Assembly (NCBI RefSeq): GCF_020005365.1
Contig: NZ_JACNML010000004.1
Span: 1 to 64,000 of the forward strand
Direction of reading: 5' to 3'
Source of the DNA: Kangiella shandongensis
GTDB lineage: Bacteria > Pseudomonadota > Gammaproteobacteria > Enterobacterales > Kangiellaceae
Length of the DNA stretch: 64,000 bases
A program made the position numbers and the translations under genes. The notes under the pieces were generated by a model that was not told where the DNA came from, did no database searches, and worked only from the letters and a program-made list of their open reading frames with translations. Of this stretch, positions 1 to 64,000 are shown piece by piece (the stretch's first letter is position 1; every line of letters starts with the position of its first letter).

Positions 1-119
1 GTGATGTCAGTTACTTCCTGATGAATTATTACAACTGGGAGCGACCGCATCAATTTAATGATGGTCTACCACCGGCAAAAGCCGAGAAATTAGCTAAAAA
101 GGTGTCCGGGTTTTGTTGA
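1..119 (+). CDS. IS3-family transposase, C-terminal fragment (cut by window edge)
   Basis: The frame beginning at base 3 is open to a TGA at 117-119 and encodes the last 38 residues of an IS3-type OrfB (DDE integrase core). The tail motif NYYNWERPHQFNDGLPPAKA is typical of the region following the catalytic Glu in this family. The catalytic residues lie outside the window, so intactness cannot be judged. The reading ends a few bases before a plausible element terminus ending in CA at 127. It is the only trace of a mobile element in the window. Confidence 0.8.
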   Translation, partial: DVSYFLMNYYNWERPHQFNDGLPPAKAEKLAKKVSGFC

Positions 120-127
120 CCACTACA
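101..127 (+). repeat. Probable right terminal inverted repeat of the IS3-type element
   Basis: The 27 bases overlapping the transposase stop end in CACTACA. IS3-family ends characteristically finish in CA-3' (TG-5' on the other strand), and a repeat containing TCCGGG and TTGACCACT next to the orfB stop fits. The left end and the target duplication are outside the window, so this is inferred. Confidence 0.5.
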
Positions 128-442
128 ATGTATATCGTTCTATTAGATGAATATAATAAAATTAATAATACTTCAAAATATTATAATTTTTCTGAATTAA
201 AAATAAGTGATGAGGTTATTAACTTCATAAATGTTTGTTGCAGCATATGCTTCAAGTATAAACCCAAAGATTTCACACCCGAAAGAACGCTAGCACTACT
301 TATAGCTATTATTGATCGAAAATTTTATATCTTCCCAGAACCGTTGAAAATTCTTGATAGACTTTTAAATAAGATTCTAATCTATAATTTTTTAGACATT
401 AAACAATTTAGTCTATATTTAGAAAAGTATTTTAATGATTAA
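128..442 (+). CDS. Hypothetical protein, possibly a 3' remnant cut by the IS
   Basis: The first ATG in the frame is at 128, one base after the putative IS end, and would give 104 residues. The frame is also open back into the IS end to a TTG at 113. No ribosome binding site precedes the ATG. The product is rich in Ile, Asn, Lys and Tyr, with a predicted helical character and no recognised domain. Base composition is far more AT-rich than the core genes to the right, suggesting transferred DNA. It may be the surviving C-terminal part of a gene interrupted by the IS. Confidence 0.4.
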   Translation: MYIVLLDEYNKINNTSKYYNFSELKISDEVINFINVCCSICFKYKPKDFTPERTLALLIAIIDRKFYIFPEPLKILDRLLNKILIYNFLDIKQFSLYLEKYFND

Positions 443-545
443 TTCTAATTTAATATATTGTACTTCTGATATTCCTCAAGAAGGTGCCTATATTCTCTCC
501 TCTTTCATATGGTTAACTCTGTTAGTAATCTTCGGTAGTCCATAA
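435..545 (+). CDS. Possible 36-residue membrane peptide
   Basis: An ATG at 435 overlaps the stop of the preceding ORF by 8 bases, which would allow translational coupling. The 36-residue product has a hydrophobic C-terminal half (SSFIWLTLLVIFG) that could form one membrane segment. No homology is recognised, and an ORF this short in AT-rich DNA can occur by chance. Confidence 0.2.
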   Translation: MINSNLIYCTSDIPQEGAYILSSFIWLTLLVIFGSP

Positions 546-700
546 GTTTAAATTTAAATAATCAGCCTCACTTTTTTCAGGCTTAAAATAACATATTATC
601 TAAACTGTTTTTGGTCGTTTTGAGCAGAGATAAGTATAAATAAATGGACTTTTTATTCATCCACGTTGGACTTACGGTGGACTTACGTTTTGCAGGCAAT
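546..700. other. Non-coding AT-rich stretch with a short tandem repeat
   Basis: No convincing gene is seen. Near 667-687 the motif GGACTTACG occurs twice, 11 bp apart. The 9-mer GGTGGACTT at 676-684 also occurs inside the T-arm of the neighbouring tRNA gene (754-762). This could be a decayed attachment site at the tRNA, but nine bases is weak evidence. Confidence 0.35.
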
Positions 701-734
701 AAAAAAGGGCTACGCAAAAATGACGTAACCCTTT
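701..734 (-). terminator. Rho-independent terminator after tRNA-Met
   Basis: On the minus strand an 11-bp stem, nearly perfect (AAAGGGTTACG pairing with CGTAGCCCTTT), is followed by a run of six T. It sits 9 bases beyond the tRNA 3' end and so terminates the tRNA-Met transcript. Confidence 0.85.
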
Positions 735-742
735 GATATATA

Positions 743-819
743 TGGTAGCTATGGGTGGACTTGAACCACCGACCCCAGCATTATGAATGCTGTGCTCTAA
801 CCAGCTGAGCTACATAGCC
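743..819 (-). tRNA. tRNA-Met (CAU), elongator type
   Basis: This is a 77-nt cloverleaf with an encoded CCA end. It has a D-arm (TAGCTCAGCTGGTTAGAGC), an anticodon stem CAGCA/TGCTG with loop TTCATAA (anticodon CAT), and a T-arm GGTGG/CCACC around TTCAAGT. The sequence aligns well with E. coli metT. The first acceptor pair is G1-U72 wobble instead of the usual G-C, which is unusual for elongator tRNA-Met. An Ile2 (lysidine) tRNA is the alternative reading of a CAT anticodon but fits the body less well. It has its own promoter and terminator. Confidence 0.93.
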
Positions 820-829
820 TTAATTCAGT

Positions 830-895
830 GGCGCGTATTTTCGTGATTTCGGGGCTTTATGTCAAGCCTTTCGAGCGAAAATATGCGCCTTTTTT
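830..895 (+). terminator. Long inverted repeat with T-run (plus-strand terminator-like)
   Basis: A 14-bp arm (830-843) pairs with 876-889 with a single G-T pair, and six T follow on the plus strand. It would stop rightward transcription entering ychF antisense. The left arm also contains the -10 of the tRNA-Met promoter, so the two elements are superimposed. The loop of about 32 nt is long for a classical terminator. Confidence 0.4.
837..865 (-). promoter_or_regulatory. Promoter of tRNA-Met
   Basis: A perfect -35 TTGACA (865-860) and a -10 GAAAAT (842-837) are separated by 17 bp. They are followed by a GC-rich discriminator (ACGCGCC) typical of stringently controlled stable-RNA promoters. 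The tRNA 5' end is 18 bases downstream of the -10. Confidence 0.7.
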
Positions 896-903
896 CCGAT
901 TCG

Positions 904-1995
904 TTAGACGTTGAAGCGGAAGTGCATGACGTCGCCGTCCTGGACGATGTAATCTTTACCTTCCAGACGCCATTTACCGGCTTCTTTAGCACCTGCTTCA
1001 CCGTTATGACCAATGTAGTCGTCGTAAGAAACCACTTCGGCACGGATAAAGCCTTTTTCGAAGTCTGTGTGGATGACGCCAGCGGCCTGTGGTGCGGTAG
1101 CGCCGACTTTAACCTGCCATGCGCGAACTTCTTTCTCGCCAGCGGTGAAGTAGGTTTGCAGGTCGAGCAGGTTGTAACCAGCGCGGATAACGCGGTTCAG
1201 GCCCGGCTCTTCTAAGCCTAAGTCATTCAGGAAGTCGACCTTGTCTTCGTCGTCCAGCGCGGCGATTTCCGATTCGATAGAGGCGCAGATAGGCACCACT
1301 TCGGCGTGCTCAGAAGCTGCGAATTCACGAACCTTGTCTAGAAGAGGATTATCTTCGAAACCGTCTTCGCTGACGTTAGCGATGTACATGGTCGGCTTAA
1401 TGGTAATAAGCTGGAACTTGCGCATCAGTTTGCGCTCGTCTTTGTCCAAATCCATGCTACGCAGGGCTTTACCTTCGTCGAGGCACTCTTTGGCCTTCTC
1501 CAGCAGCGCAAGCTCGGCTTTGGCGTCTTTATCGCCGCTCTTGGCGACCTTGGCTGTTTTAATAATACGTTTTTCGACCGCTTCCAGATCAGCCAGCGCT
1601 AACTCGGTGTTAATCGTTTCGATATCGGCGATTGGGTCGACCTTACCGGCAACGTGCACCACGTCGTCGTTAGCGAAGCAGCGCACCACGTGGGCGATAG
1701 CATGTGTTTCACGAATGTTGGCCAGGAACTTGTTGCCCAGACCTTCACCTTTCGATGCGCCCGCCACAAGACCTGCGATATCCACGAACTCCATGGTTGC
1801 GTGTAGCACTTTCTGTGGGTTGGCGATTTTCGAAATTTCGTCGATACGTGGATCCGGGATCGGTACAACGCCCGTATTCGGTTCAATGGTACAGAAAGGG
1901 TAGTTGGCAGCGTCAATGCCTGCATCTGTCAGTGCATTGAACAGGGTCGATTTTCCTACATTGGGCAAGCCCACGATTCCACAATTTAGTGCCAT
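904..1995 (-). CDS. ychF: Redox-regulated ATPase YchF (OLA1 family)
   Basis: This 363-residue P-loop NTPase is of the Obg/HAS class. The P-loop GLPNVGKST is at residues 9-17 and the switch II motif DIAGL at 72-76, with a hydrophobic residue where Ras has catalytic Gln. The C-terminal 85 or so residues are a TGS domain. The NKxD guanine-specificity motif is replaced by NVSE, which in this family goes with ATP preference over GTP. Known members bind ribosomes and respond to oxidative stress. Length is normal. It follows pth by 27 bp on the same strand, the widely conserved pth-ychF pair. Confidence 0.97.
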
Positions 1996-2022
1996 GTTAC
2001 TTCTCTCTACTATTGATTCGGT

Positions 2023-2616
2023 TTATTGAGCGCCAGCTTTCACGCTATGCAGTCTGTGTACGGCTTTATCCCAGTCGCCGTTTAACAGCGTCGGGGTTTC
2101 GCGTACGGCTTCATCAATCGCTAAATTGATAGCATTACGATCGTCGGGGCTGGGTTTACTGAGGACGTAGCCAGTAACCTGACTCTTGTGTCCTGGGTGG
2201 CCGATGCCGACGCGTAAACGCATAAATTCTTTGTTGTTACCCAACTTGCTGATGGTATCACGCAGGCCGTTATGACCGCCGTGGCCGCCACCTTTTTTCA
2301 GCTTTAACGTACCCGGGTCGATATCCAGTTCATCGTGTGCGACGAGGATTTCTTCGGGAGCGATTTTATAAAAGTTAGCGACGGCCTGAATGGCTTTGCC
2401 ACTGACGTTCATAAAGGTGGTTGGGATCAGTAATTTGATTTCTTCAGAGCCAATTAAGCCTTTGGCGAATAGGCCATGGAACTTACTTTCGACTTTGAAG
2501 GGGATATTATAAGCTCGTGCCAGTTCTTCGACATACCAGGCACCAGCGTTATGACGGGTATCTTGATATTGTGAGCCTGGATTGGCCAGGCCCACAATTA
2601 ACTTGATGCTAGACAT
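2023..2616 (-). CDS. pth: Peptidyl-tRNA hydrolase
   Basis: This 197-residue enzyme hydrolyses the ester bond of peptidyl-tRNA released from stalled ribosomes, recycling tRNA. The expected active-site residues are present: N12 (VGLANPG), H22 (TRHNAG), N70 (FMNVSG) and D95 (AHDELD), matching E. coli N10, H20, N68 and D93. The glycine-rich stretch [14 protein letters not shown] is the family signature. It lies between ctc and ychF on the same strand with short gaps, as in many gammaproteobacteria, so the three are probably co-transcribed. Confidence 0.98.
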
Positions 2617-2650
2617 TGTCTAACTGAAGGCGTTCAGAGTGAACGAAGAA

Positions 2651-3343
2651 TTACTCTTCGTTCTTTTCTTCTGCGTCGTCGCCTTCGTCACCTTTCTGTT
2701 CGCTAGCTGGAACATCAGTTTCATCAACTTCGTCAGCGTCTTCTTCAGGTTCTTCTTCGACAACTGGCGGTACCATGTTAACAACAGATAGGTCATTTTC
2801 TTCAACATCACCGTGCATGAAGGCAACTAGCTCAACGCCTTCTGGCAACGTGATTTCGCTCAAGTGCACAGAATCACCGATGTTCATCTCGCTCAAGTCA
2901 ACTTCGATATACTCAGGCAAGTTACGTGGACGACAAGAGATCTCAACCGTCGTTAACTGGTGAGACATTACGCCGCCTTCTTTTGTACCAGGCGCTTTAT
3001 CTTCGTTGATGAAGTGCAATGGAACGTTTGCTTCCATGTTTTCACCACGGACGATTCGTTTAAAGTCAACGTGCATTAGTTTTAGTTTGAACGGGTGACG
3101 CTGAAGGTCTTTGATAAGAACTTCTTCAGTTTCGCCGTCGATGACTAAGTTGATGATTGAAGAGTATGCTGCTTCATCATCCAACATGTTGTTGATTTCA
3201 TCGTGGTGCAAAGTGATTGACTTTGCTTCTTCGTTACCACCGTATACTACGGCAGGGATTTTGTCCGCAAGACGACGTAGGCGGCGGCTCGCACCTTTCC
3301 CTATATCGCTGCGTAATTCAGCATTCAGTGTAAAATCGCTCAT
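2651..3343 (-). CDS. rplY: 50S ribosomal protein L25/CTC (long form)
   Basis: The start ATG at 3343 (MSDFTLNAEL) is chosen because GGAG precedes it. The open frame continues 32 codons upstream into the promoter with no start signal. The 230-residue product has the N-terminal L25 domain that binds 5S rRNA (about residues 5-95) and the C-terminal TL5/CTC beta domain (to about 190). A very acidic tail of about 35 residues rich in Glu and Asp follows. The short E. coli L25 lacks the second domain. It is adjacent to prs and pth, the usual context. Confidence 0.95.
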   Translation of the reverse strand: MSDFTLNAELRSDIGKGASRRLRRLADKIPAVVYGGNEEAKSITLHHDEINNMLDDEAAYSSIINLVIDGETEEVLIKDLQRHPFKLKLMHVDFKRIVRGENMEANVPLHFINEDKAPGTKEGGVMSHQLTTVEISCRPRNLPEYIEVDLSEMNIGDSVHLSEITLPEGVELVAFMHGDVEENDLSVVNMVPPVVEEEPEEDADEVDETDVPASEQKGDEGDDAEEKNEE

Positions 3344-3421
3344 TGTGTTATCTCCACAAGTTGAGTAAATAGTAAGGCCAGACTTTGCGACCAAGCCGAG
3401 CCCGAGAAAAATCGGACGCGA

Positions 3422-3427
3422 ATTATA
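3422..3427 (-). promoter_or_regulatory. -10 element of the ctc-pth-ychF promoter
   Basis: A perfect TATAAT on the minus strand is followed by TCGCG, about 80 bp upstream of the ctc start. No good -35 is visible at 17 +/- 1 bp, so only the -10 is claimed. Confidence 0.4.
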
Positions 3428-3600
3428 CCTTGATCCCAACCCAATAAGCCAGTTTATTTAGGGATAAATTCAGGTTTTTTGGGGGTTTTAGGGTGGGTTT
3501 AAGGTTAAACAGGAGGTGTAGGGGTAGTTAAGTGCTATCTCCTGCGGCTTGGCTGTTTAATTGCCATTAAAGTTAATGGAAGGAATTCTATATATTCATT

Positions 3601-3626
3601 TTCCCTAAAGGGACTTCCTTTGGTCG
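3601..3626 (-). repeat. Dispersed short repeat, copy A
   Basis: Read on the minus strand it matches the window consensus GTGACCNNAGGGAATCCCTT followed by TRGGGR. The core CCAAAGGAAGTCCCTTTAGG is a near-palindrome. Confidence 0.6.
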
Positions 3627-3716
3627 TTTGTACGAGCAAAAAATGAATCAAAAAACTCGCCCCAAAAGTTAGGCGCATGCGCTTCCCTCATACTCCAAAA
3701 TTACTAACGTGCCGCA

Positions 3717-3740
3717 CCACGGGCATTCCCTGCAGTCACC
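3717..3740 (-). repeat. Dispersed short repeat, copy B (degenerate)
   Basis: The minus strand reads GTGACTGCAGGGAATGCCCG then TGG. It shares the GTGACY-N2-AGGGAAT core with the other copies. Confidence 0.5.
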
Positions 3741-3777
3741 ACGAAACTTCCCTGTTTCGTTTTTGCTAAATCGGGCT

Positions 3778-3805
3778 GTCTCCCAAAGGGATTTCCTACG
3801 GTCAC
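3778..3805 (-). repeat. Dispersed short repeat, copy C
   Basis: The minus strand reads GTGACCGTAGGAAATCCCTT followed by TGGGAGA, a good match to the consensus. Confidence 0.6.
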
Positions 3806-3990
3806 TTACCGATTTACACTATAATTTTGAAACATGAGGCTAACTTTTATGGGGAAGTACGCCCGATACATGTGTATAACACCGTAAAGGGTTTGTTAGA
3901 GATGTTAAGCATCTTGGATGTATTGGTTTTGAAAGGGCATGCTGTGGTTGGATTTGTCCTCAGGATAGGCTCATTAATGGAGCTGGACAT

Positions 3991-4020
3991 AAAAAAATCC
4001 CGCGACTGGCGCGGGATTTT
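3991..4020 (-). terminator. Rho-independent terminator of the prs transcript
   Basis: On the minus strand AAAATCCCGCG pairs with CGCGGGATTTT around a 4-base loop and runs into seven T. It lies 36 bases past the prs stop. Confidence 0.9.
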
Positions 4021-4056
4021 GAATCGTTCGATGTGGTCTCAGGTCTAGTTTAAAAC

Positions 4057-5004
4057 TTAGTCCAGGAACATCGTCGAAATCGACTCTTCCGTGTTAACAC
4101 GGCGAATTGACTCGCCCAATAATGGTGCCAAGTCTAAGATTTCGATGCGATCACAGGCTTGAGCTTCTTCGCTCAGCGGGATGGTGTTGGTAATAACCAA
4201 TGCATCCAGAGCAGAGTTGTTCAGGTTGTCGATTGCTTTGCCCGATAATACCGGGTGCGTAGCGTAAGCTGATACGCTGTTGGCGCCGTTATCTTTCAGC
4301 GCTTGTGCCGCCTGACAAAGGGTGCCAGCAGTATCAACCATATCATCAACGATGACACAGTCACGGCCGGTAACGTCACCGATAATGTTCATCACACCAA
4401 CTTCGTTTGCGCGTGGGCGACGCTTATCGATAATCGAAAGGTCAGCATCGTCTAAACGCTTAGCAATCGCGCGAGCACGAACCACACCGCCTACGTCAGG
4501 AGAAACCACCATTAGGTTTTTGCCTGCTTGCGATCTGATGTGATCAAGTAATACTGGCGTGGCGTAGACGTTATCTACTGGGATGTTAAAGAAGCCCTGA
4601 ATCTGGTCAGCGTGCAGGTCAACCGTTAATACGCGGTCAAAACCAACGCCACTGATCATGTTGGCGACAACTTTAGCACTGATTGGAACACGCGCTGAGC
4701 GGACACGGCGGTCCTGGCGAGCGTAACCAAAATACGGAACAACCGCTGTAATACGCTTAGCTGAAGCGCGCTTTAACGCGTCAGCCATAATCACCAATTC
4801 CATTAAATTGTCATTGGTTGGCGCACAGGTTGATTGAATGATAAAAACGTCTTTACCGCGAACGTTCTCAAGGATCTCAACATTACATTCGCCATCGCTA
4901 AAGCGAGAGGTGTTAGTTTTACCTAAAGGAACTTTTAAATAATCGGAAATACGTTTGGCGAGATCAGGAGTGGCGTTACCACTGAAAAGCATTAAGTCTG
5001 ACAT
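4057..5004 (-). CDS. prs: Ribose-phosphate pyrophosphokinase (PRPP synthetase)
   Basis: The product makes PRPP from ribose 5-phosphate and ATP, feeding purine, pyrimidine, NAD, His and Trp synthesis. At 315 residues it has the class I length. Visible motifs are the ATP-binding flexible loop YARQDRR (94-100), the divalent-cation motif [12 protein letters not shown] (128-139) and the PRPP loop [11 protein letters not shown] (218-228). It follows the tRNA-Gln gene and ispE-lolB on the same strand and ends in a strong terminator. The lolB-ispE-tRNA-prs order is conserved in gammaproteobacteria. Confidence 0.98.
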
Positions 5005-5067
5005 CGGAAAGCCCTGTGTTTTGCCCCAAATTCACAAGCAGAGAAATTGATGTTTAAAAAAAGAAAA

Positions 5068-5142
5068 TGGCAGGGGTAGCTGGATTTGAACCAACGAATG
5101 GCGGCATCAAAAGCCGCTGCCTTACCGCTTGGCGATACCCCT
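5068..5142 (-). tRNA. tRNA-Gln (UUG)
   Basis: This is a 75-nt cloverleaf with encoded CCA. It has an acceptor stem AGGGGTA/TACCCCT, D-arm TCGCCAAGCGGTAAGGC, anticodon stem GCGGC/GCCGC with loop TTTTGAT (anticodon TTG) and a T-loop TTCAAAT. It closely follows E. coli glnU/W. It sits between ispE and prs, 13 bp beyond the ispE stop, and is likely processed from the same transcript. Confidence 0.95.
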
Positions 5143-5155
5143 GCAATATAGCACC

Positions 5156-6028
5156 TTAAACGAGCGGTGAGGTGTCGATACCTCGTGCTGTTAAGGTTAG
5201 CCAGCGCTGCTTGCACAGTGCCGCTATTTTACGGACTTCTCGCTCATTGTCAAAGGTTAAGAACACACAACTTCCAGTTCCTGTGAGCGTTGCTTTTCCA
5301 AATTTGTTAAGAAAGTCAAGGGCTTCCCCAACCTCTGGATAAAGCTCTGCCACAAGAGGCTCAAAGGCGTTGTAACCAAGTTCTAAACTTGCCTCTGTGC
5401 GAGTGGCGCGTAATTTAATGGGTTTATTGTCTCTTGTCAACGCTTGATGTGAAAAAATTTTCGAAGTGTTTATTTTTACATCAGGATAGACAATTAAATA
5501 CCATTTTTCCGGTACCGATGTTGCGCTCAAAATTTCGCCAATGCCTTCCGCCCATGCCGTTTTACCATTCACAAAAACCGGTACATCCGCACCCAGTTTG
5601 GCGCCAATATCACACAGTGTTTCGTTATCCAGGTTTAACGACCATAATCGGTTGAATGCTATCAGGGTTGTGGCCGCATCGGAACTGCCGCCACCGAGAC
5701 CGGCACCGGAGGGCAGGTGTTTGTGCAAGTGGATATCGGCACCGTCGGAATCTTTTTTGTAGGGCGCCAGGGCGCGCGCGGCTTTGATGATTAGGTTATC
5801 GTCGCTTGGCACTTCGTCGTAAGCGCTATCCAGAGTGATTATGCCGCTGTCGTTCGGCTTGATCCAGATCTCGTCACCGATATCCAATAGCTGGAACAGG
5901 GTTTGCAGCTCATGATAGCCGTCATCGCGTCGCCCCAGAATGCGTAATTCCAGATTCAGCTTTGCTGGTGCTGGCCAGTAGCTGTAACCATCGTCGTTGG
6001 TAAAGCCGGTGGTATGCTCGAAAGTCAT
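5156..6028 (-). CDS. ispE: 4-diphosphocytidyl-2-C-methyl-D-erythritol kinase
   Basis: This GHMP-family kinase of the MEP isoprenoid pathway phosphorylates the 2-hydroxyl of CDP-methylerythritol. The N-terminal WPAPAKLNLEL carries the conserved Lys (K23). The ATP-binding loop LPSGAGLGGGSSDAA spans 105-119, GADVPVF holds the catalytic Asp, and GTGSCVF lies near the C-terminus. At 290 residues it is slightly longer than E. coli IspE owing to about 13 extra N-terminal residues; no later start fits before the PAKLNL motif. It is 3 bp downstream of lolB, indicating an operon. Confidence 0.97.
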   Translation of the reverse strand: MTFEHTTGFTNDDGYSYWPAPAKLNLELRILGRRDDGYHELQTLFQLLDIGDEIWIKPNDSGIITLDSAYDEVPSDDNLIIKAARALAPYKKDSDGADIHLHKHLPSGAGLGGGSSDAATTLIAFNRLWSLNLDNETLCDIGAKLGADVPVFVNGKTAWAEGIGEILSATSVPEKWYLIVYPDVKINTSKIFSHQALTRDNKPIKLRATRTEASLELGYNAFEPLVAELYPEVGEALDFLNKFGKATLTGTGSCVFLTFDNEREVRKIAALCKQRWLTLTARGIDTSPLV

Positions 6029-6031
6029 GGT

Positions 6032-6685
6032 TTACTCCTGCGCAGGCTCTATGTCCCAGGAGCGGACAGACAGAATGATTTTATTCTGCCCCTGAACGAT
6101 TTTAATTTTGTCCGGCATTTTTAAGGTGATGGTCTTATTATCACGCTCCCACTCGGCCTCGTCGTAGCGAATAAAGTCGACGGTGTAGTCGAGGTATTTG
6201 ATTTGCTGCAGGGTGCCGTCAGCATTGATCAGTAGATTGCTTTTATTGATCCCGGTTGGCAGGCCTTTAATCCAGTCCTGCATCAGGCTCACCGGAATAT
6301 CCCATCCGGATACGCCGTACAATAGATTTCGCGCATCAACGCCTTGATAGTGTTCGTCGTCGCCGGTATCCAGGGTACTGAGATTGGGGCCGACCTTTAA
6401 AATCAGATAGGTCTGACCGAAAGCGCCATACATGCGGAAGGTGAAGTTATCCTGTTGACGCTGTTGCCATAAGAAGTTGGATGAGAAGCTGTCTTCCGGG
6501 TGGGTAATGCCGATCCGCCCTTTAAGCTGGTATTGCTCGAACGTTTTCAGCAGTTGGTAATGTTTTTGCCAGCGCGGATCATCCCACACCGTGGTTTCCT
6601 GTTTGACGGGTGTGGTTTCACAGGCCGTGAGGGCGAGCAGGGACAGTAGTGCGCTAGCAATTATTTTGGTTGTTGTGAATCGCAT
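6032..6685 (-). CDS. lolB: Outer-membrane lipoprotein receptor LolB
   Basis: LolB accepts lipoproteins from the periplasmic carrier LolA and inserts them in the outer membrane; it is itself a lipoprotein. The 217-residue product has a signal peptide with lipobox LTAC (lipidated Cys at 22). The mature part shows LolB features such as LKGRIGI, SSNFLWQQ and the GVSGWDIPVSLMQDWIKG segment. Sequence identity in this family is low, so the call rests on lipobox, length and the diagnostic position between ispE and the TPR gene next to hemA. Confidence 0.92.
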   Translation of the reverse strand: MRFTTTKIIASALLSLLALTACETTPVKQETTVWDDPRWQKHYQLLKTFEQYQLKGRIGITHPEDSFSSNFLWQQRQQDNFTFRMYGAFGQTYLILKVGPNLSTLDTGDDEHYQGVDARNLLYGVSGWDIPVSLMQDWIKGLPTGINKSNLLINADGTLQQIKYLDYTVDFIRYDEAEWERDNKTITLKMPDKIKIVQGQNKIILSVRSWDIEPAQE

Positions 6686-6738
6686 GGAGCTCCAGCTTTT
6701 TGTTATTCAATGTATCGAGATATTGTAACCCGCTGATC

Positions 6739-8715
6739 TTAAGTATCCAGCAGGTTAGCCTTTGGGAATCGACGTAAGGTGCGCAAAATATACTGGTTGT
6801 TTGGGGACAGGCGCAAGGCTTTTTGCCATACTTTGATGGCTTGCTGGTGCTTGTTCATGACCCACAGGACTTCGCCCAGGTGTGAGGCAATTTCCGGCGA
6901 TGACTCCTGCTGATAAGCCATCTCAAGGTATTTTAGGGCTTTTTTGAAATTCCCGAGACGATAGTTCACCCAGCCCATGGAATCTTGTATCGCGACATTA
7001 TCCGGTTCATGATGGTAGGCGCTTTCGATCAACGCTTTGGCTTCCTGTAGGGAGCGGTTTAAATCCGCCAGGGTATAGCCAAGGGAGTTTTTGGCATGAA
7101 CATGATCTGGGTCGAGCTTTATTACACGGCGTAAATCTTTTTCCATCGAACTGTAATATTCCAGCGGTTCGGCTGCGAGCGCTTTGCTGTACAGCAGCTC
7201 AACGTTGTCGGGCTGTTGAGCGGAGGCCTTTTCAAGAAGCTGGTAGGCCATTAGGTGGCTATTGCGGCCTTGCAGGAAATTAGCGCCTATTAAAATGATG
7301 TCGTTTTGTAACTGTTGATCCTTGACGCCGTCGCGTAGTGCGAGAATGGACTGGCGGAATTCAGCTACCGATTGGGTTTGGTTTAACAGCTGGAGTTTCA
7401 GATAGAACAGGAAAGGTTTGTCCGGACTGACTTGAAGTGCTGATTGGATTCGGCGCTCGGCCTGCTGATAATCACCGGTCTGGGTCAATAGGTTGATTTC
7501 AAATTCGAGCAGACGCTGACGATCGTCCAGACCTACTCTGCGCTGAGCCCGTTGCAGGCTCTTGAGCGCCTGCTCCATTTTGCCATGCTCAGCATAAAGC
7601 TGTGCCAGCTCGGTACGTGCCGTCATGTAGAAGCGACCTACAGGAACCATCTCGTAGCAGGTATAAGCTTTCACCAGATCCTCAGTTCGGGCTGCTGAGT
7701 CGGCGCAATAGTAACTGGTAATTTCTTTTTTGAACGATTGCTGTGCCAAAGACCAGAAGATATTACTGGCCTTTTGGTAGTGCTCTAATGCGTAATGACT
7801 ACTGGCGGTTAAAAACTGAGTCTGGGTATCGTTGGGGCGTTTTTCCAGCACTCGTTTAAAGGCGATGAGAGCGTTGCCATAATCGCGTTGGGTATAGAGC
7901 AGTTCGCCGATTTTATAAGTTTGCTCGGTGCTAAGGTTGTTATGGCGTAACACCTGTAACAGGTACTGAGTGCGCTCCTGTTTAGAGTTCAAAGCGAACG
8001 CTTCACCTTTCAGTTCAATTGCCGACAGAAAATTCGGCTTTTGTTTTAAGGTGAAACTCAGGAGTGACTGAATGCGCTCGTACTGCTTCTTGGGGTGCTC
8101 GGACTTTAAACGCAAATAGGCTTCAGCCGTGGCGATATAGGGCGAGCTGAGTGGTTTATTAACGGTGCTGTAAAAGGGAATAAAGTCAGCGTCATCCTGA
8201 AAACTGGCCAGGCGAATAAGTTCGTAAAGCTTTTCATCATCGTTCTGCGGCAGCAGGGGGAGTAATTGCTGAAGGTATTCTTTCGCCGAGCTGGTATGGC
8301 CCTGGGCCAAGGTGGCGATTATGGCTACCTTATAGGCATTGGCATCGTCGGGTGATGCGTCGAGCCACAGTTTCACTGCGTCCATGGAGTTAGCATAATC
8401 CCGTTCGATCAAGGCGACCATGGCGGCTTTGGCCGAGAGCACCTGGCTGCCAGTCTGCTCCGCAGCATAGAAGAAGTTGCTTTGTGCAACGTCGTATAGC
8501 TGCTGTTTATTGGCGATATCTGCTAATAGAATACTGAAGTAGAGTTGACCGCGATCCTCGGCGGAAAACTGGGCAACAGAAGGGTGCTCCTGCTGCTGTT
8601 CGGCGCTGGATTCCGGAGGCGTTTCTGTGACCTGCGGTTGTGTGGTAGCACAAGAGGTTAGTAATATATAGCAGGCTGAAACGGCAAGGATTTTAATTGA
8701 GGAAAGCTTCTTCAT
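6739..8715 (-). CDS. TPR-repeat lipoprotein
   Basis: The 658-residue protein has a type II signal peptide (lipobox LTSC, Cys 22), then an acidic Gln-rich linker. Many tetratricopeptide-like helical repeats follow through to the C-terminus; the clearest lie in the last third (for example NSLGYTLAD and DSMGWVNYRLGNFKKALKYLEMAYQ). It is the counterpart of the large TPR lipoprotein encoded beside hemA and lolB in Pseudomonas and relatives, whose exact role is not established. The scaffold architecture suggests protein-protein contacts at the inner face of the outer membrane. It is divergent from hemA. Confidence 0.85.
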   Translation of the reverse strand: MKKLSSIKILAVSACYILLTSCATTQPQVTETPPESSAEQQQEHPSVAQFSAEDRGQLYFSILLADIANKQQLYDVAQSNFFYAAEQTGSQVLSAKAAMVALIERDYANSMDAVKLWLDASPDDANAYKVAIIATLAQGHTSSAKEYLQQLLPLLPQNDDEKLYELIRLASFQDDADFIPFYSTVNKPLSSPYIATAEAYLRLKSEHPKKQYERIQSLLSFTLKQKPNFLSAIELKGEAFALNSKQERTQYLLQVLRHNNLSTEQTYKIGELLYTQRDYGNALIAFKRVLEKRPNDTQTQFLTASSHYALEHYQKASNIFWSLAQQSFKKEITSYYCADSAARTEDLVKAYTCYEMVPVGRFYMTARTELAQLYAEHGKMEQALKSLQRAQRRVGLDDRQRLLEFEINLLTQTGDYQQAERRIQSALQVSPDKPFLFYLKLQLLNQTQSVAEFRQSILALRDGVKDQQLQNDIILIGANFLQGRNSHLMAYQLLEKASAQQPDNVELLYSKALAAEPLEYYSSMEKDLRRVIKLDPDHVHAKNSLGYTLADLNRSLQEAKALIESAYHHEPDNVAIQDSMGWVNYRLGNFKKALKYLEMAYQQESSPEIASHLGEVLWVMNKHQQAIKVWQKALRLSPNNQYILRTLRRFPKANLLDT

Positions 8716-8826
8716 TCCGTCTATTCTAATAGATTCCTATAAAAATTTTGTGAAAGCACTCCACAAGAGTATCAAGAAAATTTATACAGTACAGTGAAAA
8801 AATGAAGTTTTGACGTTTTTTTAAGA

Positions 8827-8856
8827 TTAGCGGACAACTCTAAGCGGTGTTATAAT
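8827..8856 (+). promoter_or_regulatory. Probable hemA promoter
   Basis: A perfect -10 TATAAT (8851-8856) followed by TCGCGCC lies 62 bp upstream of the hemA start. The -35 is weak (TTAGCG at 18 bp). The same TATAATTCGCG string occurs at the ctc promoter. Confidence 0.45.
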
Positions 8857-8918
8857 TCGCGCCAATTACATGTCTTTGATTTGTCGTATCTTTCGTGAGT
8901 GACCGTATAGCCTAGCTT

Positions 8919-10187
8919 ATGTCTTTGATTGCTTTAGGAATAAACCACAAAACAGCTTCTCTCGCCGTGCGTGAGAAGGCGGCTTTCGCCGATCATGAGT
9001 TGGGTGAAGTGATGGCTGAATTGAAAGAGACCATCGACGATTCCGAGGTGGCTCTGTTATCGACTTGTAACCGGGTTGAGTTTTATGTGTCTAACGAGTC
9101 GAAGTCGGCCGAAGAGCTGAAAGCTGGCTTACTGGAATGGCTCAAGACAAAGAAAGCGTTAGCTCAAGATCTGGACGAAGCGATTTACTGTCATCAGGAT
9201 CTTGATGCTGTCAGCCATTTAATGCAGGTTGCGAGTGGTCTGGACTCGATGGTTCTGGGCGAACCGCAAATCCTGGGGCAGCTTAAGGCCTGTTATCAAA
9301 AGGCAAAGCGCGCCGGTACGGTTGAGCAAGTCATGGAGCGCCTGTTCCAGAAGACGTTCTCGGCGGCGAAACGAGTGCGCCATGAAACGGAAATCGGCTC
9401 TAATCCTGTGTCCGTGGCTTATGCCGCGGTTAGTTTAGCGCGGCATATTTTCGCCGACTTTTCTAAGCTGACCGTCCTTTTTGTCGGAGCTGGTGAAACC
9501 ATTGAACTGGCGGCACGGCATTTAGAGCAGAGCGGTGTGCACAGTATGGTCATGGCTAACCGGACCCTGGCTAATGCGCAGCATCTGGCGAGTGAGTTTG
9601 AGGGGAAGGCTGTGGGGCTGGAAGCCATACCGCACTATTTAGCGCAGGCAGATATTGTGATCAGCTCAACTGGCAGTATGTTGCCAATTATTGGTAAGGG
9701 GATGGTTGAGTCCGCTGTTAAGGAACGTCGTCGTAAGAGCATGTTTATGGTCGATTTGGCGGTGCCGCGCGATATCGAAAGCTCGGTGGCCAATCTTGAT
9801 GATGTTTATCTCTATACGGTTGATGATCTGGAAGGCGTGATTCAGGAAAACTTACAGGCGCGTCAGGAAGCGGCGCAGGAAGCGCAGGGAATACTGAAGG
9901 AATTCGTTGAAGATTTCCAAAAGTGGCATGCAGGTCGCCAGAAACATGATACAGTGCGTGAGTTACAGCAAGTGTTTAATGAGGTCGCCCAAGCTGAGCT
10001 GGAGCGGGTCAAAGCACAACTAAAAAATGGCGGTGATGTCGATGAAGCCTTAGAGCATTTCACGCATCGTCTGACCAAGAAGTTTTTACACCAACCTATG
10101 GTATGGTTACGAGAAGAGGATGACGAGTGGGATCGCCATCAGATTACTCGACAGCTGTTTCAGCTGGATAAGTCGTCCGACGATTAA
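8919..10187 (+). CDS. hemA: Glutamyl-tRNA reductase
   Basis: This is the first committed enzyme of tetrapyrrole synthesis by the C5 route, reducing Glu-tRNA(Glu) to glutamate-1-semialdehyde with NADPH. The catalytic Cys is C50 in LLSTCNRVEFY. The substrate-recognition signature GLDSMVLGEPQILGQ is present, the NADPH-binding segment is FVGAGETIELAARHL, and a C-terminal dimerisation helix closes the protein. The 422-residue length is normal. It heads the hemA-prfA-prmC run typical of gammaproteobacteria and starts 203 bp from the divergent TPR gene. Confidence 0.98.
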   Translation: MSLIALGINHKTASLAVREKAAFADHELGEVMAELKETIDDSEVALLSTCNRVEFYVSNESKSAEELKAGLLEWLKTKKALAQDLDEAIYCHQDLDAVSHLMQVASGLDSMVLGEPQILGQLKACYQKAKRAGTVEQVMERLFQKTFSAAKRVRHETEIGSNPVSVAYAAVSLARHIFADFSKLTVLFVGAGETIELAARHLEQSGVHSMVMANRTLANAQHLASEFEGKAVGLEAIPHYLAQADIVISSTGSMLPIIGKGMVESAVKERRRKSMFMVDLAVPRDIESSVANLDDVYLYTVDDLEGVIQENLQARQEAAQEAQGILKEFVEDFQKWHAGRQKHDTVRELQQVFNEVAQAELERVKAQLKNGGDVDEALEHFTHRLTKKFLHQPMVWLREEDDEWDRHQITRQLFQLDKSSDD

Positions 10188-10241
10188 CCGGGTTTGGTAT
10201 TATCAATTATCGTTATTAGTCTACGGGAATAAATTAGCAGC

Positions 10242-11336
10242 ATGTTGCAGGATTCTGTCAGTCAAAAATTAGAAGGTTTGGTTGATCGCCACGAAGAGTT
10301 AGAAGCTTTGCTTGGTGATCCTGAGATTATTTCGGATCAAAATAAATTCCGCGATCTTTCCAAAGAGTACTCTCAATTAGAGGAAGTCGTTAAGGCGTTT
10401 CAGCAGTACCAGGAAGCTGTGGAGAATTTAGAAAGTGCCGAGGAAATGTTGAAAGACGATGATCCGGATATGCGTGAAATGGCTCAGGAAGAATTAAAGG
10501 GCGCAAAAGAGCAGATTGAAACGCTGGAAGTGGACTTACAGAAATTACTACTGCCGCGCGATCCTAACGACGATAAAAATACTTTCCTTGAAATACGTGC
10601 CGGTACGGGTGGCGATGAGGCGGCTATTTTTGCGGGTGACTTATTCCGTATGTACAGCAAATACGCCGAAAAACAGCGCTGGCAGACTGAAATCATCAGT
10701 GAGAGCCAGGGCGAGCACGGCGGTTATAAAGAAATTATTTTACGGGTTATCGGTGATGGTGTGTATTCACGCCTCAAGTTCGAATCCGGGGCGCACCGAG
10801 TGCAGCGTGTTCCTGAGACCGAATCGCAAGGGCGTATTCATACTTCGGCCTGTACCGTAGCGGTGATGCCGGAAGCGGATGAAGTCGATGCCATTGATAT
10901 TAACCCAGCGGACTTGAAAGTGGATACGTTCCGCGCCTCAGGTGCCGGTGGTCAGCACGTTAACAAAACCGATTCGGCCATTCGTATTACTCACTTGCCG
11001 ACGGGTGTGGTGGTTGAGTGTCAGGATGAGCGCTCACAGCATAAAAACCGTGCTAAAGCCATGTCCGTGTTGCAGTCACGTTTGCAGGCGGCCGAGGAAG
11101 CGAAGCAACAGTCTGAGCAAACCGAGATGCGCCGAAACCTGGTCGGAACCGGTGATCGCTCGGATAGAATTCGCACTTACAATTATCCACAAGGCCGTAT
11201 GACCGATCATCGCATCAACTTAACCCTGTATAAGTTGGACGAAATCATGGAAGGCGATATCGATCAAATCGTCGAGCCGTTAATTCAAGAGCATCAGGCC
11301 GATCAGTTAGCGGCCCTGTCTGGACAGGCCGACTAA
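10242..11336 (+). CDS. prfA: Peptide chain release factor 1
   Basis: RF1 recognises UAA and UAG and triggers peptidyl-tRNA hydrolysis. At 364 residues, the tripeptide anticodon is P191-E-T193 (E. coli PAT, with a variable middle residue) and the catalytic GGQ is at 236-238 in [12 protein letters not shown]. The Gln of GGQ is the substrate of PrmC, encoded 13 bp downstream. The start ATG at 10242 gives the usual N-terminus. Confidence 0.98.
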
Positions 11337-11349
11337 GCGGAATTTACCC

Positions 11350-12189
11350 TTGAGTCATACCATTGCCAGCGCTATCGACTGGGCCGTCAAACAACTGGCT
11401 GCCAGCGATAGTGCTAAGCTGGATGCTGAGCTGTTATTGGCTTATCTGCTGGATAAAAATCGTACCTGGCTCAAGACCTGGCCGGATCACATCTTAAGTC
11501 AATCTTCATTTGCGCAGTTTCAGGCTTTAATAAAGCGCCGCGTCGACGGCGAGCCGGTAGCTTATATTCTTGGTCAGCAAGACTTCTGGACTTTTACTCT
11601 GAAAGTATCTGCGGCCACGCTAATTCCGCGCCCGGAAACGGAACATGTGATCGAGTATGCCTTAGAACAGCTGCCTGTGGATGGAGCCGTTAAGGTGGTG
11701 GATCTGGGAACCGGAACCGGAGCGATTGCGATGGCTATTGCCAGCGAGCGACCCGGGGCTCGGGTTTGGGCGGTTGATTTCAGCGAGCAAGCCTTGGCGG
11801 TGGCTGAGCATAATCGTAAAAAGTACCAGCTTAATAATATGGTCTGCCAGCAGGGGCATTGGCTGGATGACTGGTCACATGGTGAGCTGGATATGATCGT
11901 CAGTAACCCACCTTATATCGCCGACAATGATCCGCATTTGCATGATTTAAGCTATGAGCCACAGTCTGCCTTGGTGGCCGAGGATCATGGGCTGTCCGAT
12001 ATTCGATATATCACCGAGCAGGCGGTGATATACCTTAAACCAGGCGGCTGGCTGGTTTTTGAACATGGTTTTGAACAGGGCAAACCCGTACGACAGATCC
12101 TGGAGCAAAGCGGTTTTCAGCTAGTGGCAACGATTAAGGACTATGCCGGGCTTGCGAGAGTCACAGTGGGACGAAAAGCTGAACTTTAA
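11350..12189 (+). CDS. prmC: Release factor glutamine methyltransferase PrmC
   Basis: PrmC N5-methylates the Gln of the GGQ motif in RF1 and RF2 using SAM. The 279-residue protein has the SAM-binding motif VDLGTGTGAI (117-126) and the catalytic NPPY at 186-189 (IVSNPPYI). The N-terminal helical RF-binding domain includes the conserved EPVAYILGQQDFW. The start codon is TTG at 11350, preceded by GGAA. No ATG fits before the conserved region. It follows prfA directly, as usual. Confidence 0.97.
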   Translation: MSHTIASAIDWAVKQLAASDSAKLDAELLLAYLLDKNRTWLKTWPDHILSQSSFAQFQALIKRRVDGEPVAYILGQQDFWTFTLKVSAATLIPRPETEHVIEYALEQLPVDGAVKVVDLGTGTGAIAMAIASERPGARVWAVDFSEQALAVAEHNRKKYQLNNMVCQQGHWLDDWSHGELDMIVSNPPYIADNDPHLHDLSYEPQSALVAEDHGLSDIRYITEQAVIYLKPGGWLVFEHGFEQGKPVRQILEQSGFQLVATIKDYAGLARVTVGRKAEL

Positions 12190-12370
12190 TGCCTGATCTG
12201 GGTCTGTTGTTATAGGCTTTAAGACAGAAGCAGCATAAAATCGACAATCTGTGAAAATAATCTGGCATCCAAGGTTTTTAAGCTTGCCGAGTCTAGCGAG
12301 TATTGTTAGAGTAACGCGATTGAGAATATTCTCACAAGCCTTGTCGCCATTGGCGTTTAGCCCTTTTTGA

Positions 12371-12399
12371 TTGACAATTATTTTAAGTGAACTTTAACT
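12371..12399 (+). promoter_or_regulatory. Candidate mreB promoter
   Basis: A perfect -35 TTGACA (12371-12376) is followed 17 bp later by TTAACT, a weak -10, about 30 bp upstream of the mreB start. The 240-bp gap after prmC suggests an independent transcription start here. Confidence 0.45.
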
Positions 12400-12412
12400 A
12401 AAACAAGTTTAA

Positions 12413-13474
<1,062 letters not shown>

Positions 13475-13494
13475 TCGACTGTAAAAAGTCCATT

Positions 13495-13525
13495 AAAATC
13501 GGGCACTTATAGGGCCCGATTTTTG
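13495..13525 (+). terminator. Rho-independent terminator between mreB and mreC
   Basis: A perfect 10-bp stem (AAAATCGGGC / GCCCGATTTT) with a 9-nt loop ends in T5. It lies 20 bases after the mreB stop and would make mreB transcripts more abundant than mreCD, as in E. coli. Confidence 0.85.
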
Positions 13526-13597
13526 TATCTACAGGCAATAAATTGCTAAACTAAAGTCCTGTCATGAGGACTTATCGTGTGAGAGATACTTCTTACT

Positions 13598-13612
13598 GAG
13601 GAGTAGACCATT
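13598..13612 (+). promoter_or_regulatory. Ribosome binding site deciding the AUU start of mreC
   Basis: GAGGAG (13598-13603), a 6-base spacer, then ATT (13610-13612). The spacing is optimal, and conservation of the encoded N-terminus supports this start. Confidence 0.7.
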
Positions 13613-14521
13613 AAAAATATATTTACTCAAGGACCGTCGCTGGTATTGCAGCTAATACTGAGTCTGGTGTTGGCTGCTATTTTGATGGTGCTTGATTATC
13701 GATACGATTATTTGAGCAGTGCCCGTAAAGGTGTTTCCACTGTTCTAGCCCCCATTTATTTTTTAGCGAATCTCCCGAATGAAGTGGCAGCCTGGGCTGA
13801 TAATAATATTGTCAGTCGCAATGATCTGATTAATGAAAACCGTCGACTCAAAGATGAGCTGCTGATCCTGAAAGCGCAAAATCAACGTTTAATCGGTCTC
13901 GAGTCTGAAAATGCGCGACTGCGCTCTTTGTTGGGATCGTCCCGAACTTTGCGCGGTAAACGTGTGATTGCTGAAGTTCTGAACATCGATAGCAGCATGT
14001 TTGCTAATGAGTTGCTGCTAAATAAAGGCAGCTTTGATGGCGTTTTCGTGGGACAGCCTGTGGTCGATGCTGAGGGCATTATGGGGCAGGTGGTTGAGGT
14101 GTCGACCTCAACCTCACGCATGATTTTGTTGAATGATCAAAAGCATGCTATCCCGGTCCGAATTGACCGTAATGGCGTGCGGGCGATTGCTCAGGGTAAT
14201 GGCCGCATGCTGTATTTACGTCACCTGCCGAATACGATTGACATTAAAGAAGGCGATATCCTATTGAGCTCAGGTCTTGGACAAAAATTCCCAGATGGCT
14301 ATCCCGTGGCCAAGGTGGTCTCTGTGGTGAGGCAGAGTGCGCAACCTTATGCGGAAATATTGGCTGAACCAACGGCGAATATTAATCGGGCGAATCATGT
14401 GTTGCTGCTGTGGCCGTATCACGATCCCAAGACGATTGAGGGCGAGTCGCCAAACGAACCCTTAAACGAACAAAACTCGCAAGCCACCGAATCTGAAACG
14501 GGAGCTTCTGATGCAGAATGA
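13610..14521 (+). CDS. mreC: Cell shape protein MreC, apparently starting at AUU
   Basis: MreC is a bitopic inner-membrane protein that links MreB to the elongasome through MreD, RodA and PBP2. The TTG at 13646 would give 291 residues but removes the conserved N-terminus. Reading back to the ATT at 13610 gives (M)KNIFTQGPSLVLQLIL, matching E. coli MreC MKPIFSRGPSLQIRLIL. A strong Shine-Dalgarno GAGGAG ends 6 bases before this ATT. An in-frame TAG lies at 13604, and no ATG, GTG or TTG lies between it and the conserved residues. The 303-residue product has one TM helix (about 10-30), a coiled coil (about 60-100) and the beta-rich MreC domain. Confidence 0.9.
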   Translation: MKNIFTQGPSLVLQLILSLVLAAILMVLDYRYDYLSSARKGVSTVLAPIYFLANLPNEVAAWADNNIVSRNDLINENRRLKDELLILKAQNQRLIGLESENARLRSLLGSSRTLRGKRVIAEVLNIDSSMFANELLLNKGSFDGVFVGQPVVDAEGIMGQVVEVSTSTSRMILLNDQKHAIPVRIDRNGVRAIAQGNGRMLYLRHLPNTIDIKEGDILLSSGLGQKFPDGYPVAKVVSVVRQSAQPYAEILAEPTANINRANHVLLLWPYHDPKTIEGESPNEPLNEQNSQATESETGASDAE

Positions 14522-14999
14522 ACAAAAGCGCGGAACCTGGCTTATTGTTTTGAGCTTGCTGATTGCGCTTATTTTAACAGTGATTCCTTTACCACAATCG
14601 TGGCAACCTTTCAGACCGGACTGGTTATTTCTGGTATTAGCGTATTGGGTGGTGGCACTACCGCACCGAATTGGTTTGTTATGGGCATTTATCTGGGGGC
14701 TGGTTTTTGATGCACTGCTGGGGACTGTATTAGGCCTACACAGCTTCAGCCTGTGTATTCTGGTTTTTATTTTACAATTGAACTTCCAGCGCATCCGGAT
14801 TTACCCGATATGGAAACAGGCATTAACCATGGGTGGCCTTAGTTTGATCTATCTGGCTCTGGTTCTGTGGCTATCACGCATAACGGGTAGCCCGGAAAGT
14901 GTTCTGTCCTATTGGTTCTCAGCTATGGTCAATATGTTGTTATGGCCCTGGCTTTTTATTCTGTTGCGTGATTTACGTCGTTATTTCAGGGTGGCTTAA
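14511..14999 (+). CDS. mreD: Rod shape-determining protein MreD
   Basis: This 162-residue polytopic inner-membrane protein has about five to six hydrophobic helices and few charged residues, as expected of MreD. The start overlaps the mreC end by 11 bases, indicating translational coupling. The C-terminus LFILLRDLRRYF is family-like. It works with MreC in the elongasome. Sequence conservation is low in this family; the position between mreC and maf makes the call safe. Confidence 0.95.
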   Translation: MQNEQKRGTWLIVLSLLIALILTVIPLPQSWQPFRPDWLFLVLAYWVVALPHRIGLLWAFIWGLVFDALLGTVLGLHSFSLCILVFILQLNFQRIRIYPIWKQALTMGGLSLIYLALVLWLSRITGSPESVLSYWFSAMVNMLLWPWLFILLRDLRRYFRVA

Positions 15000-15598
15000 T
15001 GATGTCGAAGACGTACGACTCTATTTATTTAGCATCGGGTTCATCTCGTCGCCAGGAGCTGTTACTCCAGCTAGGTGTTAACTTTATTCAAGTTGCGAAT
15101 CACTTTGATGAGTCTGTGTTGACGGGTGAGAGCCCGCGGGAATATGTAACCCGTGTAGCTCTGGGCAAAGCGTTATCTGCACTACAAAGCGGTGCTCATC
15201 GGGAGGAGCTCCCAGTACTGACCGCTGATACCACTGTGGTTCATGATGGTGAGCCGCTGGGGAAGCCCCATGATCTGGAGCATGCCGTGGAGCTGTTGCA
15301 ACGGCTGAGTGGCCAGCCGCATACTGTACTTTCCAGCGTGGTGATCGCAACGTCACAGCAGCAGTGGCAAACCACAGTAGAAACAGAGGTAACTTTCGCT
15401 ACGTTAAGTGAGCAGTTAATCGAACGCTATTGTCAGACGCAAGAACCTTTAGGGAAAGCAGGCGGCTATGCTATACAGGGGCTTGGTGGTGCTTTAGTTG
15501 AAACCATTCGTGGGAGTTATACCAATGTAGTTGGACTGCCGATCTATGAAACTCGTTTGCTGTTGGAACAGGCAGGCATTCGCTATGCGTTAGGATAA
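14999..15598 (+). CDS. maf: Maf-like nucleoside triphosphate pyrophosphatase (YhdE type)
   Basis: The 199-residue Maf/HAM1-fold enzyme hydrolyses dTTP, UTP and modified pyrimidine nucleotides in well-studied YhdE homologues, a house-cleaning activity. The conserved N-terminal LASGSSRRQELL, LTADTTVVHDG and GKAGGYAIQG segments are present. The start overlaps the mreD stop by one base (TAATG), and a second ATG follows directly. The mreD-maf-rng order is conserved in gammaproteobacteria. Confidence 0.95.
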   Translation: MMSKTYDSIYLASGSSRRQELLLQLGVNFIQVANHFDESVLTGESPREYVTRVALGKALSALQSGAHREELPVLTADTTVVHDGEPLGKPHDLEHAVELLQRLSGQPHTVLSSVVIATSQQQWQTTVETEVTFATLSEQLIERYCQTQEPLGKAGGYAIQGLGGALVETIRGSYTNVVGLPIYETRLLLEQAGIRYALG

Positions 15599-15609
15599 GG
15601 ATAACAGGT

Positions 15610-17103
15610 ATGCGTGATGAAATTCTAATTAATATTACCCCGCAGGAAACGCGGGCCTCTATCGTCGAAAATGGGGTATTGCAGGAAGTTCATTTAGAGC
15701 GGACGGAAAATCGAGGTATTGTTGGTAATATTTATAAGGGCGTGGTGAAACGCGTTATGCCCGGGATGCAGGCGGCCTTTGTCGACATTGGTCATGATAA
15801 AGCTGCTTTTTTGCACCTGGCGGATATCGTTACCGATAAGGCCGAAGGCAGTAAGCAGGCGATAGAGGGCTCACAGCTTTTAGATAAACAGCAGGCTCAG
15901 GAAACAGACATCACTTCGGTACTGCACGAAGGGCAGAAAATTATTGTTCAGGTGATCAAGGATCCCATCAGCAGCAAAGGCGCACGTCTTACCACTCATA
16001 TTACGATCCCCTCGCGCTATTTGGTGTTAATGCCGGATACGGAACACGTCGGCGTTTCGCAACGTATTGATAATCAGGATGAGCGAGTTCGCCTGAAGGA
16101 GTTGCTCGAGGAGCATGAGGAACTGGATAACGGTTTTATCATTCGTACGGCAGCCGAAGGGGCGACTGAAAAAGAACTGGTGCGTGATGCATTGTTTCTG
16201 GCGAAGCTATGGAATGGTATAACCGATAAATCAAAAAAAGTGAAAGCGCCCGGGCTGGTTCATGAAGACTTAGGGCTGGAGCTTCGCATCATGCGGGATA
16301 TTTTTGAAGATGATGTGGAACGGGTGCGGATTGATGATGACAAAGCCTTGTCCCGGATCCGAACTTTCGTCCAGGAGTTTTTGCCGGAGATGGAAAGCCG
16401 TATTGAACTGTATCAGGGCGAGCGGCCTATTTTTGATTTATACAATGTGGAAGAGGAAATCAAAAAAGCTCTGGAACGCAAAGTTCAGCTCAAGTCTGGT
16501 GGCTACCTGATCATCGATCAAACCGAAGCCATGACCACTGTGGACGTTAATACCGGCGCGTTTGTTGGGCATAAAAATCTGGAAGAAACGATTTTCCGAA
16601 CTAACCTTGAGGCTGCTACGGCGTTAGCGCGACAACTGCGTTTACGCAACCTGGGCGGCATCATCATTGTCGACTTTATCGATATGAAAGATGAGGAGCA
16701 TAAACGACAAGTGCTTCGTACATTAGAGAAACTTCTTGAAAAGGATCATGTCAAAACTCAAATAACGGAAGTGTCGACTTTAGGTCTGGTCGAAATGACA
16801 CGTAAACGTTCAAGAGAGAGCTTGGAGCGTTTGCTTTGTGAACCATGCCAACAGTGTAATGGTCGCGGTTATGTTAAAACGGCAGTGACTGTCTGTTACG
16901 AAATCTTTCGTGAACTGAGCCGATCTGCGAGGACTTATGACGTACAAAAATTTTTAGTTCTGGCAAGTCAGGAAGTGGTGGATTGTTTATTGGATGAGGA
17001 AGCCAATAGTCTTGGCGATCTCGAAGTTGAAATTGATAAGCCTATTAAACTGCAAGTCGAAAGTTTATATTCGCCAGAGCAGTTTGATGTTGTATTAATG
17101 TAG
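15610..17103 (+). CDS. rng: Ribonuclease G
   Basis: This RNase E/G family endoribonuclease matures the 16S rRNA 5' end and decays some mRNAs. The 497-residue protein begins with the conserved MRDEILINITPQETR, followed by an S1 domain (about 35-125). The DNase I-like catalytic core has Mg-binding Asp in TVDVNTGAFVG and IIIVDFIDM. The zinc-link region is CEPCQQCNGRG. Unlike RNase E it has no long C-terminal scaffold. It is 12 bp from maf and directly upstream of yhdP. Confidence 0.98.
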   Translation: MRDEILINITPQETRASIVENGVLQEVHLERTENRGIVGNIYKGVVKRVMPGMQAAFVDIGHDKAAFLHLADIVTDKAEGSKQAIEGSQLLDKQQAQETDITSVLHEGQKIIVQVIKDPISSKGARLTTHITIPSRYLVLMPDTEHVGVSQRIDNQDERVRLKELLEEHEELDNGFIIRTAAEGATEKELVRDALFLAKLWNGITDKSKKVKAPGLVHEDLGLELRIMRDIFEDDVERVRIDDDKALSRIRTFVQEFLPEMESRIELYQGERPIFDLYNVEEEIKKALERKVQLKSGGYLIIDQTEAMTTVDVNTGAFVGHKNLEETIFRTNLEAATALARQLRLRNLGGIIIVDFIDMKDEEHKRQVLRTLEKLLEKDHVKTQITEVSTLGLVEMTRKRSRESLERLLCEPCQQCNGRGYVKTAVTVCYEIFRELSRSARTYDVQKFLVLASQEVVDCLLDEEANSLGDLEVEIDKPIKLQVESLYSPEQFDVVLM

Positions 17104-17114
17104 CCGGGCATTTG

Positions 17115-20100
17115 ATGGCAAAGTCCTTCGTTAGATTTTTCAGACGCGCTGTAACCAAGTTTCTTTGGTTGGTATCGATCCTTGTCATCATTTTTGTTGT
17201 ATTCCTTTCCTTATTAAAACTCTCGCTGCCTTATTGGACTGAAGACAGGTCGCGAATGACGGCTTTAGTCGAAGCCGAATTAGGCGGTAATTTTAATTAC
17301 ACTCAATTAGACGTTGACTGGTCTAAGTTTAAGCCTACTATTTTCTTGCAGGATGCTGAGTGGCGTAATGAAAAAGGAACGGTTGAGCTTTCTGCGGGCA
17401 AAGGTCTGTTCGTTGTTAACTTTTGGGAAAGCCTTTTCAAAGGTTATCTGGTTACCGAAAAAATTGAATTAAACTCAGTTAATCTTGATATTGATCTATC
17501 CCAAAAGTTAGTCACTGGTAATAACTACTCTTTTAATATCGAGCTGCTCCTAAAACGTTATCCAGAAGTCATTAATCAGGAACGGGTTCAGATTAGAAAC
17601 CTTTCCTTAAACCTTAAAAAGAAGCAGCAGAAGAAGAAGGTTCAGGTTGCACAGCTCAGTTTCAGGAAGCGGGATCAGCATCGGCAGTTAGTCGTCGATT
17701 TCCAGAGTGAGTTTGCATCGCAGGGGAAACTTATTGCTGAGTCAGAGGGAATGCCGTTTTCTGATCACAGTGCTGTAACTATTTATGGACTGCTGCGGGA
17801 TTTTGATCTGGTCGATAGTAGTCAGTTTTTTGAACTACCGCAGGGTATCCCTGTGGAGCTTGCGGATACGGAGTTTTGGCTCAGTTATGAAGATGACTTT
17901 CCAGTTTCTGGTCGTCTCCTGTTTCAGGCCGATAGCGTAGAGTCTCAAGTCGCTCAGTTAGATGCAGAAATTAATTACCTGCATGAAGGGCAGCGTACGA
18001 TTTTTTCCAGCGATAAGTTTCATGTCGTCGAACGCTCCGAGTCTGGCGACTTAAAACAATACAATAGTTATTTTAAAGTTATCAGAGACGGTGCGGACGC
18101 GGATAATACCTTATGGCGATTAGAAGCAGAAAATACGCCTATCGGTTACTTCACGTCATTATCTATTCCTTTTTTGCCGAAAGAGTTGCGTCAGCAATTG
18201 AGCGCGCTCAGCCCGGAAGGGGATTTGGTTTCATTAGATATCGAGGCAAGGCAAAGTGCCAAACAACTGGTACCGATCGGCGGCAGCGCTGCCGTGACCG
18301 ATTTTAGTGTTCAGGCAACAGAGCATTCGCCGGGTATTGCTTTAAAACGAGTGCGTTTACATAAATATCAAGATGGTTGGTCGGTTATAGCAAATGCAGA
18401 AGATTCAACCATTCACTGGCCTGGTGTGTTTAAGAATGACATCCCGGTAGATACTCTGTTGGTGGACGCCTGGGTTAGTTTTAAAGAAAAGCCTTTTATC
18501 AGTATCAACCAGTTTACGCTGGATAATCCTGACACTCATGTTCTCGCCAACGGCAACATTGAAGTAACTGAGGACGATGTTGAGGTATCGCTATATGCCG
18601 AAGCACGAGAGATTAATATCGCCGCGTTGGAAAGTTATTGGCCACGGAACAGGATGAAAGAGGACGCGCTATCCTTTTTGGACCAAGCATTGGTAGGAGG
18701 AACCGTCGATTTTGCTAAATTAATCTGGCGGGGCAATATTGAGAACTTTCCTTATGAGCAGCATGATGGACAGTTTGATATTCAGGCGAAGGTTTCGGAT
18801 AGTCAGTTTAAGTTTGATAGTGAGTGGCCTAAAGTTGCGGGGTTATCCGCGAATGTTCATTTTGAAAATAACAGACTGTTGCTCCAGGCTACACAGGGAA
18901 GGGTTCTGGGAGTGGATATTGGCCAGGTGGACGGTGTTATTGAGTCTTTATTTACCAAGGGATCAATCTTAACGCTTCAGGTTGATAATCAGGTTGAGTA
19001 CCAACCTTACCGCAACTTATTTTTAGCTTCCCCATTACAACAGTGGCTGGGTGAAGAGCTGTTACAGCTTCGTTTTACCGGAAAACTGGATCATAATCTG
19101 GATCTAAAGATTGCCTTAAGTGATGACAGTGATGAGATACACCTCAACGGTGAGGTTAACTTTAAGGGGCAGAACCTGACCCTCAGTTCTTACCCACTTG
19201 GTCTGGAGCGCTTGCAAGGAAACTTGTACTACACCGAACGCGGGGCTTATTCGCAGGAACTCAAAGCTCAGTTATGGCAGAGTCCTATTGATTTGGACAT
19301 TACGGTTGATGACTATACCAAGAATGATGATTTGGTGAACATCAATGCCCAGTCGATGTTTGATCTGGCGAAGGCAATGGCATCTTTTGAAGTTCAGTTG
19401 CCGATAAAGGTAGAGGGGCAAAGTCCGGTCAACCTGCATTATCGGAAGGATGCTGAGGGGGCGGTATCAATGATTGTGCGCAGCGACCTTCAGGGGACCT
19501 TGATCGACGGGCCATCCTGGCTCAGTAAAACAAAGGATAATGCAACCTCTTTTCTAACCACACTCTATAAAACCAATGGTCGCATCCACTCCAGGACTAT
19601 TTACCGGGACACCATTTCCGCGCAACTGGATTTTGGTGTAGACACGCCGCAGGATATTAATGGCGTTATTGCGATGGGCGAATTGGCGACCAGCTCAATA
19701 ACGGTGCCACAACGGGGGGTAGCCATCGAGGGCTTCTTCCCTGAGATCCACAGCTATGAATGGATTAACAGTTTACAGGTTAAAAAAGAAGGGGATTTTT
19801 ATTGGCCAAAGTGGATCGATCACATCGCCGTTAAAGCAGCTTTATTTACCGTTGCCGGTCAGTCGCTTCATGATGTGACGCTTACTGACTCGTTATTGGA
19901 TGACGACAGCGTCCGATTTAACGTTACTGCAAGAGAAGGTCACGGCAGTTTGACACTATTCCCGGATGGACGTAAACACGTCACGATTAATCGGTTGGAT
20001 ATTGAGCTGCAGCCCTTTTCTCGCCTTGCTGAGTCTGAGATTGAGCTAGGTAAAGAAGCTCTGGATAAATGGCAGCTAGAGTGTCTGAGTTGTCAAATCA

Positions 20101-20966
20101 ATGGCATTGATACGGGCCAACTGACTTTGATCTCGAGGCTGCAAAATGGCGGCGTCATGCTGAAAGGCGATAGCCAGATCGAAGGGCAACTGGACGCTTA
20201 CCTGGAGGGACTCTGGCAGGGGAACCAGAGCGCCGTTAATATTCGTTTTACGACCGATGACACTGGAGCTTTATTGAAGCGCTGGGGTTATGGGGATGGA
20301 TTAAAAGCTACCAAAGCTGTTGGTAGTATTGCTTTATCCTGGCCGGGTGGGTTTCACGATATCAGTCTGGATAAACTCGACGGCAAAATTAGCTTAGATA
20401 CAGAAGAGGGAGCGGTAAAAGAGCTCAGCGATCGACAGGCTCGAGTTTTTAGTTTGTTCTCGTTACAAAGTATTCGGCGGCGCCTCTCGCTGGATTTTAG
20501 TGACCTGTTTGAAGACGGTTTCTTCTATGACAAAATGCATGGCGCTTTTACCATCGAAAATGGCGTTGTACACAGTGATGACGTTTTTATCGACGGCACG
20601 GCTGCAGATGTCAGGATCAAAGGTTCGACGGATTTAGTTAAGCAGACGGTCGATCAAAATGTTACGGTGGTGCCAAAGCTGGGAGCCAGTTTACCAGTAT
20701 TGGCAGGTTGGGCTATTGAGCCGACGACCGGCTTGATTATGCTGATTGTCAATAAGATCTTCGAGCCGGTAATGGATGTTGTGGTGAGTATTGAATATAA
20801 GGTTTCGGGCGATCTGGCAAACCCCGCAGTGGTTGAGCTGAGCAAAAAGTCGAAGGAAGTAAAAGTTCCCGAGTCGGAAGTGGAAAACAAGCCTCAGCAG
20901 CCAGTAGAAGAAAAGTCTCAACCTGCGACTGAATCGCCGAGCAAGCTGGAGGATAATAATGAGTGA
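17115..20966 (+). CDS. yhdP: AsmA-like inner-membrane protein YhdP
   Basis: YhdP, with TamB and YdbH, is an inter-membrane bridge implicated in phospholipid transport to the outer membrane. The start is taken at the ATG at 17115 (MAKSFVRFF); a TTG one codon earlier also reads. The 1283-residue product has one N-terminal TM helix (about 15-38), a long beta-rich periplasmic region (DUF3971, AsmA_2) and a charged Glu/Pro/Gln-rich tail. The segment SLQSIRRRLSLDFSDLFEDGF near 1110-1140 is a family hallmark. It follows rng, as in E. coli, and overlaps the next gene by 8 bases. Confidence 0.93.
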   Translation: MAKSFVRFFRRAVTKFLWLVSILVIIFVVFLSLLKLSLPYWTEDRSRMTALVEAELGGNFNYTQLDVDWSKFKPTIFLQDAEWRNEKGTVELSAGKGLFVVNFWESLFKGYLVTEKIELNSVNLDIDLSQKLVTGNNYSFNIELLLKRYPEVINQERVQIRNLSLNLKKKQQKKKVQVAQLSFRKRDQHRQLVVDFQSEFASQGKLIAESEGMPFSDHSAVTIYGLLRDFDLVDSSQFFELPQGIPVELADTEFWLSYEDDFPVSGRLLFQADSVESQVAQLDAEINYLHEGQRTIFSSDKFHVVERSESGDLKQYNSYFKVIRDGADADNTLWRLEAENTPIGYFTSLSIPFLPKELRQQLSALSPEGDLVSLDIEARQSAKQLVPIGGSAAVTDFSVQATEHSPGIALKRVRLHKYQDGWSVIANAEDSTIHWPGVFKNDIPVDTLLVDAWVSFKEKPFISINQFTLDNPDTHVLANGNIEVTEDDVEVSLYAEAREINIAALESYWPRNRMKEDALSFLDQALVGGTVDFAKLIWRGNIENFPYEQHDGQFDIQAKVSDSQFKFDSEWPKVAGLSANVHFENNRLLLQATQGRVLGVDIGQVDGVIESLFTKGSILTLQVDNQVEYQPYRNLFLASPLQQWLGEELLQLRFTGKLDHNLDLKIALSDDSDEIHLNGEVNFKGQNLTLSSYPLGLERLQGNLYYTERGAYSQELKAQLWQSPIDLDITVDDYTKNDDLVNINAQSMFDLAKAMASFEVQLPIKVEGQSPVNLHYRKDAEGAVSMIVRSDLQGTLIDGPSWLSKTKDNATSFLTTLYKTNGRIHSRTIYRDTISAQLDFGVDTPQDINGVIAMGELATSSITVPQRGVAIEGFFPEIHSYEWINSLQVKKEGDFYWPKWIDHIAVKAALFTVAGQSLHDVTLTDSLLDDDSVRFNVTAREGHGSLTLFPDGRKHVTINRLDIELQPFSRLAESEIELGKEALDKWQLECLSCQINGIDTGQLTLISRLQNGGVMLKGDSQIEGQLDAYLEGLWQGNQSAVNIRFTTDDTGALLKRWGYGDGLKATKAVGSIALSWPGGFHDISLDKLDGKISLDTEEGAVKELSDRQARVFSLFSLQSIRRRLSLDFSDLFEDGFFYDKMHGAFTIENGVVHSDDVFIDGTAADVRIKGSTDLVKQTVDQNVTVVPKLGASLPVLAGWAIEPTTGLIMLIVNKIFEPVMDVVVSIEYKVSGDLANPAVVELSKKSKEVKVPESEVENKPQQPVEEKSQPATESPSKLEDNNE

Positions 20967-21780
20967 CTCTCGTTGTATTACCATTGGGCTGATACAGTTA
21001 TCGTCTTCGAGCGTTATCGAAGACAACCTGCAACAGGCACAAGAACTGATCCAGGCTTCGGTACGCGATGGGGCGGAAATGGTGGTGTTACCGGAAACTT
21101 TCGCTCTCATGGAAAAATATAATGGGCAGAAGCTGGATTTTGTTGAACAGCCTGGTGATGGTAAGGTTCAGCGTTGGATGAAAAAAGTTGCTCAGGACCA
21201 TCAGGTAACTGTCATCGGTGGAACATTGGCCGTAGCATCAGGGGTTAAGGATAGGCCTTATGCCCGTTGCTATGTTTATGATCCACAAGGTGAGGTCATC
21301 ACGCATTATGACAAAATTCATATGTTTGATGTCGCCGTTAAGGACGATGAAGTGTATTCGGAGTCGGCGAATACTTTAGCCGGCGATAAGTGTGAGACAT
21401 TTGATTATAAGGGTATTAAGTTTGGTTTATCTGTCTGCTATGACTTGCGCTTCCCTGAGCTGTATCGCCTTTATCAAGAGCAGAATGTGGATGTGATATT
21501 AGCGCCGTCGGCGTTTACCCTGCAAACGGGTAAGGTACACTGGGAGCTATTATTGCAAGCCAGAGCGGTTGAAAACCTGTGCTTCGTAGCTGCAGCTAAT
21601 CAGACGGGATTGCACGATAACAAGCGAAAGACCTATGGGCACAGTATGTTTGTGGGGCCCTGGGGAGACGTTTTAGCGACAATGGATGATGAGGTCGGCT
21701 ATTTAAATTACGAATTAAATGTTGGGCAGATTACGGCCATTAAAAAGCGTTTTCCTGTCCATACGCATCGAAAACTATAA
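20959..21780 (+). CDS. Carbon-nitrogen hydrolase (nitrilase superfamily, Nit type)
   Basis: The 273-residue protein has the complete Glu-Lys-Cys catalytic triad of the nitrilase superfamily: Glu in VVLPETFA, Lys in THYDKIHMFDV and Cys in LSVCYDLRFPELYR. The closest known type is Nit1/YbeM-like deaminated glutathione amidase; the exact substrate here is inferred. The start overlaps yhdP by 8 bases and tldD follows after 8 bases, so the yhdP-nit-tldD set looks co-transcribed. This gene arrangement recurs in gammaproteobacteria. Confidence 0.93.
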   Translation: MSDSRCITIGLIQLSSSSVIEDNLQQAQELIQASVRDGAEMVVLPETFALMEKYNGQKLDFVEQPGDGKVQRWMKKVAQDHQVTVIGGTLAVASGVKDRPYARCYVYDPQGEVITHYDKIHMFDVAVKDDEVYSESANTLAGDKCETFDYKGIKFGLSVCYDLRFPELYRLYQEQNVDVILAPSAFTLQTGKVHWELLLQARAVENLCFVAAANQTGLHDNKRKTYGHSMFVGPWGDVLATMDDEVGYLNYELNVGQITAIKKRFPVHTHRKL

Positions 21781-21788
21781 GGTATTTA

Positions 21789-23231
21789 ATGACTAACATT
21801 CTTGGGCGTGTTGAGCAGCACTTATTTAAAGAATCCGATCTTTCGGTTAATGCAGTACAAAAAGCGGTAGAAGCGTTAAACCATTATCAGCAGGATTATG
21901 CCGATATTTTTCTGCAGGAAGTGGTGATGGAGTATTGGCAGCTAGAGGATGGGCTGGTCAAAGATGCCAGCTTTAATTTAAATAAAGGACTGGGCATTCG
22001 CAGTATTGATGGCGAAAAAACAGGCTTTGCTTATGCCAACCAATTTGAACAGACGGCTTTAGATAACGCCTTAACTGCGGCGGCGAGTATCAGCCGAGCG
22101 GGACAATCTAAGACCGTGAATTATAACCAGACAATTCGTGATAGCAGTCTTTACCTGCCAGAGAAAACCTTAGGCGATGTTGAGCCGTCGCATAAAATTG
22201 CGCTGTTACGTCAGTTGGATGCAAAAGCACGCCAACTGGATGATAAAGTGAAGCAGGTTATTGTCAGTTTGTCAGCCGCGGATGAGCATATGATGGTGGC
22301 GGGCATTGATGGTACTTTAGCGGCGGACATCCGCCCCATGATCCGTTTGAATGTGACAGTGGTGGCGGAGCATGAAAGCCGCCGTGAGCGTGGCAGTGCC
22401 GGCATGGGTGGGCGCTATAATTGGAACCACTTAATTAATCTGGAGCTGGAGCAGCTAGCTGAGCAAGCTGTCAAACAGGCGCTGATCAATTTAGAAGCGG
22501 TGGAAGCGCCAGCAGGAACCATGCCGGTGGTTCTTGGCAATGGTTGGCCCGGGGTTTTGTTGCATGAAGCCGTAGGGCATGGTCTGGAAGGTGACTTTAA
22601 CCGCAAAGGGTCTTCAGCCTATGCCAATCGTCTAGGCGAGAAGGTGGCTTCTGAGCTGTGTACTGTGGTGGATGACGGTACATTGCAGAACCAGAGAGGC
22701 TCGCTTAATGTGGATGATGAAGGAACGCTCACTCAGTCGAACGTGCTGATTGAGAATGGTGTTTTGAAAGGCTATATGCAGGACAAGCATAATGCTCACC
22801 TGATGGGGCAGGCGCCGACCGGTAATGGGCGTCGGGAATCTTATGCACATTTACCGATGCCGCGCATGACCAATACGTTAATGATGTCGGGACAGTCTGA
22901 GCCGGAAGAGATCATTCGCAGTGTGAAGAAAGGCATTTATGCGCCAAATTTTGCTGGCGGTCAGGTTGATATCACTTCGGGTAATTTTGTCTTTAGTGCG
23001 AGTGAAGCTTATTTGATCGAAGATGGCAAATTGACTGCTCCTATTAAGGGGGCGACTCTTGCGGGCAATGGCCCCGAGGTTTTGAAGCACGTCAGTATGG
23101 TCGGCAACGATAGCCAACTCGATCCGGGAATTGGGATCTGTGGCAAGGATGGCCAGAGCGTTCCGGTGTGTGTGGGGCAGCCAACCCTGAAAGTGGATCA
23201 GCTCACCGTCGGTGGTACTCAGTCCGGTTAA
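21789..23231 (+). CDS. tldD: Metalloprotease TldD
   Basis: TldD forms a heterodimeric zinc metalloprotease with PmbA/TldE; it degrades unfolded peptides and matures some modified peptides such as microcin B17. The zinc motif HEAVGH is at 259-264 (LLHEAVGHGLEGDF), and the C-terminal region contains the conserved Cys in GICGKDGQSVPVCVGQP. Length of 480 is standard. It converges with darP, the two stops overlapping by 4 bases. The partner gene pmbA lies immediately beyond darP. Confidence 0.97.
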   Translation: MTNILGRVEQHLFKESDLSVNAVQKAVEALNHYQQDYADIFLQEVVMEYWQLEDGLVKDASFNLNKGLGIRSIDGEKTGFAYANQFEQTALDNALTAAASISRAGQSKTVNYNQTIRDSSLYLPEKTLGDVEPSHKIALLRQLDAKARQLDDKVKQVIVSLSAADEHMMVAGIDGTLAADIRPMIRLNVTVVAEHESRRERGSAGMGGRYNWNHLINLELEQLAEQAVKQALINLEAVEAPAGTMPVVLGNGWPGVLLHEAVGHGLEGDFNRKGSSAYANRLGEKVASELCTVVDDGTLQNQRGSLNVDDEGTLTQSNVLIENGVLKGYMQDKHNAHLMGQAPTGNGRRESYAHLPMPRMTNTLMMSGQSEPEEIIRSVKKGIYAPNFAGGQVDITSGNFVFSASEAYLIEDGKLTAPIKGATLAGNGPEVLKHVSMVGNDSQLDPGIGICGKDGQSVPVCVGQPTLKVDQLTVGGTQSG

Positions 23232-23749
23232 TCGTCCTTAAATTCGGCAAAGTCTCTTAAGTAGCGAAATAATTCTCTTTGGTATTTAGGAGGCTTGTTG
23301 AGTGATTTTTCTTTTGTGGCATTGCGAACAAGTTGTCTTAAATGCTGGCGTTCCAGGTTTGGGGCAACCTGCAGCAGTTCAAAAGTGGCCTGATCGCCTT
23401 CCTGTAACAGTCGATCGCGCCAATGCTCACATAACTTTTCGCGCTGAACTTCGAGCGTATGCTGCTGGTTGTTCAACACGAGCTGCTGCTCAATAGCATC
23501 CACATCCTCATTGCGAAGTAACTTCCCAAGGAATTTAATGTGGCGTTTTAATCCTGTGTGATGATTGATTTTGGGCACTTCTTTTAGCGCGTTAAGGAAG
23601 GTATTGGATACCGGCAGAGTTTCCCATTGTTGAGGGCTGAGTTGAGACAGTTTTTCTCCCAGAGCGGTCAGCTCAAGGAGTTCTTTCTTGATTTGTGACT
23701 TCGACTTTTCATGAGAAAATTCGTCACTATCTTCGTAATTCTCAATCAT
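23228..23749 (-). CDS. darP: Ribosome-associated protein DarP (YjgA, DUF615)
   Basis: The 173-residue, highly charged alpha-helical protein has the DUF615 pattern: an acidic N-terminus, KSKSQIKKELLEL, the central KRHIKFLGKLLRNED and a C-terminal helix with FRYLRDF. DarP binds late 50S precursors and aids ribosome assembly in E. coli. The start ATG at 23749 fits the family length. It lies between tldD and pmbA on the opposite strand; yjgA is next to pmbA in E. coli too. Confidence 0.95.
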   Translation of the reverse strand: MIENYEDSDEFSHEKSKSQIKKELLELTALGEKLSQLSPQQWETLPVSNTFLNALKEVPKINHHTGLKRHIKFLGKLLRNEDVDAIEQQLVLNNQQHTLEVQREKLCEHWRDRLLQEGDQATFELLQVAPNLERQHLRQLVRNATKEKSLNKPPKYQRELFRYLRDFAEFKDD

Positions 23750-23915
23750 AATGCTGTTGCGACAGAAACTTTGCTTTTATGATAACGCTTTCAGCCAATT
23801 TGTGGTAGCGTAACGCCTATTGAAAAGCAGTTTTTTAGCAACTTTAATTGCATGCTGAGCCGTATATTATGGTGCGGCATGGGAAGTTATTTGTCAGAAA
23901 CTATCGGAGCTACTT

Positions 23916-25286
23916 TTGTCGCCAGTTGAAAATAAACAATTAACCTTGAATCAAATTGCCAAACAGCAGTCAACCACCTCTGATTTGATGCAGGCTATAG
24001 CCGATAGCGTGCTGAGCGAAGCAACCAGACTGGGTGCGGAGCAGGCCGAGGTATGGAGCTATAACACCATCGGTAACAGCCTTGAGGTAAGAAATGGCCT
24101 GTTGGAAACGCTGGAGTTTAATCAGGACAGTCACTTAGGGATTAATGTTTACTTTAAACAGCGAAAAGGGACGGTATCCATTAATGACTTAACCGAGAGT
24201 GCAGCGCTTAAGGGGCTGGAAGCCGCTTGTAGCATTGCCCGGTATACCGAGCCAGATCCTTATGCGGGCCTGGTCGCCGCAGATAGAATGGCCACAGAGT
24301 TTAAAGACTTATCGTTAGATCATCCGTTTGATTTGAGCCTTGAGGAGATGCTACAGGTTGCTCAGAACGCGGAGTCATCTGCTCTAAAACATAACCATAT
24401 TAAGCAGTCTGAAGGGGCTAATTTTTACAGTCACCGCTCCCTGTCGTCTTATGCCAACAGCCATGGTTTTCGTGGCTTAAACCAGACTACTCGCTATAGT
24501 TTGTCGAATGTTCTGATTGGTGAAACCGATAAGGGAATGCTGCGAGACGGTTATTACACTCTGGGCAGAGACTTTAGTGATTTATTGCAGCCTGAGCGAG
24601 TGGGGCAGATGGCGGCCGACCGTATTGAGAAAAAGTTAACACAGGGCAGTTGCCGCTCAGGACAGTTTCCGGTGGTGTTTAGCCCAGAGGTCGCCAGAGG
24701 CTTATGGTCACACTTGCTGGGCGCACTGAAGGGCGGAGCTTTGTACCAACGCTCTTCTTTTATGTTGGATAAATTAGGTGAGCAGATTTTACCGTCATCC
24801 ATCAGCATCGTTGAAGAGCCTTTCCTGTTGAAAGGTCTGGGCAGTGCTAACTATGACAGTGATGGCGTTGCTACTCAGCAACGTACTATTGTTAATGGCG
24901 GTGTTCTGGATGGGTATTTCTTAAGTGGATACTCGGCGCGTCGCCTCGGAATGGAAACGACAGGCAATGCTGGCGGCATTCATAATATCACTATTGAATC
25001 TGCTAAACAGAGTCTGGACTCGATACTTAAAGAATTGGGTACCGGTTTGCTGGTGACCGAAGTGATGGGGCAGGGCGTTAATATTGTGACAGGTAATTAT
25101 TCTCGCGGCGCCAGTGGTTTCTGGTTCGAGAACGGCGAAATTCAGCATTATGTGCAGGAAATTACGATAGCTGGAAACTTAGAGCAGATGCTACAGTCCA
25201 TTGTTGCGATTGGCGACGATGTGGATCGGCGTTCGAGTATCTTAACCGGCTCCGTCGCGCTGGAGAAGATGACGATTGCAGCTTAA
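23916..25286 (+). CDS. pmbA: Metalloprotease subunit PmbA/TldE
   Basis: This 456-residue homologue of TldD lacks the zinc HExxxH motif and serves as the non-catalytic partner of the TldD/TldE heterodimer. Conserved segments include GNSLEVRNG, the central FSPEVARGLWSHLLGALKGGALYQ, and the C-terminal TGNYSRGASGFWFENGEI. The start is TTG at 23916 with GGAG 8 bases upstream; the next ATG would delete 24 residues of a plausible N-terminus. Translation from TTG is inferred. Confidence 0.95.
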   Translation: MSPVENKQLTLNQIAKQQSTTSDLMQAIADSVLSEATRLGAEQAEVWSYNTIGNSLEVRNGLLETLEFNQDSHLGINVYFKQRKGTVSINDLTESAALKGLEAACSIARYTEPDPYAGLVAADRMATEFKDLSLDHPFDLSLEEMLQVAQNAESSALKHNHIKQSEGANFYSHRSLSSYANSHGFRGLNQTTRYSLSNVLIGETDKGMLRDGYYTLGRDFSDLLQPERVGQMAADRIEKKLTQGSCRSGQFPVVFSPEVARGLWSHLLGALKGGALYQRSSFMLDKLGEQILPSSISIVEEPFLLKGLGSANYDSDGVATQQRTIVNGGVLDGYFLSGYSARRLGMETTGNAGGIHNITIESAKQSLDSILKELGTGLLVTEVMGQGVNIVTGNYSRGASGFWFENGEIQHYVQEITIAGNLEQMLQSIVAIGDDVDRRSSILTGSVALEKMTIAA

Positions 25287-25338
25287 AGGTATAAATTCTA
25301 TTTACAATGCCCTTTCATGGCGCTGATGATATAGTGCT

Positions 25339-26718
25339 TTATCCAAAGAAATAAGCGGCTAAGCCCAGCAGGGCAAAGAAGCCTGCGACGTCGGTGACGG
25401 TAGTCAGGACTACACCGCCGGCAATGGCAGGATCGATATTGAGTTTCTTTAAGACTAAAGGAATACTGGCGCCACTGAGAACGCCGGTTATCAGGTTGAA
25501 CAGCATGGCGCCACCAACCGTGATGGCGAGGTGCATATGGTTGACACCGGACTCGCGATAGACGGAGAAAGCGTACACCAGGCTGGAAATAATGACGGCC
25601 CATAAAATACCGTTAATAACGCTCACGGCTAATTCTTTTTTCAATAAGTAGGATTGGTTACCGTCACTGATATGCCCCAGGGACATGCCCCTGATGACCA
25701 GCGTCAGTGTCTGGGTACCGGCAATTCCGCCCATGCTGGGGACAATTGGTAATAACACGGCTAATAAGGTCACTTTGCCGATGGTTTCTTCGAATAAACC
25801 GATCACCAGTGCGGCTAAAATAACCGTAATGAGGTTGATGCCTAGCCAGATAGCGCGCTTACGAGCGGTTTCCATCACCGGACCAAAAGTATCTTCCAGC
25901 TCATCCAGACCAGCCATCGACATTAAGGAGTGATCGGCTTCTTCACGGATAACATCAACCACGTCATCAATGGTGATACGGCCTAATAATCGCCCTTCGT
26001 TATCCAGCACGGGGGCTGACACCAGATCATGACGTTCGAAGATCTGCGCCACTTCTGTGTCTTTCATCTCTGCCGGAATGGTGAACATCTCTTCGTCTAC
26101 AATCTGGGTAATTGAAGTTTCTGGATCGCAGGTCAGAATCGCACTGATGGGAACTGAACCAATCAGTACATCGCGCGAATTCACTACATACAGGTGGTCT
26201 GTATTGGGCGGCATGTTGCCTCGAATACGTAAATAACGTAGCACGACTTCAACCGATACCCTGGGACGAATCATGATGGTATCAATATTCATTAACCCAC
26301 CAGCGGTGTCTTCCGGGTAGGTTAGGGCATGCTCGATCAGAGCCCGATTCTGTTCGTCCAGTAAGCGTAGCACCTGGTTGCTGACGTTATGCGATAGGTC
26401 ACCTAAAATATCAACCACATCGTCCGTATCCAGATCAGCCAGCGCATTAGCCAGCTCTTGCGGTTGCATGTTTTCAATAAAATTCTGACGAATTTCATCA
26501 TTCAGGTGCTGTAGAACGTCACCTTCACGTTCTCTATCAAGCAGTTGCCAGATAACGTTACGTACTCGAGGTGGAGTCGATTCTAACAGGTGTGCGATAT
26601 CTGCCGAATGGAGTTCTTCCAGCAGGTTACGAACAGGGATCAGGTGGCCACTATCAAGTGCGGAGTTTAGTAGCTGCAGCTGCTCTTGACGAGTCTGATT
26701 GTTTGGATTATCAGCCAT
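25339..26718 (-). CDS. mgtE: Magnesium transporter MgtE
   Basis: This 459-residue Mg2+ channel has an N-terminal superhelical MgtE_N domain (about 20-130), two CBS domains (about 135-260) that sense cytosolic Mg2+, and five TM helices from about 290. The transmembrane part has the signature PIVPSMGGIAGTQTLTL. It follows rapZ on the minus strand after 99 bp. Its gate is expected to close at high internal Mg2+. Confidence 0.96.
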   Translation of the reverse strand: MADNPNNQTRQEQLQLLNSALDSGHLIPVRNLLEELHSADIAHLLESTPPRVRNVIWQLLDREREGDVLQHLNDEIRQNFIENMQPQELANALADLDTDDVVDILGDLSHNVSNQVLRLLDEQNRALIEHALTYPEDTAGGLMNIDTIMIRPRVSVEVVLRYLRIRGNMPPNTDHLYVVNSRDVLIGSVPISAILTCDPETSITQIVDEEMFTIPAEMKDTEVAQIFERHDLVSAPVLDNEGRLLGRITIDDVVDVIREEADHSLMSMAGLDELEDTFGPVMETARKRAIWLGINLITVILAALVIGLFEETIGKVTLLAVLLPIVPSMGGIAGTQTLTLVIRGMSLGHISDGNQSYLLKKELAVSVINGILWAVIISSLVYAFSVYRESGVNHMHLAITVGGAMLFNLITGVLSGASIPLVLKKLNIDPAIAGGVVLTTVTDVAGFFALLGLAAYFFG

Positions 26719-26817
26719 AGCTACTCCTGTTAGTAGTTGATTTTATTGCTTATTCTAACCCAGGTCATAAACCATATCCAGCCTGTTCTAATACCGACTC
26801 TATGGCTTAGATAAGTT

Positions 26818-27666
26818 TTACATTTTGTTAAGTCGGCTGTGCTCCACAGTAATATTCGGATAATGCTGGTGGAGATAGTGTCCCAACGTTTCAACCATAT
26901 AAACCGAACGGTGGCGACCACCAGTACAGCCTATGGCACAGGTAAAATAGCTACGGTCCTGTTTGCTGAACTCTGGGATCCAGGTCGTTAGAAAGACCTT
27001 CAACTGCCAGGTATATTCCATGACCAGCGAGCTGGAGGAGAGGTACTCGATGATTTTAGCATCTTTACCAGTCAGGTCTCTTAACTCTTCAACCCAGTAG
27101 GGGTTAGGTAAGCAACGAACATCGAATACAAAATCTGCATCCTTAGGCGCTCCGTGTTTAAAGCCAAATGAAACCAGACGAATATCCATCTGTTGCGCTG
27201 ACTTTTGCGTTACGCGCTCTCTGACCCGTTCTCGCAACTCGTGTGGGGTTAACTCGGACGTATTGATAACGAGATCGGCAGAAGCCCGTATCGGAGCCAG
27301 TAAGGTGTTTTCCTGATTAATGGCATCACGTAGAGAATAACCTTCTTTGGTCAATGGGTGGCGGCGGCGAGTCTCACTGAAGCGTTTCAGTAACACGTTT
27401 TCGTCGGCATCAATAAATAAAATGCTGGCCTGCGGGGCCGCAATTTTGATTTGTTCCATCTGATGAGAAAAGTCAGCCAGAGCCGATGGGTTTCTCGCAT
27501 CGACACCAATGGCGATTTTTTCATTCTTTAACAGGTGATCGTTGATAACGTTGGTGGTCAGGCTAAGCGGTAAATTATCAATACAATAATAACCGGCATC
27601 TTCCAGTGCCTTGAGAACGACGGATTTTCCTGATCCCGAACGCCCACTAATAATGACGAGTTTCAC
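26818..27666 (-). CDS. rapZ: RNase adapter protein RapZ
   Basis: The 282-residue P-loop protein (Walker A GRSGSGKS at 8-15) has the RapZ C-terminal domain, including GFKHGAPKDADFVFDVRCLPNPYW and CTGGRHRSV. In enterobacteria it senses glucosamine-6-phosphate and directs RNase E to the sRNA GlmZ. That circuit may differ here, since no GlmZ is visible in the window. It overlaps ptsN by one base, as in the classical ptsN-rapZ arrangement. Confidence 0.97.
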   Translation of the reverse strand: MKLVIISGRSGSGKSVVLKALEDAGYYCIDNLPLSLTTNVINDHLLKNEKIAIGVDARNPSALADFSHQMEQIKIAAPQASILFIDADENVLLKRFSETRRRHPLTKEGYSLRDAINQENTLLAPIRASADLVINTSELTPHELRERVRERVTQKSAQQMDIRLVSFGFKHGAPKDADFVFDVRCLPNPYWVEELRDLTGKDAKIIEYLSSSSLVMEYTWQLKVFLTTWIPEFSKQDRSYFTCAIGCTGGRHRSVYMVETLGHYLHQHYPNITVEHSRLNKM

Positions 27667-28169
27667 TAAGCTTTATCCTTTTCGCTGTATTCTTTAAATG
27701 CTCGTTCAATGATATCAAATAATGCTTCGTTATTGTGAGCGTTTCTTATTTGTGCACAAAGCGTTTTATTATCAAAAATGGCCTTGATCAGAGTAATACC
27801 TTCCAACATCCTAAAATCGAGATCTTGTGGGATCAATAGTGCAAACATGATATCGACGTCCTCTTTATCCGAGGCAAAAAAGTCGACGGGTGTATCCAGT
27901 GTGGCGAGGATTGCGATTGGTTGTTCACAGTTCTCAAGCCGTCCATGGGGGAGGGCAATGCCATGCCCAATGGCTGTGGTGCCTAATTGTTCGCGCTCGG
28001 TTAAGGCCTGAAGAATTTCAAACGAATCGAGCTTTTCCGTACTCTGGCTGAATATGTTGGCGAGTACTTGTAAGGCTTTCTTTCGGCTCGAGGCCTGTAA
28101 CCCGAGTTGGCAACGCTCGGGGGCAATAGTGTCTAATATGTGCATCGGTTGGGGTTGTTGGTCACTCAT
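27666..28169 (-). CDS. ptsN: Nitrogen PTS EIIA component PtsN
   Basis: This 167-residue PTS EIIA type-2 domain of the regulatory nitrogen PTS is phosphorylated on the conserved His, here H75 in IALPHGRLEN (E. coli H73). It usually modulates potassium uptake and stress signalling. It precedes rapZ with a one-base overlap. A terminator-like hairpin separates it from hpf upstream, so it may have its own promoter in the 290-bp gap. rpoN is missing from the cluster. Confidence 0.97.
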   Translation of the reverse strand: MSDQQPQPMHILDTIAPERCQLGLQASSRKKALQVLANIFSQSTEKLDSFEILQALTEREQLGTTAIGHGIALPHGRLENCEQPIAILATLDTPVDFFASDKEDVDIMFALLIPQDLDFRMLEGITLIKAIFDNKTLCAQIRNAHNNEALFDIIERAFKEYSEKDKA

Positions 28170-28261
28170 AAATATCTCTACTGAGAGTTGTTTTGTCCAG
28201 ACAGACGTTATCAGTGATTAATAATAATTTATATTTATATTTTGTATAACCACCTTGACGG

Positions 28262-28293
28262 AAAAATAGCCCCAACCCTCCGGGTTGAGGCTA
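28262..28293 (-). terminator. Rho-independent terminator between hpf and ptsN
   Basis: On the minus strand AGCCTCAACCC pairs with GGGTTGGGGCT (one G-T) around a GGA loop and continues into A then T5. It would end hpf transcripts and uncouple ptsN-rapZ from hpf. Confidence 0.8.
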
Positions 28294-28459
28294 CCATATG
28301 GTCACTCACTGTTGTAAGCATTTGGCTTACGGCTGCATGGGGGCGGGTGCTAATGCGGCTTAGAAAACAAAGTCGTGATAGGCTCAATATTAACACCCTA
28401 CATCTCGGTTGACGAGATTTTAGACACAACTGAGGTGTTCTCAGAGTGACCCACAGACC

Positions 28460-28747
28460 CTAGTGACGTTTCATCTTTTCTTTGTGTTTGATCACTTGTC
28501 TGTCTAATTTATCAATCAATAAATCAATCGCAGCATACATATCTTCAGATTCACTGTTAGCAAAAATCTCAGCACCATTGACATGGACGGTTGCTTCAGC
28601 AATCTGGCGAATCTTTTCTACGCTTAAGATCACATAAACGTTATTGATATGGTCGAAATGTCGTTCTAATTTTGAGAATTTTTCATCGACGAATTGTTTT
28701 AGAGGTTCTGTAATTTCTAAATGACGACCTGTTAGATTGATTTGCAT
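28460..28747 (-). CDS. hpf: Ribosome hibernation promoting factor
   Basis: This 95-residue short-form HPF/YhbH binds the 30S decoding region and promotes 100S ribosome dimers in stationary phase. It shows the family pattern MQINLTGRHLEITEPLKQFVDEK, VILSVEK and SEDMYAAIDLLIDKLDRQVIKHK. It belongs to the rpoN operon in most gammaproteobacteria, but the upstream 560 bp here contain no rpoN. Confidence 0.96.
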   Translation of the reverse strand: MQINLTGRHLEITEPLKQFVDEKFSKLERHFDHINNVYVILSVEKIRQIAEATVHVNGAEIFANSESEDMYAAIDLLIDKLDRQVIKHKEKMKRH

Positions 28748-29309
28748 AATAAATAATCCTTCTATAATAAATTTAATGTATAGATCGGTAACTCTTTTTT
28801 CGTTGGGGGGAGTTACCTTGGATCACGTGCGAAGGGGCCACGCGTAATAATTGAGTTGTGTAACCGAAATGGTTGAGTTGATAGTATAAATGGGAATATC
28901 TTGATGCTTCACCTCCTTTAAACGGTTGGAGATTACTGAGTAAGAAAAAGGGTGTTATGAATTGATGTAATTGAGTATAAGCAAAATGCTTTATCAGGCT
29001 CTTAGGCTTAGAATCGAACCAAGAGAGGAGGGCTTTAGATGTCAGGCGTTTTGTCTTTACCACTAAGCTAATCGATTCCTTTTATGACCCTTTAATTACA
29101 AGTTACCTTGAGATTGAGAATCTTGCAAGGCTTATTATTGATTTTGGGATTAGCATTCGGTTTTCAATGGGAGCGAGGTAATTTTTTATGAAATATCTCT
29201 GTTTTGTCTTAGTTATCACTATCCGCTGAAAGTCATGGCGTTTCATATTCTAAATCAGCAGCTTATAACAGAGTCCAGGCCATTGAACGCTCCATCAGAA
29301 GAACGAGGA
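28748..29309. other. Intergenic region lptB-hpf, position where rpoN is expected
   Basis: About 560 bp hold no credible gene. A 96-codon minus-strand frame at 28773-29063 is tRNA-like and low-complexity in part and was not accepted. The stretch contains the tRNA-like remnant at about 29001-29079. No sigma-54 coding similarity was noticed in any frame. Confidence 0.6.
29001..29079 (-). pseudogene. tRNA-like remnant
   Basis: The minus strand contains a D-arm-like string TAGCTTAGTGGTAAAG and, about 45 bases on, a canonical T-arm (CTTGG-TTCGATT-CTAAG, five pairs including one G-T). The acceptor ends do not pair, no proper anticodon stem forms, and no CCA is encoded. It reads as a decayed tRNA gene or tRNA-derived repeat, not a functional tRNA. 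Confidence 0.35.
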
Positions 29310-30035
29310 TTACATTTTAAAGTGTTCTCCCAAGTAGCGCTGTCTTACGATCGGATTTTCAAGAATTGTGTCGGTGTCTCCATCAGCAATGATGTTGCCG
29401 CTGTCGACGATGTAGGCTCGCTCACAAACGTCTAAGGTTTCGCGGACATTATGATCTGTGATCAAAACGCCAAGGCCGCGTTCTTTCAGTTGCATGATGA
29501 TACTTTTAATTTCAATGACCGAAATGGGATCGACACCGGCGAAAGGTTCATCCAGCAGAATGAATTTGGGGTCGTTTGCCAGAGCACGCGCAATTTCCAC
29601 ACGACGACGCTCACCGCCTGATAAGCTCATGCCCAGACTTAAGCGAATATGCTCAATATGGAATTCTGCCAACAGATCATCCAGCTTTTCTTCACGCTCC
29701 TGATCCGTTAAATCTTTGCGTAACTGCAGGATGGACATAATATTGTCCTGTACCGAAAGCTTGCGAAAGATTGATGCTTCCTGCGGCAGGTAACCAATTC
29801 CTTTCTGGGCACGGGTATGCATGGCGTTACCAGTGATATCTTCATCTGCCAGAAGAATCTTTCCGGCATCAGAGGGGACTAAACCAACGATCATGTAAAA
29901 CGAGGTGGTCTTACCCGCACCATTCGGGCCTAGCAGGCCAACAATGGAGCCTTGTTCAACCTCCAGCGAAACACTTTCGACAACTTTTCGAGTTTTATAG
30001 CTTTTGGCTAAGTTTAAGGCCTTTAGTGAGCTCAT
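29310..30035 (-). CDS. lptB: Lipopolysaccharide export ATPase LptB
   Basis: This ABC ATPase powers LPS extraction by LptFG. The start ATG at 30035 ([13 protein letters not shown]) is chosen because it lies one base after the lptA stop and gives the standard 241 residues; the frame stays open upstream through lptA. Walker [10 protein letters not shown] is at 36-44, the ABC signature is [15 protein letters not shown] and Walker B is [12 protein letters not shown]. It is the last gene of a kdsD-kdsC-lptC-lptA-lptB operon. Confidence 0.97.
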
Positions 30036-30036
30036 G

Positions 30037-30858
30037 TTACTGTCTGTCCTCATCCTGTTTTGGTGCTTCTGAGGAAGTATTATTGTCTGACGTCTCTGTT
30101 TCGTTTTTCTGCTCTGACTCTTCAAGAGCCTTTTCAGTTTCTGTTTTGTCCGTTGTTGGCTCTTCCTGCCAATAAAACTCGGTGACCACTTGTTGTGAGC
30201 CATCTTCACTTTGATTGGCAGAAATGCGTTTGGTCGCTCCATCGTATGTGAGCATGGCGGCAGAGGTATTGGATGAGCCCTGACTGAGTTGTACTGAACC
30301 AACGAGTTGAGTCTTGCGATCTTTACCGTTAGAGCGGAGGGTATCGGCGACAGCTTTAATTGCCGTTTGGTTCGGTTGTTGCAGAGTAAACTGAGTCGGG
30401 TTGCCAGTCAGTACAAAACTAAAACCTTTGCTGATACGTTGATTAGCGCGTAATTTATTACCGATCAGAGTGAGCTCGTCACCTTTTGACTTTTGTATGA
30501 TTTGGATCGTGCCATCGGCTGCGAGCTCGCCCGTCTGTTGTTGGTAACTGATGCTTGGCGCTTCAATATCGGTGGTTTCACCCAGCTCGTTAACATGATG
30601 AATCTTGACCGGGCTGCCTTCGGCAGTAATGGTTCCCGCATCCTCACCTTGCTTGATTAATTTATCGGCGTGGATGGTTAGCTGGCCATGCTCATAAATC
30701 ACATTATTTTCATGAACAATAATTGGAGGTTCTTGTGAAGCATCAATATAAGAATTTCCCGAACGAAGTTTGGATTTTTCGAACTCGTCTGCCTGGATTG
30801 AAGTTAAAGGACTGTACAAAACCAGGAATCCAATAAGTGAGGTTATAAATGTTTTCAT
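30037..30858 (-). CDS. lptA: LPS transport periplasmic protein LptA
   Basis: LptA builds the periplasmic bridge that carries LPS from LptC to LptDE. The 273-residue product has a signal peptide (about 1-23, cleavage after Ala before DEFEK) and an OstA-type beta-jellyroll (to about 215). An unusually long hydrophilic tail follows, rich in Glu, Thr and Asn, about 50 residues longer than E. coli LptA. It overlaps lptC by 4 bases and abuts lptB. Confidence 0.94.
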
Positions 30859-31409
30859 AATTCTTCAGAGACAACCTGAGATTTAAATTTAATGATATTT
30901 TCTTTCAAGTCGGCTGTCATGCCTTTGGCCGTTTGCCGAAAGATCGTGTTGTTTAACTCAACCTCAGACTCAGTAAAAGCGGTCTGGGTTGTAAAATCAA
31001 TTTTCAGTTGTGGCATGGAGAGAGTAATTGGAGGTCGTGAACTCTTGGATTCCAGTTCAATCACTACCGCACCGTCTAGTGCCAATTGCTCACTGAGTTC
31101 ATTATTAATGGCTTTATTTGCAGTTACCTGCCATCGTTGCTCAGGAGAGAGCATTTCAAAGTGAGGCTGCTCCATACGGGTTTGCATGATGTCTTTGAAA
31201 TGAGATGTTTTGCTACTGGTAAACTTTCTTGTGGGTATACCGTTTTCATCGAATTCAAGGGTCGAGGTGTTAACCAGATAATAATCCGGGTTATTGCTGG
31301 TGGTAACAAAATCAGGTTTTTGTTCGACCGATTTATCCCAGAGAAAAGCCACCACGAAAGTACCGGGCACTAACAACCATAAAATTTGGCGGCCTTTCAA
31401 AAAGGTCAT
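30855..31409 (-). CDS. lptC: LPS export protein LptC
   Basis: The 184-residue bitopic protein has an N-terminal membrane anchor (about 7-25, ILWLLVPGTFVVAFLW) and a periplasmic OstA-like jellyroll. LptC receives LPS from LptBFG and passes it to LptA. Sequence conservation is low in the family; identity follows from topology, length and the position between kdsC and lptA. The start overlaps the kdsC stop by one base. Confidence 0.93.
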   Translation of the reverse strand: MTFLKGRQILWLLVPGTFVVAFLWDKSVEQKPDFVTTSNNPDYYLVNTSTLEFDENGIPTRKFTSSKTSHFKDIMQTRMEQPHFEMLSPEQRWQVTANKAINNELSEQLALDGAVVIELESKSSRPPITLSMPQLKIDFTTQTAFTESEVELNNTIFRQTAKGMTADLKENIIKFKSQVVSEEL

Positions 31410-31948
31410 TAATAATACTCCCGATGAAGTTGTTTCAGAGCTGACTGACTCTCCAGAATCATGTCCGTAATTTCTCGCACGGCACCAAAACCACCATGGC
31501 TTGGGGTGACCCAGTCGGCATGCTCACGAACAAACCAATGCCCATCTGCTACTGTAACACCAAGGCCTGAACGACGCATTAATGGTAAGTCGGGCAGATC
31601 GTCGCCAACATGGCACACTTGGGATGGCTGAATGGAAAGTTTTTCACAGAGCTCGTCATAAGCAGCAATCTTATCTTGCTGGCCCTGGTAATAATGTTTA
31701 ATGGATAATTCCTGACAACGCTTTGCGACAATCTCAGAGTTACGGCCAGTGATAATAGCTACTTCGATGCCATGTTTCATGAGGCTCTTCAGGCCGAAGC
31801 CATCCTTAATATTGAAGGTTTTCAGTTCTTCGCCATGGTTGCCGATAATAACCTGCCCATTGCTGAGTACGCCATCAACATCGCAAATGAGTAACTTGAT
31901 GCGACGTGCTTTGCTCAGAAGTTCTTCCGAATAGTGTGGCGTGATCAT
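31409..31948 (-). CDS. kdsC: 3-deoxy-D-manno-octulosonate 8-phosphate phosphatase KdsC
   Basis: This HAD-family C0-type phosphatase releases Kdo from Kdo-8-phosphate. The DxD motif is D23-V-D25 ([13 protein letters not shown]). IITGRNS, the Lys in [11 protein letters not shown], and [10 protein letters not shown] complete the HAD motifs. The length of 179 residues is normal. It overlaps both kdsD and lptC by one base, so the operon is tightly coupled. Confidence 0.97.
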
Positions 31949-32928
31949 TACACGACCCCCGCTTTTAATAAGTCATGCATATGGACGGCGCCGAGAGGCT
32001 TGTTGTCATCACCGACCACGATAAGACAGGTGATACTGTTTTGCTCCATCAGTCCAAAGGCATCGACGGCGAGGGCATCGGCAGTAATGGTTTTGCCGCC
32101 CCTGGTCATGACCTGCTCGATAATTGCGTTAACATCAACACCTTTTTCGAACGCACGGCGTAAATCACCATCAGTGAAAATGCCGAGTAAGTTTTGATTG
32201 GCATCCAGTACTGCTGTCATACCCAGACGCTTGTCTGTCATTTCGAGTAAGGCATCTTTTATCGGAGTACCTGGCGTCACCGTTGGAAAGTTTTCCGCAG
32301 TATGCATTAAATCTTCGACCTGCAATAAGAGGCGCTTACCCAGGCTACCGCCGGGGTGCGATAAGGCAAAGTCGTCTGGCGTAAACCCTTTCGCTTCAAG
32401 CAGGGTGACCGCAATGGCATCGCCCAGCGCCAGAACCGCAGTGGTGGATGCTGTTGGTGCCAGGTTGTGAGGGCATGCCTCCTGAGAGACTTTAACCGTT
32501 AAGTGGACCATACTCGCTTTTGCTAAACTGGAGCTCGGGTTGCTGGTAATGCTGATTAAAGGGATGTTGCGCCGCTTAATGACCGGAATTAAGGAAGTGA
32601 CTTCGTGAGTTTCCCCTGAGTTGGAGAGTGCTATCACCACGTCCCGCTCTTCGATCATGCCCAGATCACCGTGACTGGCTTCAGCCGGGTGTACGAAAAA
32701 AGCAGGTGTTCCTGTGCTGGCAAGAGTAGCGGCCATCTTACCGCCAATATGCCCGGACTTACCCATACCGATAACAACCACTTTCCCCTGACAATCCAGC
32801 AACCGCTGGCAGGCGGTGACGAAATCATCATTAAGCTGTGATTTTAATTGCTTAACAGCATCACTTTCGATGGTTATGACACGCTCAGCGCTGGCTAAAA
32901 ATTGCTGCTTGTCTGGCTGTTGACTCAA
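31948..32928 (-). CDS. kdsD: Arabinose-5-phosphate isomerase KdsD
   Basis: The product converts ribulose-5-phosphate to arabinose-5-phosphate for Kdo synthesis. The 326-residue protein has a SIS domain (about 40-175, with VIGMGKSGHIGGKMAATLASTGTPAFFVHPAE split over the sugar-phosphate site) followed by two CBS domains to the C-terminus. It starts the kds-lpt operon, with the CaCA exchanger upstream after 57 bp. Confidence 0.96.
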   Translation of the reverse strand: MSQQPDKQQFLASAERVITIESDAVKQLKSQLNDDFVTACQRLLDCQGKVVVIGMGKSGHIGGKMAATLASTGTPAFFVHPAEASHGDLGMIEERDVVIALSNSGETHEVTSLIPVIKRRNIPLISITSNPSSSLAKASMVHLTVKVSQEACPHNLAPTASTTAVLALGDAIAVTLLEAKGFTPDDFALSHPGGSLGKRLLLQVEDLMHTAENFPTVTPGTPIKDALLEMTDKRLGMTAVLDANQNLLGIFTDGDLRRAFEKGVDVNAIIEQVMTRGGKTITADALAVDAFGLMEQNSITCLIVVGDDNKPLGAVHMHDLLKAGVV

Positions 32929-32985
32929 AGTATGCTCCCTAACTGCCTGCTTTGTATCTGATTTTTTGAGAGTTCTTGCTCGTCA

Positions 32986-33975
32986 TTAGAGTACGAAGAA
33001 CCGAACTATATAATACCCCAGGAAGACAGCAACTAAAATAGCGCCTTCAATGCGGTTGATTTTACCTGCGCCGCGGAAGCCATAGGACATGACTGCCATC
33101 GCTATAATCAAGCCCAGCATGAGCGGATAGTCGATATACAGGATCTTGCTTTCTATTGCTGGCGCTGCAATTGCTGCTGGAATACCTAATACGCCGAGCA
33201 GATTGAAAATGTTTGAGCCAATGACATTACCAATGGCTATTTCATGTTCATTTTTAAGCACACTGGCAACCGAGGCTCCAAGCTCTGGTAAGCTGGTACC
33301 GAGGGCTACGATAGTTAAGCCAATGACGGTTTCTGACACGCCGAAGGTCAGTGCAATACCGCTGGCTCCTACAATGAGAAGTTTTGAACTTCCAACCAGT
33401 AACACTAATCCTAAAAGAACCCAGAAGACAGCTTTGCCTGTTGGCATCCCTTCCGGCAATTCCTCAATCAGCTCATCAACCATGGGATCATGGTCTTTAC
33501 GTGACTGTATACCCATTCGGACAAGCCAGAAAAAATAAAGCACCAACCCCGTTAACAGTATGAACCCTTCCCAGTGACTCAGGCGTAAATCGAGGAAAAA
33601 CAGAAATGCGGCGATTGCGGATAAGAATAGAATAGGAATTTCACGTCTGAGTAGTCCCGAGTGAATCATTAGAGGGCGCACCAGTGCGGTAATACCCAGA
33701 ACCAATGCAATATTGGTGATGTTCGAGCCAAGCGCATTACCGATGGCGACCTCGGGGCCACAGTCCGGGTTCTCTGGAGTACAGGTTTTAAAGGAGTCGA
33801 GAATTGAAACGAAGATTTCTGGTGCTGATGAACCGATAGCGACGATGGTTAAACCAACGATCAGGCGAGAAACTCCTAAGTTGCGGGCTATTGCTGCTGC
33901 GCCATCCGTAAAACGATCTGCGCTCCACATTAAAAGAGTAATACCGATAACGATATACGCAATATTTTCTATCAT
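32986..33975 (-). CDS. yrbG: Calcium/sodium antiporter (YrbG family)
   Basis: This 329-residue CaCA-superfamily exchanger has about ten TM helices and the two characteristic alpha repeats, GSSAPEIFVS in the N-terminal half and ALGTSLPELGASVAS in the C-terminal half. These carry the conserved acidic ion-binding residues. Substrate is inferred from the family. The yrbG-kdsD-kdsC-lptC-lptA-lptB order is as in E. coli. Confidence 0.93.
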   Translation of the reverse strand: MIENIAYIVIGITLLMWSADRFTDGAAAIARNLGVSRLIVGLTIVAIGSSAPEIFVSILDSFKTCTPENPDCGPEVAIGNALGSNITNIALVLGITALVRPLMIHSGLLRREIPILFLSAIAAFLFFLDLRLSHWEGFILLTGLVLYFFWLVRMGIQSRKDHDPMVDELIEELPEGMPTGKAVFWVLLGLVLLVGSSKLLIVGASGIALTFGVSETVIGLTIVALGTSLPELGASVASVLKNEHEIAIGNVIGSNIFNLLGVLGIPAAIAAPAIESKILYIDYPLMLGLIIAMAVMSYGFRGAGKINRIEGAILVAVFLGYYIVRFFVL

Positions 33976-34400
33976 GAGAACCTTAGTGGATTGTTCTTAG
34001 TACTATTATAGGGCCTGTAAGATATTAGTTTATAGCGACAAACTGTAACGAAGCTTTGCTAAAACAACGGCCCGGAATCCGTAAAATCGAGCGCGCTATT
34101 GTACTAGGTTGGTACCAGGTTGTCATCAAGAGTCGCTGCTATAGGCCCCGCTAACTGGTTGATTAGTAGTTATTTTAGAGCAAAAGATGCACTATAAATC
34201 CGAATTTTGCGACAGATGGTATTGGGTCTTGAAGGAAAATAGCGATTGAAAGGTGTTTATTCGAGCTATTTACGGTAAAATCCTGCCACTTTACAGTCAT
34301 ATTTGATAACTCGCTGCCTTGATTCTGGCTTTAATTAGCCAAAGTTTGACATCATACTGTGAGTTAATCAGTCATTTATCAGCAAACGAAGATTTTCCTA
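33976..34400. other. Divergent intergenic region yrbG-ibaG
   Basis: About 425 bp between divergently transcribed genes should hold both promoters. A TTGACA occurs near 34346 but without a good -10 at the right distance. No gene, RNA or repeat was recognised. Confidence 0.4.
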
Positions 34401-34646
34401 ATGATAGAAGAGATCAAAAACCTTATTGAGCAAGAGATAGAGACCACCGAATTACGCGTTGATGGTGACGGTAGCCATTATCAGGTTATTGTTGTCAGTG
34501 AACAGTTTGAAGGACTGCGCCCAGTGAAAAAGCAGCAGATGGTTTACGCCGCGGTGAACGAGCACATCGCCAGCGGTGAGATTCATGCTTTGAGTATCAA
34601 AGCATACACTCCTGCTGAGTGGGAAAAGGCAAAGTTATTTGTGTAA
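34401..34646 (+). CDS. ibaG: BolA-family protein IbaG
   Basis: The 81-residue BolA/YrbA-fold protein contains the conserved HYQVIVVSEQFEG and the C-terminal HALSIKAYTPAEW. BolA-family proteins pair with monothiol glutaredoxins in iron-sulfur trafficking. IbaG (YrbA) is the form encoded just before murA. The His and loop residues typical of cluster binding are present in part. It precedes murA by 64 bp on the same strand. Confidence 0.93.
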   Translation: MIEEIKNLIEQEIETTELRVDGDGSHYQVIVVSEQFEGLRPVKKQQMVYAAVNEHIASGEIHALSIKAYTPAEWEKAKLFV

Positions 34647-34701
34647 GCGAGTCTGAGGCTGAAGAGTTGCTCTTAGCTAAAGCATCAATTTAAGAACGTA
34701 A

Positions 34702-35970
<1,269 letters not shown>

Positions 35971-35989
35971 ACGGTTTTAGCGGAAAAAG

Positions 35990-36025
35990 AAAAGGCGTTA
36001 ACTGTTGTGGTTAACGCCTTTTTTT
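35990..36025 (+). terminator. Rho-independent terminator of ibaG-murA
   Basis: A perfect 12-bp stem (AAAGGCGTTAAC / GTTAACGCCTTT) around TGTTGTG is followed by T-rich DNA. It lies 20 bases after murA. Its left arm preceded by A-runs may also end the opposing lipoprotein gene. Confidence 0.92.
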
Positions 36026-36028
36026 GTA

Positions 36029-36619
36029 TCACAGCTTTGGTGGTGCTTTGGGGTGAGGGCAGTTTTTTATTGCTTTTTTTATATCTGAGTAAAGATCAAC
36101 AACGGGATGATCTTCAAGCATTACTCTTAGCTGTCTTTGCTCTATGCCTTCTAGGCCTGTTTTATATTGATAAATATAAGTGGGGGTATCTAATTTCATA
36201 GAAAAATACTTTTTATTGTAAGAAGGTAGCTCGGTATCTTTAATTTGCTTTAGCAGGTTTGCTATTGAGGTACAGTCTTCAGCAAAATAGACTTTGTTAT
36301 CTACTTTCAACTTCTTTTTTGCATCAGCGTAGAGTAAAGCGTCATTGTGGCTCAATAGATTTACAAATTGCTGGTATGGCGAGCTATTAAACTGAAGGTA
36401 TGAAATCCATTTAGTATTCGGACTTAGAATAAAAGCCTCACTGACTTGACTATTATGTTTTACCATTAAGGTACTCGATTTGAGCAAGTCCACCTCATAG
36501 CTATCGGCATAAGTATCGGCTTGCTGTAGAATCGACCTTTTTTTAGATTTTTGCTCTAAAGAGGTTGAATTACACCCAAACACCAGTAGCAACAATAAAC
36601 TCGCAATTATATTTCTCAT
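36029..36619 (-). CDS. Hypothetical lipoprotein
   Basis: The function is not recognised. The start is taken at the ATG at 36619 (MRNIIASLLLLLVFGC) because a type II signal peptide with Cys 16 begins there; the frame extends 19 codons further upstream inside the neighbouring gene. The mature region of about 180 residues is hydrophilic, with two further Cys (AEDC and KNCPHPKAPPKL near the end). Base composition is more AT-rich than the flanking murA and degS. It overlaps no core operon and appears paired with the 307-residue gene just upstream. Confidence 0.7.
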   Translation of the reverse strand: MRNIIASLLLLLVFGCNSTSLEQKSKKRSILQQADTYADSYEVDLLKSSTLMVKHNSQVSEAFILSPNTKWISYLQFNSSPYQQFVNLLSHNDALLYADAKKKLKVDNKVYFAEDCTSIANLLKQIKDTELPSYNKKYFSMKLDTPTYIYQYKTGLEGIEQRQLRVMLEDHPVVDLYSDIKKAIKNCPHPKAPPKL

Positions 36620-36635
36620 ATTTTTAATCTGCCTT

Positions 36636-37559
36636 TTATATAGAGTTCGAACAATCAACAAAAGCATATTCTCCATTTCGATAAAACTTATGAATATTCA
36701 ACTCATTATCTATTTTTATAACGACGTCTGAATTAAATCTTATGTTGCTGATCGAGTACTCTTTTATATTATCCTTTTTGTATGGGTTAGTATTACTGAG
36801 GGATTTCTGTAGCTTTTTATCATTTGTGTCAGGATACCCAAAAATCACAGCATATCTATGGAGTATCTTTTTGATGCTGGTCTGCCTCATGGCGCTAAAA
36901 TAGCTCTTGTGCATAATTTTTGTTCGTTCGGAGATCGGGAATATTGCAGACAAAGCAATAATTTCATCACCAGTACCAATATTTAGAAAGCCTGGCTTTG
37001 CACCAAAGCATACATCGGCCCACTGTGTACTTGTTTGCCCAGCTATTTGCCAACTTTTCACATGTTCCCGCATTCGCCTGACCTGCATATCGACCAGTTC
37101 TTCGGCGGTGTAGATATTGGGTTTGATAATTTTTTCAAATTCGTAGTGGGTGTTGACGATTTCTTTGGCAAGTCCTCTGGCGGTACGAATGCCACAGTTT
37201 AGAGGGTGACTTTTTTTAGCCGCCTTTGGTTTTAGGGGCCTGAGTTTCTTGATAACTTTTGCATGGGTGATAGTACCAATATAAGGAGCGCTTGCTTGAC
37301 CCACTGAAAACTTCAAAAAGGAGTGTGGTAGCTCGAAGTAGATATGTTTGTTGCTGTGTAGTTTGTGGTTAACGATATCTGTTACCAGCGTGTTGAGCTT
37401 ATTATGCAGTTTAAGCTGCTCATGATGTGGTAACTGCTTAATCGTTTGCTCAGCCTTGTGCGAAATTTTGAGCTCTTTACCCAGAAATGCTTTCTGATTG
37501 GAGTTTATGGGGCTTCTGAAGTCGGTTAAATCTGTTTGCTTCGCTAATGGGTTATCCAT
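36636..37559 (-). CDS. Hypothetical protein paired with the downstream lipoprotein
   Basis: A 307-residue basic protein without signal peptide or membrane segment and without a recognised domain. Notable stretches are a charged N-terminal half rich in Lys and His (KLRPLKPKAAKKSH), CGIRTARGLAKEIVNTHYEFEK, and a central SWQIAGQTSTQWADVCFG. The downstream lipoprotein starts 17 bp after its stop, so the two are probably co-expressed. AT-rich composition and its place between the conserved murA and degS loci suggest horizontal acquisition. A secreted effector with a lipoprotein partner is one possibility, but nothing in the sequence proves it. Confidence 0.7.
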   Translation of the reverse strand: MDNPLAKQTDLTDFRSPINSNQKAFLGKELKISHKAEQTIKQLPHHEQLKLHNKLNTLVTDIVNHKLHSNKHIYFELPHSFLKFSVGQASAPYIGTITHAKVIKKLRPLKPKAAKKSHPLNCGIRTARGLAKEIVNTHYEFEKIIKPNIYTAEELVDMQVRRMREHVKSWQIAGQTSTQWADVCFGAKPGFLNIGTGDEIIALSAIFPISERTKIMHKSYFSAMRQTSIKKILHRYAVIFGYPDTNDKKLQKSLSNTNPYKKDNIKEYSISNIRFNSDVVIKIDNELNIHKFYRNGEYAFVDCSNSI

Positions 37560-37650
37560 GTCGAATCATTCCTTGATGGCTGGTCACTCTGTTTTACGAA
37601 ATCATAGATAAACTCAAGGTAAATATCAACAAGAGAGTGGTGAGGGTAAG

Positions 37651-37680
37651 CACACTTTCGGCAACATTACCGAAAGTGTG
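37651..37680 (-). terminator. Perfect hairpin downstream of the DegS gene
   Basis: An 11-bp perfect inverted repeat (CACACTTTCGG / CCGAAAGTGTG) with an 8-nt loop begins 7 bases beyond the degS-like stop. No T-run follows on the minus strand, so it may be a 3' stabiliser or a Rho-assisted terminator. Confidence 0.45.
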
Positions 37681-37686
37681 AAGAAA

Positions 37687-38853
37687 TTAACTCCGTTGCC
37701 CTAGAACGACCTGTTGGCTATGTTGTTCGCCGTTGCGCATAAATTCAACGGTGATTTTGCTTTGGGGTGGTAAGTTCCAGATGGCGGAGATCAGATCGGC
37801 AGAGTTATAAATTGGTTTATCGTTGACCGTGGTAATAATATCAAGCGGTTGTAACCCGGCTTTCTCTGCCGGACCTTGAGGGTTAATGCCAGTCACCACA
37901 ATCCCTTTGCCGTAAGGGAGCTGATTAATACGCTGCTGAAGCTGTTGCTTTTGTAGTGGTGTTAGCGTTAACTCTGCGGCAATTGAGTCAACGTTTATAG
38001 TCATGTCACCGTCTAAGCCAAGCCAGCCTCGGCGTACCTCGCCATGTTGCTTTATTTGCTTTACAACATGAGCCACGTTATTGGCTACGATGGCGTAGCT
38101 TTGGTATAGCTTGTCGCCTTGCTCAGTTTGTGTGCTGAGTGACGTGATACCAATCAGCTCACCCTTTGCGTTGACTAAGGCGCCGCCAGAATTACCTGGT
38201 CTAAGCGCAGCATCGGTTTGAATATAGTGTGACACGCGGGAAAAGAATTTGGCGCTGATGATACCCTGCGTAACGGTCTGGTTGAACGCCATATTGGGAG
38301 TGCCAATGGCAAAAACCCAGTCGCCGACGCGGCTGTTATCGCTTTTTGGCAGTTCGAGATAATGGGGGGATTCGATATCGACCTTTAAAAGAGCGATATC
38401 GGACTCAACATCCACACCTATGGTCGTTGCCTGTAGCTGTTGTCCCTGGTTTAACTCGACGATGATGGTTGCCGCCTTATCCAGCACATGCGCATTGGTA
38501 ACAATATGCCCCTGGTCATCGATAAAAACGCCCGAACCATTATTCAGGAAGGCGCAGGCGTTGGTATCGGGGGGTAGAGCTTGCAAACTGGAGCCACAGA
38601 TTTCACTGTTCAACGGAAAAGCCTGGGAACGAGCTTTTATGCTGACCACGGCAGGTCGCACCGACTCCAGCATATCGGCAAAACCGCTGCCACGTACTTG
38701 GTGAGTCAGGCTTTCAATATTTGTGTTGACTGATTGAGTCGGCTGAGTTCGCTGCGAGAATTTTTCCGGCATAAATACAATAAATAATGCAGCAATACCC
38801 AGTCCAATCAGCAGGTATTTAATAATAAAACCAAGGAATTCCAGTACTTTCAT
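37687..38853 (-). CDS. degS: DegS-like periplasmic serine protease
   Basis: The start ATG at 38853 gives an N-terminal TM anchor (about 8-28); the open frame upstream overlaps zapG and is not used. The 388-residue protein has a trypsin-like domain with triad H122 (TNAHVLD), D152 (SDIALL) and S222 (RPGNSGGAL), then one PDZ domain. This is the DegS layout: membrane-anchored, single PDZ, triggering sigma-E release by cleaving RseA. Compared with E. coli DegS it carries an insertion at about residues 76-103 with two Cys (86, 100) that could form a disulfide. Confidence 0.9.
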   Translation of the reverse strand: MKVLEFLGFIIKYLLIGLGIAALFIVFMPEKFSQRTQPTQSVNTNIESLTHQVRGSGFADMLESVRPAVVSIKARSQAFPLNSEICGSSLQALPPDTNACAFLNNGSGVFIDDQGHIVTNAHVLDKAATIIVELNQGQQLQATTIGVDVESDIALLKVDIESPHYLELPKSDNSRVGDWVFAIGTPNMAFNQTVTQGIISAKFFSRVSHYIQTDAALRPGNSGGALVNAKGELIGITSLSTQTEQGDKLYQSYAIVANNVAHVVKQIKQHGEVRRGWLGLDGDMTINVDSIAAELTLTPLQKQQLQQRINQLPYGKGIVVTGINPQGPAEKAGLQPLDIITTVNDKPIYNSADLISAIWNLPPQSKITVEFMRNGEQHSQQVVLGQRS

Positions 38854-38878
38854 TCTTGTCTCAACTATATAGGTTCCG

Positions 38879-39580
38879 CTAGCTGGTGCTAGCTTTGGTG
38901 TTTTTTTCAGAGCTTTCTTCTTCTTTTTCCTCTGGCTCATAACTGGAAGTTTTCGGTTTCTCAGTATCTTCGCTTGCCAGATCCGTAAACTGTGACTCTT
39001 TTGAGGGCGATTCGTTCGGATGATAGTCATCGTCCATGTCATCATCGGCCCAGTCTTTCGGGGGAGTGACTTCGATATCAATGTCGGGTTTGTCACTCTC
39101 AGCTACGTCTTGCGGCTTTACCTGCTCTGTCTCCATGTCAGGCTCAGTTGAATTGTCGATAAATACTTCTTCTTGATAGTTTTCTTGTGCCGTCGTTGTT
39201 TTGGTAGTGCTCGGTATTTCCTGCCTGGCCAGTTCTTCTTCGGCATCAACTACCTCGGCCGCACTGGCTTCAGAAGGCAGGGACTCTGAGCCTACGGGTG
39301 CAGATAGTTTTAATTTAAAATCGTTCCCGGAAAGTTTATTGGCACCAGTCGCCAGATGTTGATACAGCGTCTTGTATTCCTCGGTCAGGTTCGAGAACAA
39401 ACGGGCCGTTTCATTGAAGTGCTCATCGACACCACTTTTGAGCTGGCTCAGCTCTTCGTCTTTTGACTCGAGCTCCTGGGTTAATTCTTTGGTGCCTGTT
39501 TTAAGTCCGTGCCAACGACCAATAAAGAAAGCAGCGACGGCGGCAATGATGATGAGAAGAATGATAAGAACTGGTGACAT
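38879..39580 (-). CDS. zapG: Cell-division/envelope protein ZapG (YhcB, DUF1043)
   Basis: The 233-residue bitopic protein has an N-terminal TM helix (about 4-21), a coiled coil (about 28-75, with the conserved HFNETARLFSNLTEEYKTLYQHLATGA) and a long acidic disordered tail. DUF1043 members in enterobacteria link envelope synthesis and division. It sits upstream of the DegS gene; in E. coli yhcB is likewise near degQ-degS and zapE (yhcM), and zapE is found here about 3 kb away. Confidence 0.92.
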   Translation of the reverse strand: MSPVLIILLIIIAAVAAFFIGRWHGLKTGTKELTQELESKDEELSQLKSGVDEHFNETARLFSNLTEEYKTLYQHLATGANKLSGNDFKLKLSAPVGSESLPSEASAAEVVDAEEELARQEIPSTTKTTTAQENYQEEVFIDNSTEPDMETEQVKPQDVAESDKPDIDIEVTPPKDWADDDMDDDYHPNESPSKESQFTDLASEDTEKPKTSSYEPEEKEEESSEKNTKASTS

Positions 39581-39702
39581 TCAATATTTCCTTTTGCTAC
39601 TGAGTATGACCCTCCATCAGGCGCTAAAGCACCGACGGATTGCAGACTTTCTTACTTTACGCTTATGATACACAAAAGGTAAGGTAAAATTCGAGTAGAA
39701 TA

Positions 39703-40401
39703 ATGACTCATAATACGCGTTTTTTAATTGTGCTAGGCGTACTGTTTAGCATTGTGTTTATTCTTTGTGCGATTAATCCGTATGATCGCGCAGACTGGGC
39801 GTTAGAAAATGTATTAACGGTGGTGTTTGTTATTGGGTTAGCGGTGACTCATAAGTTTTTTCCCTTATCGAAAACTTCGTATGGCTGCATCTTTATCTTT
39901 TTATGTCTGCACGAGATTGGTTCACACTATACCTACGCAGAGGTGCCTTATAACCTGTGGACCAAAACACTGTTTGGGAGTGAGCTGAATAGCTGGTTTG
40001 GCTGGGAGCGTAATCACTTCGACCGACTGGTCCATTTTCTGTATGGTTTATTATTAGCCTATCCAATTCGGGAAGTCTTCATCCGAGTCGGTAACGTTCA
40101 GGGCTTTTGGGGGTATTTCCTGCCCCTCGATCTCACCATGTCGACCTCAATGATATTCGAGTTAATCGAATGGGGGGCGGCAGAATATTTCGGTGGTGAC
40201 TTAGGCATTGCATACCTTGGGACGCAGGGGGATATTTGGGACGCACACAAGGATATGGCATTAGCCAGTCTAGGCGCTTTGATAACCATGTTGATCGTTG
40301 CCACGATTAATTTTAAATGGCAAAGAGACTTCGCTCAGGAATGGAGCTACTCATTGAAAGTTAAAGATTACAAACCTTTGGGAGAGCAGTCAAAACTGTA
40401 A
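39703..40401 (+). CDS. DUF2238 family membrane protein
   Basis: The 232-residue polytopic inner-membrane protein has about six TM helices and the DUF2238 (YjdF) motifs: FLCLHEIGSHYTYAEVPY, WFGWERNHFDRLVHFLYGLL, and the acidic FELIEWGAAEYFGGDLGIAYLGTQGD split with WDAHKDM. Conserved His, Asp and Glu near the membrane could bind metal or act catalytically. The molecular role of this family is not known. It is monocistronic and divergent from zapG. Confidence 0.88.
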   Translation: MTHNTRFLIVLGVLFSIVFILCAINPYDRADWALENVLTVVFVIGLAVTHKFFPLSKTSYGCIFIFLCLHEIGSHYTYAEVPYNLWTKTLFGSELNSWFGWERNHFDRLVHFLYGLLLAYPIREVFIRVGNVQGFWGYFLPLDLTMSTSMIFELIEWGAAEYFGGDLGIAYLGTQGDIWDAHKDMALASLGALITMLIVATINFKWQRDFAQEWSYSLKVKDYKPLGEQSKL

Positions 40402-40495
40402 AATATGGCTGTTCCTTGCTGTATTCGGTGGTTACCTGCAAAGTTGTTATTTATTCTGGATAGCCTGGTAACCCCAAATAACAAGGAGTTTTGCG

Positions 40496-40993
40496 ATGAG
40501 AGTTCAGTTACTTCTAGTGCTATGTTTTGGGCTGGTATATTCAATCTCTGTCTCAGCCGCTGAGGGCAAAGGCCAGCTTGAAGTTGAGAAGAAGATAGAG
40601 CAGCATGAAAATAGAAAAGCTATGCAGCAGGCAAGGGAACGAGCCGAAAAATCTCGTGAGCGTGCCAAAGCCGCTAAAGAAGAAGCCAGGCAGGTACAAC
40701 AAGTGCAGCAGGGAGAAGAGTGGCACCAAAAACAGATGGATGAGCGTAAAGCTGCTGCCGAGGCTCGAAAGGAGGTTGCTGAAGAACGGTCCGACATGAT
40801 GAAAGAGCGCATGGAAGAAGAACGTGAATACCACCAACAGCGGGATGAAGTGAAGCGTGAGCGTATGCAGAAAGCTCGGGAGCAAGAGCGTGAAGCACGT
40901 AACGCTGCTGCCAAAGCTCGACGAGAAGCTGCCAGGGAACGTACAAAATTATTGAATGAAAGGGATAAGCCACTTAAAGAGAAAGACAAGTAG
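40496..40993 (+). CDS. Exported, highly charged coiled-coil protein
   Basis: The 165-residue protein has a cleavable signal peptide (about 1-21, cleavage after SVSA) and then a continuous helix of Lys, Arg, Glu, Ala and Gln. Repeated motifs such as RERAEKSRERAKAAKEEA and REAAREREKL-like units imply one long coiled coil. No family was recognised. A good ribosome site AAGGAG precedes the ATG. The biased composition generates long open frames on the opposite strand (for example 40504-40989) that are not genes. A terminator follows. Confidence 0.75.
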   Translation: MRVQLLLVLCFGLVYSISVSAAEGKGQLEVEKKIEQHENRKAMQQARERAEKSRERAKAAKEEARQVQQVQQGEEWHQKQMDERKAAAEARKEVAEERSDMMKERMEEEREYHQQRDEVKRERMQKAREQEREARNAAAKARREAARERTKLLNERDKPLKEKDK

Positions 40994-41013
40994 CGCTTAC
41001 ATGCTCAATGTCT

Positions 41014-41048
41014 AAACCCATGGTGCTGCTACAGTATCATGGGTTTTT
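41014..41048 (+). terminator. Rho-independent terminator
   Basis: AAACCCATG pairs with CATGGGTTT over a 15-nt loop and is followed by more T. It lies 21 bases after the coiled-coil gene. Confidence 0.75.
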
Positions 41049-41130
41049 ATGGTCAAGCCTGCTTGATGTTCCATGACCGTTAAAAACATGAGAAAATATC
41101 TGCCACCAGTCTTTTGTTGTGTAGATAGTT

Positions 41131-41769
41131 TTGAGTAACGATAAGTTTTTAATTTCAGGTGCTGTGGGCTCAATTGAAGCCTCGCTTGATCAGCCCGAAG
41201 GTGATGAGCGTAATGCTGTTGCGGTATGTTGCCACCCGCATCCGGTTCATGGCGGGGCTATGACCAATAAAGTGATTTATACCGTATCTCGAACCATTGC
41301 CAGTCTTGGCATTCCTTCCGTTCGCTTTAATTTTCGTGGTGTTGGACGCTCGGAAGGTGAGTATGACGAGGGGCGTGGCGAACAGCAGGATTTGATCAAA
41401 GTTATCGAGTGGGCTCGTCAGGAATATCCAGATCGACCTTTGTGGTTGGCTGGTTTCAGTTTCGGCTCCTGGATTGCAGCTTTACAGGCAAAAGAACAGG
41501 ATGCGAGTCAATTGATTTCTATTGCACCGCCAGTAAACCGTTTTAGTTTTAATGACTTTGTTATTCCTGATTGTCCTTGGTTGGTGGTAATGGGAGACGC
41601 TGATGAGGTCGTTGATCCTGATGCCGTATTTGGCTGGATAGAGCAACTGGAGCCGCAGCCGGAGTTAATTAAAATGTCCGAAGCAGGTCACTTCTTCCAT
41701 GGCCGTTTGGTTGAGTTGCGAGAAAATCTGATCGAGTCGTTAACGCCTAACTTACCTGAAGCACTGTAA
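41131..41769 (+). CDS. Alpha/beta hydrolase (COG2945 type)
   Basis: The 212-residue alpha/beta-fold hydrolase has nucleophile Ser in the elbow AGFSFGSW, Asp in MGDADEVVD and catalytic His in AGHFFHGR. The N-terminal CCHPHPVHGGAMTNKV is characteristic of this family of small uncharacterised hydrolases. The start appears to be TTG at 41131 (MSNDKFLISG); no ATG lies before the conserved region and no strong ribosome site is visible. It is followed by zapE after 3 bp, indicating an operon. The substrate is unknown. Confidence 0.88.
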   Translation: MSNDKFLISGAVGSIEASLDQPEGDERNAVAVCCHPHPVHGGAMTNKVIYTVSRTIASLGIPSVRFNFRGVGRSEGEYDEGRGEQQDLIKVIEWARQEYPDRPLWLAGFSFGSWIAALQAKEQDASQLISIAPPVNRFSFNDFVIPDCPWLVVMGDADEVVDPDAVFGWIEQLEPQPELIKMSEAGHFFHGRLVELRENLIESLTPNLPEAL

Positions 41770-41772
41770 AAC

Positions 41773-42861
41773 ATGACGCCTCTAGAACAGTATCAACAGG
41801 ACTTGGCTGATGGCTTTTCGCGTGATCCTGCGCAGGAAGAAGCCGTTAATGGCTTACAACGCGTCTATGATGATCTGCTGGATGCTCGTCCAGCGAGTGG
41901 CTTTATGCAAAAACTATCGCGCTGGTTATCAGGCGATAGTCAACCGGTCAAGGGGCTTTATATGTGGGGCGGCGTCGGCCGCGGTAAAACCTATTTGATG
42001 GATACCTTCTTTAATGCCTTACCGCTGAAAGCCAAAGTTCGGTTACATTTTCACCGCTTTATGCATGAAGTACATCATGAATTAAAAGCCCTGGCTGGTG
42101 AGAAAAATCCGCTGGTGACGATAGCCGATCAGCTCGCAGAGCGGGCAAAAATCATTTGCTTTGACGAGTTTTTCGTTACTGATATTACTGACGCCATGAT
42201 TTTAGGTGGTCTGTTTGAAGAACTGTTTAAACGCCACGTGGTATTGGTTGCAACTTCTAATATTCCACCTGAACGCTTGTACTGGAACGGCTTGCAGCGC
42301 GAGCGCTTCCTGCCTGCAATTGAGCAGATCCAGAAGCACTGCGAGGTGATGAATGTTGATGGTGGGGTCGATTATCGCTTAAGAACTCTGGAGCAGGCAG
42401 AAATCTATCACTATCCCCTGGATACTGCTGCCGATCAGAATATGGAGCAGTACTTTGAGCAGCTGGCGGGTGAACAAGGTGAGGCTCACCGTAAGCTGAA
42501 AGTCGAAGGACGCTTAATCGACACGGTGCGCTGGTCAGAAAATATTATCTGGTTCACTTTTGACGCAATCTGTAAAACTGAACGCTCCGCCGCTGATTAT
42601 ATTGAGCTCTCTCGTGGCTATCATACCGTATTTGTGGGGCAGGTGCCGCAAATGGATGACTCGCTCAATGATGCTACACGTCGCTTCATTGCCTTGATCG
42701 ATGAGTTTTATGAGCGCCATGTAACGTTGATTATTTCGGCCGAAGTAGCGATGGAAGCGCTTTATATAGGCAAAGGGCTCGCTTTTGAATTTAAACGTAC
42801 CTTGAGCCGGTTACAGGAGATGCAGAGTCAGGACTATTTAAGTCTGGAGCATTTGGCATAG
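41773..42861 (+). CDS. zapE: Cell division ATPase ZapE (YhcM, AFG1 family)
   Basis: The 362-residue AAA-type P-loop ATPase has Walker A GGVGRGKT at 66-73 and Walker B IICFDEFFVTD. The sensor region LVATSNIPPERLYWNGLQRERFLPAI is diagnostic of the AFG1/ZapE family. ZapE in E. coli associates with the Z-ring during late constriction and is important under low oxygen or heat. The length is typical. It follows the hydrolase gene by 3 bp. Confidence 0.96.
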   Translation: MTPLEQYQQDLADGFSRDPAQEEAVNGLQRVYDDLLDARPASGFMQKLSRWLSGDSQPVKGLYMWGGVGRGKTYLMDTFFNALPLKAKVRLHFHRFMHEVHHELKALAGEKNPLVTIADQLAERAKIICFDEFFVTDITDAMILGGLFEELFKRHVVLVATSNIPPERLYWNGLQRERFLPAIEQIQKHCEVMNVDGGVDYRLRTLEQAEIYHYPLDTAADQNMEQYFEQLAGEQGEAHRKLKVEGRLIDTVRWSENIIWFTFDAICKTERSAADYIELSRGYHTVFVGQVPQMDDSLNDATRRFIALIDEFYERHVTLIISAEVAMEALYIGKGLAFEFKRTLSRLQEMQSQDYLSLEHLA

Positions 42862-42882
42862 CTCACTGCGTATATTGCAAAG

Positions 42883-42909
42883 AAAAAAGCCAGCAAGGTG
42901 CTGGCTTTA
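42883..42909 (-). terminator. Terminator, mainly for the minus-strand barrel gene
   Basis: AAAGCCAGCA pairs perfectly with TGCTGGCTTT around AGG. T6 follows on the minus strand, while the plus strand has only a short T-run, so it may act in both directions between convergent genes. Confidence 0.85.
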
Positions 42910-42920
42910 ATGCGGATAGT

Positions 42921-43511
42921 TTAAAAGCTGATGGTATAGAGTACTGAAAATACGTCAGCGTCACTATCATCGCCAAACATGCTTGAGAAGTTATCATACT
43001 CGACCTGATATCTCTGCCATTCAACACTCAGGTGGTAGTTTCTATTGAAAGTCCAGGTTAAGCCTGCACCATAGGTAAGGTCTGTGCCATCATCTTCAAA
43101 ATCACTGCGCGCATCATCCTGGCGAAGAATGAGATCGGATTCCCAGCTGGAAGCGCCGACCTTACCATAAACTCCAAAGTTTTCAGTAATATCCATGCGA
43201 CCGACAGCTGACAAGGCAAACGCATCAGTGTCTAAACTGGCGTTAAAGCCATTGGACTCGTTAAGCGCATAAGCTTTTCCCAGGTTGTTATAGCTGAACT
43301 CCAGGCCAAAGTTTTTATGAAAGTTGTAACCGATTACCCCTTTGCCAACCGTGCTGCTGTCATCGCAAGGAAGAGTGACGGCGTCGCAGCCGTCGAGATT
43401 AGCGTGGCCAACACCTACGCCAGCATAAAAAGATTCATCAGCATTTGATGCGGCTGCTGCAGTTAAAAGAGAGAGGGTTAAAATAGATTTTCCAAGTGTT
43501 TTGTTCATCAT
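42921..43511 (-). CDS. Outer-membrane beta-barrel protein (OmpA-like porin fold)
   Basis: The 196-residue product has a signal peptide (about 1-24, cleavage after SNA) and alternating amphipathic strands such as FYAGVGVGHANL, GVIGYNFHKNFGLEFSYN and YGAGLTWTFNRNYHLSVEWQ. It ends in Phe, the usual signal for Bam-mediated insertion. The size suggests eight strands (PF13505-like). Two Cys (GCDAVTLPCDD) lie in the first predicted loop and may pair. No specific function is recognised. Confidence 0.85.
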   Translation of the reverse strand: MMNKTLGKSILTLSLLTAAAASNADESFYAGVGVGHANLDGCDAVTLPCDDSSTVGKGVIGYNFHKNFGLEFSYNNLGKAYALNESNGFNASLDTDAFALSAVGRMDITENFGVYGKVGASSWESDLILRQDDARSDFEDDGTDLTYGAGLTWTFNRNYHLSVEWQRYQVEYDNFSSMFGDDSDADVFSVLYTISF

Positions 43512-43605
43512 GAACTCCTTTTAGCACTTTTAATTAGACATAATTTCCAGTCGTGCGGATCATAGCAGGTGTTATTCGTACCGACAATAAAATGCTGCGG
43601 TGATA

Positions 43606-43634
43606 CGAAAAAACCGGCTTGAGCCGGCTTTTCG
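43606..43634 (-). terminator. Rho-independent terminator of the HU-like gene
   Basis: CGAAAA-AA-CCGGC pairs with GCCGG-CTTTTCG around TTGA, with a T-run on the minus strand. It lies 27 bases past the stop of the HU-family gene. Confidence 0.8.
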
Positions 43635-43660
43635 TGTATTTAAGTCTTGAAGCTTACAGC

Positions 43661-44002
43661 TTATGAGGCCATATCTTTCAGCTTTTTTAATGGGCGTACT
43701 TTAACGGCTGTTGATGCTGGTTTAGCTTTAAATGTTGTCTCCTCACCAGTGAATGGGTTAATCCCTTTACGAGCCTTGACCGCAGGTTTTTTCACGGTGC
43801 TGATTTTTAATAATCCTGGCAGGGTGAACTCACCAACAGAACGCTTCTTGATATGACGTTCGATTACAATTCCTAGCTCGTCAAGTACCGCACCAACATC
43901 TTTCTTGGTTAAGCCTGTCTGCCCGGCGATTTCATTAAGGATTTGGGTTTTGGTGAACTTCTTTTTGACTGCGGTGATCTTGCGAGTTGTATTATTTGCC
44001 AT
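43661..44002 (-). CDS. HU/IHF-family DNA-binding protein (variant)
   Basis: The 113-residue protein fits the bacterial HU/IHF fold: TKTQILNEIAGQTGLTKKDVGAVLDELGIVI (split by the helical hairpin), FTLPGLLKISTVKKPAVKARKGINPFTGEE on the DNA-grasping arm, and a C-terminal helix. It is longer than canonical HU (about 90) with a basic N-terminal extension and a Lys-rich tail, so it is a divergent paralogue and not hupA/B. The RKGINPFTGEE segment matches the RxGRNPxTGE arm-tip motif. It is divergent from rplM. Confidence 0.88.
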   Translation of the reverse strand: MANNTTRKITAVKKKFTKTQILNEIAGQTGLTKKDVGAVLDELGIVIERHIKKRSVGEFTLPGLLKISTVKKPAVKARKGINPFTGEETTFKAKPASTAVKVRPLKKLKDMAS

Positions 44003-44321
44003 TTTTCCTTTGCCTCTTGGGTTGTTTGACTGTTAAAATACCTTCTTGTCTTGGCGAGCAATGCAAAATTGACTCTCCCAACGCAGTTTTATTTATAGCG
44101 TTAAAAGCCCCGTAAATAAAGTCTTTTTGACAGGATTTGTTTTAAAAATCGTAAATTTGCCCAAGACGAAACATAAATTTGGTAAATCCTCGGCCTGCCA
44201 CTTGTAATATAGGGGCGGGTTCTGTATGATTTGCGCTCTTTTTTTAGGGTCGCTAAAAGGCTTTTATATGTAGCCGAAGGCTCTATTCGCGGGTGCAAAT
44301 GGCTTTTGGAGCTTAACGAAT
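44003..44321. other. Divergent intergenic region and rplM leader
   Basis: The 319 bp contain the rplM promoter (44202-44230) and an untranslated leader of about 85 nt. Alternating AAGGCT/AGCC strings in the leader (about 44258-44276) can form a hairpin, perhaps related to autogenous control by L13 as known in E. coli. A 76-codon minus-strand frame here was judged spurious. Confidence 0.5.
44202..44230 (+). promoter_or_regulatory. rplM-rpsI promoter
   Basis: -35 TTGTAA (44202-44207), 17-bp spacer, -10 TATGAT (44225-44230). A GC-rich discriminator (TTGCGC) follows, as for other ribosomal protein promoters. Confidence 0.7.
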
Positions 44322-44750
44322 ATGAAAACATTTAATGCAAAGCCGGAAACTGTTAAGCGCGACTGGTATGTCGTCGATGCAGCAGGCAAAACATTAGGTC
44401 GCCTGGCGACTGAAGTTGCTCGCCGTTTGAAAGGCAAGCACAAAGCTGAATATACACCTCACGTTGACACTGGTGATTACATCGTTGTGATTAACGCTGA
44501 GAAAGTTACCGTGACCGGTAACAAAGCGGAAGATAAGAAATACTACCGTCACTCTGGATACCCTGGCGGTATCAAAGAGACTAACTTCAGTAAACTTCAA
44601 GCTGAGAAGCCTGAAATGATTATTGAGAAGGCGGTTAAAGGTATGTTACCTAAGAATCCATTAGGTCGTGATATGTTCCGCAAATTGAAAGTTTACGCAG
44701 GCTCTGAGCACAAGCATGAAGCTCAGCAACCTATTAAATTAGATATTTAA
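44322..44750 (+). CDS. rplM: 50S ribosomal protein L13
   Basis: The 142-residue r-protein matches E. coli L13 closely throughout ([20 protein letters not shown], the [24 protein letters not shown] region, and [20 protein letters not shown]). It is an early-assembly 23S-binding protein. GGAG lies 11 bases upstream of the ATG. rpsI follows after 11 bp, the universal rplM-rpsI operon. Confidence 0.99.
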
Positions 44751-44761
44751 GGTAGGAAATC

Positions 44762-45151
44762 ATGGCTGAACAATACTACGGTACAGGTCGTCGTAAAAGC
44801 TCAACAGCTCGCGTATTCTTGCGTCCTGGTAACGGTGACATCACTGTAAACCAAAAGAGCTTAGACCAATACTTTGGTCGTGAGACGTCACGCATGGTCG
44901 TTCGTCAACCACTAGAGTTGACTGAACTAACAGATAAATTCGATGTATACGTCACTGTTTCTGGTGGCGGTGGTACAGGTCAGGCGGGTGCAATCCGCCA
45001 CGGTATCACTCGTGCATTGATGGAATATGATGAAGAACTTCGTACGCCACTACGTCAAGCGGGTTATGTAACGCGTGATGCTCGTGCTGTTGAGCGTAAG
45101 AAAATTGGTCTTCACAAAGCGCGTAAGCGTCCTCAGTTCTCTAAGCGTTAA
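44762..45151 (+). CDS. rpsI: 30S ribosomal protein S9
   Basis: The 129-residue r-protein has the S9 signature [18 protein letters not shown] and the basic C-terminal tail [10 protein letters not shown] that reaches the P-site tRNA on the 30S subunit. It follows rplM and is terminated by the hairpin at 45197. Confidence 0.99.
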
Positions 45152-45196
45152 GAGATTTTTGGACGATATACCAAGTCTGGTATATACCATATCAAG

Positions 45197-45226
45197 AAAC
45201 ACCCGTCTCAATGGCGGGTGTTTTTG
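45197..45226 (+). terminator. Rho-independent terminator of rplM-rpsI
   Basis: AAACACCCG pairs with CGGGTGTTT across a 9-nt loop and is followed by T-rich sequence, 46 bases past the rpsI stop. Confidence 0.9.
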
Positions 45227-45311
45227 TTTGAAGTGGATAACTTTTTGAGTTAATTAATATTTTTTCAGCCGCTTTTTCTCCCTACATTTACCGTCTTCTG
45301 GTCCGACCACA

Positions 45312-45340
45312 TTGTAATAACCCTACGTTTCCTATAAGAT
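45312..45340 (+). promoter_or_regulatory. Candidate petABC promoter
   Basis: -35 TTGTAA (45312-45317) and -10 TAAGAT (45335-45340) are spaced by 17 bp. This implies a leader of about 120 nt before petA. The remaining sequence between rpsI and petA holds no gene. Confidence 0.45.
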
Positions 45341-45469
45341 ATGCGCCCAGTAACCTGCCGCTGAGACCGTAATTTGTATGCTCGCGGTTCAGGCAGCTTA
45401 TTATCAATATTGATTTAGCTCCATCTGCTATTTCGGCAGGTGGGTTTTCTTCGTGGGGAGACTATTCGA

Positions 45470-46057
45470 ATGAGTAATCAGGGCGTTAACAAAGGACGCA
45501 GGAATCTCCTAATCGGCGCTACTTCAGCAGTAGGCGCGGTTGGTGTGATTGGTGCGGCTGTACCTTTTGTACGTTCCTGGGCACCGAGTGCGAAAGCACA
45601 GTCAGCCGGTGCTCCAGTAGAGCAAGAATATAGCAAGTTAGAAGTTGGTCAGCAGATTACTGTTGAGTGGCGCGGTAAGCCGGTATGGATTATCCGCCGT
45701 GACAAAAAAATGTTGAGCAGCATTACAAAAAGTGAAGAGTTTGTTGCAGACCCAGCTTCAGAAGCTGAACAGCAGCCTGAGTACTGTAAGAACGAATACC
45801 GTTCTGTCGATCCTGAGATTTTTGTTGCGATCGGGATCTGTACTCACCTGGGTTGTTCGCCAAAACTGTTTGCGGACCCAGGGTCATTGGAAAATGAGTG
45901 GCTTGGTGGCTTCTATTGCCCATGTCACGGTTCTAAGTTTGATTTGGCTGGACGTGTTTACTCAGGTGTACCGGCGAACGCGAACTTGGAAGTTCCACCT
46001 TATATAATCGACACTGCATCGAAAACGATCATTGTCGGTGAAGACGGAGGTGCCTGA
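45470..46057 (+). CDS. petA: Cytochrome bc1 Rieske iron-sulfur subunit
   Basis: The start ATG at 45470 is preceded by GGGGAG; an upstream in-frame ATG at 45440 lacks a site and is not conserved. The 195-residue protein has a twin-arginine signal/anchor (KGRRNLLIGA, then a hydrophobic stretch) that is not cleaved in this family. The Rieske cluster ligands are in CTHLGC (124-129) and CPCHGS (150-155). It accepts electrons from ubiquinol and passes them to cytochrome c1. It overlaps petB by one base. Confidence 0.98.
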   Translation: MSNQGVNKGRRNLLIGATSAVGAVGVIGAAVPFVRSWAPSAKAQSAGAPVEQEYSKLEVGQQITVEWRGKPVWIIRRDKKMLSSITKSEEFVADPASEAEQQPEYCKNEYRSVDPEIFVAIGICTHLGCSPKLFADPGSLENEWLGGFYCPCHGSKFDLAGRVYSGVPANANLEVPPYIIDTASKTIIVGEDGGA

Positions 46058-47268
46058 TGTTAAAAAGCTTTATGACATGGCTGGACGCACGTTTCCCTGC
46101 GACTAAAGTTTGGAATGAGCACCTGGCAGAATACTACGCCCCAAAGAACTTTAACTTCTGGTATTTCTTTGGTTCTTTAGCCCTTCTAGTTTTAGTTAAC
46201 CAGCTATTAACTGGTATTTGGTTAACGATGTTCTACAGCCCAAGCGAGCCATTTGCTTCGGTCGAATATATCATGCGTGATGTCGACATGGGTTGGATTA
46301 TCCGTTATCTACACTCGACAGGTGCTTCAGCCTTTTTCGTGGTGGTTTATCTGCACATGTTCCGTGGCATCATCTACGGCTCATACAAGAAGCCGCGTGA
46401 GCTGGTATGGATCTTCGGTATGATTATCTTTGTGCTGCTGATGGCAGAAGCCTTCATGGGTTACTTGCTACCATGGGGCCAGATGTCGTTCTGGGGAGCG
46501 CAGGTCATTGTTAACCTGTTCAGTACTATCCCAGTGGTTGGCGGTGATCTGGTTGAGTGGATCCGCGGTGACTTTACGTTATCACTGGCAACATTGAATC
46601 GCTTCTTCGCATTGCACGTGGTAGCAGTACCATTAGCCTTGGTTGCTATGGTGTTCCTACACATTGTTGCGCTACATAAAGTCGGTTCGAATAACCCTGA
46701 TGGTGTCGAAATCAAAGAGAAGAAAGATGAGAATGGTATTCCTCTAGACGGTATTCCTTTCCATCCTTACTACACGGTGAAAGATATTGTGGGTGTGGTG
46801 GTATTCTTGATGATCTTCCTAGCGATTGTATTTTTCGCACCAGACTTTGGCGGCTACTTCTTAGAGCGTCCAAACTTTGAACCAGCGAACCCATTGAAGA
46901 CTCCAGCGCACATCGCACCGGTCTGGTACTTTACACCGTTCTATACCATGCTGCGTGCTGTACCGGATCCGTTTGGTGGCTTCTTAGTGATGGCGGCGGC
47001 TATTGTGATTTTATTCCTATTGCCTTGGCTTGATCGCCAGAAAGTAAAATCAATTCGCTACCGTGGTTTGTCATTCAAGCTATTGTTAGCAGTATTTGTG
47101 ATTGCTTTCGTTATCCTGGGTGTTCTAGGTGTGATTCCAGTCACTGAATTCACCAAATGGTTAGGAAGAATTTGTACTGTGTACTATTTCTTCTTCTTCG
47201 TCGCGCTTTGGTTCTTACCGAAGTTCGAGAAAACTAAGCCAGTACCAGAGAGGGTAACAGACAAATGA
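46057..47268 (+). CDS. petB: Cytochrome b of the bc1 complex
   Basis: The 403-residue integral protein has eight TM helices. It carries the paired His ligands for hemes bL and bH (STGASAFFVVVYLHMFRG region and FFALHVVAVPLALVAMVFLHIVALH). The Qo-site motif appears as PEW-like PVWYFTPFY. It forms the quinol-oxidising core with PetA and PetC. The overlap with both neighbours indicates a single petABC transcript. Confidence 0.98.
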   Translation: MLKSFMTWLDARFPATKVWNEHLAEYYAPKNFNFWYFFGSLALLVLVNQLLTGIWLTMFYSPSEPFASVEYIMRDVDMGWIIRYLHSTGASAFFVVVYLHMFRGIIYGSYKKPRELVWIFGMIIFVLLMAEAFMGYLLPWGQMSFWGAQVIVNLFSTIPVVGGDLVEWIRGDFTLSLATLNRFFALHVVAVPLALVAMVFLHIVALHKVGSNNPDGVEIKEKKDENGIPLDGIPFHPYYTVKDIVGVVVFLMIFLAIVFFAPDFGGYFLERPNFEPANPLKTPAHIAPVWYFTPFYTMLRAVPDPFGGFLVMAAAIVILFLLPWLDRQKVKSIRYRGLSFKLLLAVFVIAFVILGVLGVIPVTEFTKWLGRICTVYYFFFFVALWFLPKFEKTKPVPERVTDK

Positions 47269-48152
47269 AAAAGTTAATTTCAGCTATTTTATTCCTGCTA
47301 CCCGTTGCAGCGTTAGCTGCGGGTGGTGGCACCACGCATCCAAACCAGAAAGCGAATATTAACTATAGTGATAAGGCCTCGTTACAAAACGGCGCTAAAC
47401 TATACGCTAATTACTGCCAGGGTTGTCACTCAATGCAATACGTGCGTTATTCACGTATTGCGCAAGACCTGGACTTGACGGAAGAAGAAGCTGAGCAGCT
47501 GATTCTGGGTGAAGGCAAGTTAGGTGATACCATGGATAAGGCTATGGACCCGGATCTAGCCAAGAAATGGTTTGGTGTGAACCCACTAGACCTGTCGCTG
47601 GCAGCTCGCGTTCGTGGTAACGATTGGTTATACAATTACCTGAGAGCCTTCTATATCGATAAGTCGCGTCCTTTTGACGTCAACAACACCGTTTTCCCTG
47701 GTGTTGGTATGCCGCACATTTTAGCAGACTTACAGGGCTTGCAGGTTAAGAGTGATGAGCTATTAGCCGCTGAAGAAGTGATTTCTATGGGTAAAGCTCG
47801 TATGGACGAGCTTAAAGCTGCAATTAAAGATCCTGAATCATCAGCAGAAGCGGTAGCGAAAGCTGAAGAAGGGGTTGCGCTGATCGAGGAAGAAATTCAC
47901 GATGCGCAGCTGGAAATTGCTCGTTTATCTCGTGAAGGCAAAATGTTCACTATCGTTGAAGAAGGTGAAATGACGCCAGAAGAGTATGACCATGCGGTTC
48001 GTGATCTTGTTGCATTCATGGCTTATACCGCTAACCCCGTAAAGCTCAAGAGTAAAGCAATTGGCCTCTGGGTCATGTTGTTCTTGCTTATCTTATTGGT
48101 GTTAGCTTACTTCTTGAAGAAAGAGTTCTGGAAAGACATTAAGAAGAAGTAA
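47265..48152 (+). CDS. petC: Cytochrome c1 of the bc1 complex, with coiled-coil insertion
   Basis: The 295-residue protein has a signal peptide (to about A19), the heme motif CQGCH at 51-55, the likely axial Met in GVGMPH (149), and a C-terminal TM anchor (about 266-285). Between the heme domain and the conserved MTPEEYDHAVRDLVAFMAY it carries about 60 residues (163-226) rich in Glu, Ala and Lys, predicted coiled coil. Many gammaproteobacterial c1 proteins have only a short loop there. The start overlaps petB by 4 bases. sspA follows. Confidence 0.96.
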   Translation: MKKLISAILFLLPVAALAAGGGTTHPNQKANINYSDKASLQNGAKLYANYCQGCHSMQYVRYSRIAQDLDLTEEEAEQLILGEGKLGDTMDKAMDPDLAKKWFGVNPLDLSLAARVRGNDWLYNYLRAFYIDKSRPFDVNNTVFPGVGMPHILADLQGLQVKSDELLAAEEVISMGKARMDELKAAIKDPESSAEAVAKAEEGVALIEEEIHDAQLEIARLSREGKMFTIVEEGEMTPEEYDHAVRDLVAFMAYTANPVKLKSKAIGLWVMLFLLILLVLAYFLKKEFWKDIKKK

Positions 48153-48208
48153 CTTGGTATTGATGAGCCTCAAGTTACTTGAGGCTCAAATTGTTTAGGA
48201 GAAAAAGT

Positions 48209-48841
48209 ATGGCCGTAGTTGCCAAACGTTCGGTAATGACACTTTATTCGGGTAATGATGTATACAGCCACCAGGCGCGTATCGTATTGGCGGAGAAGGG
48301 TGTTAACTATGAAGTTGTCGAGGTGACTTCAGACAAGGTTCCGGAAGATTTGTTGGATTTGAATCCTTATGGTTCGGTGCCGACTCTGATTGACCGAGAT
48401 CTGGTGCTCTATGAGGCAAGCATTGTCATGGAGTATCTGGATGAGCGTTTCCCGCACCCACCTTTGATGCCAGTCTATCCGGTGACTCGTGGTCGTAGCC
48501 GCTTGATGATGCATCGCATCGAAAAGGAGTGGTACAGTCAATATGAAATCATCGTCAATGGAACGGAAGCAAAAGCCAAAAAGGCACGTAAAGAGCTTCA
48601 AGAAAGCATCTTGGCCCTGTCGCCCGTTTTTGCGAGTAACCCTTACTTTATGAGTGATGAGTTCTCATTGGTTGATTGTGTGATTGCTCCTTTGTTGTGG
48701 CGTGCTGATAAACTCGGTATTGAGATCAGTGGCCGTGGCAGTAAAGCTATTCACGAATATATGGAACGTATCTTTGAGCGTGAATCTTTCAAGGTCAGCT
48801 TGACGGAAGAAGAACGCGAAATGAAACTTGGGTTAATGTAA
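48209..48841 (+). CDS. sspA: Stringent starvation protein A
   Basis: SspA is a GST-fold, RNA polymerase-associated protein involved in acid and starvation responses. The start ATG at 48209 follows AGGAG; the longer frame from 48179 has no such site. The 210-residue product has the thioredoxin-like N-terminus (MTLYSGNDVYSHQARIVLAEKG), the GST motif YGSVPTLIDRDLVLYEASIVMEYLDERFPHP in parts, and the helical C-domain. It sits between petC and sspB with a one-base overlap into sspB. Confidence 0.97.
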   Translation: MAVVAKRSVMTLYSGNDVYSHQARIVLAEKGVNYEVVEVTSDKVPEDLLDLNPYGSVPTLIDRDLVLYEASIVMEYLDERFPHPPLMPVYPVTRGRSRLMMHRIEKEWYSQYEIIVNGTEAKAKKARKELQESILALSPVFASNPYFMSDEFSLVDCVIAPLLWRADKLGIEISGRGSKAIHEYMERIFERESFKVSLTEEEREMKLGLM

Positions 48842-49281
48842 TGGCGAATGCAACGCCATTACAGCCCTACCTCTTGATCGCCTACTACGAGTGGATGGTC
48901 GATAATGATTGGACCCCGCAGGTTTTGGTCGATTGCTCGTACCCGGATGTTGATGTTCCTCAGCAATTTGCCAATGATGGTAAAATTGTCCTTAATATAG
49001 CGCCCGAGGCTGTGGCTAACTTTGAACTTAACCACGACTATTTAAGCTTCAGTGCGCGCTTTTCGGGTAAATCATTAAATGTTTATATTCCGATGAATTC
49101 CATCGTTGCTGTTTATGCACGAGAAAATGATCAGGGCATTATGTTCTCACCAAATATGTACGGTGATGACGATAATCAAGAGCCACCACAGGGTCCTGAC
49201 AATCATGACAACGGAGATGGACCGGACGACGAACCGCCGACTCCACCTAAAGGTCGACCAAATCTAAAAGTCGTCAAATAG
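48841..49281 (+). CDS. sspB: ClpXP adaptor SspB
   Basis: SspB delivers ssrA-tagged proteins to ClpXP. The 146-residue protein has the conserved substrate-binding fold (PYLLIAYYEWMVDNDWTPQVLVD in part, NIAPEAV, ISARF-like FSARFSGK). An acidic flexible linker rich in Asp, Pro and Gly follows, then a C-terminal ClpX-binding motif RPNLKVVK, nearly identical to E. coli RPALRVVK. It is translated from an ATG overlapping the sspA stop. Confidence 0.97.
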   Translation: MANATPLQPYLLIAYYEWMVDNDWTPQVLVDCSYPDVDVPQQFANDGKIVLNIAPEAVANFELNHDYLSFSARFSGKSLNVYIPMNSIVAVYARENDQGIMFSPNMYGDDDNQEPPQGPDNHDNGDGPDDEPPTPPKGRPNLKVVK

Positions 49282-49343
49282 CAGGCGACTTTCTTCTTAG
49301 TAAGAACTGCATCTCATTTCTTAAATTTATCTTAGCATTTTCT

Positions 49344-49380
49344 TATAATTTGAATACAATCAGTGGGACACATTGTATTC
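49344..49380 (+). promoter_or_regulatory. Promoter -10 and adjacent palindrome upstream of the M23 gene
   Basis: A perfect TATAAT (49344-49349) is followed after two bases by a perfect 9-bp inverted repeat GAATACAAT-N11-ATTGTATTC (49352-49380) spanning the expected start point. The position suits a repressor operator; a leader hairpin is the alternative. The -35 (TTAAAT) is weak. Confidence 0.5.
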
Positions 49381-49398
49381 AGGGAATAAGGAATTAAT

Positions 49399-50049
49399 AT
49401 GCTAAGAAATGCTGTTGGGGAGAACTCATCCAATAATCGTCGTGATGTAAAGGTGGTTCAGTACGTATTGAATCAGCGTCTCCGCTCTCGACCTGCCTTA
49501 ACGGTAGATGGTATCTACGGTCCAAATACTCAGGGCGCCATTAACTATTATCAATCTTCTCTTATGCGTCAACCTGATGGTATTGTCTCTCCTTATGGTA
49601 AGACCATAAAGAATCTATGGCCAGTGCGCTATAGTAATCCAACAGGTAAAGCTATTCGTACCGCAGATGCCTATGGTGAAGGGCATTATGGTGCATCCAG
49701 AGGACGCCGTACCCACGACGGTGCTGATTATATTTCACAACCTAACCAGAGCATCGAAGCACCGGTTTCTGGTAAAGTTGTGAGGATTTCCAGACCCTAT
49801 GCGTCAGGTGTTGATGCTAATGTCTTACAGGGTGTGGAAATTGAAGCGAGCGACGGTACTAAATGCTGGGTCTGGTACATTGAGCCAGCGGTGAATATTG
49901 TTAATCAGGTAGTGCAAGCTGGAACCAGCATTATTGGTAAAGCAAAAACCTTAACTAATCGTTATAAGAATGGTATTACCGATCATGTCCACGTGCGTAT
50001 ACATACCCGTTATGGTTCGCCAGTGAATCCGGAAACGGTCATTAAATAA
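49399..50049 (+). CDS. Peptidoglycan-binding M23 endopeptidase without signal peptide
   Basis: The 216-residue protein has an N-terminal PG_binding_1 domain (about 12-75; VVQYVLNQRL and VDGIYGPNTQGAINYYQ) and a C-terminal LytM-type M23 peptidase domain. The zinc ligands are all present: H106 and D110 in THDGAD, and H196 and H198 in DHVHVRIH. Family members cleave peptidoglycan cross-bridges. No N-terminal signal peptide is visible, which is unusual for a self-acting hydrolase and resembles phage endolysins or effectors delivered by a secretion system. A lipoprotein gene follows after 11 bp. Confidence 0.8.
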   Translation: MLRNAVGENSSNNRRDVKVVQYVLNQRLRSRPALTVDGIYGPNTQGAINYYQSSLMRQPDGIVSPYGKTIKNLWPVRYSNPTGKAIRTADAYGEGHYGASRGRRTHDGADYISQPNQSIEAPVSGKVVRISRPYASGVDANVLQGVEIEASDGTKCWVWYIEPAVNIVNQVVQAGTSIIGKAKTLTNRYKNGITDHVHVRIHTRYGSPVNPETVIK

Positions 50050-50060
50050 AGGTGCTCATT

Positions 50061-50438
50061 ATGAAAAGAACGGTTATTAAATTGTCTTTGATCCTCGGTG
50101 CCGCGTTGATCGTTCAATCCTGCAAAACCACCGAAACACGTTCAGTAGAGTCGCCATCAGAGGACGTTGTGAGTGGCAGTTATATCTACGGCCATGAAGT
50201 AAATTCATTCCAGCCCTGTGGCGAAAAAATCGAGTACTGGGTTGTCGGTAATGAAGGGGTAATGTCCCAGCTGTCCGAGCGTTATACGGGCATGGTGGGT
50301 AAACCGTATCAACCGGTATATGTGTCTTTTAGAGGTGATAAAATAGGGAAGGCAACCGATGGCTTTGCCAGTGACTATGACGGACAATTCAAGGTTCGGG
50401 AAGTGGTCAGCATGACCAATACCAATATCTGCCAGTGA
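50061..50438 (+). CDS. Small lipoprotein with NlpE C-terminal-like domain
   Basis: The start ATG at 50061 follows AAAGG by 8 bases; a GTG three codons earlier is possible. The 125-residue product has a lipobox VQSC (Cys 21). Its globular part (YIYGHEVNSFQPCG, YWVVGNEG, PVYVSFRGDK) resembles the OB-like C-terminal domain of NlpE-type lipoproteins. It is co-transcribed with the M23 peptidase, so it may act as its partner, inhibitor or immunity factor; this is inference from order only. Confidence 0.72.
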   Translation: MKRTVIKLSLILGAALIVQSCKTTETRSVESPSEDVVSGSYIYGHEVNSFQPCGEKIEYWVVGNEGVMSQLSERYTGMVGKPYQPVYVSFRGDKIGKATDGFASDYDGQFKVREVVSMTNTNICQ

Positions 50439-50453
50439 TTGTCGTTGGGATAT

Positions 50454-50484
50454 AAAAAAGCCCAGCAGTTGCTGGGCTTTTTTG
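50454..50484. terminator. Bidirectional Rho-independent terminator
   Basis: AAAAAAGCCCAGCA pairs with TGCTGGGCTTTTTT around a T-rich 2-base loop, with A- and T-runs on both sides. It separates the converging lipoprotein gene and dolP and can serve both. Confidence 0.92.
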
Positions 50485-50497
50485 ATCAACTGATTGA

Positions 50498-51025
50498 TTA
50501 GTTGATGTACTCGAATATTTTAACGACCTTTTTAACACCTGAGATATTGCGTGCAACCAACGCCGCTTTATCACCTTCTTCGCGCGTAACCAGTCCCATC
50601 AAAAACACTTCGCCAGCTTCTGTCGTTACTTTTATTCGCTTCGAGTCCAAACCTTTTTCCGCGGCCAGGCTGGATTTTACCTTGGTCGTGATCCAGGTGT
50701 CTGACATGGTGCTGACCTTGTTTGGATCGGCAACGCGCAGCTCGTTAAATACTTTACGAATTTCAGGAATGCCACGGATTTCATTCGAAACCTGGTTTTT
50801 TACTGCCTGGCTTGGTACCTGACCATAGATTAAAACGTACAGGTTATGGCTTTCGACTCCAATAAAGGAGGGCTTGTTTTTCGCTTCAATCGCATCCGTT
50901 AAGGTTAAAACACGACTTTCGATACTGCTATCCTCGGCTACCGTGCCGAATGTGGTACAAGCGGGTAATAGAAACAGCGCTGCCATAGCAATAGTAGAAG
51001 CGCGTAAGAGTTGTTGAATAGTCAT
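50498..51025 (-). CDS. dolP: BON-domain outer-membrane lipoprotein DolP (YraP)
   Basis: The start ATG at 51025 begins a type II signal peptide with lipobox LPAC (Cys 23); the longer frame overlaps diaA. The 175-residue protein has two BON domains (about 50-110 and 115-172), with GxVxxxxxK patterns such as VYILIYGQVPSQAVKNQV and AGEVFLMGLVTREEG. DolP supports outer-membrane integrity and BAM activity. It is the last gene of the lpoA-yraN-diaA-dolP set, 4 bp after diaA. Confidence 0.94.
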   Translation of the reverse strand: MTIQQLLRASTIAMAALFLLPACTTFGTVAEDSSIESRVLTLTDAIEAKNKPSFIGVESHNLYVLIYGQVPSQAVKNQVSNEIRGIPEIRKVFNELRVADPNKVSTMSDTWITTKVKSSLAAEKGLDSKRIKVTTEAGEVFLMGLVTREEGDKAALVARNISGVKKVVKIFEYIN

Positions 51026-51029
51026 GGGA

Positions 51030-51623
<594 letters not shown>

Positions 51624-51634
51624 CTAGTTGTTCT

Positions 51635-52003
51635 TTACCAGCCGGACAGTTGAAAGGCATTTTTAAGCCAATCGGCTGACAGGGATTTGTGCCCTAATGT
51701 TACGGAAACTACGTCAAAACGACAATTCAGTTGTTGATATTTTTTTTGTTGCTGCAGAAAAAATTGTGCCGTTTTAATAATTTTCTGTTGCTTTCGGTAA
51801 TCGACAGTCTCGGCACCACTACCGTGATTCGTGTTTGCTCGAAACCTGACCTCGATAAAAACCAGCGTGTCTCCATCTTCCATGATGAGGTCGATTTCAC
51901 CGTATCTTGAGCTGAAGTTACGTTCGACTAAACGTAACTTTTGTTGTGTTAAATATTTTTCAACATAACGCTCAACTTTATCGCCCTTGCGACGTGATAA
52001 CAT
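51635..52003 (-). CDS. yraN: UPF0102 family protein YraN
   Basis: The 122-residue PD-(D/E)xK nuclease-fold protein contains the conserved GEIDLIMEDGDTLVFIEVRFR, in which the Asp, Glu and Val-Arg positions match the endonuclease core. KGDKVERYVEKYL near the N-terminus is also family-typical. Cellular function is not established. It lies between lpoA and diaA, as in E. coli. Confidence 0.94.
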   Translation of the reverse strand: MLSRRKGDKVERYVEKYLTQQKLRLVERNFSSRYGEIDLIMEDGDTLVFIEVRFRANTNHGSGAETVDYRKQQKIIKTAQFFLQQQKKYQQLNCRFDVVSVTLGHKSLSADWLKNAFQLSGW

Positions 52004-52052
52004 AATCTTCCTTGATTGTTTTGACCTGTCGGGTAATTAAAGTTCCCCCAAC

Positions 52053-53882
52053 TTACTGATTTACAGGAATTACTTTCCCACTACGGAACAAGCCCCAGGA
52101 CAACTGACGAATAAATCTGCCGTATGAATCCATGGTTAAATCCCCGGATAAGCCGTTAACTTGATGGCCTGGGTTCTGCGCAAACTCTGGCAGCTCTGGA
52201 ATAATTCGGAAAGCATCATGACCGAGTGCAAAGAAACGGGCTAAGCTGTTTGTTGAATTTGGCACCAGCTGGCGCATACGTAGACGACTATCCTGAATGT
52301 CTTCGGTACTGCCCAGCATCCATGGCGCATCAGTAAAGGATATGCCATCCAGGTCGTTATCGCGAGTTGGATTGGTACTGCCGGTGTAAATGGCGGAGGT
52401 AGCGTATACAGGCAGATCGTAAGCGTAATAGTAGTTCAGGTACGGCTTAATAATTCGCGCCCTGTCCACTTTAGAGACCATAAAAATAAAGTCGGCTGTG
52501 GCAGAGCCCTGGCCGCTGGCTTCGACAGGAACATTGAGCAGGTTCTGTAAATCTTTCGCTCGCTTTTCTGCCTGATCGGCCCCCAGCATCGCCATCACCG
52601 CCGCTTTGACATTCTGGTTATGGGAAATGTTAGCGGTTTTTACAATAAACCCACCCATTTGCTCAAATTCTTCGGTAAATGCTGTGATGGCGCGCTTACC
52701 AAGCGAGGTGTCGGCATTAATGACGAAAGCACGACTTTGTCCTTGTCGAATTGCATGACGGGCTATCTGTCGTGCTTCATCCTCAATGGGTAGCCCGAAC
52801 TGGAAAAAATTATTAGGAACATAGCTTGAGTCCAGACGATTCAAGGCGAGCGTTGGAATCGGTAGGTTGGATTGAGCCACCAGCTCATCTATATTCGATT
52901 TAAGCAATGGTCCGACAATAAAATCTACGCCATCCTCGAATGCCTGCTGATACAGCGTTTGCATATCAATGCCATGGGTATCGTAAACCACCACATCCGC
53001 CGATTCGGCAATGTTAGCCTGCTGGTAGTAACCCGACATGAACCCATCGCGGATCAGTTGGCCTACAGGAGCCAGCTTACCCGTAATCGGGACGAAAAGG
53101 CCTACCTTTTGGGGTGTCGTCACAGCAAAGTCGATTGAGCCGATTTGGCTCATATCGATATAACTGCTGGCCGGATGTTCTGGGTAAATTTGTGACCATT
53201 CATCCATAGCGGCTGACATGCTGGAGGCGCTCCGTGCGTAACGATGATAGATAACTGCCATATCCAGCCAGCCAAGTACCTGGTGGTCTGCTGCTCGGTT
53301 TCGTTTTATTTCGATCGCTCCCAGCGGTGAGTTGATTAGCTCTTGCCAGGCTTTTTCACGCTGCTGCTCGGCAATGCGTCGATCATTATATTGTGATTCT
53401 GCCTGCAGGCGGGTGACGGCGGCATCAGCCAGCCGGTTATTGGCTGCCAGACTGTCAGCTAACTGGATAGCGTAGTGAGCCTGCCATGCTGGACTGTGTT
53501 GCTGTGGGTTGCCGATTGATTGTAATGAACGAATTGCTTCAAATGGCTTGTCCTGAGTTAAAGCCACTTCGCCAAACAACAGGTAATAAGCGTCACGCTC
53601 TTCAAGCGGCAGCTCTGTTGGCTGGAATGAGCGCAATAAGGCATAGGATTCAGCATCGGCGCCTTGTTCTTTATACGCAATCGCCGCCTTCAGTTTTAGT
53701 GGGGCTTGTGCAGTTCCTTGTTGCTTCTCTGCCTGGCTCAGGTAATACTCAGGAGGCTGAGCCACACGATCTCTGATACTGTGATCGGTATTAGTTCGAT
53801 TAGTCTGGGTCGTGACACAGGCTGTCAGTAAAACCCCGCTAATTGCTAATAACAGGTTCTTGTTAAAAGACTTTTTTGTCAT
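52053..53882 (-). CDS. lpoA: Penicillin-binding protein activator LpoA
   Basis: This 609-residue outer-membrane lipoprotein (lipobox LTAC, Cys 22) has an N-terminal TPR-like helical domain (about 30-240). A C-terminal periplasmic-binding-protein-like domain (about 255-600) includes VGLFVPITGKLAPVGQLIRDG and DFIVGPLLKSN. LpoA activates the class A synthase PBP1A from outside. It is divergent from rsmI across a 333-bp structured region. Confidence 0.95.
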   Translation of the reverse strand: MTKKSFNKNLLLAISGVLLTACVTTQTNRTNTDHSIRDRVAQPPEYYLSQAEKQQGTAQAPLKLKAAIAYKEQGADAESYALLRSFQPTELPLEERDAYYLLFGEVALTQDKPFEAIRSLQSIGNPQQHSPAWQAHYAIQLADSLAANNRLADAAVTRLQAESQYNDRRIAEQQREKAWQELINSPLGAIEIKRNRAADHQVLGWLDMAVIYHRYARSASSMSAAMDEWSQIYPEHPASSYIDMSQIGSIDFAVTTPQKVGLFVPITGKLAPVGQLIRDGFMSGYYQQANIAESADVVVYDTHGIDMQTLYQQAFEDGVDFIVGPLLKSNIDELVAQSNLPIPTLALNRLDSSYVPNNFFQFGLPIEDEARQIARHAIRQGQSRAFVINADTSLGKRAITAFTEEFEQMGGFIVKTANISHNQNVKAAVMAMLGADQAEKRAKDLQNLLNVPVEASGQGSATADFIFMVSKVDRARIIKPYLNYYYAYDLPVYATSAIYTGSTNPTRDNDLDGISFTDAPWMLGSTEDIQDSRLRMRQLVPNSTNSLARFFALGHDAFRIIPELPEFAQNPGHQVNGLSGDLTMDSYGRFIRQLSWGLFRSGKVIPVNQ

Positions 53883-53906
53883 AATTCCATTCTCAAGAAA
53901 TAATTA

Positions 53907-53939
53907 CAGGGGCTGTTGTTCTTTCATAAATCACCCCTG
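53907..53939 (-). repeat. Left copy of a 33-bp inverted hairpin repeat (lpoA-rsmI)
   Basis: Read on the minus strand it runs from CAGGGG to CCCCTG, and it matches the right copy at 54146 at about 27 of 33 positions in opposite orientation. Each copy can itself fold by its ends. Confidence 0.6.
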
Positions 53940-54145
53940 TTGTGTTTAAAATCACGCCAGTCGAGGCGTGAGATAGCAAAATTTAGTTATTCTAAATGAA
54001 TCGGCTCAGAACAAAGAGTAGCGTGATTTTAACCGCTACCCACAGGGCTGGGATTATTTTCCAGCCCAGCATTGTTATCAGTTGCATTAATAGACCGGCT
54101 ATTAACTGCGCCATCCACCGCGCTGGACAGAAAAATATTCTCCAG
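53940..54145. other. Hairpin-rich non-coding segment between lpoA and rsmI
   Basis: The 206 bp between the two inverted copies contain several further inverted repeats: TCACGCC/GGCGTGA, AAAATCACGC/GCGTGATTTT, GGGCTGG/CCAGCCC and GCTGGA/TCCAGC. There is no open frame of note. It must also contain the divergent lpoA and rsmI promoters, unless these lie outside the arms. Confidence 0.5.
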
Positions 54146-54178
54146 CAGGGGCGTTTTATGAAAGAATAACAGCCCCAC
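54146..54178 (+). repeat. Right copy of the 33-bp inverted hairpin repeat
   Basis: Begins CAGGGGCG and contains TTATGAAAGAATAACAGCCCC. It is the inverted partner of the copy at 53907, ending 37 bp before the rsmI start. Confidence 0.6.
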
Positions 54179-54215
54179 TATTTTATGCGTAAGCGCTTAA
54201 CAAGGCAAAGAACCC

Positions 54216-55109
54216 ATGACACATTTGACAGATTCTAACAAGACTAATTTTGAGACACAGCAAGAAGTTTCCGCCAGTGCTGGGGTACTCTATGTCGTTG
54301 CTACGCCAATCGGCAATATCGAGGATATCACTTACCGCGCTGTTAAGACATTACAGCAGGTTGACTTAATATGCGCTGAAGATACGCGACATAGTCAGCG
54401 CCTGATGGAGCATTACGCCATTAAAACGCCCATGATGTCATTACATGAACATAATGAAGAAGCGCGGATACAACAAATAACTGACAAACTGGAGCAGGGC
54501 AAGTCTATCGGATTAATTTCTGATGCCGGAACGCCGTTGATTAGTGATCCGGGGTTTAAGCTGGTTAGAGCGCTGCGAGCCAAGGGGTACCAAGTCAGTC
54601 CGATTCCCGGCGCCAGCGCTATTATCAGCGCTTTATCGGTTGCCGGTCTGGCTACCGACAGCTTTAGCTTCTGGGGGTTTTTGCCCGCTAAAAGCCGAGC
54701 CAGACAAGCTCGCTTTCAAGCGTTCAGTGAGCATAAGGAAACATTGGTATTTTATGAATCTTCGCACCGAATTGTTGACAGTTTGAAGGATTTGCTGGAA
54801 GTTTTAGGCGATAGGCCTATCGTTATCGCCAGGGAATTAACCAAAAACTTTGAAACAATCATCTCGGCTGACACGTCTATAGTAATAGAGACCATGTTAA
54901 CGGATTCCAACCAACAGAAAGGCGAGTTTGTACTCATGGTAGAAGGCAATGCTTCTGCCAGTGTTGGTTTGAGTTCTGAGGCTAAAGCGGTGATGAGCAG
55001 CTTACTGAGTGAGTTACCGCCAAATAAAGCCGCTAAGCTCGCAGCGCAAATTACAGGTGTTAAAAAGAAAGAGCTATATCAGTGGGCGCTGGAGCAAAAA
55101 GATAACTAA
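54216..55109 (+). CDS. rsmI: 16S rRNA (cytidine-1402-2'-O) methyltransferase RsmI
   Basis: The 297-residue tetrapyrrole-methylase-fold enzyme 2'-O-methylates C1402 in the 16S P-site. Conserved motifs are VVATPIGNIEDITYRA, CAEDTRHSQRL, LISDAGTPLISDPG and VFYESSHRI. The N-terminus has about 25 residues before the fold; the ATG at 54216 is the first available. It is divergent from lpoA as in E. coli (yraL-yraM). Confidence 0.97.
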   Translation: MTHLTDSNKTNFETQQEVSASAGVLYVVATPIGNIEDITYRAVKTLQQVDLICAEDTRHSQRLMEHYAIKTPMMSLHEHNEEARIQQITDKLEQGKSIGLISDAGTPLISDPGFKLVRALRAKGYQVSPIPGASAIISALSVAGLATDSFSFWGFLPAKSRARQARFQAFSEHKETLVFYESSHRIVDSLKDLLEVLGDRPIVIARELTKNFETIISADTSIVIETMLTDSNQQKGEFVLMVEGNASASVGLSSEAKAVMSSLLSELPPNKAAKLAAQITGVKKKELYQWALEQKDN

Positions 55110-55120
55110 TCGGAGGTTAT

Positions 55121-55651
55121 ATGCGTAACTTAAAGTTTGTATTAACAAGTATTCTTGCTACCTCAATGTTGGCTTTGGCGCCAGCCATCAGTGCTAGTGA
55201 TGATACGAAGAAGGCAAAAGGGGTGTCGGCAATCCAGGTGACGTGGGGTGACTTTAATGATTATCGTGATGTGCGCCCAGCGATGGAACCCAAAGGACCT
55301 TTCCATAAGCGTGTTCGTGAAAGCTTTGATAAATTCTTTAAAGAGTACGGCGGAGAGTTACCGGATGGGCAGACATTAGCCATCGACATAAGAGATCTCG
55401 ACTTGGCCGGACATGTTTTGCTGGCAAGAGTGAATGAGATACGTATCATGAAGGATATTTATTTTCCCCGGATGACTTTTACCTACAAGTTGACCAACAG
55501 TACGGGTAAAGTCTTAAAAGAGGGGGAAGCGAAAATTAAGGACATGAACTATCTTTACCATGAGAAAACATGGAAACGATACAGTGAAGGCTTTTACTAT
55601 GAAAAGCGGATGTTCAGGGAGTGGTTTGAGGAAAACATCCTCGAGAAATAA
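55121..55651 (+). CDS. DUF3016 family exported protein
   Basis: The 176-residue protein has a signal peptide (about 1-26, cleavage after ISA). The DUF3016 pattern follows: VTWGDFNDYRDVRPA, LPDGQTLAIDIRDLDLAGH and a C-terminal YYEKRMFREWFEENI. The function of the family is unknown; the export signal implies a periplasmic role. AGG-type ribosome site GGAGG precedes the ATG. It ends in a terminator just before rnpB. Confidence 0.88.
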   Translation: MRNLKFVLTSILATSMLALAPAISASDDTKKAKGVSAIQVTWGDFNDYRDVRPAMEPKGPFHKRVRESFDKFFKEYGGELPDGQTLAIDIRDLDLAGHVLLARVNEIRIMKDIYFPRMTFTYKLTNSTGKVLKEGEAKIKDMNYLYHEKTWKRYSEGFYYEKRMFREWFEENILEK

Positions 55652-55679
55652 TTACAAACCTGTATAGAGAGACAAGAAG

Positions 55680-55704
55680 AGGCAAATTTTCCTTGCCTTT
55701 TTTT
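55680..55704 (+). terminator. Rho-independent terminator before rnpB
   Basis: AGGCAA pairs with TTGCCT around ATTTTCC and is followed by six T. It ends the rsmI-DUF3016 transcript 24 bases upstream of rnpB. Confidence 0.8.
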
Positions 55705-55727
55705 GTGCGAGGACTAAACTTGCTGCA

Positions 55728-56077
55728 AAGCTGGCCAGACAGTCGCTGCTCGTGCCTTAGGGCATGAGGGGAGGAAAGTCCGGACTTCACAGAGCAGGGT
55801 GCCAGATAACGCCTGGGCGGCGTAAGCTGACGGAAAGTGCAGCAGAAAATATACCGCCGATGTTCTTCGGAGCAGGTAAGGTTGAAATGGTGCGGTAAGA
55901 GCGCACCGCGCTTCTGGCAACAGTAAGCGGCATGGTAAACCCCACCCGAAGCAAGACCAAATAGGGTTCCGTATGGCGTGGCTCGCGTTGGAACCGGGTA
56001 GGTTGCTGGAGCCATCGAGCGATTGATGGCCTAGACGAATGACTGTCCACGACAGAATCCGGCTTATCGGCCAGCTT
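55728..56077 (+). ncRNA. rnpB: RNase P RNA (bacterial type A)
   Basis: About 350 nt align along their length with E. coli M1 RNA. Matches include the 5' end AAGCTGGCCAGACAGTCGC, GAGGGGAGGAAAGTCCGG, CAGGGTGCCAGATAACGCCT, the GGTGCGGTAAGAGCGCACCG segment, and the 3' end GAATGACTGTCCACGACAGA then GGCTTATCGGCCAGCTTTT. It is the catalytic subunit of RNase P, maturing tRNA 5' ends. The exact 5' and 3' ends are estimated by alignment. A short conserved hexanucleotide region and P4 strands are intact. Confidence 0.97.
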
Positions 56078-56108
56078 TTCTTTATTTCTAGTCTTTTCCC
56101 TTGTTTAG

Positions 56109-56132
56109 GTGACCGAAGGGAATTTCTACGGC
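56109..56132 (+). repeat. Dispersed short repeat, copy D
   Basis: Reads GTGACCGAAGGGAATTTCTA then CGG; matches the GTGACC-N2-AGGGAAT core. Confidence 0.55.
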
Positions 56133-56146
56133 ATGGAGAGCTCGTT

Positions 56147-56226
56147 TAGGTTGCTGTAAAGTCATTCGTTGAATGACTGTCCAAGACGCACTTTTCACAA
56201 GAGAAGCGGCTTATCGGCTAGCTTTC
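56147..56226 (+). pseudogene. Degenerate duplicate of the rnpB 3' end
   Basis: Three blocks of rnpB recur in the same order: TAGGTTGCTG (55999 and 56147), GAATGACTGTCCA (56037 and 56171) and CGGCTTATCGG (56060 and 56207) followed by YYAGCTTT. Spacing between blocks differs, so the copy is decayed and cannot fold as the rnpB 3' domain. Confidence 0.7.
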
Positions 56227-56249
56227 ATCAATTTCGTCATCCCTCTCGC

Positions 56250-56278
56250 GTGACCAAAGGGAATCCCTTTAGGGGAAA
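56250..56278 (+). repeat. Dispersed short repeat, copy E (best match to consensus)
   Basis: Reads GTGACCAAAGGGAATCCCTT then TAGGGGAAA. The core CCAAAGGGAATCCCTTTAGG is almost self-complementary. Confidence 0.65.
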
Positions 56279-56300
56279 GCGGGGATCTTTTCCTATTCTT

Positions 56301-56331
56301 GTCATTGCGAGGCGCATGCCGAAGCAATCTC
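56301..56331 (+). repeat. REP-like motif GTCATTGCGAG...GAAGCAATCTC
   Basis: The 31-bp string, with inverted ends ATTGCGAG and GAAGCAAT, belongs to a type of short repeat seen in intergenic DNA of many bacteria. I recognise the pattern but cannot count genomic copies here. Confidence 0.55.
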
Positions 56332-56343
56332 TACAATTATAGT

Positions 56344-56370
56344 CGTAGGTTGGGTTAGGCGTAACCCAAC
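56344..56370 (+). repeat. REP-like palindrome GTTGGGTTAGGCGTAACCCAAC
   Basis: The arms GTTGGGTTA and TAACCCAAC are perfect complements around GGCG. Similar GTAGGTTGGGTTA...TAACCCAAC elements are common dispersed repeats in unrelated bacteria. Confidence 0.6.
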
Positions 56371-56448
56371 AATTGAGTCTTTTTTAAACCTAGGTCTGTT
56401 TTGGGTATTTCTTTCACTTTTATAGTGAGATACTTTTTATGCTAGTAA

Positions 56449-56480
56449 GCGACCACCGGGAGTCCCTTTAGGGGAAAAAG
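56449..56480 (+). repeat. Dispersed short repeat, copy F
   Basis: Reads GCGACCACCGGGAGTCCCTT then TAGGGGAAAAAG; it keeps the core and the TAGGGGAAA tail of copy E. Confidence 0.6.
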
Positions 56481-56608
56481 AAGGCAAAAAGAACCGCACC
56501 CCGATATTGAGGTTATTTTTCAAATAACTTCCTTCACTTCATTCAAATCATTTAACGCACCGTGAAATACAGCCCATCCCTGGCCTGTTTTTCACTATTT
56601 GAATCATC

Positions 56609-56633
56609 TACCAAGGGTATTTCCGTTGGTCAC
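56609..56633 (-). repeat. Dispersed short repeat, copy G
   Basis: The minus strand reads GTGACCAACGGAAATACCCT then TGGTA; it is oriented opposite to its neighbours. Confidence 0.5.
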
Positions 56634-56758
56634 AAATTCAAATTGCTATGCCTTTCATTTCGCTCAGCTCAATATAAGGGGATACTGGCGCAGGCTTGTG
56701 CTTTTACAGCTCCCCTTAAAGTTAGCCGAGTGAGGAGAAGTTATAGCGTAAATTGGTT

Positions 56759-56788
56759 GGTGATCGCAGGGAATCTCCTTGGGGGATA
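56759..56788 (+). repeat. Dispersed short repeat, copy H
   Basis: Reads GGTGATCGCAGGGAATCTCC then TTGGGGGATA. Confidence 0.55.
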
Positions 56789-56812
56789 GACTAATTTAGC
56801 TAAGACGAATAA

Positions 56813-56838
56813 GTGACTGAAAAGAATCCCTTTAGGAA
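56813..56838 (+). repeat. Dispersed short repeat, copy I (degenerate)
   Basis: Reads GTGACTGAAAAGAATCCCTT then TAGGAA; the AGGGAAT core is partly lost. Confidence 0.45.
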
Positions 56839-56848
56839 TGTGGCTGCT

Positions 56849-56992
56849 GAAGTTGGTTGTTGCAGTAATTCTTCGATAATCCCGGTGTTTTCCTAGCCGA
56901 GGGTTAGAAAATCTTTTGACTCATTTCTAATTGTAATTCTTGTAGTGGAATGTTTTCATTGGTGATTTCCAAGGCTATAACTTTGTAGTTTT
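56849..56992 (-). pseudogene. Relic of a SpoU-type RNA methyltransferase gene
   Basis: The minus-strand translation gives NYKVIALEITNENIPLQELQ and then LE, against NYSIIALEITSDSIPLQELK then LE in the intact gene at 57478-57990. After a stop and a frameshift it continues TLG*ENTGIIEELL against ILGSENTGVSKDLL. Only this central part (about 48 codons) survives. It is therefore a decayed paralogue or a duplicated fragment of the neighbouring gene. Confidence 0.8.
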
Positions 56993-57019
56993 ATGCCTTT
57001 AGTTTTTCGGTGTGCTAAC

Positions 57020-57483
57020 ATGGCATCAATATTTAATCGAAACAAAATAGTAAAACGAAAAGTGCCTAGAAAACATCAGTGTAGAGTATATTTTGCCTTA
57101 GGTGGAGATGAGTTTGTTCCCGAAGAAGTTACTAAGCTTTTAGGCATTGAACCCACTAAGGTGAGTTATAAAGGAAAATCGACAAAAGGATATATGATCA
57201 GAAAGACTTCTTGGATTTTTTAACAGAAAATTTAATTGAAGATTACATTGACGTTTTTGAAATGTCATCTGAGATAGTAGCTCAATTAATTTATAAGAAA
57301 GATAAGCTTTTAGAAGCAATAAATAGATTCAAACTAATACCAAGGCTAGAAGTTGTACTGAGTTTTTCTACTGATGATAAAACTTCAATGCCTGCAATTG
57401 GCTTCGATACTGAAACCGTTAAATTTTTAGGGGAAATTGGGGCTGTTATTGATATTGATACTTACCAGCAGCCTCGCTCATAA
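57020..57483 (+). pseudogene. DUF4279 gene split by a frameshift
   Basis: The first part (ATG at 57020, or 56993) reads to a TAA at 57221 and contains CRVYFALGGDEFVPEEVTKL and LGIEPTKVSYKG. The second part continues in the -1 frame (FLTENLIEDYIDVFEM, then PRLEVVLSFSTDDKTSMPAI, and FLGEIGAVIDIDTYQ). Together they make one DUF4279 protein of about 155 residues. The break is at six T (57216-57221); one more T would restore SWIFLTENL. This is most likely a deletion in the homopolymer, in the organism or in the sequence. DUF4279 function is unknown, although the family often lies among toxin-immunity-like genes. Confidence 0.8.
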
Positions 57484-57990
57484 ATTTTTACTCAATTCAT
57501 AAACCGCTATCCCACAAGCGGTTGCGACATTCATTGATGAGTTATTTCCTAACATTGGAATATGCGTGGTGATGTCGGCTAGTGCGAGTAAGTCTTTGCT
57601 GACGCCTGTATTTTCCGAGCCGAGTATTAAACATACCTTGGTGTCTTTTTCTAACTTTAGTTCTTGCAGTGGAATACTGTCGCTGGTGATTTCTAATGCA
57701 ATAATACTGTAGTTTTGTTTTGTTAATTCTTTTATTAATTCGATGTGGTTATCTACAGCTTCGTAATCAACGTACTTTTCGGTACTGCGTGAGGTTTTTC
57801 TGATTTTATTACTGGGTGGTGTTGGCGTATCGCCGGAAAGATAAATTTTCTCTACGCCAAGAGCATCGCTGATGCGGAATAAACTGCCGACGTTCATGGG
57901 GACGGTGATGTTATGGGCGAGTAGCCGAATAGGATGTGTAGTGGTTTTTCTTTGGTGGTCGCTGTGTTCGAGTTGTCGATTTGTGCCCAT
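57478..57990 (-). CDS. SpoU/TrmH-family RNA 2'-O-methyltransferase
   Basis: The 170-residue SPOUT-fold protein has the three SpoU motifs: NITVPMNVGSLFRISDALG near the N-terminus, LILGSENTGVSKDLL, and IPMLGNNSSMNVATACGIAVYEL forming the SAM-binding knot. The absence of an N-terminal RNA-binding domain resembles TrmL-type tRNA wobble-base methyltransferases, but the substrate cannot be fixed from sequence. A relic of a close copy lies 0.5 kb away. It converges with the broken DUF4279 gene, stops overlapping by 6 bases. Confidence 0.9.
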   Translation of the reverse strand: MGTNRQLEHSDHQRKTTTHPIRLLAHNITVPMNVGSLFRISDALGVEKIYLSGDTPTPPSNKIRKTSRSTEKYVDYEAVDNHIELIKELTKQNYSIIALEITSDSIPLQELKLEKDTKVCLILGSENTGVSKDLLALADITTHIPMLGNNSSMNVATACGIAVYELSKNL

Positions 57991-58070
57991 GAGTTTTCTG
58001 TGTTTTTTATGATGCGCTTAGTTTGCCTCAGCTTGCTGGTTTTGGCAAAACGACAGGGTGTTTATGAGAT

Positions 58071-58127
58071 AAAAAAACAGCCAGCGCAAAACTTAGGGGT
58101 AGTCAGGGGTAGTCTGTGCGCTGGCTG
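58071..58127 (-). terminator. Large terminator hairpin with tandem repeat in its loop
   Basis: On the minus strand CAGCCAGCGCA pairs perfectly with TGCGCTGGCTG and is followed by seven T. The 28-nt loop holds a tandem 10-mer (AGGGGTAGTC twice on the plus strand). It could end the sRNA at 58290-58463 or glsA readthrough. Confidence 0.75.
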
Positions 58128-58289
58128 CTGCACTGAAGGTAACTGATTTAAGAATAGACTATTCAAACCTATTGTTAATTATGATGTTTCTATATCAGCT
58201 GCTTCAGATTGGGGTAGTGATAAGAGAGAGTTGTTATATAAATTAAATTCCTTTTCCGTTTGTCCGTTTTGGGTTATTGCTCTAAGTGT
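58128..58289. other. AT-rich non-coding spacer
   Basis: No gene, GGA motif or clear hairpin is seen between the large terminator and the GGA-hairpin RNA. If the RNA is not terminated by its last hairpin, this would be its 3' extension. Confidence 0.4.
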
Positions 58290-58463
58290 TGAAGGGGGCT
58301 GCACGTCCTGTGCAGGTCCCCTTTTCATCAACACGCTCTTCCTGAGCGATTCTCTTCCATTAAGATACTCTTTCCTTGAGTCCTCGTCCTGAGCTGCTCC
58401 CTTCCTGAGAACATTTCCTCACTCTTCTTCCTGAAGAGTGGAACCATCCGTTGGTTCGATTGT
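58290..58463 (-). ncRNA. Candidate CsrB/RsmZ-type sRNA (CsrA/RsmA sponge)
   Basis: The minus strand carries about eleven GGA motifs in roughly 170 nt. Perfect hairpins display them in apical loops: CACTCTTC-AGGAA-GAAGAGTG (58420-58440), CGCTC-AGGAA-GAGCG (58334-58348), CTGCAC-AGGAC-GTGCAG inside an AAGGGG/CCCCTT stem (58292-58323) and GAACC-AACGGAT-GGTTC (58441-58457). Other GGA lie in weaker hairpins or single strands. There is no ORF. CsrA/RsmA binds AGGA/CAGGA loops, and sponge RNAs such as CsrB, CsrC and RsmZ consist of such arrays. The 5' end is set by the -10 at 58470. The 3' end may instead be the terminator at 58071 (about 390 nt). Confidence 0.75.
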
Positions 58464-58469
58464 TATTTA

Positions 58470-58519
58470 ACTATAATTGATCGCTCGGATATAGTCGTAA
58501 AAGATGAAGCTTTTGTAAG
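58470..58519 (-). promoter_or_regulatory. Promoter and possible GacA/UvrY-type half-site of the sRNA
   Basis: The minus-strand -10 TATAGT (58475-58470) lies about 7 bases upstream of the inferred start. CTTACA (58519-58514), one half of the TGTAAG-N6-CTTACA upstream activating sequence of rsm/csr RNA genes, is near -55. The other half of the palindrome is not conserved. Confidence 0.45.
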
Positions 58520-58545
58520 AGATTGTCCATTGCTACTTTAAGTTT

Positions 58546-59496
58546 TTATTCGTATTCAAGTTCGTCAAAGATGGGAGAGGGCCCGAAAACGTTGGATTGG
58601 GTGATGGTGGTGAAAATTTCCAGCGCCTTAATACCTTTGCTGGAGTTACCTTTACTGTTGAGTCCAGGACTCCAGACGGCAATACTGTATTGATCAGGGT
58701 AAATCGCAACGATACCGCCGCCGACGCCACTTTTTCCGGGTAAGCCCACCTTAAAAGCAAACTCGCCAGCCTCATCATAAAAACCACACAGTAGCATAAT
58801 GGCATTAATCCGTTTGGTTTCTCGGGCACTGAGTACTTGCTTACCGTTAAGCGGGTTTTTGCCGCTTCTGGCGAGAAACATAAAGGTTTGCGCAAGATCT
58901 TTGCAGGACATTTCGATGGAGCAGAGGTGGAAATAGAAATCCAGTACCTCTTCAACATCATTTTCGATATTACCAAAAGACTTCATCAGGTTAATGTGAG
59001 CATTATTTTTAAAACCGCAGGCTTTTTCGGATTCGGCGGTTTTACTGCTGTAGTCGATACCGGAGTTACCGGCCAGCTCACGAACGAAGGCTATAAAGTT
59101 ATCGTAAGGCTCGTTCAGGTGACTGAGCAAGATATCGCAAATGACGATGGCACCTGCATTAATTAGAGGGTTACGTGGAATCCCCTGTTCGTATTCTAAC
59201 TGCACCAGGGAGTTGAAAGGGCTACCTGACGGTTCGACGCCAACTCGCTTCCATAAGTCAGTACCGACTAACTTAAAGGCGTAGACCAGCGAAAGAACCT
59301 TGGATATGCTCTGTATGGAAAAAGGGGTGTCGGTGTCACCGTGAGCGTATTCATGACCTTCTTCAGTAACTAAATACATGCCAAAACTATTTGGGTTTGC
59401 CTTGGCCAGGGCAGGAATATAGGCCGCTACCTGACCAATTTGTTCGAAGTCCTTTAGCTCGTCACTGATCTTCTCAAAAATTTCTTGATAATTCAT
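58546..59496 (-). CDS. glsA: Glutaminase
   Basis: The 316-residue serine-dependent beta-lactamase-fold glutaminase converts glutamine to glutamate and ammonia. The catalytic Ser-x-x-Lys is S63-K66 in FSIQSISK. Also present are NPLINAGAI, the Tyr in GIDYSSKTAESE, and the C-terminal KSGVGGGIVAIYPDQYSIAVWSPGLN in parts. It is isolated from other genes. The sRNA candidate begins about 80 bases downstream on the same strand. Confidence 0.96.
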   Translation of the reverse strand: MNYQEIFEKISDELKDFEQIGQVAAYIPALAKANPNSFGMYLVTEEGHEYAHGDTDTPFSIQSISKVLSLVYAFKLVGTDLWKRVGVEPSGSPFNSLVQLEYEQGIPRNPLINAGAIVICDILLSHLNEPYDNFIAFVRELAGNSGIDYSSKTAESEKACGFKNNAHINLMKSFGNIENDVEEVLDFYFHLCSIEMSCKDLAQTFMFLARSGKNPLNGKQVLSARETKRINAIMLLCGFYDEAGEFAFKVGLPGKSGVGGGIVAIYPDQYSIAVWSPGLNSKGNSSKGIKALEIFTTITQSNVFGPSPIFDELEYE

Positions 59497-59864
59497 AGGC
59501 TTAGTCGTTTCATGATAAAGCTGGATTAAGCCAGTGTATGCAACATGGAAACGAAATACCAGAGGGATAAACCACTACCATATGACGCTTAGTTATAGGA
59601 TAATAAGCGGTGTTGTTCGATTGTGTAGAAAACACCAGATTGTAAAATTTTAGACTAATAACAGGGCTTTTTAGGCTCGAAACAGTACTTTTATTGATAT
59701 TTTTATCTTTTAATTCACACCTTAACTTAAAGTAATTTCTAACTTATAACGCTAATTTGATGAAAAACTTGATTTTTATTTTCAGGTGTTTGTTAGTGCC
59801 AACTAACGGGCGCTAAGTGTTTGTCAAATAAGGACATTTTTCACATTTTACTTGCAAATTTGCC
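59497..59864. other. Divergent intergenic region glsA-mraZ (distal part)
   Basis: About 370 AT-rich bases between the glsA start and the mra promoter hold no gene. The glsA promoter must lie here, but no convincing -35/-10 pair was identified. Confidence 0.4.
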
Positions 59865-59893
59865 TTGCAAAAATCAAGCAAACTTCATATAGT
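59865..59893 (+). promoter_or_regulatory. Promoter of the dcw cluster (Pmra)
   Basis: -35 TTGCAA (59865-59870), 17-bp spacer, -10 TATAGT (59888-59893). It is about 230 bp upstream of mraZ and overlaps the first MraZ-type box. Confidence 0.75.
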
Positions 59894-59930
59894 GTAGATA
59901 AGTGGAGAAAAGTGTCGCAAAGTGGATCGT
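59891..59930 (+). promoter_or_regulatory. Four tandem 10-bp boxes, probable MraZ operator
   Basis: AGTGTAGATA, AGTGGAGAAA, AGTGTCGCAA and AGTGGATCGT follow one another with exact 10-bp phasing, sharing AGTGK. MraZ is known to bind arrays of short direct repeats containing GTG/TGGG in its own promoter. The placement on the -10 and start region predicts autorepression. Confidence 0.75.
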
Positions 59931-60009
59931 AAAGGATCAGTGACGATCAAACGACTACTGAGCGTTGTAAGAAGTGAGATATCGAGACCTGATTTCAGTG
60001 GAATTGGGA

Positions 60010-60059
60010 GTTTAGAAAGCAGTTGGTTGAGCTCTCTCCCAGCAAACCGCTTTCTAAAC
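60010..60059 (+). other. Stem-loop in the mraZ leader
   Basis: GTTTAGAAAGC (60010-60020) and GCTTTCTAAAC (60049-60059) are perfect complements. The 28-nt interior can pair further. There is no T-run, so it is not a simple terminator; it ends 64 bases before the mraZ ATG. Confidence 0.6.
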
Positions 60060-60123
60060 CCTCTCCGCGGTTAAGTTGAATCGTTATTTCATACATCGAG
60101 TTAAATGGGGTCATTAGAAGCCA

Positions 60124-60579
60124 ATGTTTAGAGGCGCAACAGCAATCAATATGGACGCGAAAGGTCGTATCGCCATTCCGGCGAAGTACCGTTCGCGTTT
60201 TCATGATGCTTGCGCTAACCAAATTGTGGTGACGATTGACCTGTTTGACCCGTGTTTACTGCTTTTCCCACTACCCCAATGGGAGCAACTCGAAGCAACC
60301 CTAGACACTTTTTCCAATACCGATCCTAACCAACGTCGTATTAAACGTATGCTACTCGGTCATGCCTCTGAGCATGAAATCGATGGCAACGGACGTATTC
60401 TTCTACCTCCTGTACTGCGTGAATACGCGCAGCTAGAAAAGGAAGTGCTGCTTGCTGGCCAGGGTAAAACCTTTCAGATCTGGAATGAAACCAACTGGCA
60501 CAAGAAGATTGAAGAAGATGTGGCAGCGTTAGGTGAAGGTCCACTTGATACAGAGAATTTACCGGACCTGGCGTTTTAG
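60124..60579 (+). CDS. mraZ: Transcriptional regulator MraZ
   Basis: The 151-residue protein has two SpoVT/AbrB-like swapped-hairpin repeats with the DxxGR motifs DAKGRIAIP (about 12-20) and DGNGRILLP (about 80-88). MraZ is the dcw-cluster repressor and can counteract RsmH. It heads the cluster, followed after 2 bp by rsmH. The tandem boxes at its promoter are its likely target. Confidence 0.97.
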   Translation: MFRGATAINMDAKGRIAIPAKYRSRFHDACANQIVVTIDLFDPCLLLFPLPQWEQLEATLDTFSNTDPNQRRIKRMLLGHASEHEIDGNGRILLPPVLREYAQLEKEVLLAGQGKTFQIWNETNWHKKIEEDVAALGEGPLDTENLPDLAF

Positions 60580-60581
60580 TT

Positions 60582-61514
60582 ATGAAAGACAAGGCGCACG
60601 ATTCGGTTCTACTAGATGAGGCAGTGGAGGCTCTAGTGATCAACCCTGATGGTACTTACATTGACTGCACCTTTGGTCGAGGCGGCCATAGCAGGGCAGT
60701 CCTTGCTGCACTATCAGAAGAAGGTCGCCTGATGGCTTTTGATAAAGACCCTCAGGCGATTGAAAAGGGCCAAGCATTAGAGCAGGAAGACTCACGGTTT
60801 GAGATCATTCACGGCAGTTTTGCTCTGTTAGAACAAGAAGTGAGAGAGCGTAAGTTGTTTGGTCAGATCGATGGTGTGTTGATGGATCTCGGTGTGTCAT
60901 CGCCACAGCTAGATCAAGCAGAGCGAGGATTCAGTTTCATGCAGGATGGTCCTTTGGACATGCGCATGGATACCAGTTGCGGTCAAACCGCTGCCGACTG
61001 GATTGCCGAAACCAGCGAAGATGACATGGTTTGGGCTTTTAAAACTTATGGCGAAGAGCGTTACGCCAAGCGAATCGCAAGAGCGATCATTGAGAAGCGA
61101 CAACGAGCGCCAATAACCCGCACATTACAACTGGCGGAAATGATAAAAGAGGCGCATCCCCGCTGGGAAAAGCATAAGCACCCGGCGACTCGCTGTTTTC
61201 AGGCAATTCGTATTGCCGTTAACAGCGAACTGGATGATTTGTCACGCACACTGGAGCAGTCTCTTGAGTGCTTAAAAATTGGTGGTCGCATTGTGGCGAT
61301 TAGTTTCCATTCGTTAGAAGACCGGATGGTGAAACGCTTTATTCAGAAGCAGGAGAAGGGGCAAGATTTTCCGCCTGGGTTGCCGGTAACGGAGGACATG
61401 ATTAATCGACGAATGAAAAAAGTCGGTAAGTTCACCAAGGCTGGTGATGAAGAGTTAGCTCGAAATGTCCGCGCACGTAGCGCGGTGATGCGTATTGCGG
61501 AGAAAATCGCATGA
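60582..61514 (+). CDS. rsmH: 16S rRNA (cytosine-1402-N4) methyltransferase RsmH (MraW)
   Basis: RsmH N4-methylates C1402 of 16S rRNA, the same nucleotide that RsmI (encoded earlier in the window) 2'-O-methylates. The 310-residue protein has the SAM motif IDCTFGRGGHS, GVLMDLGVSSPQLD, RGFSFMQDGPLDMRMD and ISFHSLEDRMVKRF. It overlaps ftsL by 4 bases. Confidence 0.98.
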   Translation: MKDKAHDSVLLDEAVEALVINPDGTYIDCTFGRGGHSRAVLAALSEEGRLMAFDKDPQAIEKGQALEQEDSRFEIIHGSFALLEQEVRERKLFGQIDGVLMDLGVSSPQLDQAERGFSFMQDGPLDMRMDTSCGQTAADWIAETSEDDMVWAFKTYGEERYAKRIARAIIEKRQRAPITRTLQLAEMIKEAHPRWEKHKHPATRCFQAIRIAVNSELDDLSRTLEQSLECLKIGGRIVAISFHSLEDRMVKRFIQKQEKGQDFPPGLPVTEDMINRRMKKVGKFTKAGDEELARNVRARSAVMRIAEKIA

Positions 61515-61858
61515 GCAAAAAAAAGGCCAGAGAGACCAATAGCTTATGGCCTTTTTACAGCTTAGCAGCGGTTTTAGTTAGACGCTTTGGAGTGTTGTTA
61601 TTAGGAGTCGTGGTAGTGGTTTCTGCCATTATTGTTGCTTACCAGACACACCAGAACCGTCAGGCAACCATTGCTTTTAAGCAGTTGCAGGACGAACAGA
61701 CAGCACTGGATTTGCAATGGCAAAAGCTGCGACTGGAGCAAAGCGCTCTGTCGGAGCACAGCAGAGTTGAGCAGTTAGCTGAAGATAAACTGCAGATGAA
61801 ACATACAGAAAGTGATGACGAGATCATCATGAAACCAGCTCTTAGAAGTAAAGAGTAG
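61511..61858 (+). CDS. ftsL: Cell division protein FtsL
   Basis: The 115-residue bitopic protein has a TM helix at about 24-45 (VRRFGVLLLGVVVVVSAII) and a periplasmic leucine-zipper-like coiled coil (about 55-100, LQDEQTALDLQWQKLRLEQ). Sequence conservation is low; position between rsmH and ftsI is diagnostic. FtsL forms a trimer with FtsB and FtsQ and activates FtsWI septal synthesis. Confidence 0.95.
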   Translation: MSKKKARETNSLWPFYSLAAVLVRRFGVLLLGVVVVVSAIIVAYQTHQNRQATIAFKQLQDEQTALDLQWQKLRLEQSALSEHSRVEQLAEDKLQMKHTESDDEIIMKPALRSKE

Positions 61859-61874
61859 AGGAACGTAAAGCGCG

Positions 61875-63638
61875 ATGAAGAAAGTTCGCAACCGTAAAGT
61901 AAAAACAGTACCGCTGTGTACATGGCGTTTCTACGTCATGCTTGGCGCACTGTTGTGCGGTTTTGCAGCTTTGATTGGCCGTGCTGCTTACTTGCAGGTG
62001 GTGACAGCCGAAGATTTAACTAAAGCTGGCGAGTCGCGTTCGGTCCGTGTGAAAGGTATTTCCAGCCACCGTGGTTTGATTATGGACCGTAATGGTGTCG
62101 AGCTGGCTCGTTCGGTGCCGACAGAATCGGTATGGCTGGATATTGAAACACTACTCAAACAGCCGGATATTCTGCAAAGTGAAGAGTGGCAAGCGTTTGC
62201 CGCAGCACTGAAGCGCGATAAAAAAGAATTAAATCAGTGGGTTAAGAAGCGTTCTGAGCGCCGCTTTGTGTGGTTGGAACGTCAGGTTGATCCTAATGTA
62301 TCGCTGTATATTAAGCGATTGGATATTCATGGGGTTAACTTTAAAACGGAATACCGTCGTTATTATCCGAGCGCCGAAGTGACGGCGCATGTTGTTGGCT
62401 TTACTGGTGTCGATGATAAAGGCCTGGAGGGCGTTGAAAAAGCATTCGATAGTTTCTTGACGGGTAAACCGGGTAAAGAAAAAGTGGTCGTGGATCTGTA
62501 CCGGCGCGTGGTTGAGGAGCGCGGTGTTCTGGCTCAGGCTGAGCAGGGTAACGATCTGCAACTGAGTATTGACTCTCGTATTCAGGCTGCTGCTTATAAA
62601 GAGTTGAAAAGTGCGGTTCTGTCGAATGGCGCTAAAGGGGGTTCGGTAGTGGTGATGGACGTGCATACTGGTGAGGTGCTGGCGATGGCGAGCCAACCAT
62701 CCTTTAACCCGAACCGTTCTGACAGCCGTCTGCCGGAGCTGACTCGTAATCGCTCGATTACTGACATGTTCGAACCGGGCTCGACGGTGAAACCATTAAC
62801 AGTGATCGGCGGACTAACCAGCGGCAAGTTTGATGTGAACTCAAAGATTGATACTTCGCCGGGTCGCATGTATCTGGATTATGCCTACGTTAAGGACCAC
62901 CGTAACTACGGTGTTTTGACGTTAGATGGCATCATTAAAAAATCGAGCAATATGGGCGTTTCTAAGATTGCACTGGAGTTAACGGATGAAGAATTCTTAA
63001 GCACGCTTTATGCCGTAGGTTTTGGTGTTGAAACTGGACTTGGTATCCAGGGTGAAGCAGATGGTCGTTTGGCGCCGCGCAATAATTGGAGCGATTTCGA
63101 AAAAGCGACCTGGTCGTACGGTTACGGTTTCATGGTTACGCCGATTCAGTTGGCTCAAGCCTATTCGATTCTAGGTTCGGGCGGCATTAAGCGCACCCCT
63201 ACCTTGTTAAAACGCTCTGAAGTCGAAGAGATTGAAGGTGAACGCGTGATTCAGCCTGAGATTGCTTCATCGGTGGTTAACATGATGGAGCAGGTGACTC
63301 AGGACGGCGGTACTGGTACGCGTGCCCGGGTCGATGGCTACCGGGTAGCAGGTAAAACCGGCACCTCGAGGAAAGCGGTTCGTGGTGGTTACGGCGATGA
63401 GTATGTGACTTATTTTGCCGGCTTGGTGCCGGCAACCGATCCCAAGTTCGCCATTGTGGTGATGGTGGATGAACCGGCTGGTGACAGCTATTACGGAGGT
63501 ACTGTTTCGGCACCTGTATTCTCGAAAGTGGCGGATACTGCATTGCATCTGATGAACGTTACTCCTGATGGCGAGGTTAACCGTCCTGCGGTAGCAACGG
63601 CGACGGGCGCTGTGACTGGAGGTGTCGCTCATGACTAA
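61875..63638 (+). CDS. ftsI: Peptidoglycan transpeptidase FtsI (PBP3)
   Basis: This 587-residue class B penicillin-binding protein performs septal cross-linking. It has a cytoplasmic basic N-terminus, one TM helix (about 20-42), the pedestal domain with RGLIMDRNG, and a transpeptidase domain. Active-site motifs are STVK at 303-306, SSN at 357-359 and KTG at 494-496, all intact. It overlaps murE by 8 bases. Confidence 0.98.
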   Translation: MKKVRNRKVKTVPLCTWRFYVMLGALLCGFAALIGRAAYLQVVTAEDLTKAGESRSVRVKGISSHRGLIMDRNGVELARSVPTESVWLDIETLLKQPDILQSEEWQAFAAALKRDKKELNQWVKKRSERRFVWLERQVDPNVSLYIKRLDIHGVNFKTEYRRYYPSAEVTAHVVGFTGVDDKGLEGVEKAFDSFLTGKPGKEKVVVDLYRRVVEERGVLAQAEQGNDLQLSIDSRIQAAAYKELKSAVLSNGAKGGSVVVMDVHTGEVLAMASQPSFNPNRSDSRLPELTRNRSITDMFEPGSTVKPLTVIGGLTSGKFDVNSKIDTSPGRMYLDYAYVKDHRNYGVLTLDGIIKKSSNMGVSKIALELTDEEFLSTLYAVGFGVETGLGIQGEADGRLAPRNNWSDFEKATWSYGYGFMVTPIQLAQAYSILGSGGIKRTPTLLKRSEVEEIEGERVIQPEIASSVVNMMEQVTQDGGTGTRARVDGYRVAGKTGTSRKAVRGGYGDEYVTYFAGLVPATDPKFAIVVMVDEPAGDSYYGGTVSAPVFSKVADTALHLMNVTPDGEVNRPAVATATGAVTGGVAHD

Positions 63639-64000
63639 ATTCCAGGACTTCAAACCTAAGGCTTTATCTCGAGTGCTGAAAGGCTTTGTTAAAAAAGAGC
63701 AGCTGGGTGATTTAGCCGAGCTAGAGGTCGGTGGCGTATGCCTCGATAGCCGTGCGGTAAGCGAGGGTTCTTTATTTATCGCTTATCCTGGGCATCAGGC
63801 GGATGGTCGTAGTTATTTAACGCAAGCCGTGGAGTCTGGTGCAACCGTTGTGGTCGTAGAAAGAGACGGACTGGAAGAGTTCGTTGAAGTTGGCTCTGAG
63901 CAAGATGTTATTGTTAGCGTCTATAACGGCGTGCCGTTGATTGCCATCAACGGTTTAATTCAAGCCAGCGGCACTATCGCTGCACGTTTTTATGGCAATC
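63631..64000 (+). CDS. murE: UDP-MurNAc-tripeptide ligase MurE, N-terminal part (cut by window edge)
   Basis: The ATG at 63631 opens a frame that continues past the window end, giving about 123 residues here. VCLDSRAVSEGSLFIAYPGHQADGRSYL (in pieces CLDSRAV, GSLFIAYPG, DGRSYL) is the Mur ligase N-terminal uridine-binding domain of MurE, which adds the third residue of the stem peptide. The ATP-binding and amino-acid-selecting regions are outside the window. It overlaps the ftsI stop by 8 bases, the standard dcw order. Confidence 0.95.
   Translation, partial: MTKFQDFKPKALSRVLKGFVKKEQLGDLAELEVGGVCLDSRAVSEGSLFIAYPGHQADGRSYLTQAVESGATVVVVERDGLEEFVEVGSEQDVIVSVYNGVPLIAINGLIQASGTIAARFYGN

Follow-up and report, generated by a model that had tools for sequence, protein, structure and literature searches.

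Analysis of a 64,000-nt stretch of Kangiella shandongensis DNA (hereafter, the window) revealed on its minus strand an array of GGA-loop hairpins that is very probably the gene of a Csr-type regulatory RNA, i.e. a sponge of CsrA. An earlier note, made from the letters of this DNA, had proposed a Csr/Rsm sponge RNA here, and the proposal is now supported by synteny, by covariation, by a csrC-type activator site and by the presence of csrA and UvrY in the same genome. What looks to be new is that relatives carry a small-protein gene on apparently the same transcript as the Csr-type sponge. In the mechanism we propose, phosphorylated UvrY (GacA) would bind the csrC-type site and thereby activate a weak promoter; the RNA would start near 58463, fold into a row of hairpins with GGA in their loops, bind several CsrA dimers and so release mRNAs from CsrA, and it would end probably at a terminator near 58070, giving a transcript of ~394 nt. 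Transcription, activation by UvrY, CsrA binding and CsrA titration by the array RNA are what we infer from the sequence. Coordinates are collected in Table 1.

Table 1. Features of the array locus (window coordinates) and of the second Csr-like RNA of the genome.
Feature	Position	Strand	Basis or remark
glsA, glutaminase, upstream neighbour	58546..59496	-	PF04960, E 2.5e-114
Predicted UvrY/GacA (csrC-type) activator site	58514..58531	-	3 mismatches to Salmonella csrC site
-10 hexamer TATAGT	58470..58475	-	direct reading
GGA-hairpin array, putative Csr-type sponge domain	58286..58470	-	fold and shuffles, Rfam CsrB, model R1, covariation
Hairpin 1, loop contains GGA	58441..58457	-	fold
Hairpin 2, AGGA loop, 8-bp stem	58420..58440	-	fold
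Hairpin 3, AGGA loop, 7-bp stem	58395..58413	-	fold
Hairpin 4, loop contains AGGA	58367..58381	-	fold
Hairpin 5, AGGA loop, 4-bp stem	58335..58347	-	fold
Hairpin 6, AGGA loop, 6-bp stem	58299..58315	-	fold
C-terminal remnant of 76-aa ORF	58179..58223	-	alignment with 6 loci with intact ORF
Predicted intrinsic terminator, hairpin 58076-58129 and T run	58070..58129	-	fold
SpoU-family RNA methylase gene, downstream neighbour	57478..57990	-	PF00588, E 5.5e-32
Second Csr/RsmZ-like RNA, dapB-carA	G000:C25:52857-52986 (L119:6858-6987)		~130 nt with terminator

Results

The array is predicted to present GGA motifs in hairpin loops

Exploring the 185 nt of the array, we counted 12 GGA motifs, in agreement with the earlier estimate of about eleven in 170 nt. 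In the predicted fold, eight of the 12 are fully unpaired and six lie in apical loops, where at least four had been claimed. Dinucleotide shuffles of the array (n = 500) averaged 1.7 unpaired and 0.7 apical GGA with maxima of 6 and 3, respectively, and none of the 500 matched the six apical motifs. The number of GGA by itself stands out less, the same shuffles averaging 7.2 and reaching 12. On both strands of the window, GGA density peaks at 13 per 170 nt in the stretch starting at 58418 on the minus strand; the best stretch away from the array has 9 per 170 nt, and shuffles of the local 3 kb (n = 200) had a maximum of 8. The earlier note had placed the array at 58290-58519 and suggested folding the minus strand. 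This 230-nt stretch folds at -75.1 kcal/mol (z = -4.85; 0/200 shuffles as low); it contains the array but drops the last 4 nt of the long closing hairpin, which has hairpin 6 as its apex and ends at 58286. Hairpin 5 is absent from the fold of this longer stretch, which includes upstream DNA. The predicted 394-nt transcript has 15 GGA in total, seven of them fully unpaired in its fold.

Rfam CsrB (RF00018) matched the array over the full model with 34.4 bits (cmscan, E = 4.9e-7); this score is below the gathering score of 71 bits and the array is therefore not filed as a member of the family. In a search of the whole genome the array had an E-value of 8.4e-8 and the three other matches all had E >=2.4. 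Among 61 genomes (own included), 22 matched RF00018 at E <=0.05 and nine scored above the cut-off, from which we infer that genuine Csr RNAs of this order can fall below the cut-off. Of the seven genomes that carry the array, RF00018 detected it in five (own, G001, G005, G007 and G015), whereas G009 and G010 gave no match to it. The earlier note had expected that homology searches could miss the array; Rfam does score it, below the cut-off. Elsewhere in the window, TwoAYGGAY RNA matched 56550-56648 (minus strand) weakly, with 22.5 bits against a cut-off of 43 (E 4), possibly by chance.

The array is conserved within one clade of Kangiella

The location between glsA and an RNA methyltransferase gene, as first described, was confirmed by matches to PF04960 and PF00588, and the methylase has its nearest relatives in named records in Kangiella spongicola and an uncultured Kangiella. 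Among the 20 genomes of the genus (own included), glsA was found in 10 (E <=1e-40) and the methylase in seven (E <=1e-20), and in these same seven the array, searched with model R1, lies between the two genes, i.e. every genome with both flanking genes keeps the array (7/7). Because R1 was built from the seven array loci, their R1 scores are by construction. The remaining three of the 10 glsA genomes have neither the neighbouring methylase nor the array, and R1 gave no array match at E <=0.1 in the other 13 of the 20 genomes, a search in which part of the first-look candidates were scored in some genomes (e.g. 127 of 146 in G006) and from which the absence of the array in G003, G014 and G012 was read. 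R1 also matched weakly elsewhere in G005 (E 0.095) and at two Csr-like loci of other genera, L016 (E 0.0063) and L021 (E 0.17). In a CarA-gene tree (19 genomes, midpoint root) a branch supported at 100/99 separates the seven array genomes from the others, and a single gain of the array within the genus is therefore the simplest reading. Outside Kangiella, we examined five further proteobacterial loci with methylases 52-55% identical (L093-L097); as none had an R1 match at E <=1, the methylase was rejected as a marker of the array there. Two loci with methylases of 41-45% identity (L098 and L099) lie outside the R1 search. In L093, the upstream sequence reaches 8 GGA per 170 nt. A search of a plasmid collection gave four short matches, two of which are annotated as glutaminase.

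Each of the seven arrays (182-201 nt) holds 10-12 GGA, of which 7-9 are unpaired, and 90.7% of cells pair in the consensus structure of the seven-sequence alignment (RNAalifold). Double-sided changes were found in 16 of the 45 consensus pairs, as compared to a mean of 6.9 in shuffles (0/500 as high) and to 2-6 pairs when the structure was slid along the alignment. Further pair types give a less clear signal (34 vs 29.3 in shuffles; 16/500 as high), and covariation contributes little to the RNAalifold energy (-0.77 of -37.81 kcal/mol). As this alignment also supplied the structure, the covariation test leans somewhat towards it. The earlier note had named loss of the GGA loops in close relatives with conserved flanks as an outcome that would count against a sponge; wherever the flanks are conserved the GGA loops are kept, in all seven genomes.

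A csrC-type site precedes the array and a predicted terminator lies distal to it

The predicted activator site, which on the plus strand reads TGTAAGAGATTGTCCATT, is centred at about -59 from the putative transcription start. With 3 mismatches over 18 positions, it is the single best match in the 64 kb to the Salmonella csrC site, given as TGTGAGACATTGACCATT in the consulted part of PMC4682653; the next best has 4 mismatches (at 32483). Against the palindromic UvrY consensus it does not stand out: it has 7 mismatches, a score that 86 positions of the window equal or better. The sites of the six other syntenic loci have 1, 2, 4, 4, 5 and 5 mismatches to the Salmonella csrC site and 4-8 to the palindromic consensus. 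The motif TCTYACAAAASCTTCATC is identical, with no mismatch, in all seven syntenic loci and on the other strand is part of the 18-nt site. Hence the CTTACA that had been described as a half-site near -55 is present, but it is not just a half-site, being part of this longer csrC-type site. The same part of PMC4682653 describes binding of UvrY/SirA to inverted repeats of 18 nt that lie far upstream of both csrB and csrC, with the E. coli csrB repeat centred at -183.

The -10 hexamer TATAGT just upstream of the array was read as claimed; an alternative -10, AATTAT, lies three bases further upstream, and the TTAAATA that follows the -10 is largely kept among the loci. Transcription would start at ~58463, give or take a few bases. 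A promoter scan of the window listed none at the proposed array promoter, and at the matching place it listed TTTACA-17-CATTAT in L091 and none in L092. What the pattern scan of the window did list is a promoter-like site on the minus strand within the transcript (58151-58178) and, on the plus strand, one promoter-like and two terminator-like sites. The predicted terminator, folded for the window only, has a free energy of -26.3 kcal/mol (z -5.4), and its counterparts could be aligned in the six other loci with T runs of varying quality. The terminator scan of the window did not list 58070-58129, whose loop exceeds the limit of 8 set by the scan. The loop (58085-58115, minus strand) contains a repeated ACTACCCCT in the window, and a TACCCC-like stretch recurs in the terminator loops of relatives.

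A 76-aa ORF follows the array in relatives and is a remnant in the window

In six of the seven syntenic loci, the array and a short spacer with a ribosome-site-like AAAAGGA are followed by an ORF of 76 aa, MAIKLI(Q/H)KYQGWWDSS... (L091:3575-3805 and L092:3576-3806 in two of the relatives). Judged by its substitutions, this ORF is under purifying selection (dN/dS ~0.005-0.06 in 10 of 15 pairwise comparisons, dS being without value in the other five). A protein search over 80 genomes (E <=0.01) found it in these six only. The protein matched no Pfam or NCBIfam family at E <=1; its PHROGs match had an E-value of only 0.052 and its best PDB sequence match one of 0.84. A low-confidence AlphaFold2 model made from two sequences (mean pLDDT 63) suggests three strands and a helix and had no fold match at E <=0.001. 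Between the array and the ORF no sense-strand terminator was recognised by eye in the six loci, nor by the terminator scan in the two that were scanned (L091 and L092); as the scan also misses the distal terminator, it does not exclude a long-loop terminator at this place. The sole terminator recognised in the ORF-bearing loci lies beyond the ORF.

The window locus lacks roughly 150 bp compared to its relatives (by eye on the alignment) and has no start codon at the old start of the ORF, while the ribosome-site-like AAAAGGAATTTA at 58244-58255 and the C-terminal remnant persist. The statement that no ORF is present holds for frames of at least 90 aa but not for short ones, the longest on the minus strand being a 51-aa frame that starts at a GTG (58179-58334; 49 aa from the first ATG) and runs from the closing hairpin into the ORF remnant; we see no sign that it is translated. 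The simplest picture is that array and ORF form one transcript and that the species of the window lost the ORF and kept the array.

The arrangement in relatives raises the question of whether the array serves mainly as a 5' leader to the 76-aa ORF, through which CsrA would control translation or stability of the mRNA in cis, the window locus then being a relic left after loss of the ORF. The position of the ORF in six of seven loci, the lack of a recognised sense-strand terminator before it (six loci by eye, two by scan) and the GGA within its AAAAGGA would all agree with such a leader. Known CsrA-repressed leaders have few GGA, however, and 10-12 GGA per 182-201-nt array is far above that; moreover, the array of the window, which lacks the ORF, retains its 12 GGA, its paired stems and its activator site. 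We thus regard a mere leader as unlikely. Given that the array is well formed in the window although the ORF is gone, the comparison favours a role in trans. The sponge reading can be extended, as a tentative proposal that we find quite possible, to a dual-function Csr RNA in which one UvrY-controlled transcript carries both a CsrB-like sponge leader and the 76-aa protein, the species of the window having lost the protein and kept the sponge. With the same reserve, this would wire CsrA release to the synthesis of a small protein and represent a step from an mRNA-borne sponge to a plain sRNA. The array of the window may possibly derive from such a dual-function RNA.

The genome encodes the rest of a probable Csr circuit and a second Csr-like RNA

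The genome of the window encodes both CsrA and UvrY. Its UvrY is 55% identical to that of E. coli, the one stop reported being the ORF's own, and uvrY lies four bases before an ORF read by eye as uvrC. There are two csrA genes with the same core sequence ~1.2 kb apart (G000:C26:77955-78110 and 79180-79335; L034 and L035).

A second Csr/RsmZ-like RNA lies between dapB and carA. It is present in every one of the 19 genomes that yielded carA: the first expression used recovered it in 18, and a relaxed form of the expression in the remaining one. Model R2, which was built from these 19, found it in 19 of the 20 genus genomes, the miss being a genome that is 55% complete. Its nearest Rfam family is PrrB_RsmZ (19.6 bits, E 0.025), below the cut-offs. 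In 14 of the 19 genomes its upstream region has a site with <=5 mismatches from the UvrY consensus or the Salmonella csrC site, in each case 223-253 nt before the core motif of the RNA; the sites of G004 and G011 are identical to the Salmonella csrC site, and the best site of the window's own genome has 3 mismatches from the consensus. The sites of G001, G007, G015 and G019 are weaker (6-7 mismatches), and the contig of G012 has too little upstream sequence for a site to be judged. The array and the dapB-carA RNA are alike in being GGA-rich, in having UvrY-like sites upstream and in occurring in the same genomes, whereas the dapB-carA RNA is only ~130 nt long, has 5-6 GGA and its own terminator, and is found genus-wide.

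R2 also gave weak matches within the regions of G045 and G047 that match CsrB; since antisense matches of R2 beside the dapB-carA RNA have similar E-values in several genomes, weak R2 matches prove little. One such match in the window (56487-56626, minus strand, E 0.041) is possibly due to chance. In the family-level relative L021, a match to RF00018 (29 bits) also lies between dapB and carA. G049, which belongs to a different family of the order, has two CsrB-like matches in tandem after dapB (L016:1004-1224 and 1501-1743), as if the region downstream of dapB were an old site for Csr RNAs. In the window's genome an ORF of 352 aa, SEL1-repeat-like by eye, lies between the dapB-carA RNA and carA.

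Searches of the 20 genus genomes with short motifs recovered the known loci. With <=2 mismatches, TCTYACAAAASCTTCATC gave 24 matches in 13 genomes, compared to 7 for the reversed control; the seven perfect matches are the known array loci, and the other 17 were rejected as further arrays, having at most 7 GGA per 170 nt. Reading of the TCTYACAAAASCTTCATC matches L061 and L072 likewise revealed no array. The activator site TTGTAAGAGATNGTCCAT, with <=2 mismatches, gave 15 matches in 11 genomes (control, 2), eight of which fall at the array or dapB-carA Csr loci. The other seven were rejected as Csr loci: Rfam families of the CsrB or Rsm type did not match them at E <=0.5, and no R2 match was convincing, one of them having a cut-off match of 21 nt (L126, E 0.016). 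The RF00018 match of G017 (L025) is the dapB-carA RNA and not an array.

Discussion

The features by which Csr RNAs are recognised were found at this locus as follows: many GGA motifs, several in apical loops (12 and six); a structure conserved in relatives (seven loci); an upstream site of the UvrY/GacA type, present in sequence with 3 mismatches to that of Salmonella csrC; and csrA and UvrY in the genome of the array. For a noncoding RNA that ends in an intrinsic terminator the picture is mixed: in the window a terminator is predicted from the fold of 58076-58129 and open frames are short, one of 51 aa running into the remnant, but in six of the seven loci an ORF precedes that terminator. 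Against a sponge we count the score below the Rfam gathering score, the restriction of the array to one clade of the genus, its absence from three of 10 glsA genomes, the position of the site near -59, its 7 mismatches to the palindromic consensus, the small RNAalifold covariation term and the number of further pair types, which 16 of 500 shuffles reach. A sponge for some other RNA-binding protein, or a structured RNA that merely resembles CsrB, would accord with the low Rfam score and with a CsrA-binding capacity read here from sequence, yet it is very improbable in view of the AGGA apical loops, the csrC-type site and the CsrA and UvrY of the genome. That a purine-rich sequence formed these hairpins by chance is scarcely credible: 12 GGA are within reach of composition-matched shuffles (mean 7.2), but none of 500 had six in apical loops, and covariation and synteny contradict it.

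Like CsrB and CsrC of E. coli and Salmonella, the array is a row of GGA-loop hairpins with a csrC-type UvrY/SirA site. Unlike them, it scores below the Rfam cut-off, its terminator lies ~155 nt beyond the array with the ORF or its remnant in between, and its activator site, near -59, is closer than that of E. coli csrB (-183). It also has fewer GGA, 12 in the array and 15 over the predicted 394 nt, than the 22 of CsrB, and it differs from CsrC, which has 14 (PMC11882849, in the part consulted). The same part of that paper describes three experimentally verified Csr sRNAs of Pseudoalteromonas fuliginea, Pf1, Pf2 and Pf3, which, like the Kangiella RNAs, are several diverged Csr sRNAs in one marine gammaproteobacterium and were recognised by GGA motifs, promoter and terminator (PMC11882849). 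They differ from the array of Kangiella in their reported experimental verification and in that the consulted part of the paper mentions no associated ORF.

CsrA-binding RNA joined to coding sequence may be what the six relatives carry, and in this they would resemble two known mRNA sponges. The fim leader of Salmonella acts as an mRNA sponge of CsrA. The flagellin mRNA of Campylobacter also acts as a CsrA sponge (PMC4894983, in the part consulted). Compared to both, the leader in Kangiella, as its sequence presents it, is CsrB-like, with 10-12 GGA and a UvrY-type site. Our literature searches, in which subscription journals were thinly covered, found no report of the array under Kangiella and CsrA or small RNA, and no such element under Csr RNAs and small proteins, the consulted part of PMC10117436 included.

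The array fills in the Csr circuit of Kangiella, for which we found no relevant prior paper. It also illustrates how synteny, covariation and a UvrY site can lend support to diverged Csr RNAs whose scores fall short of the Rfam cut-off. If array and ORF indeed share a transcript, Kangiella would have a natural CsrA sponge fused to a small-protein gene, one lineage of which dropped the protein, and the two arrangements would offer a clean comparison of whether the sponge works without the mRNA.
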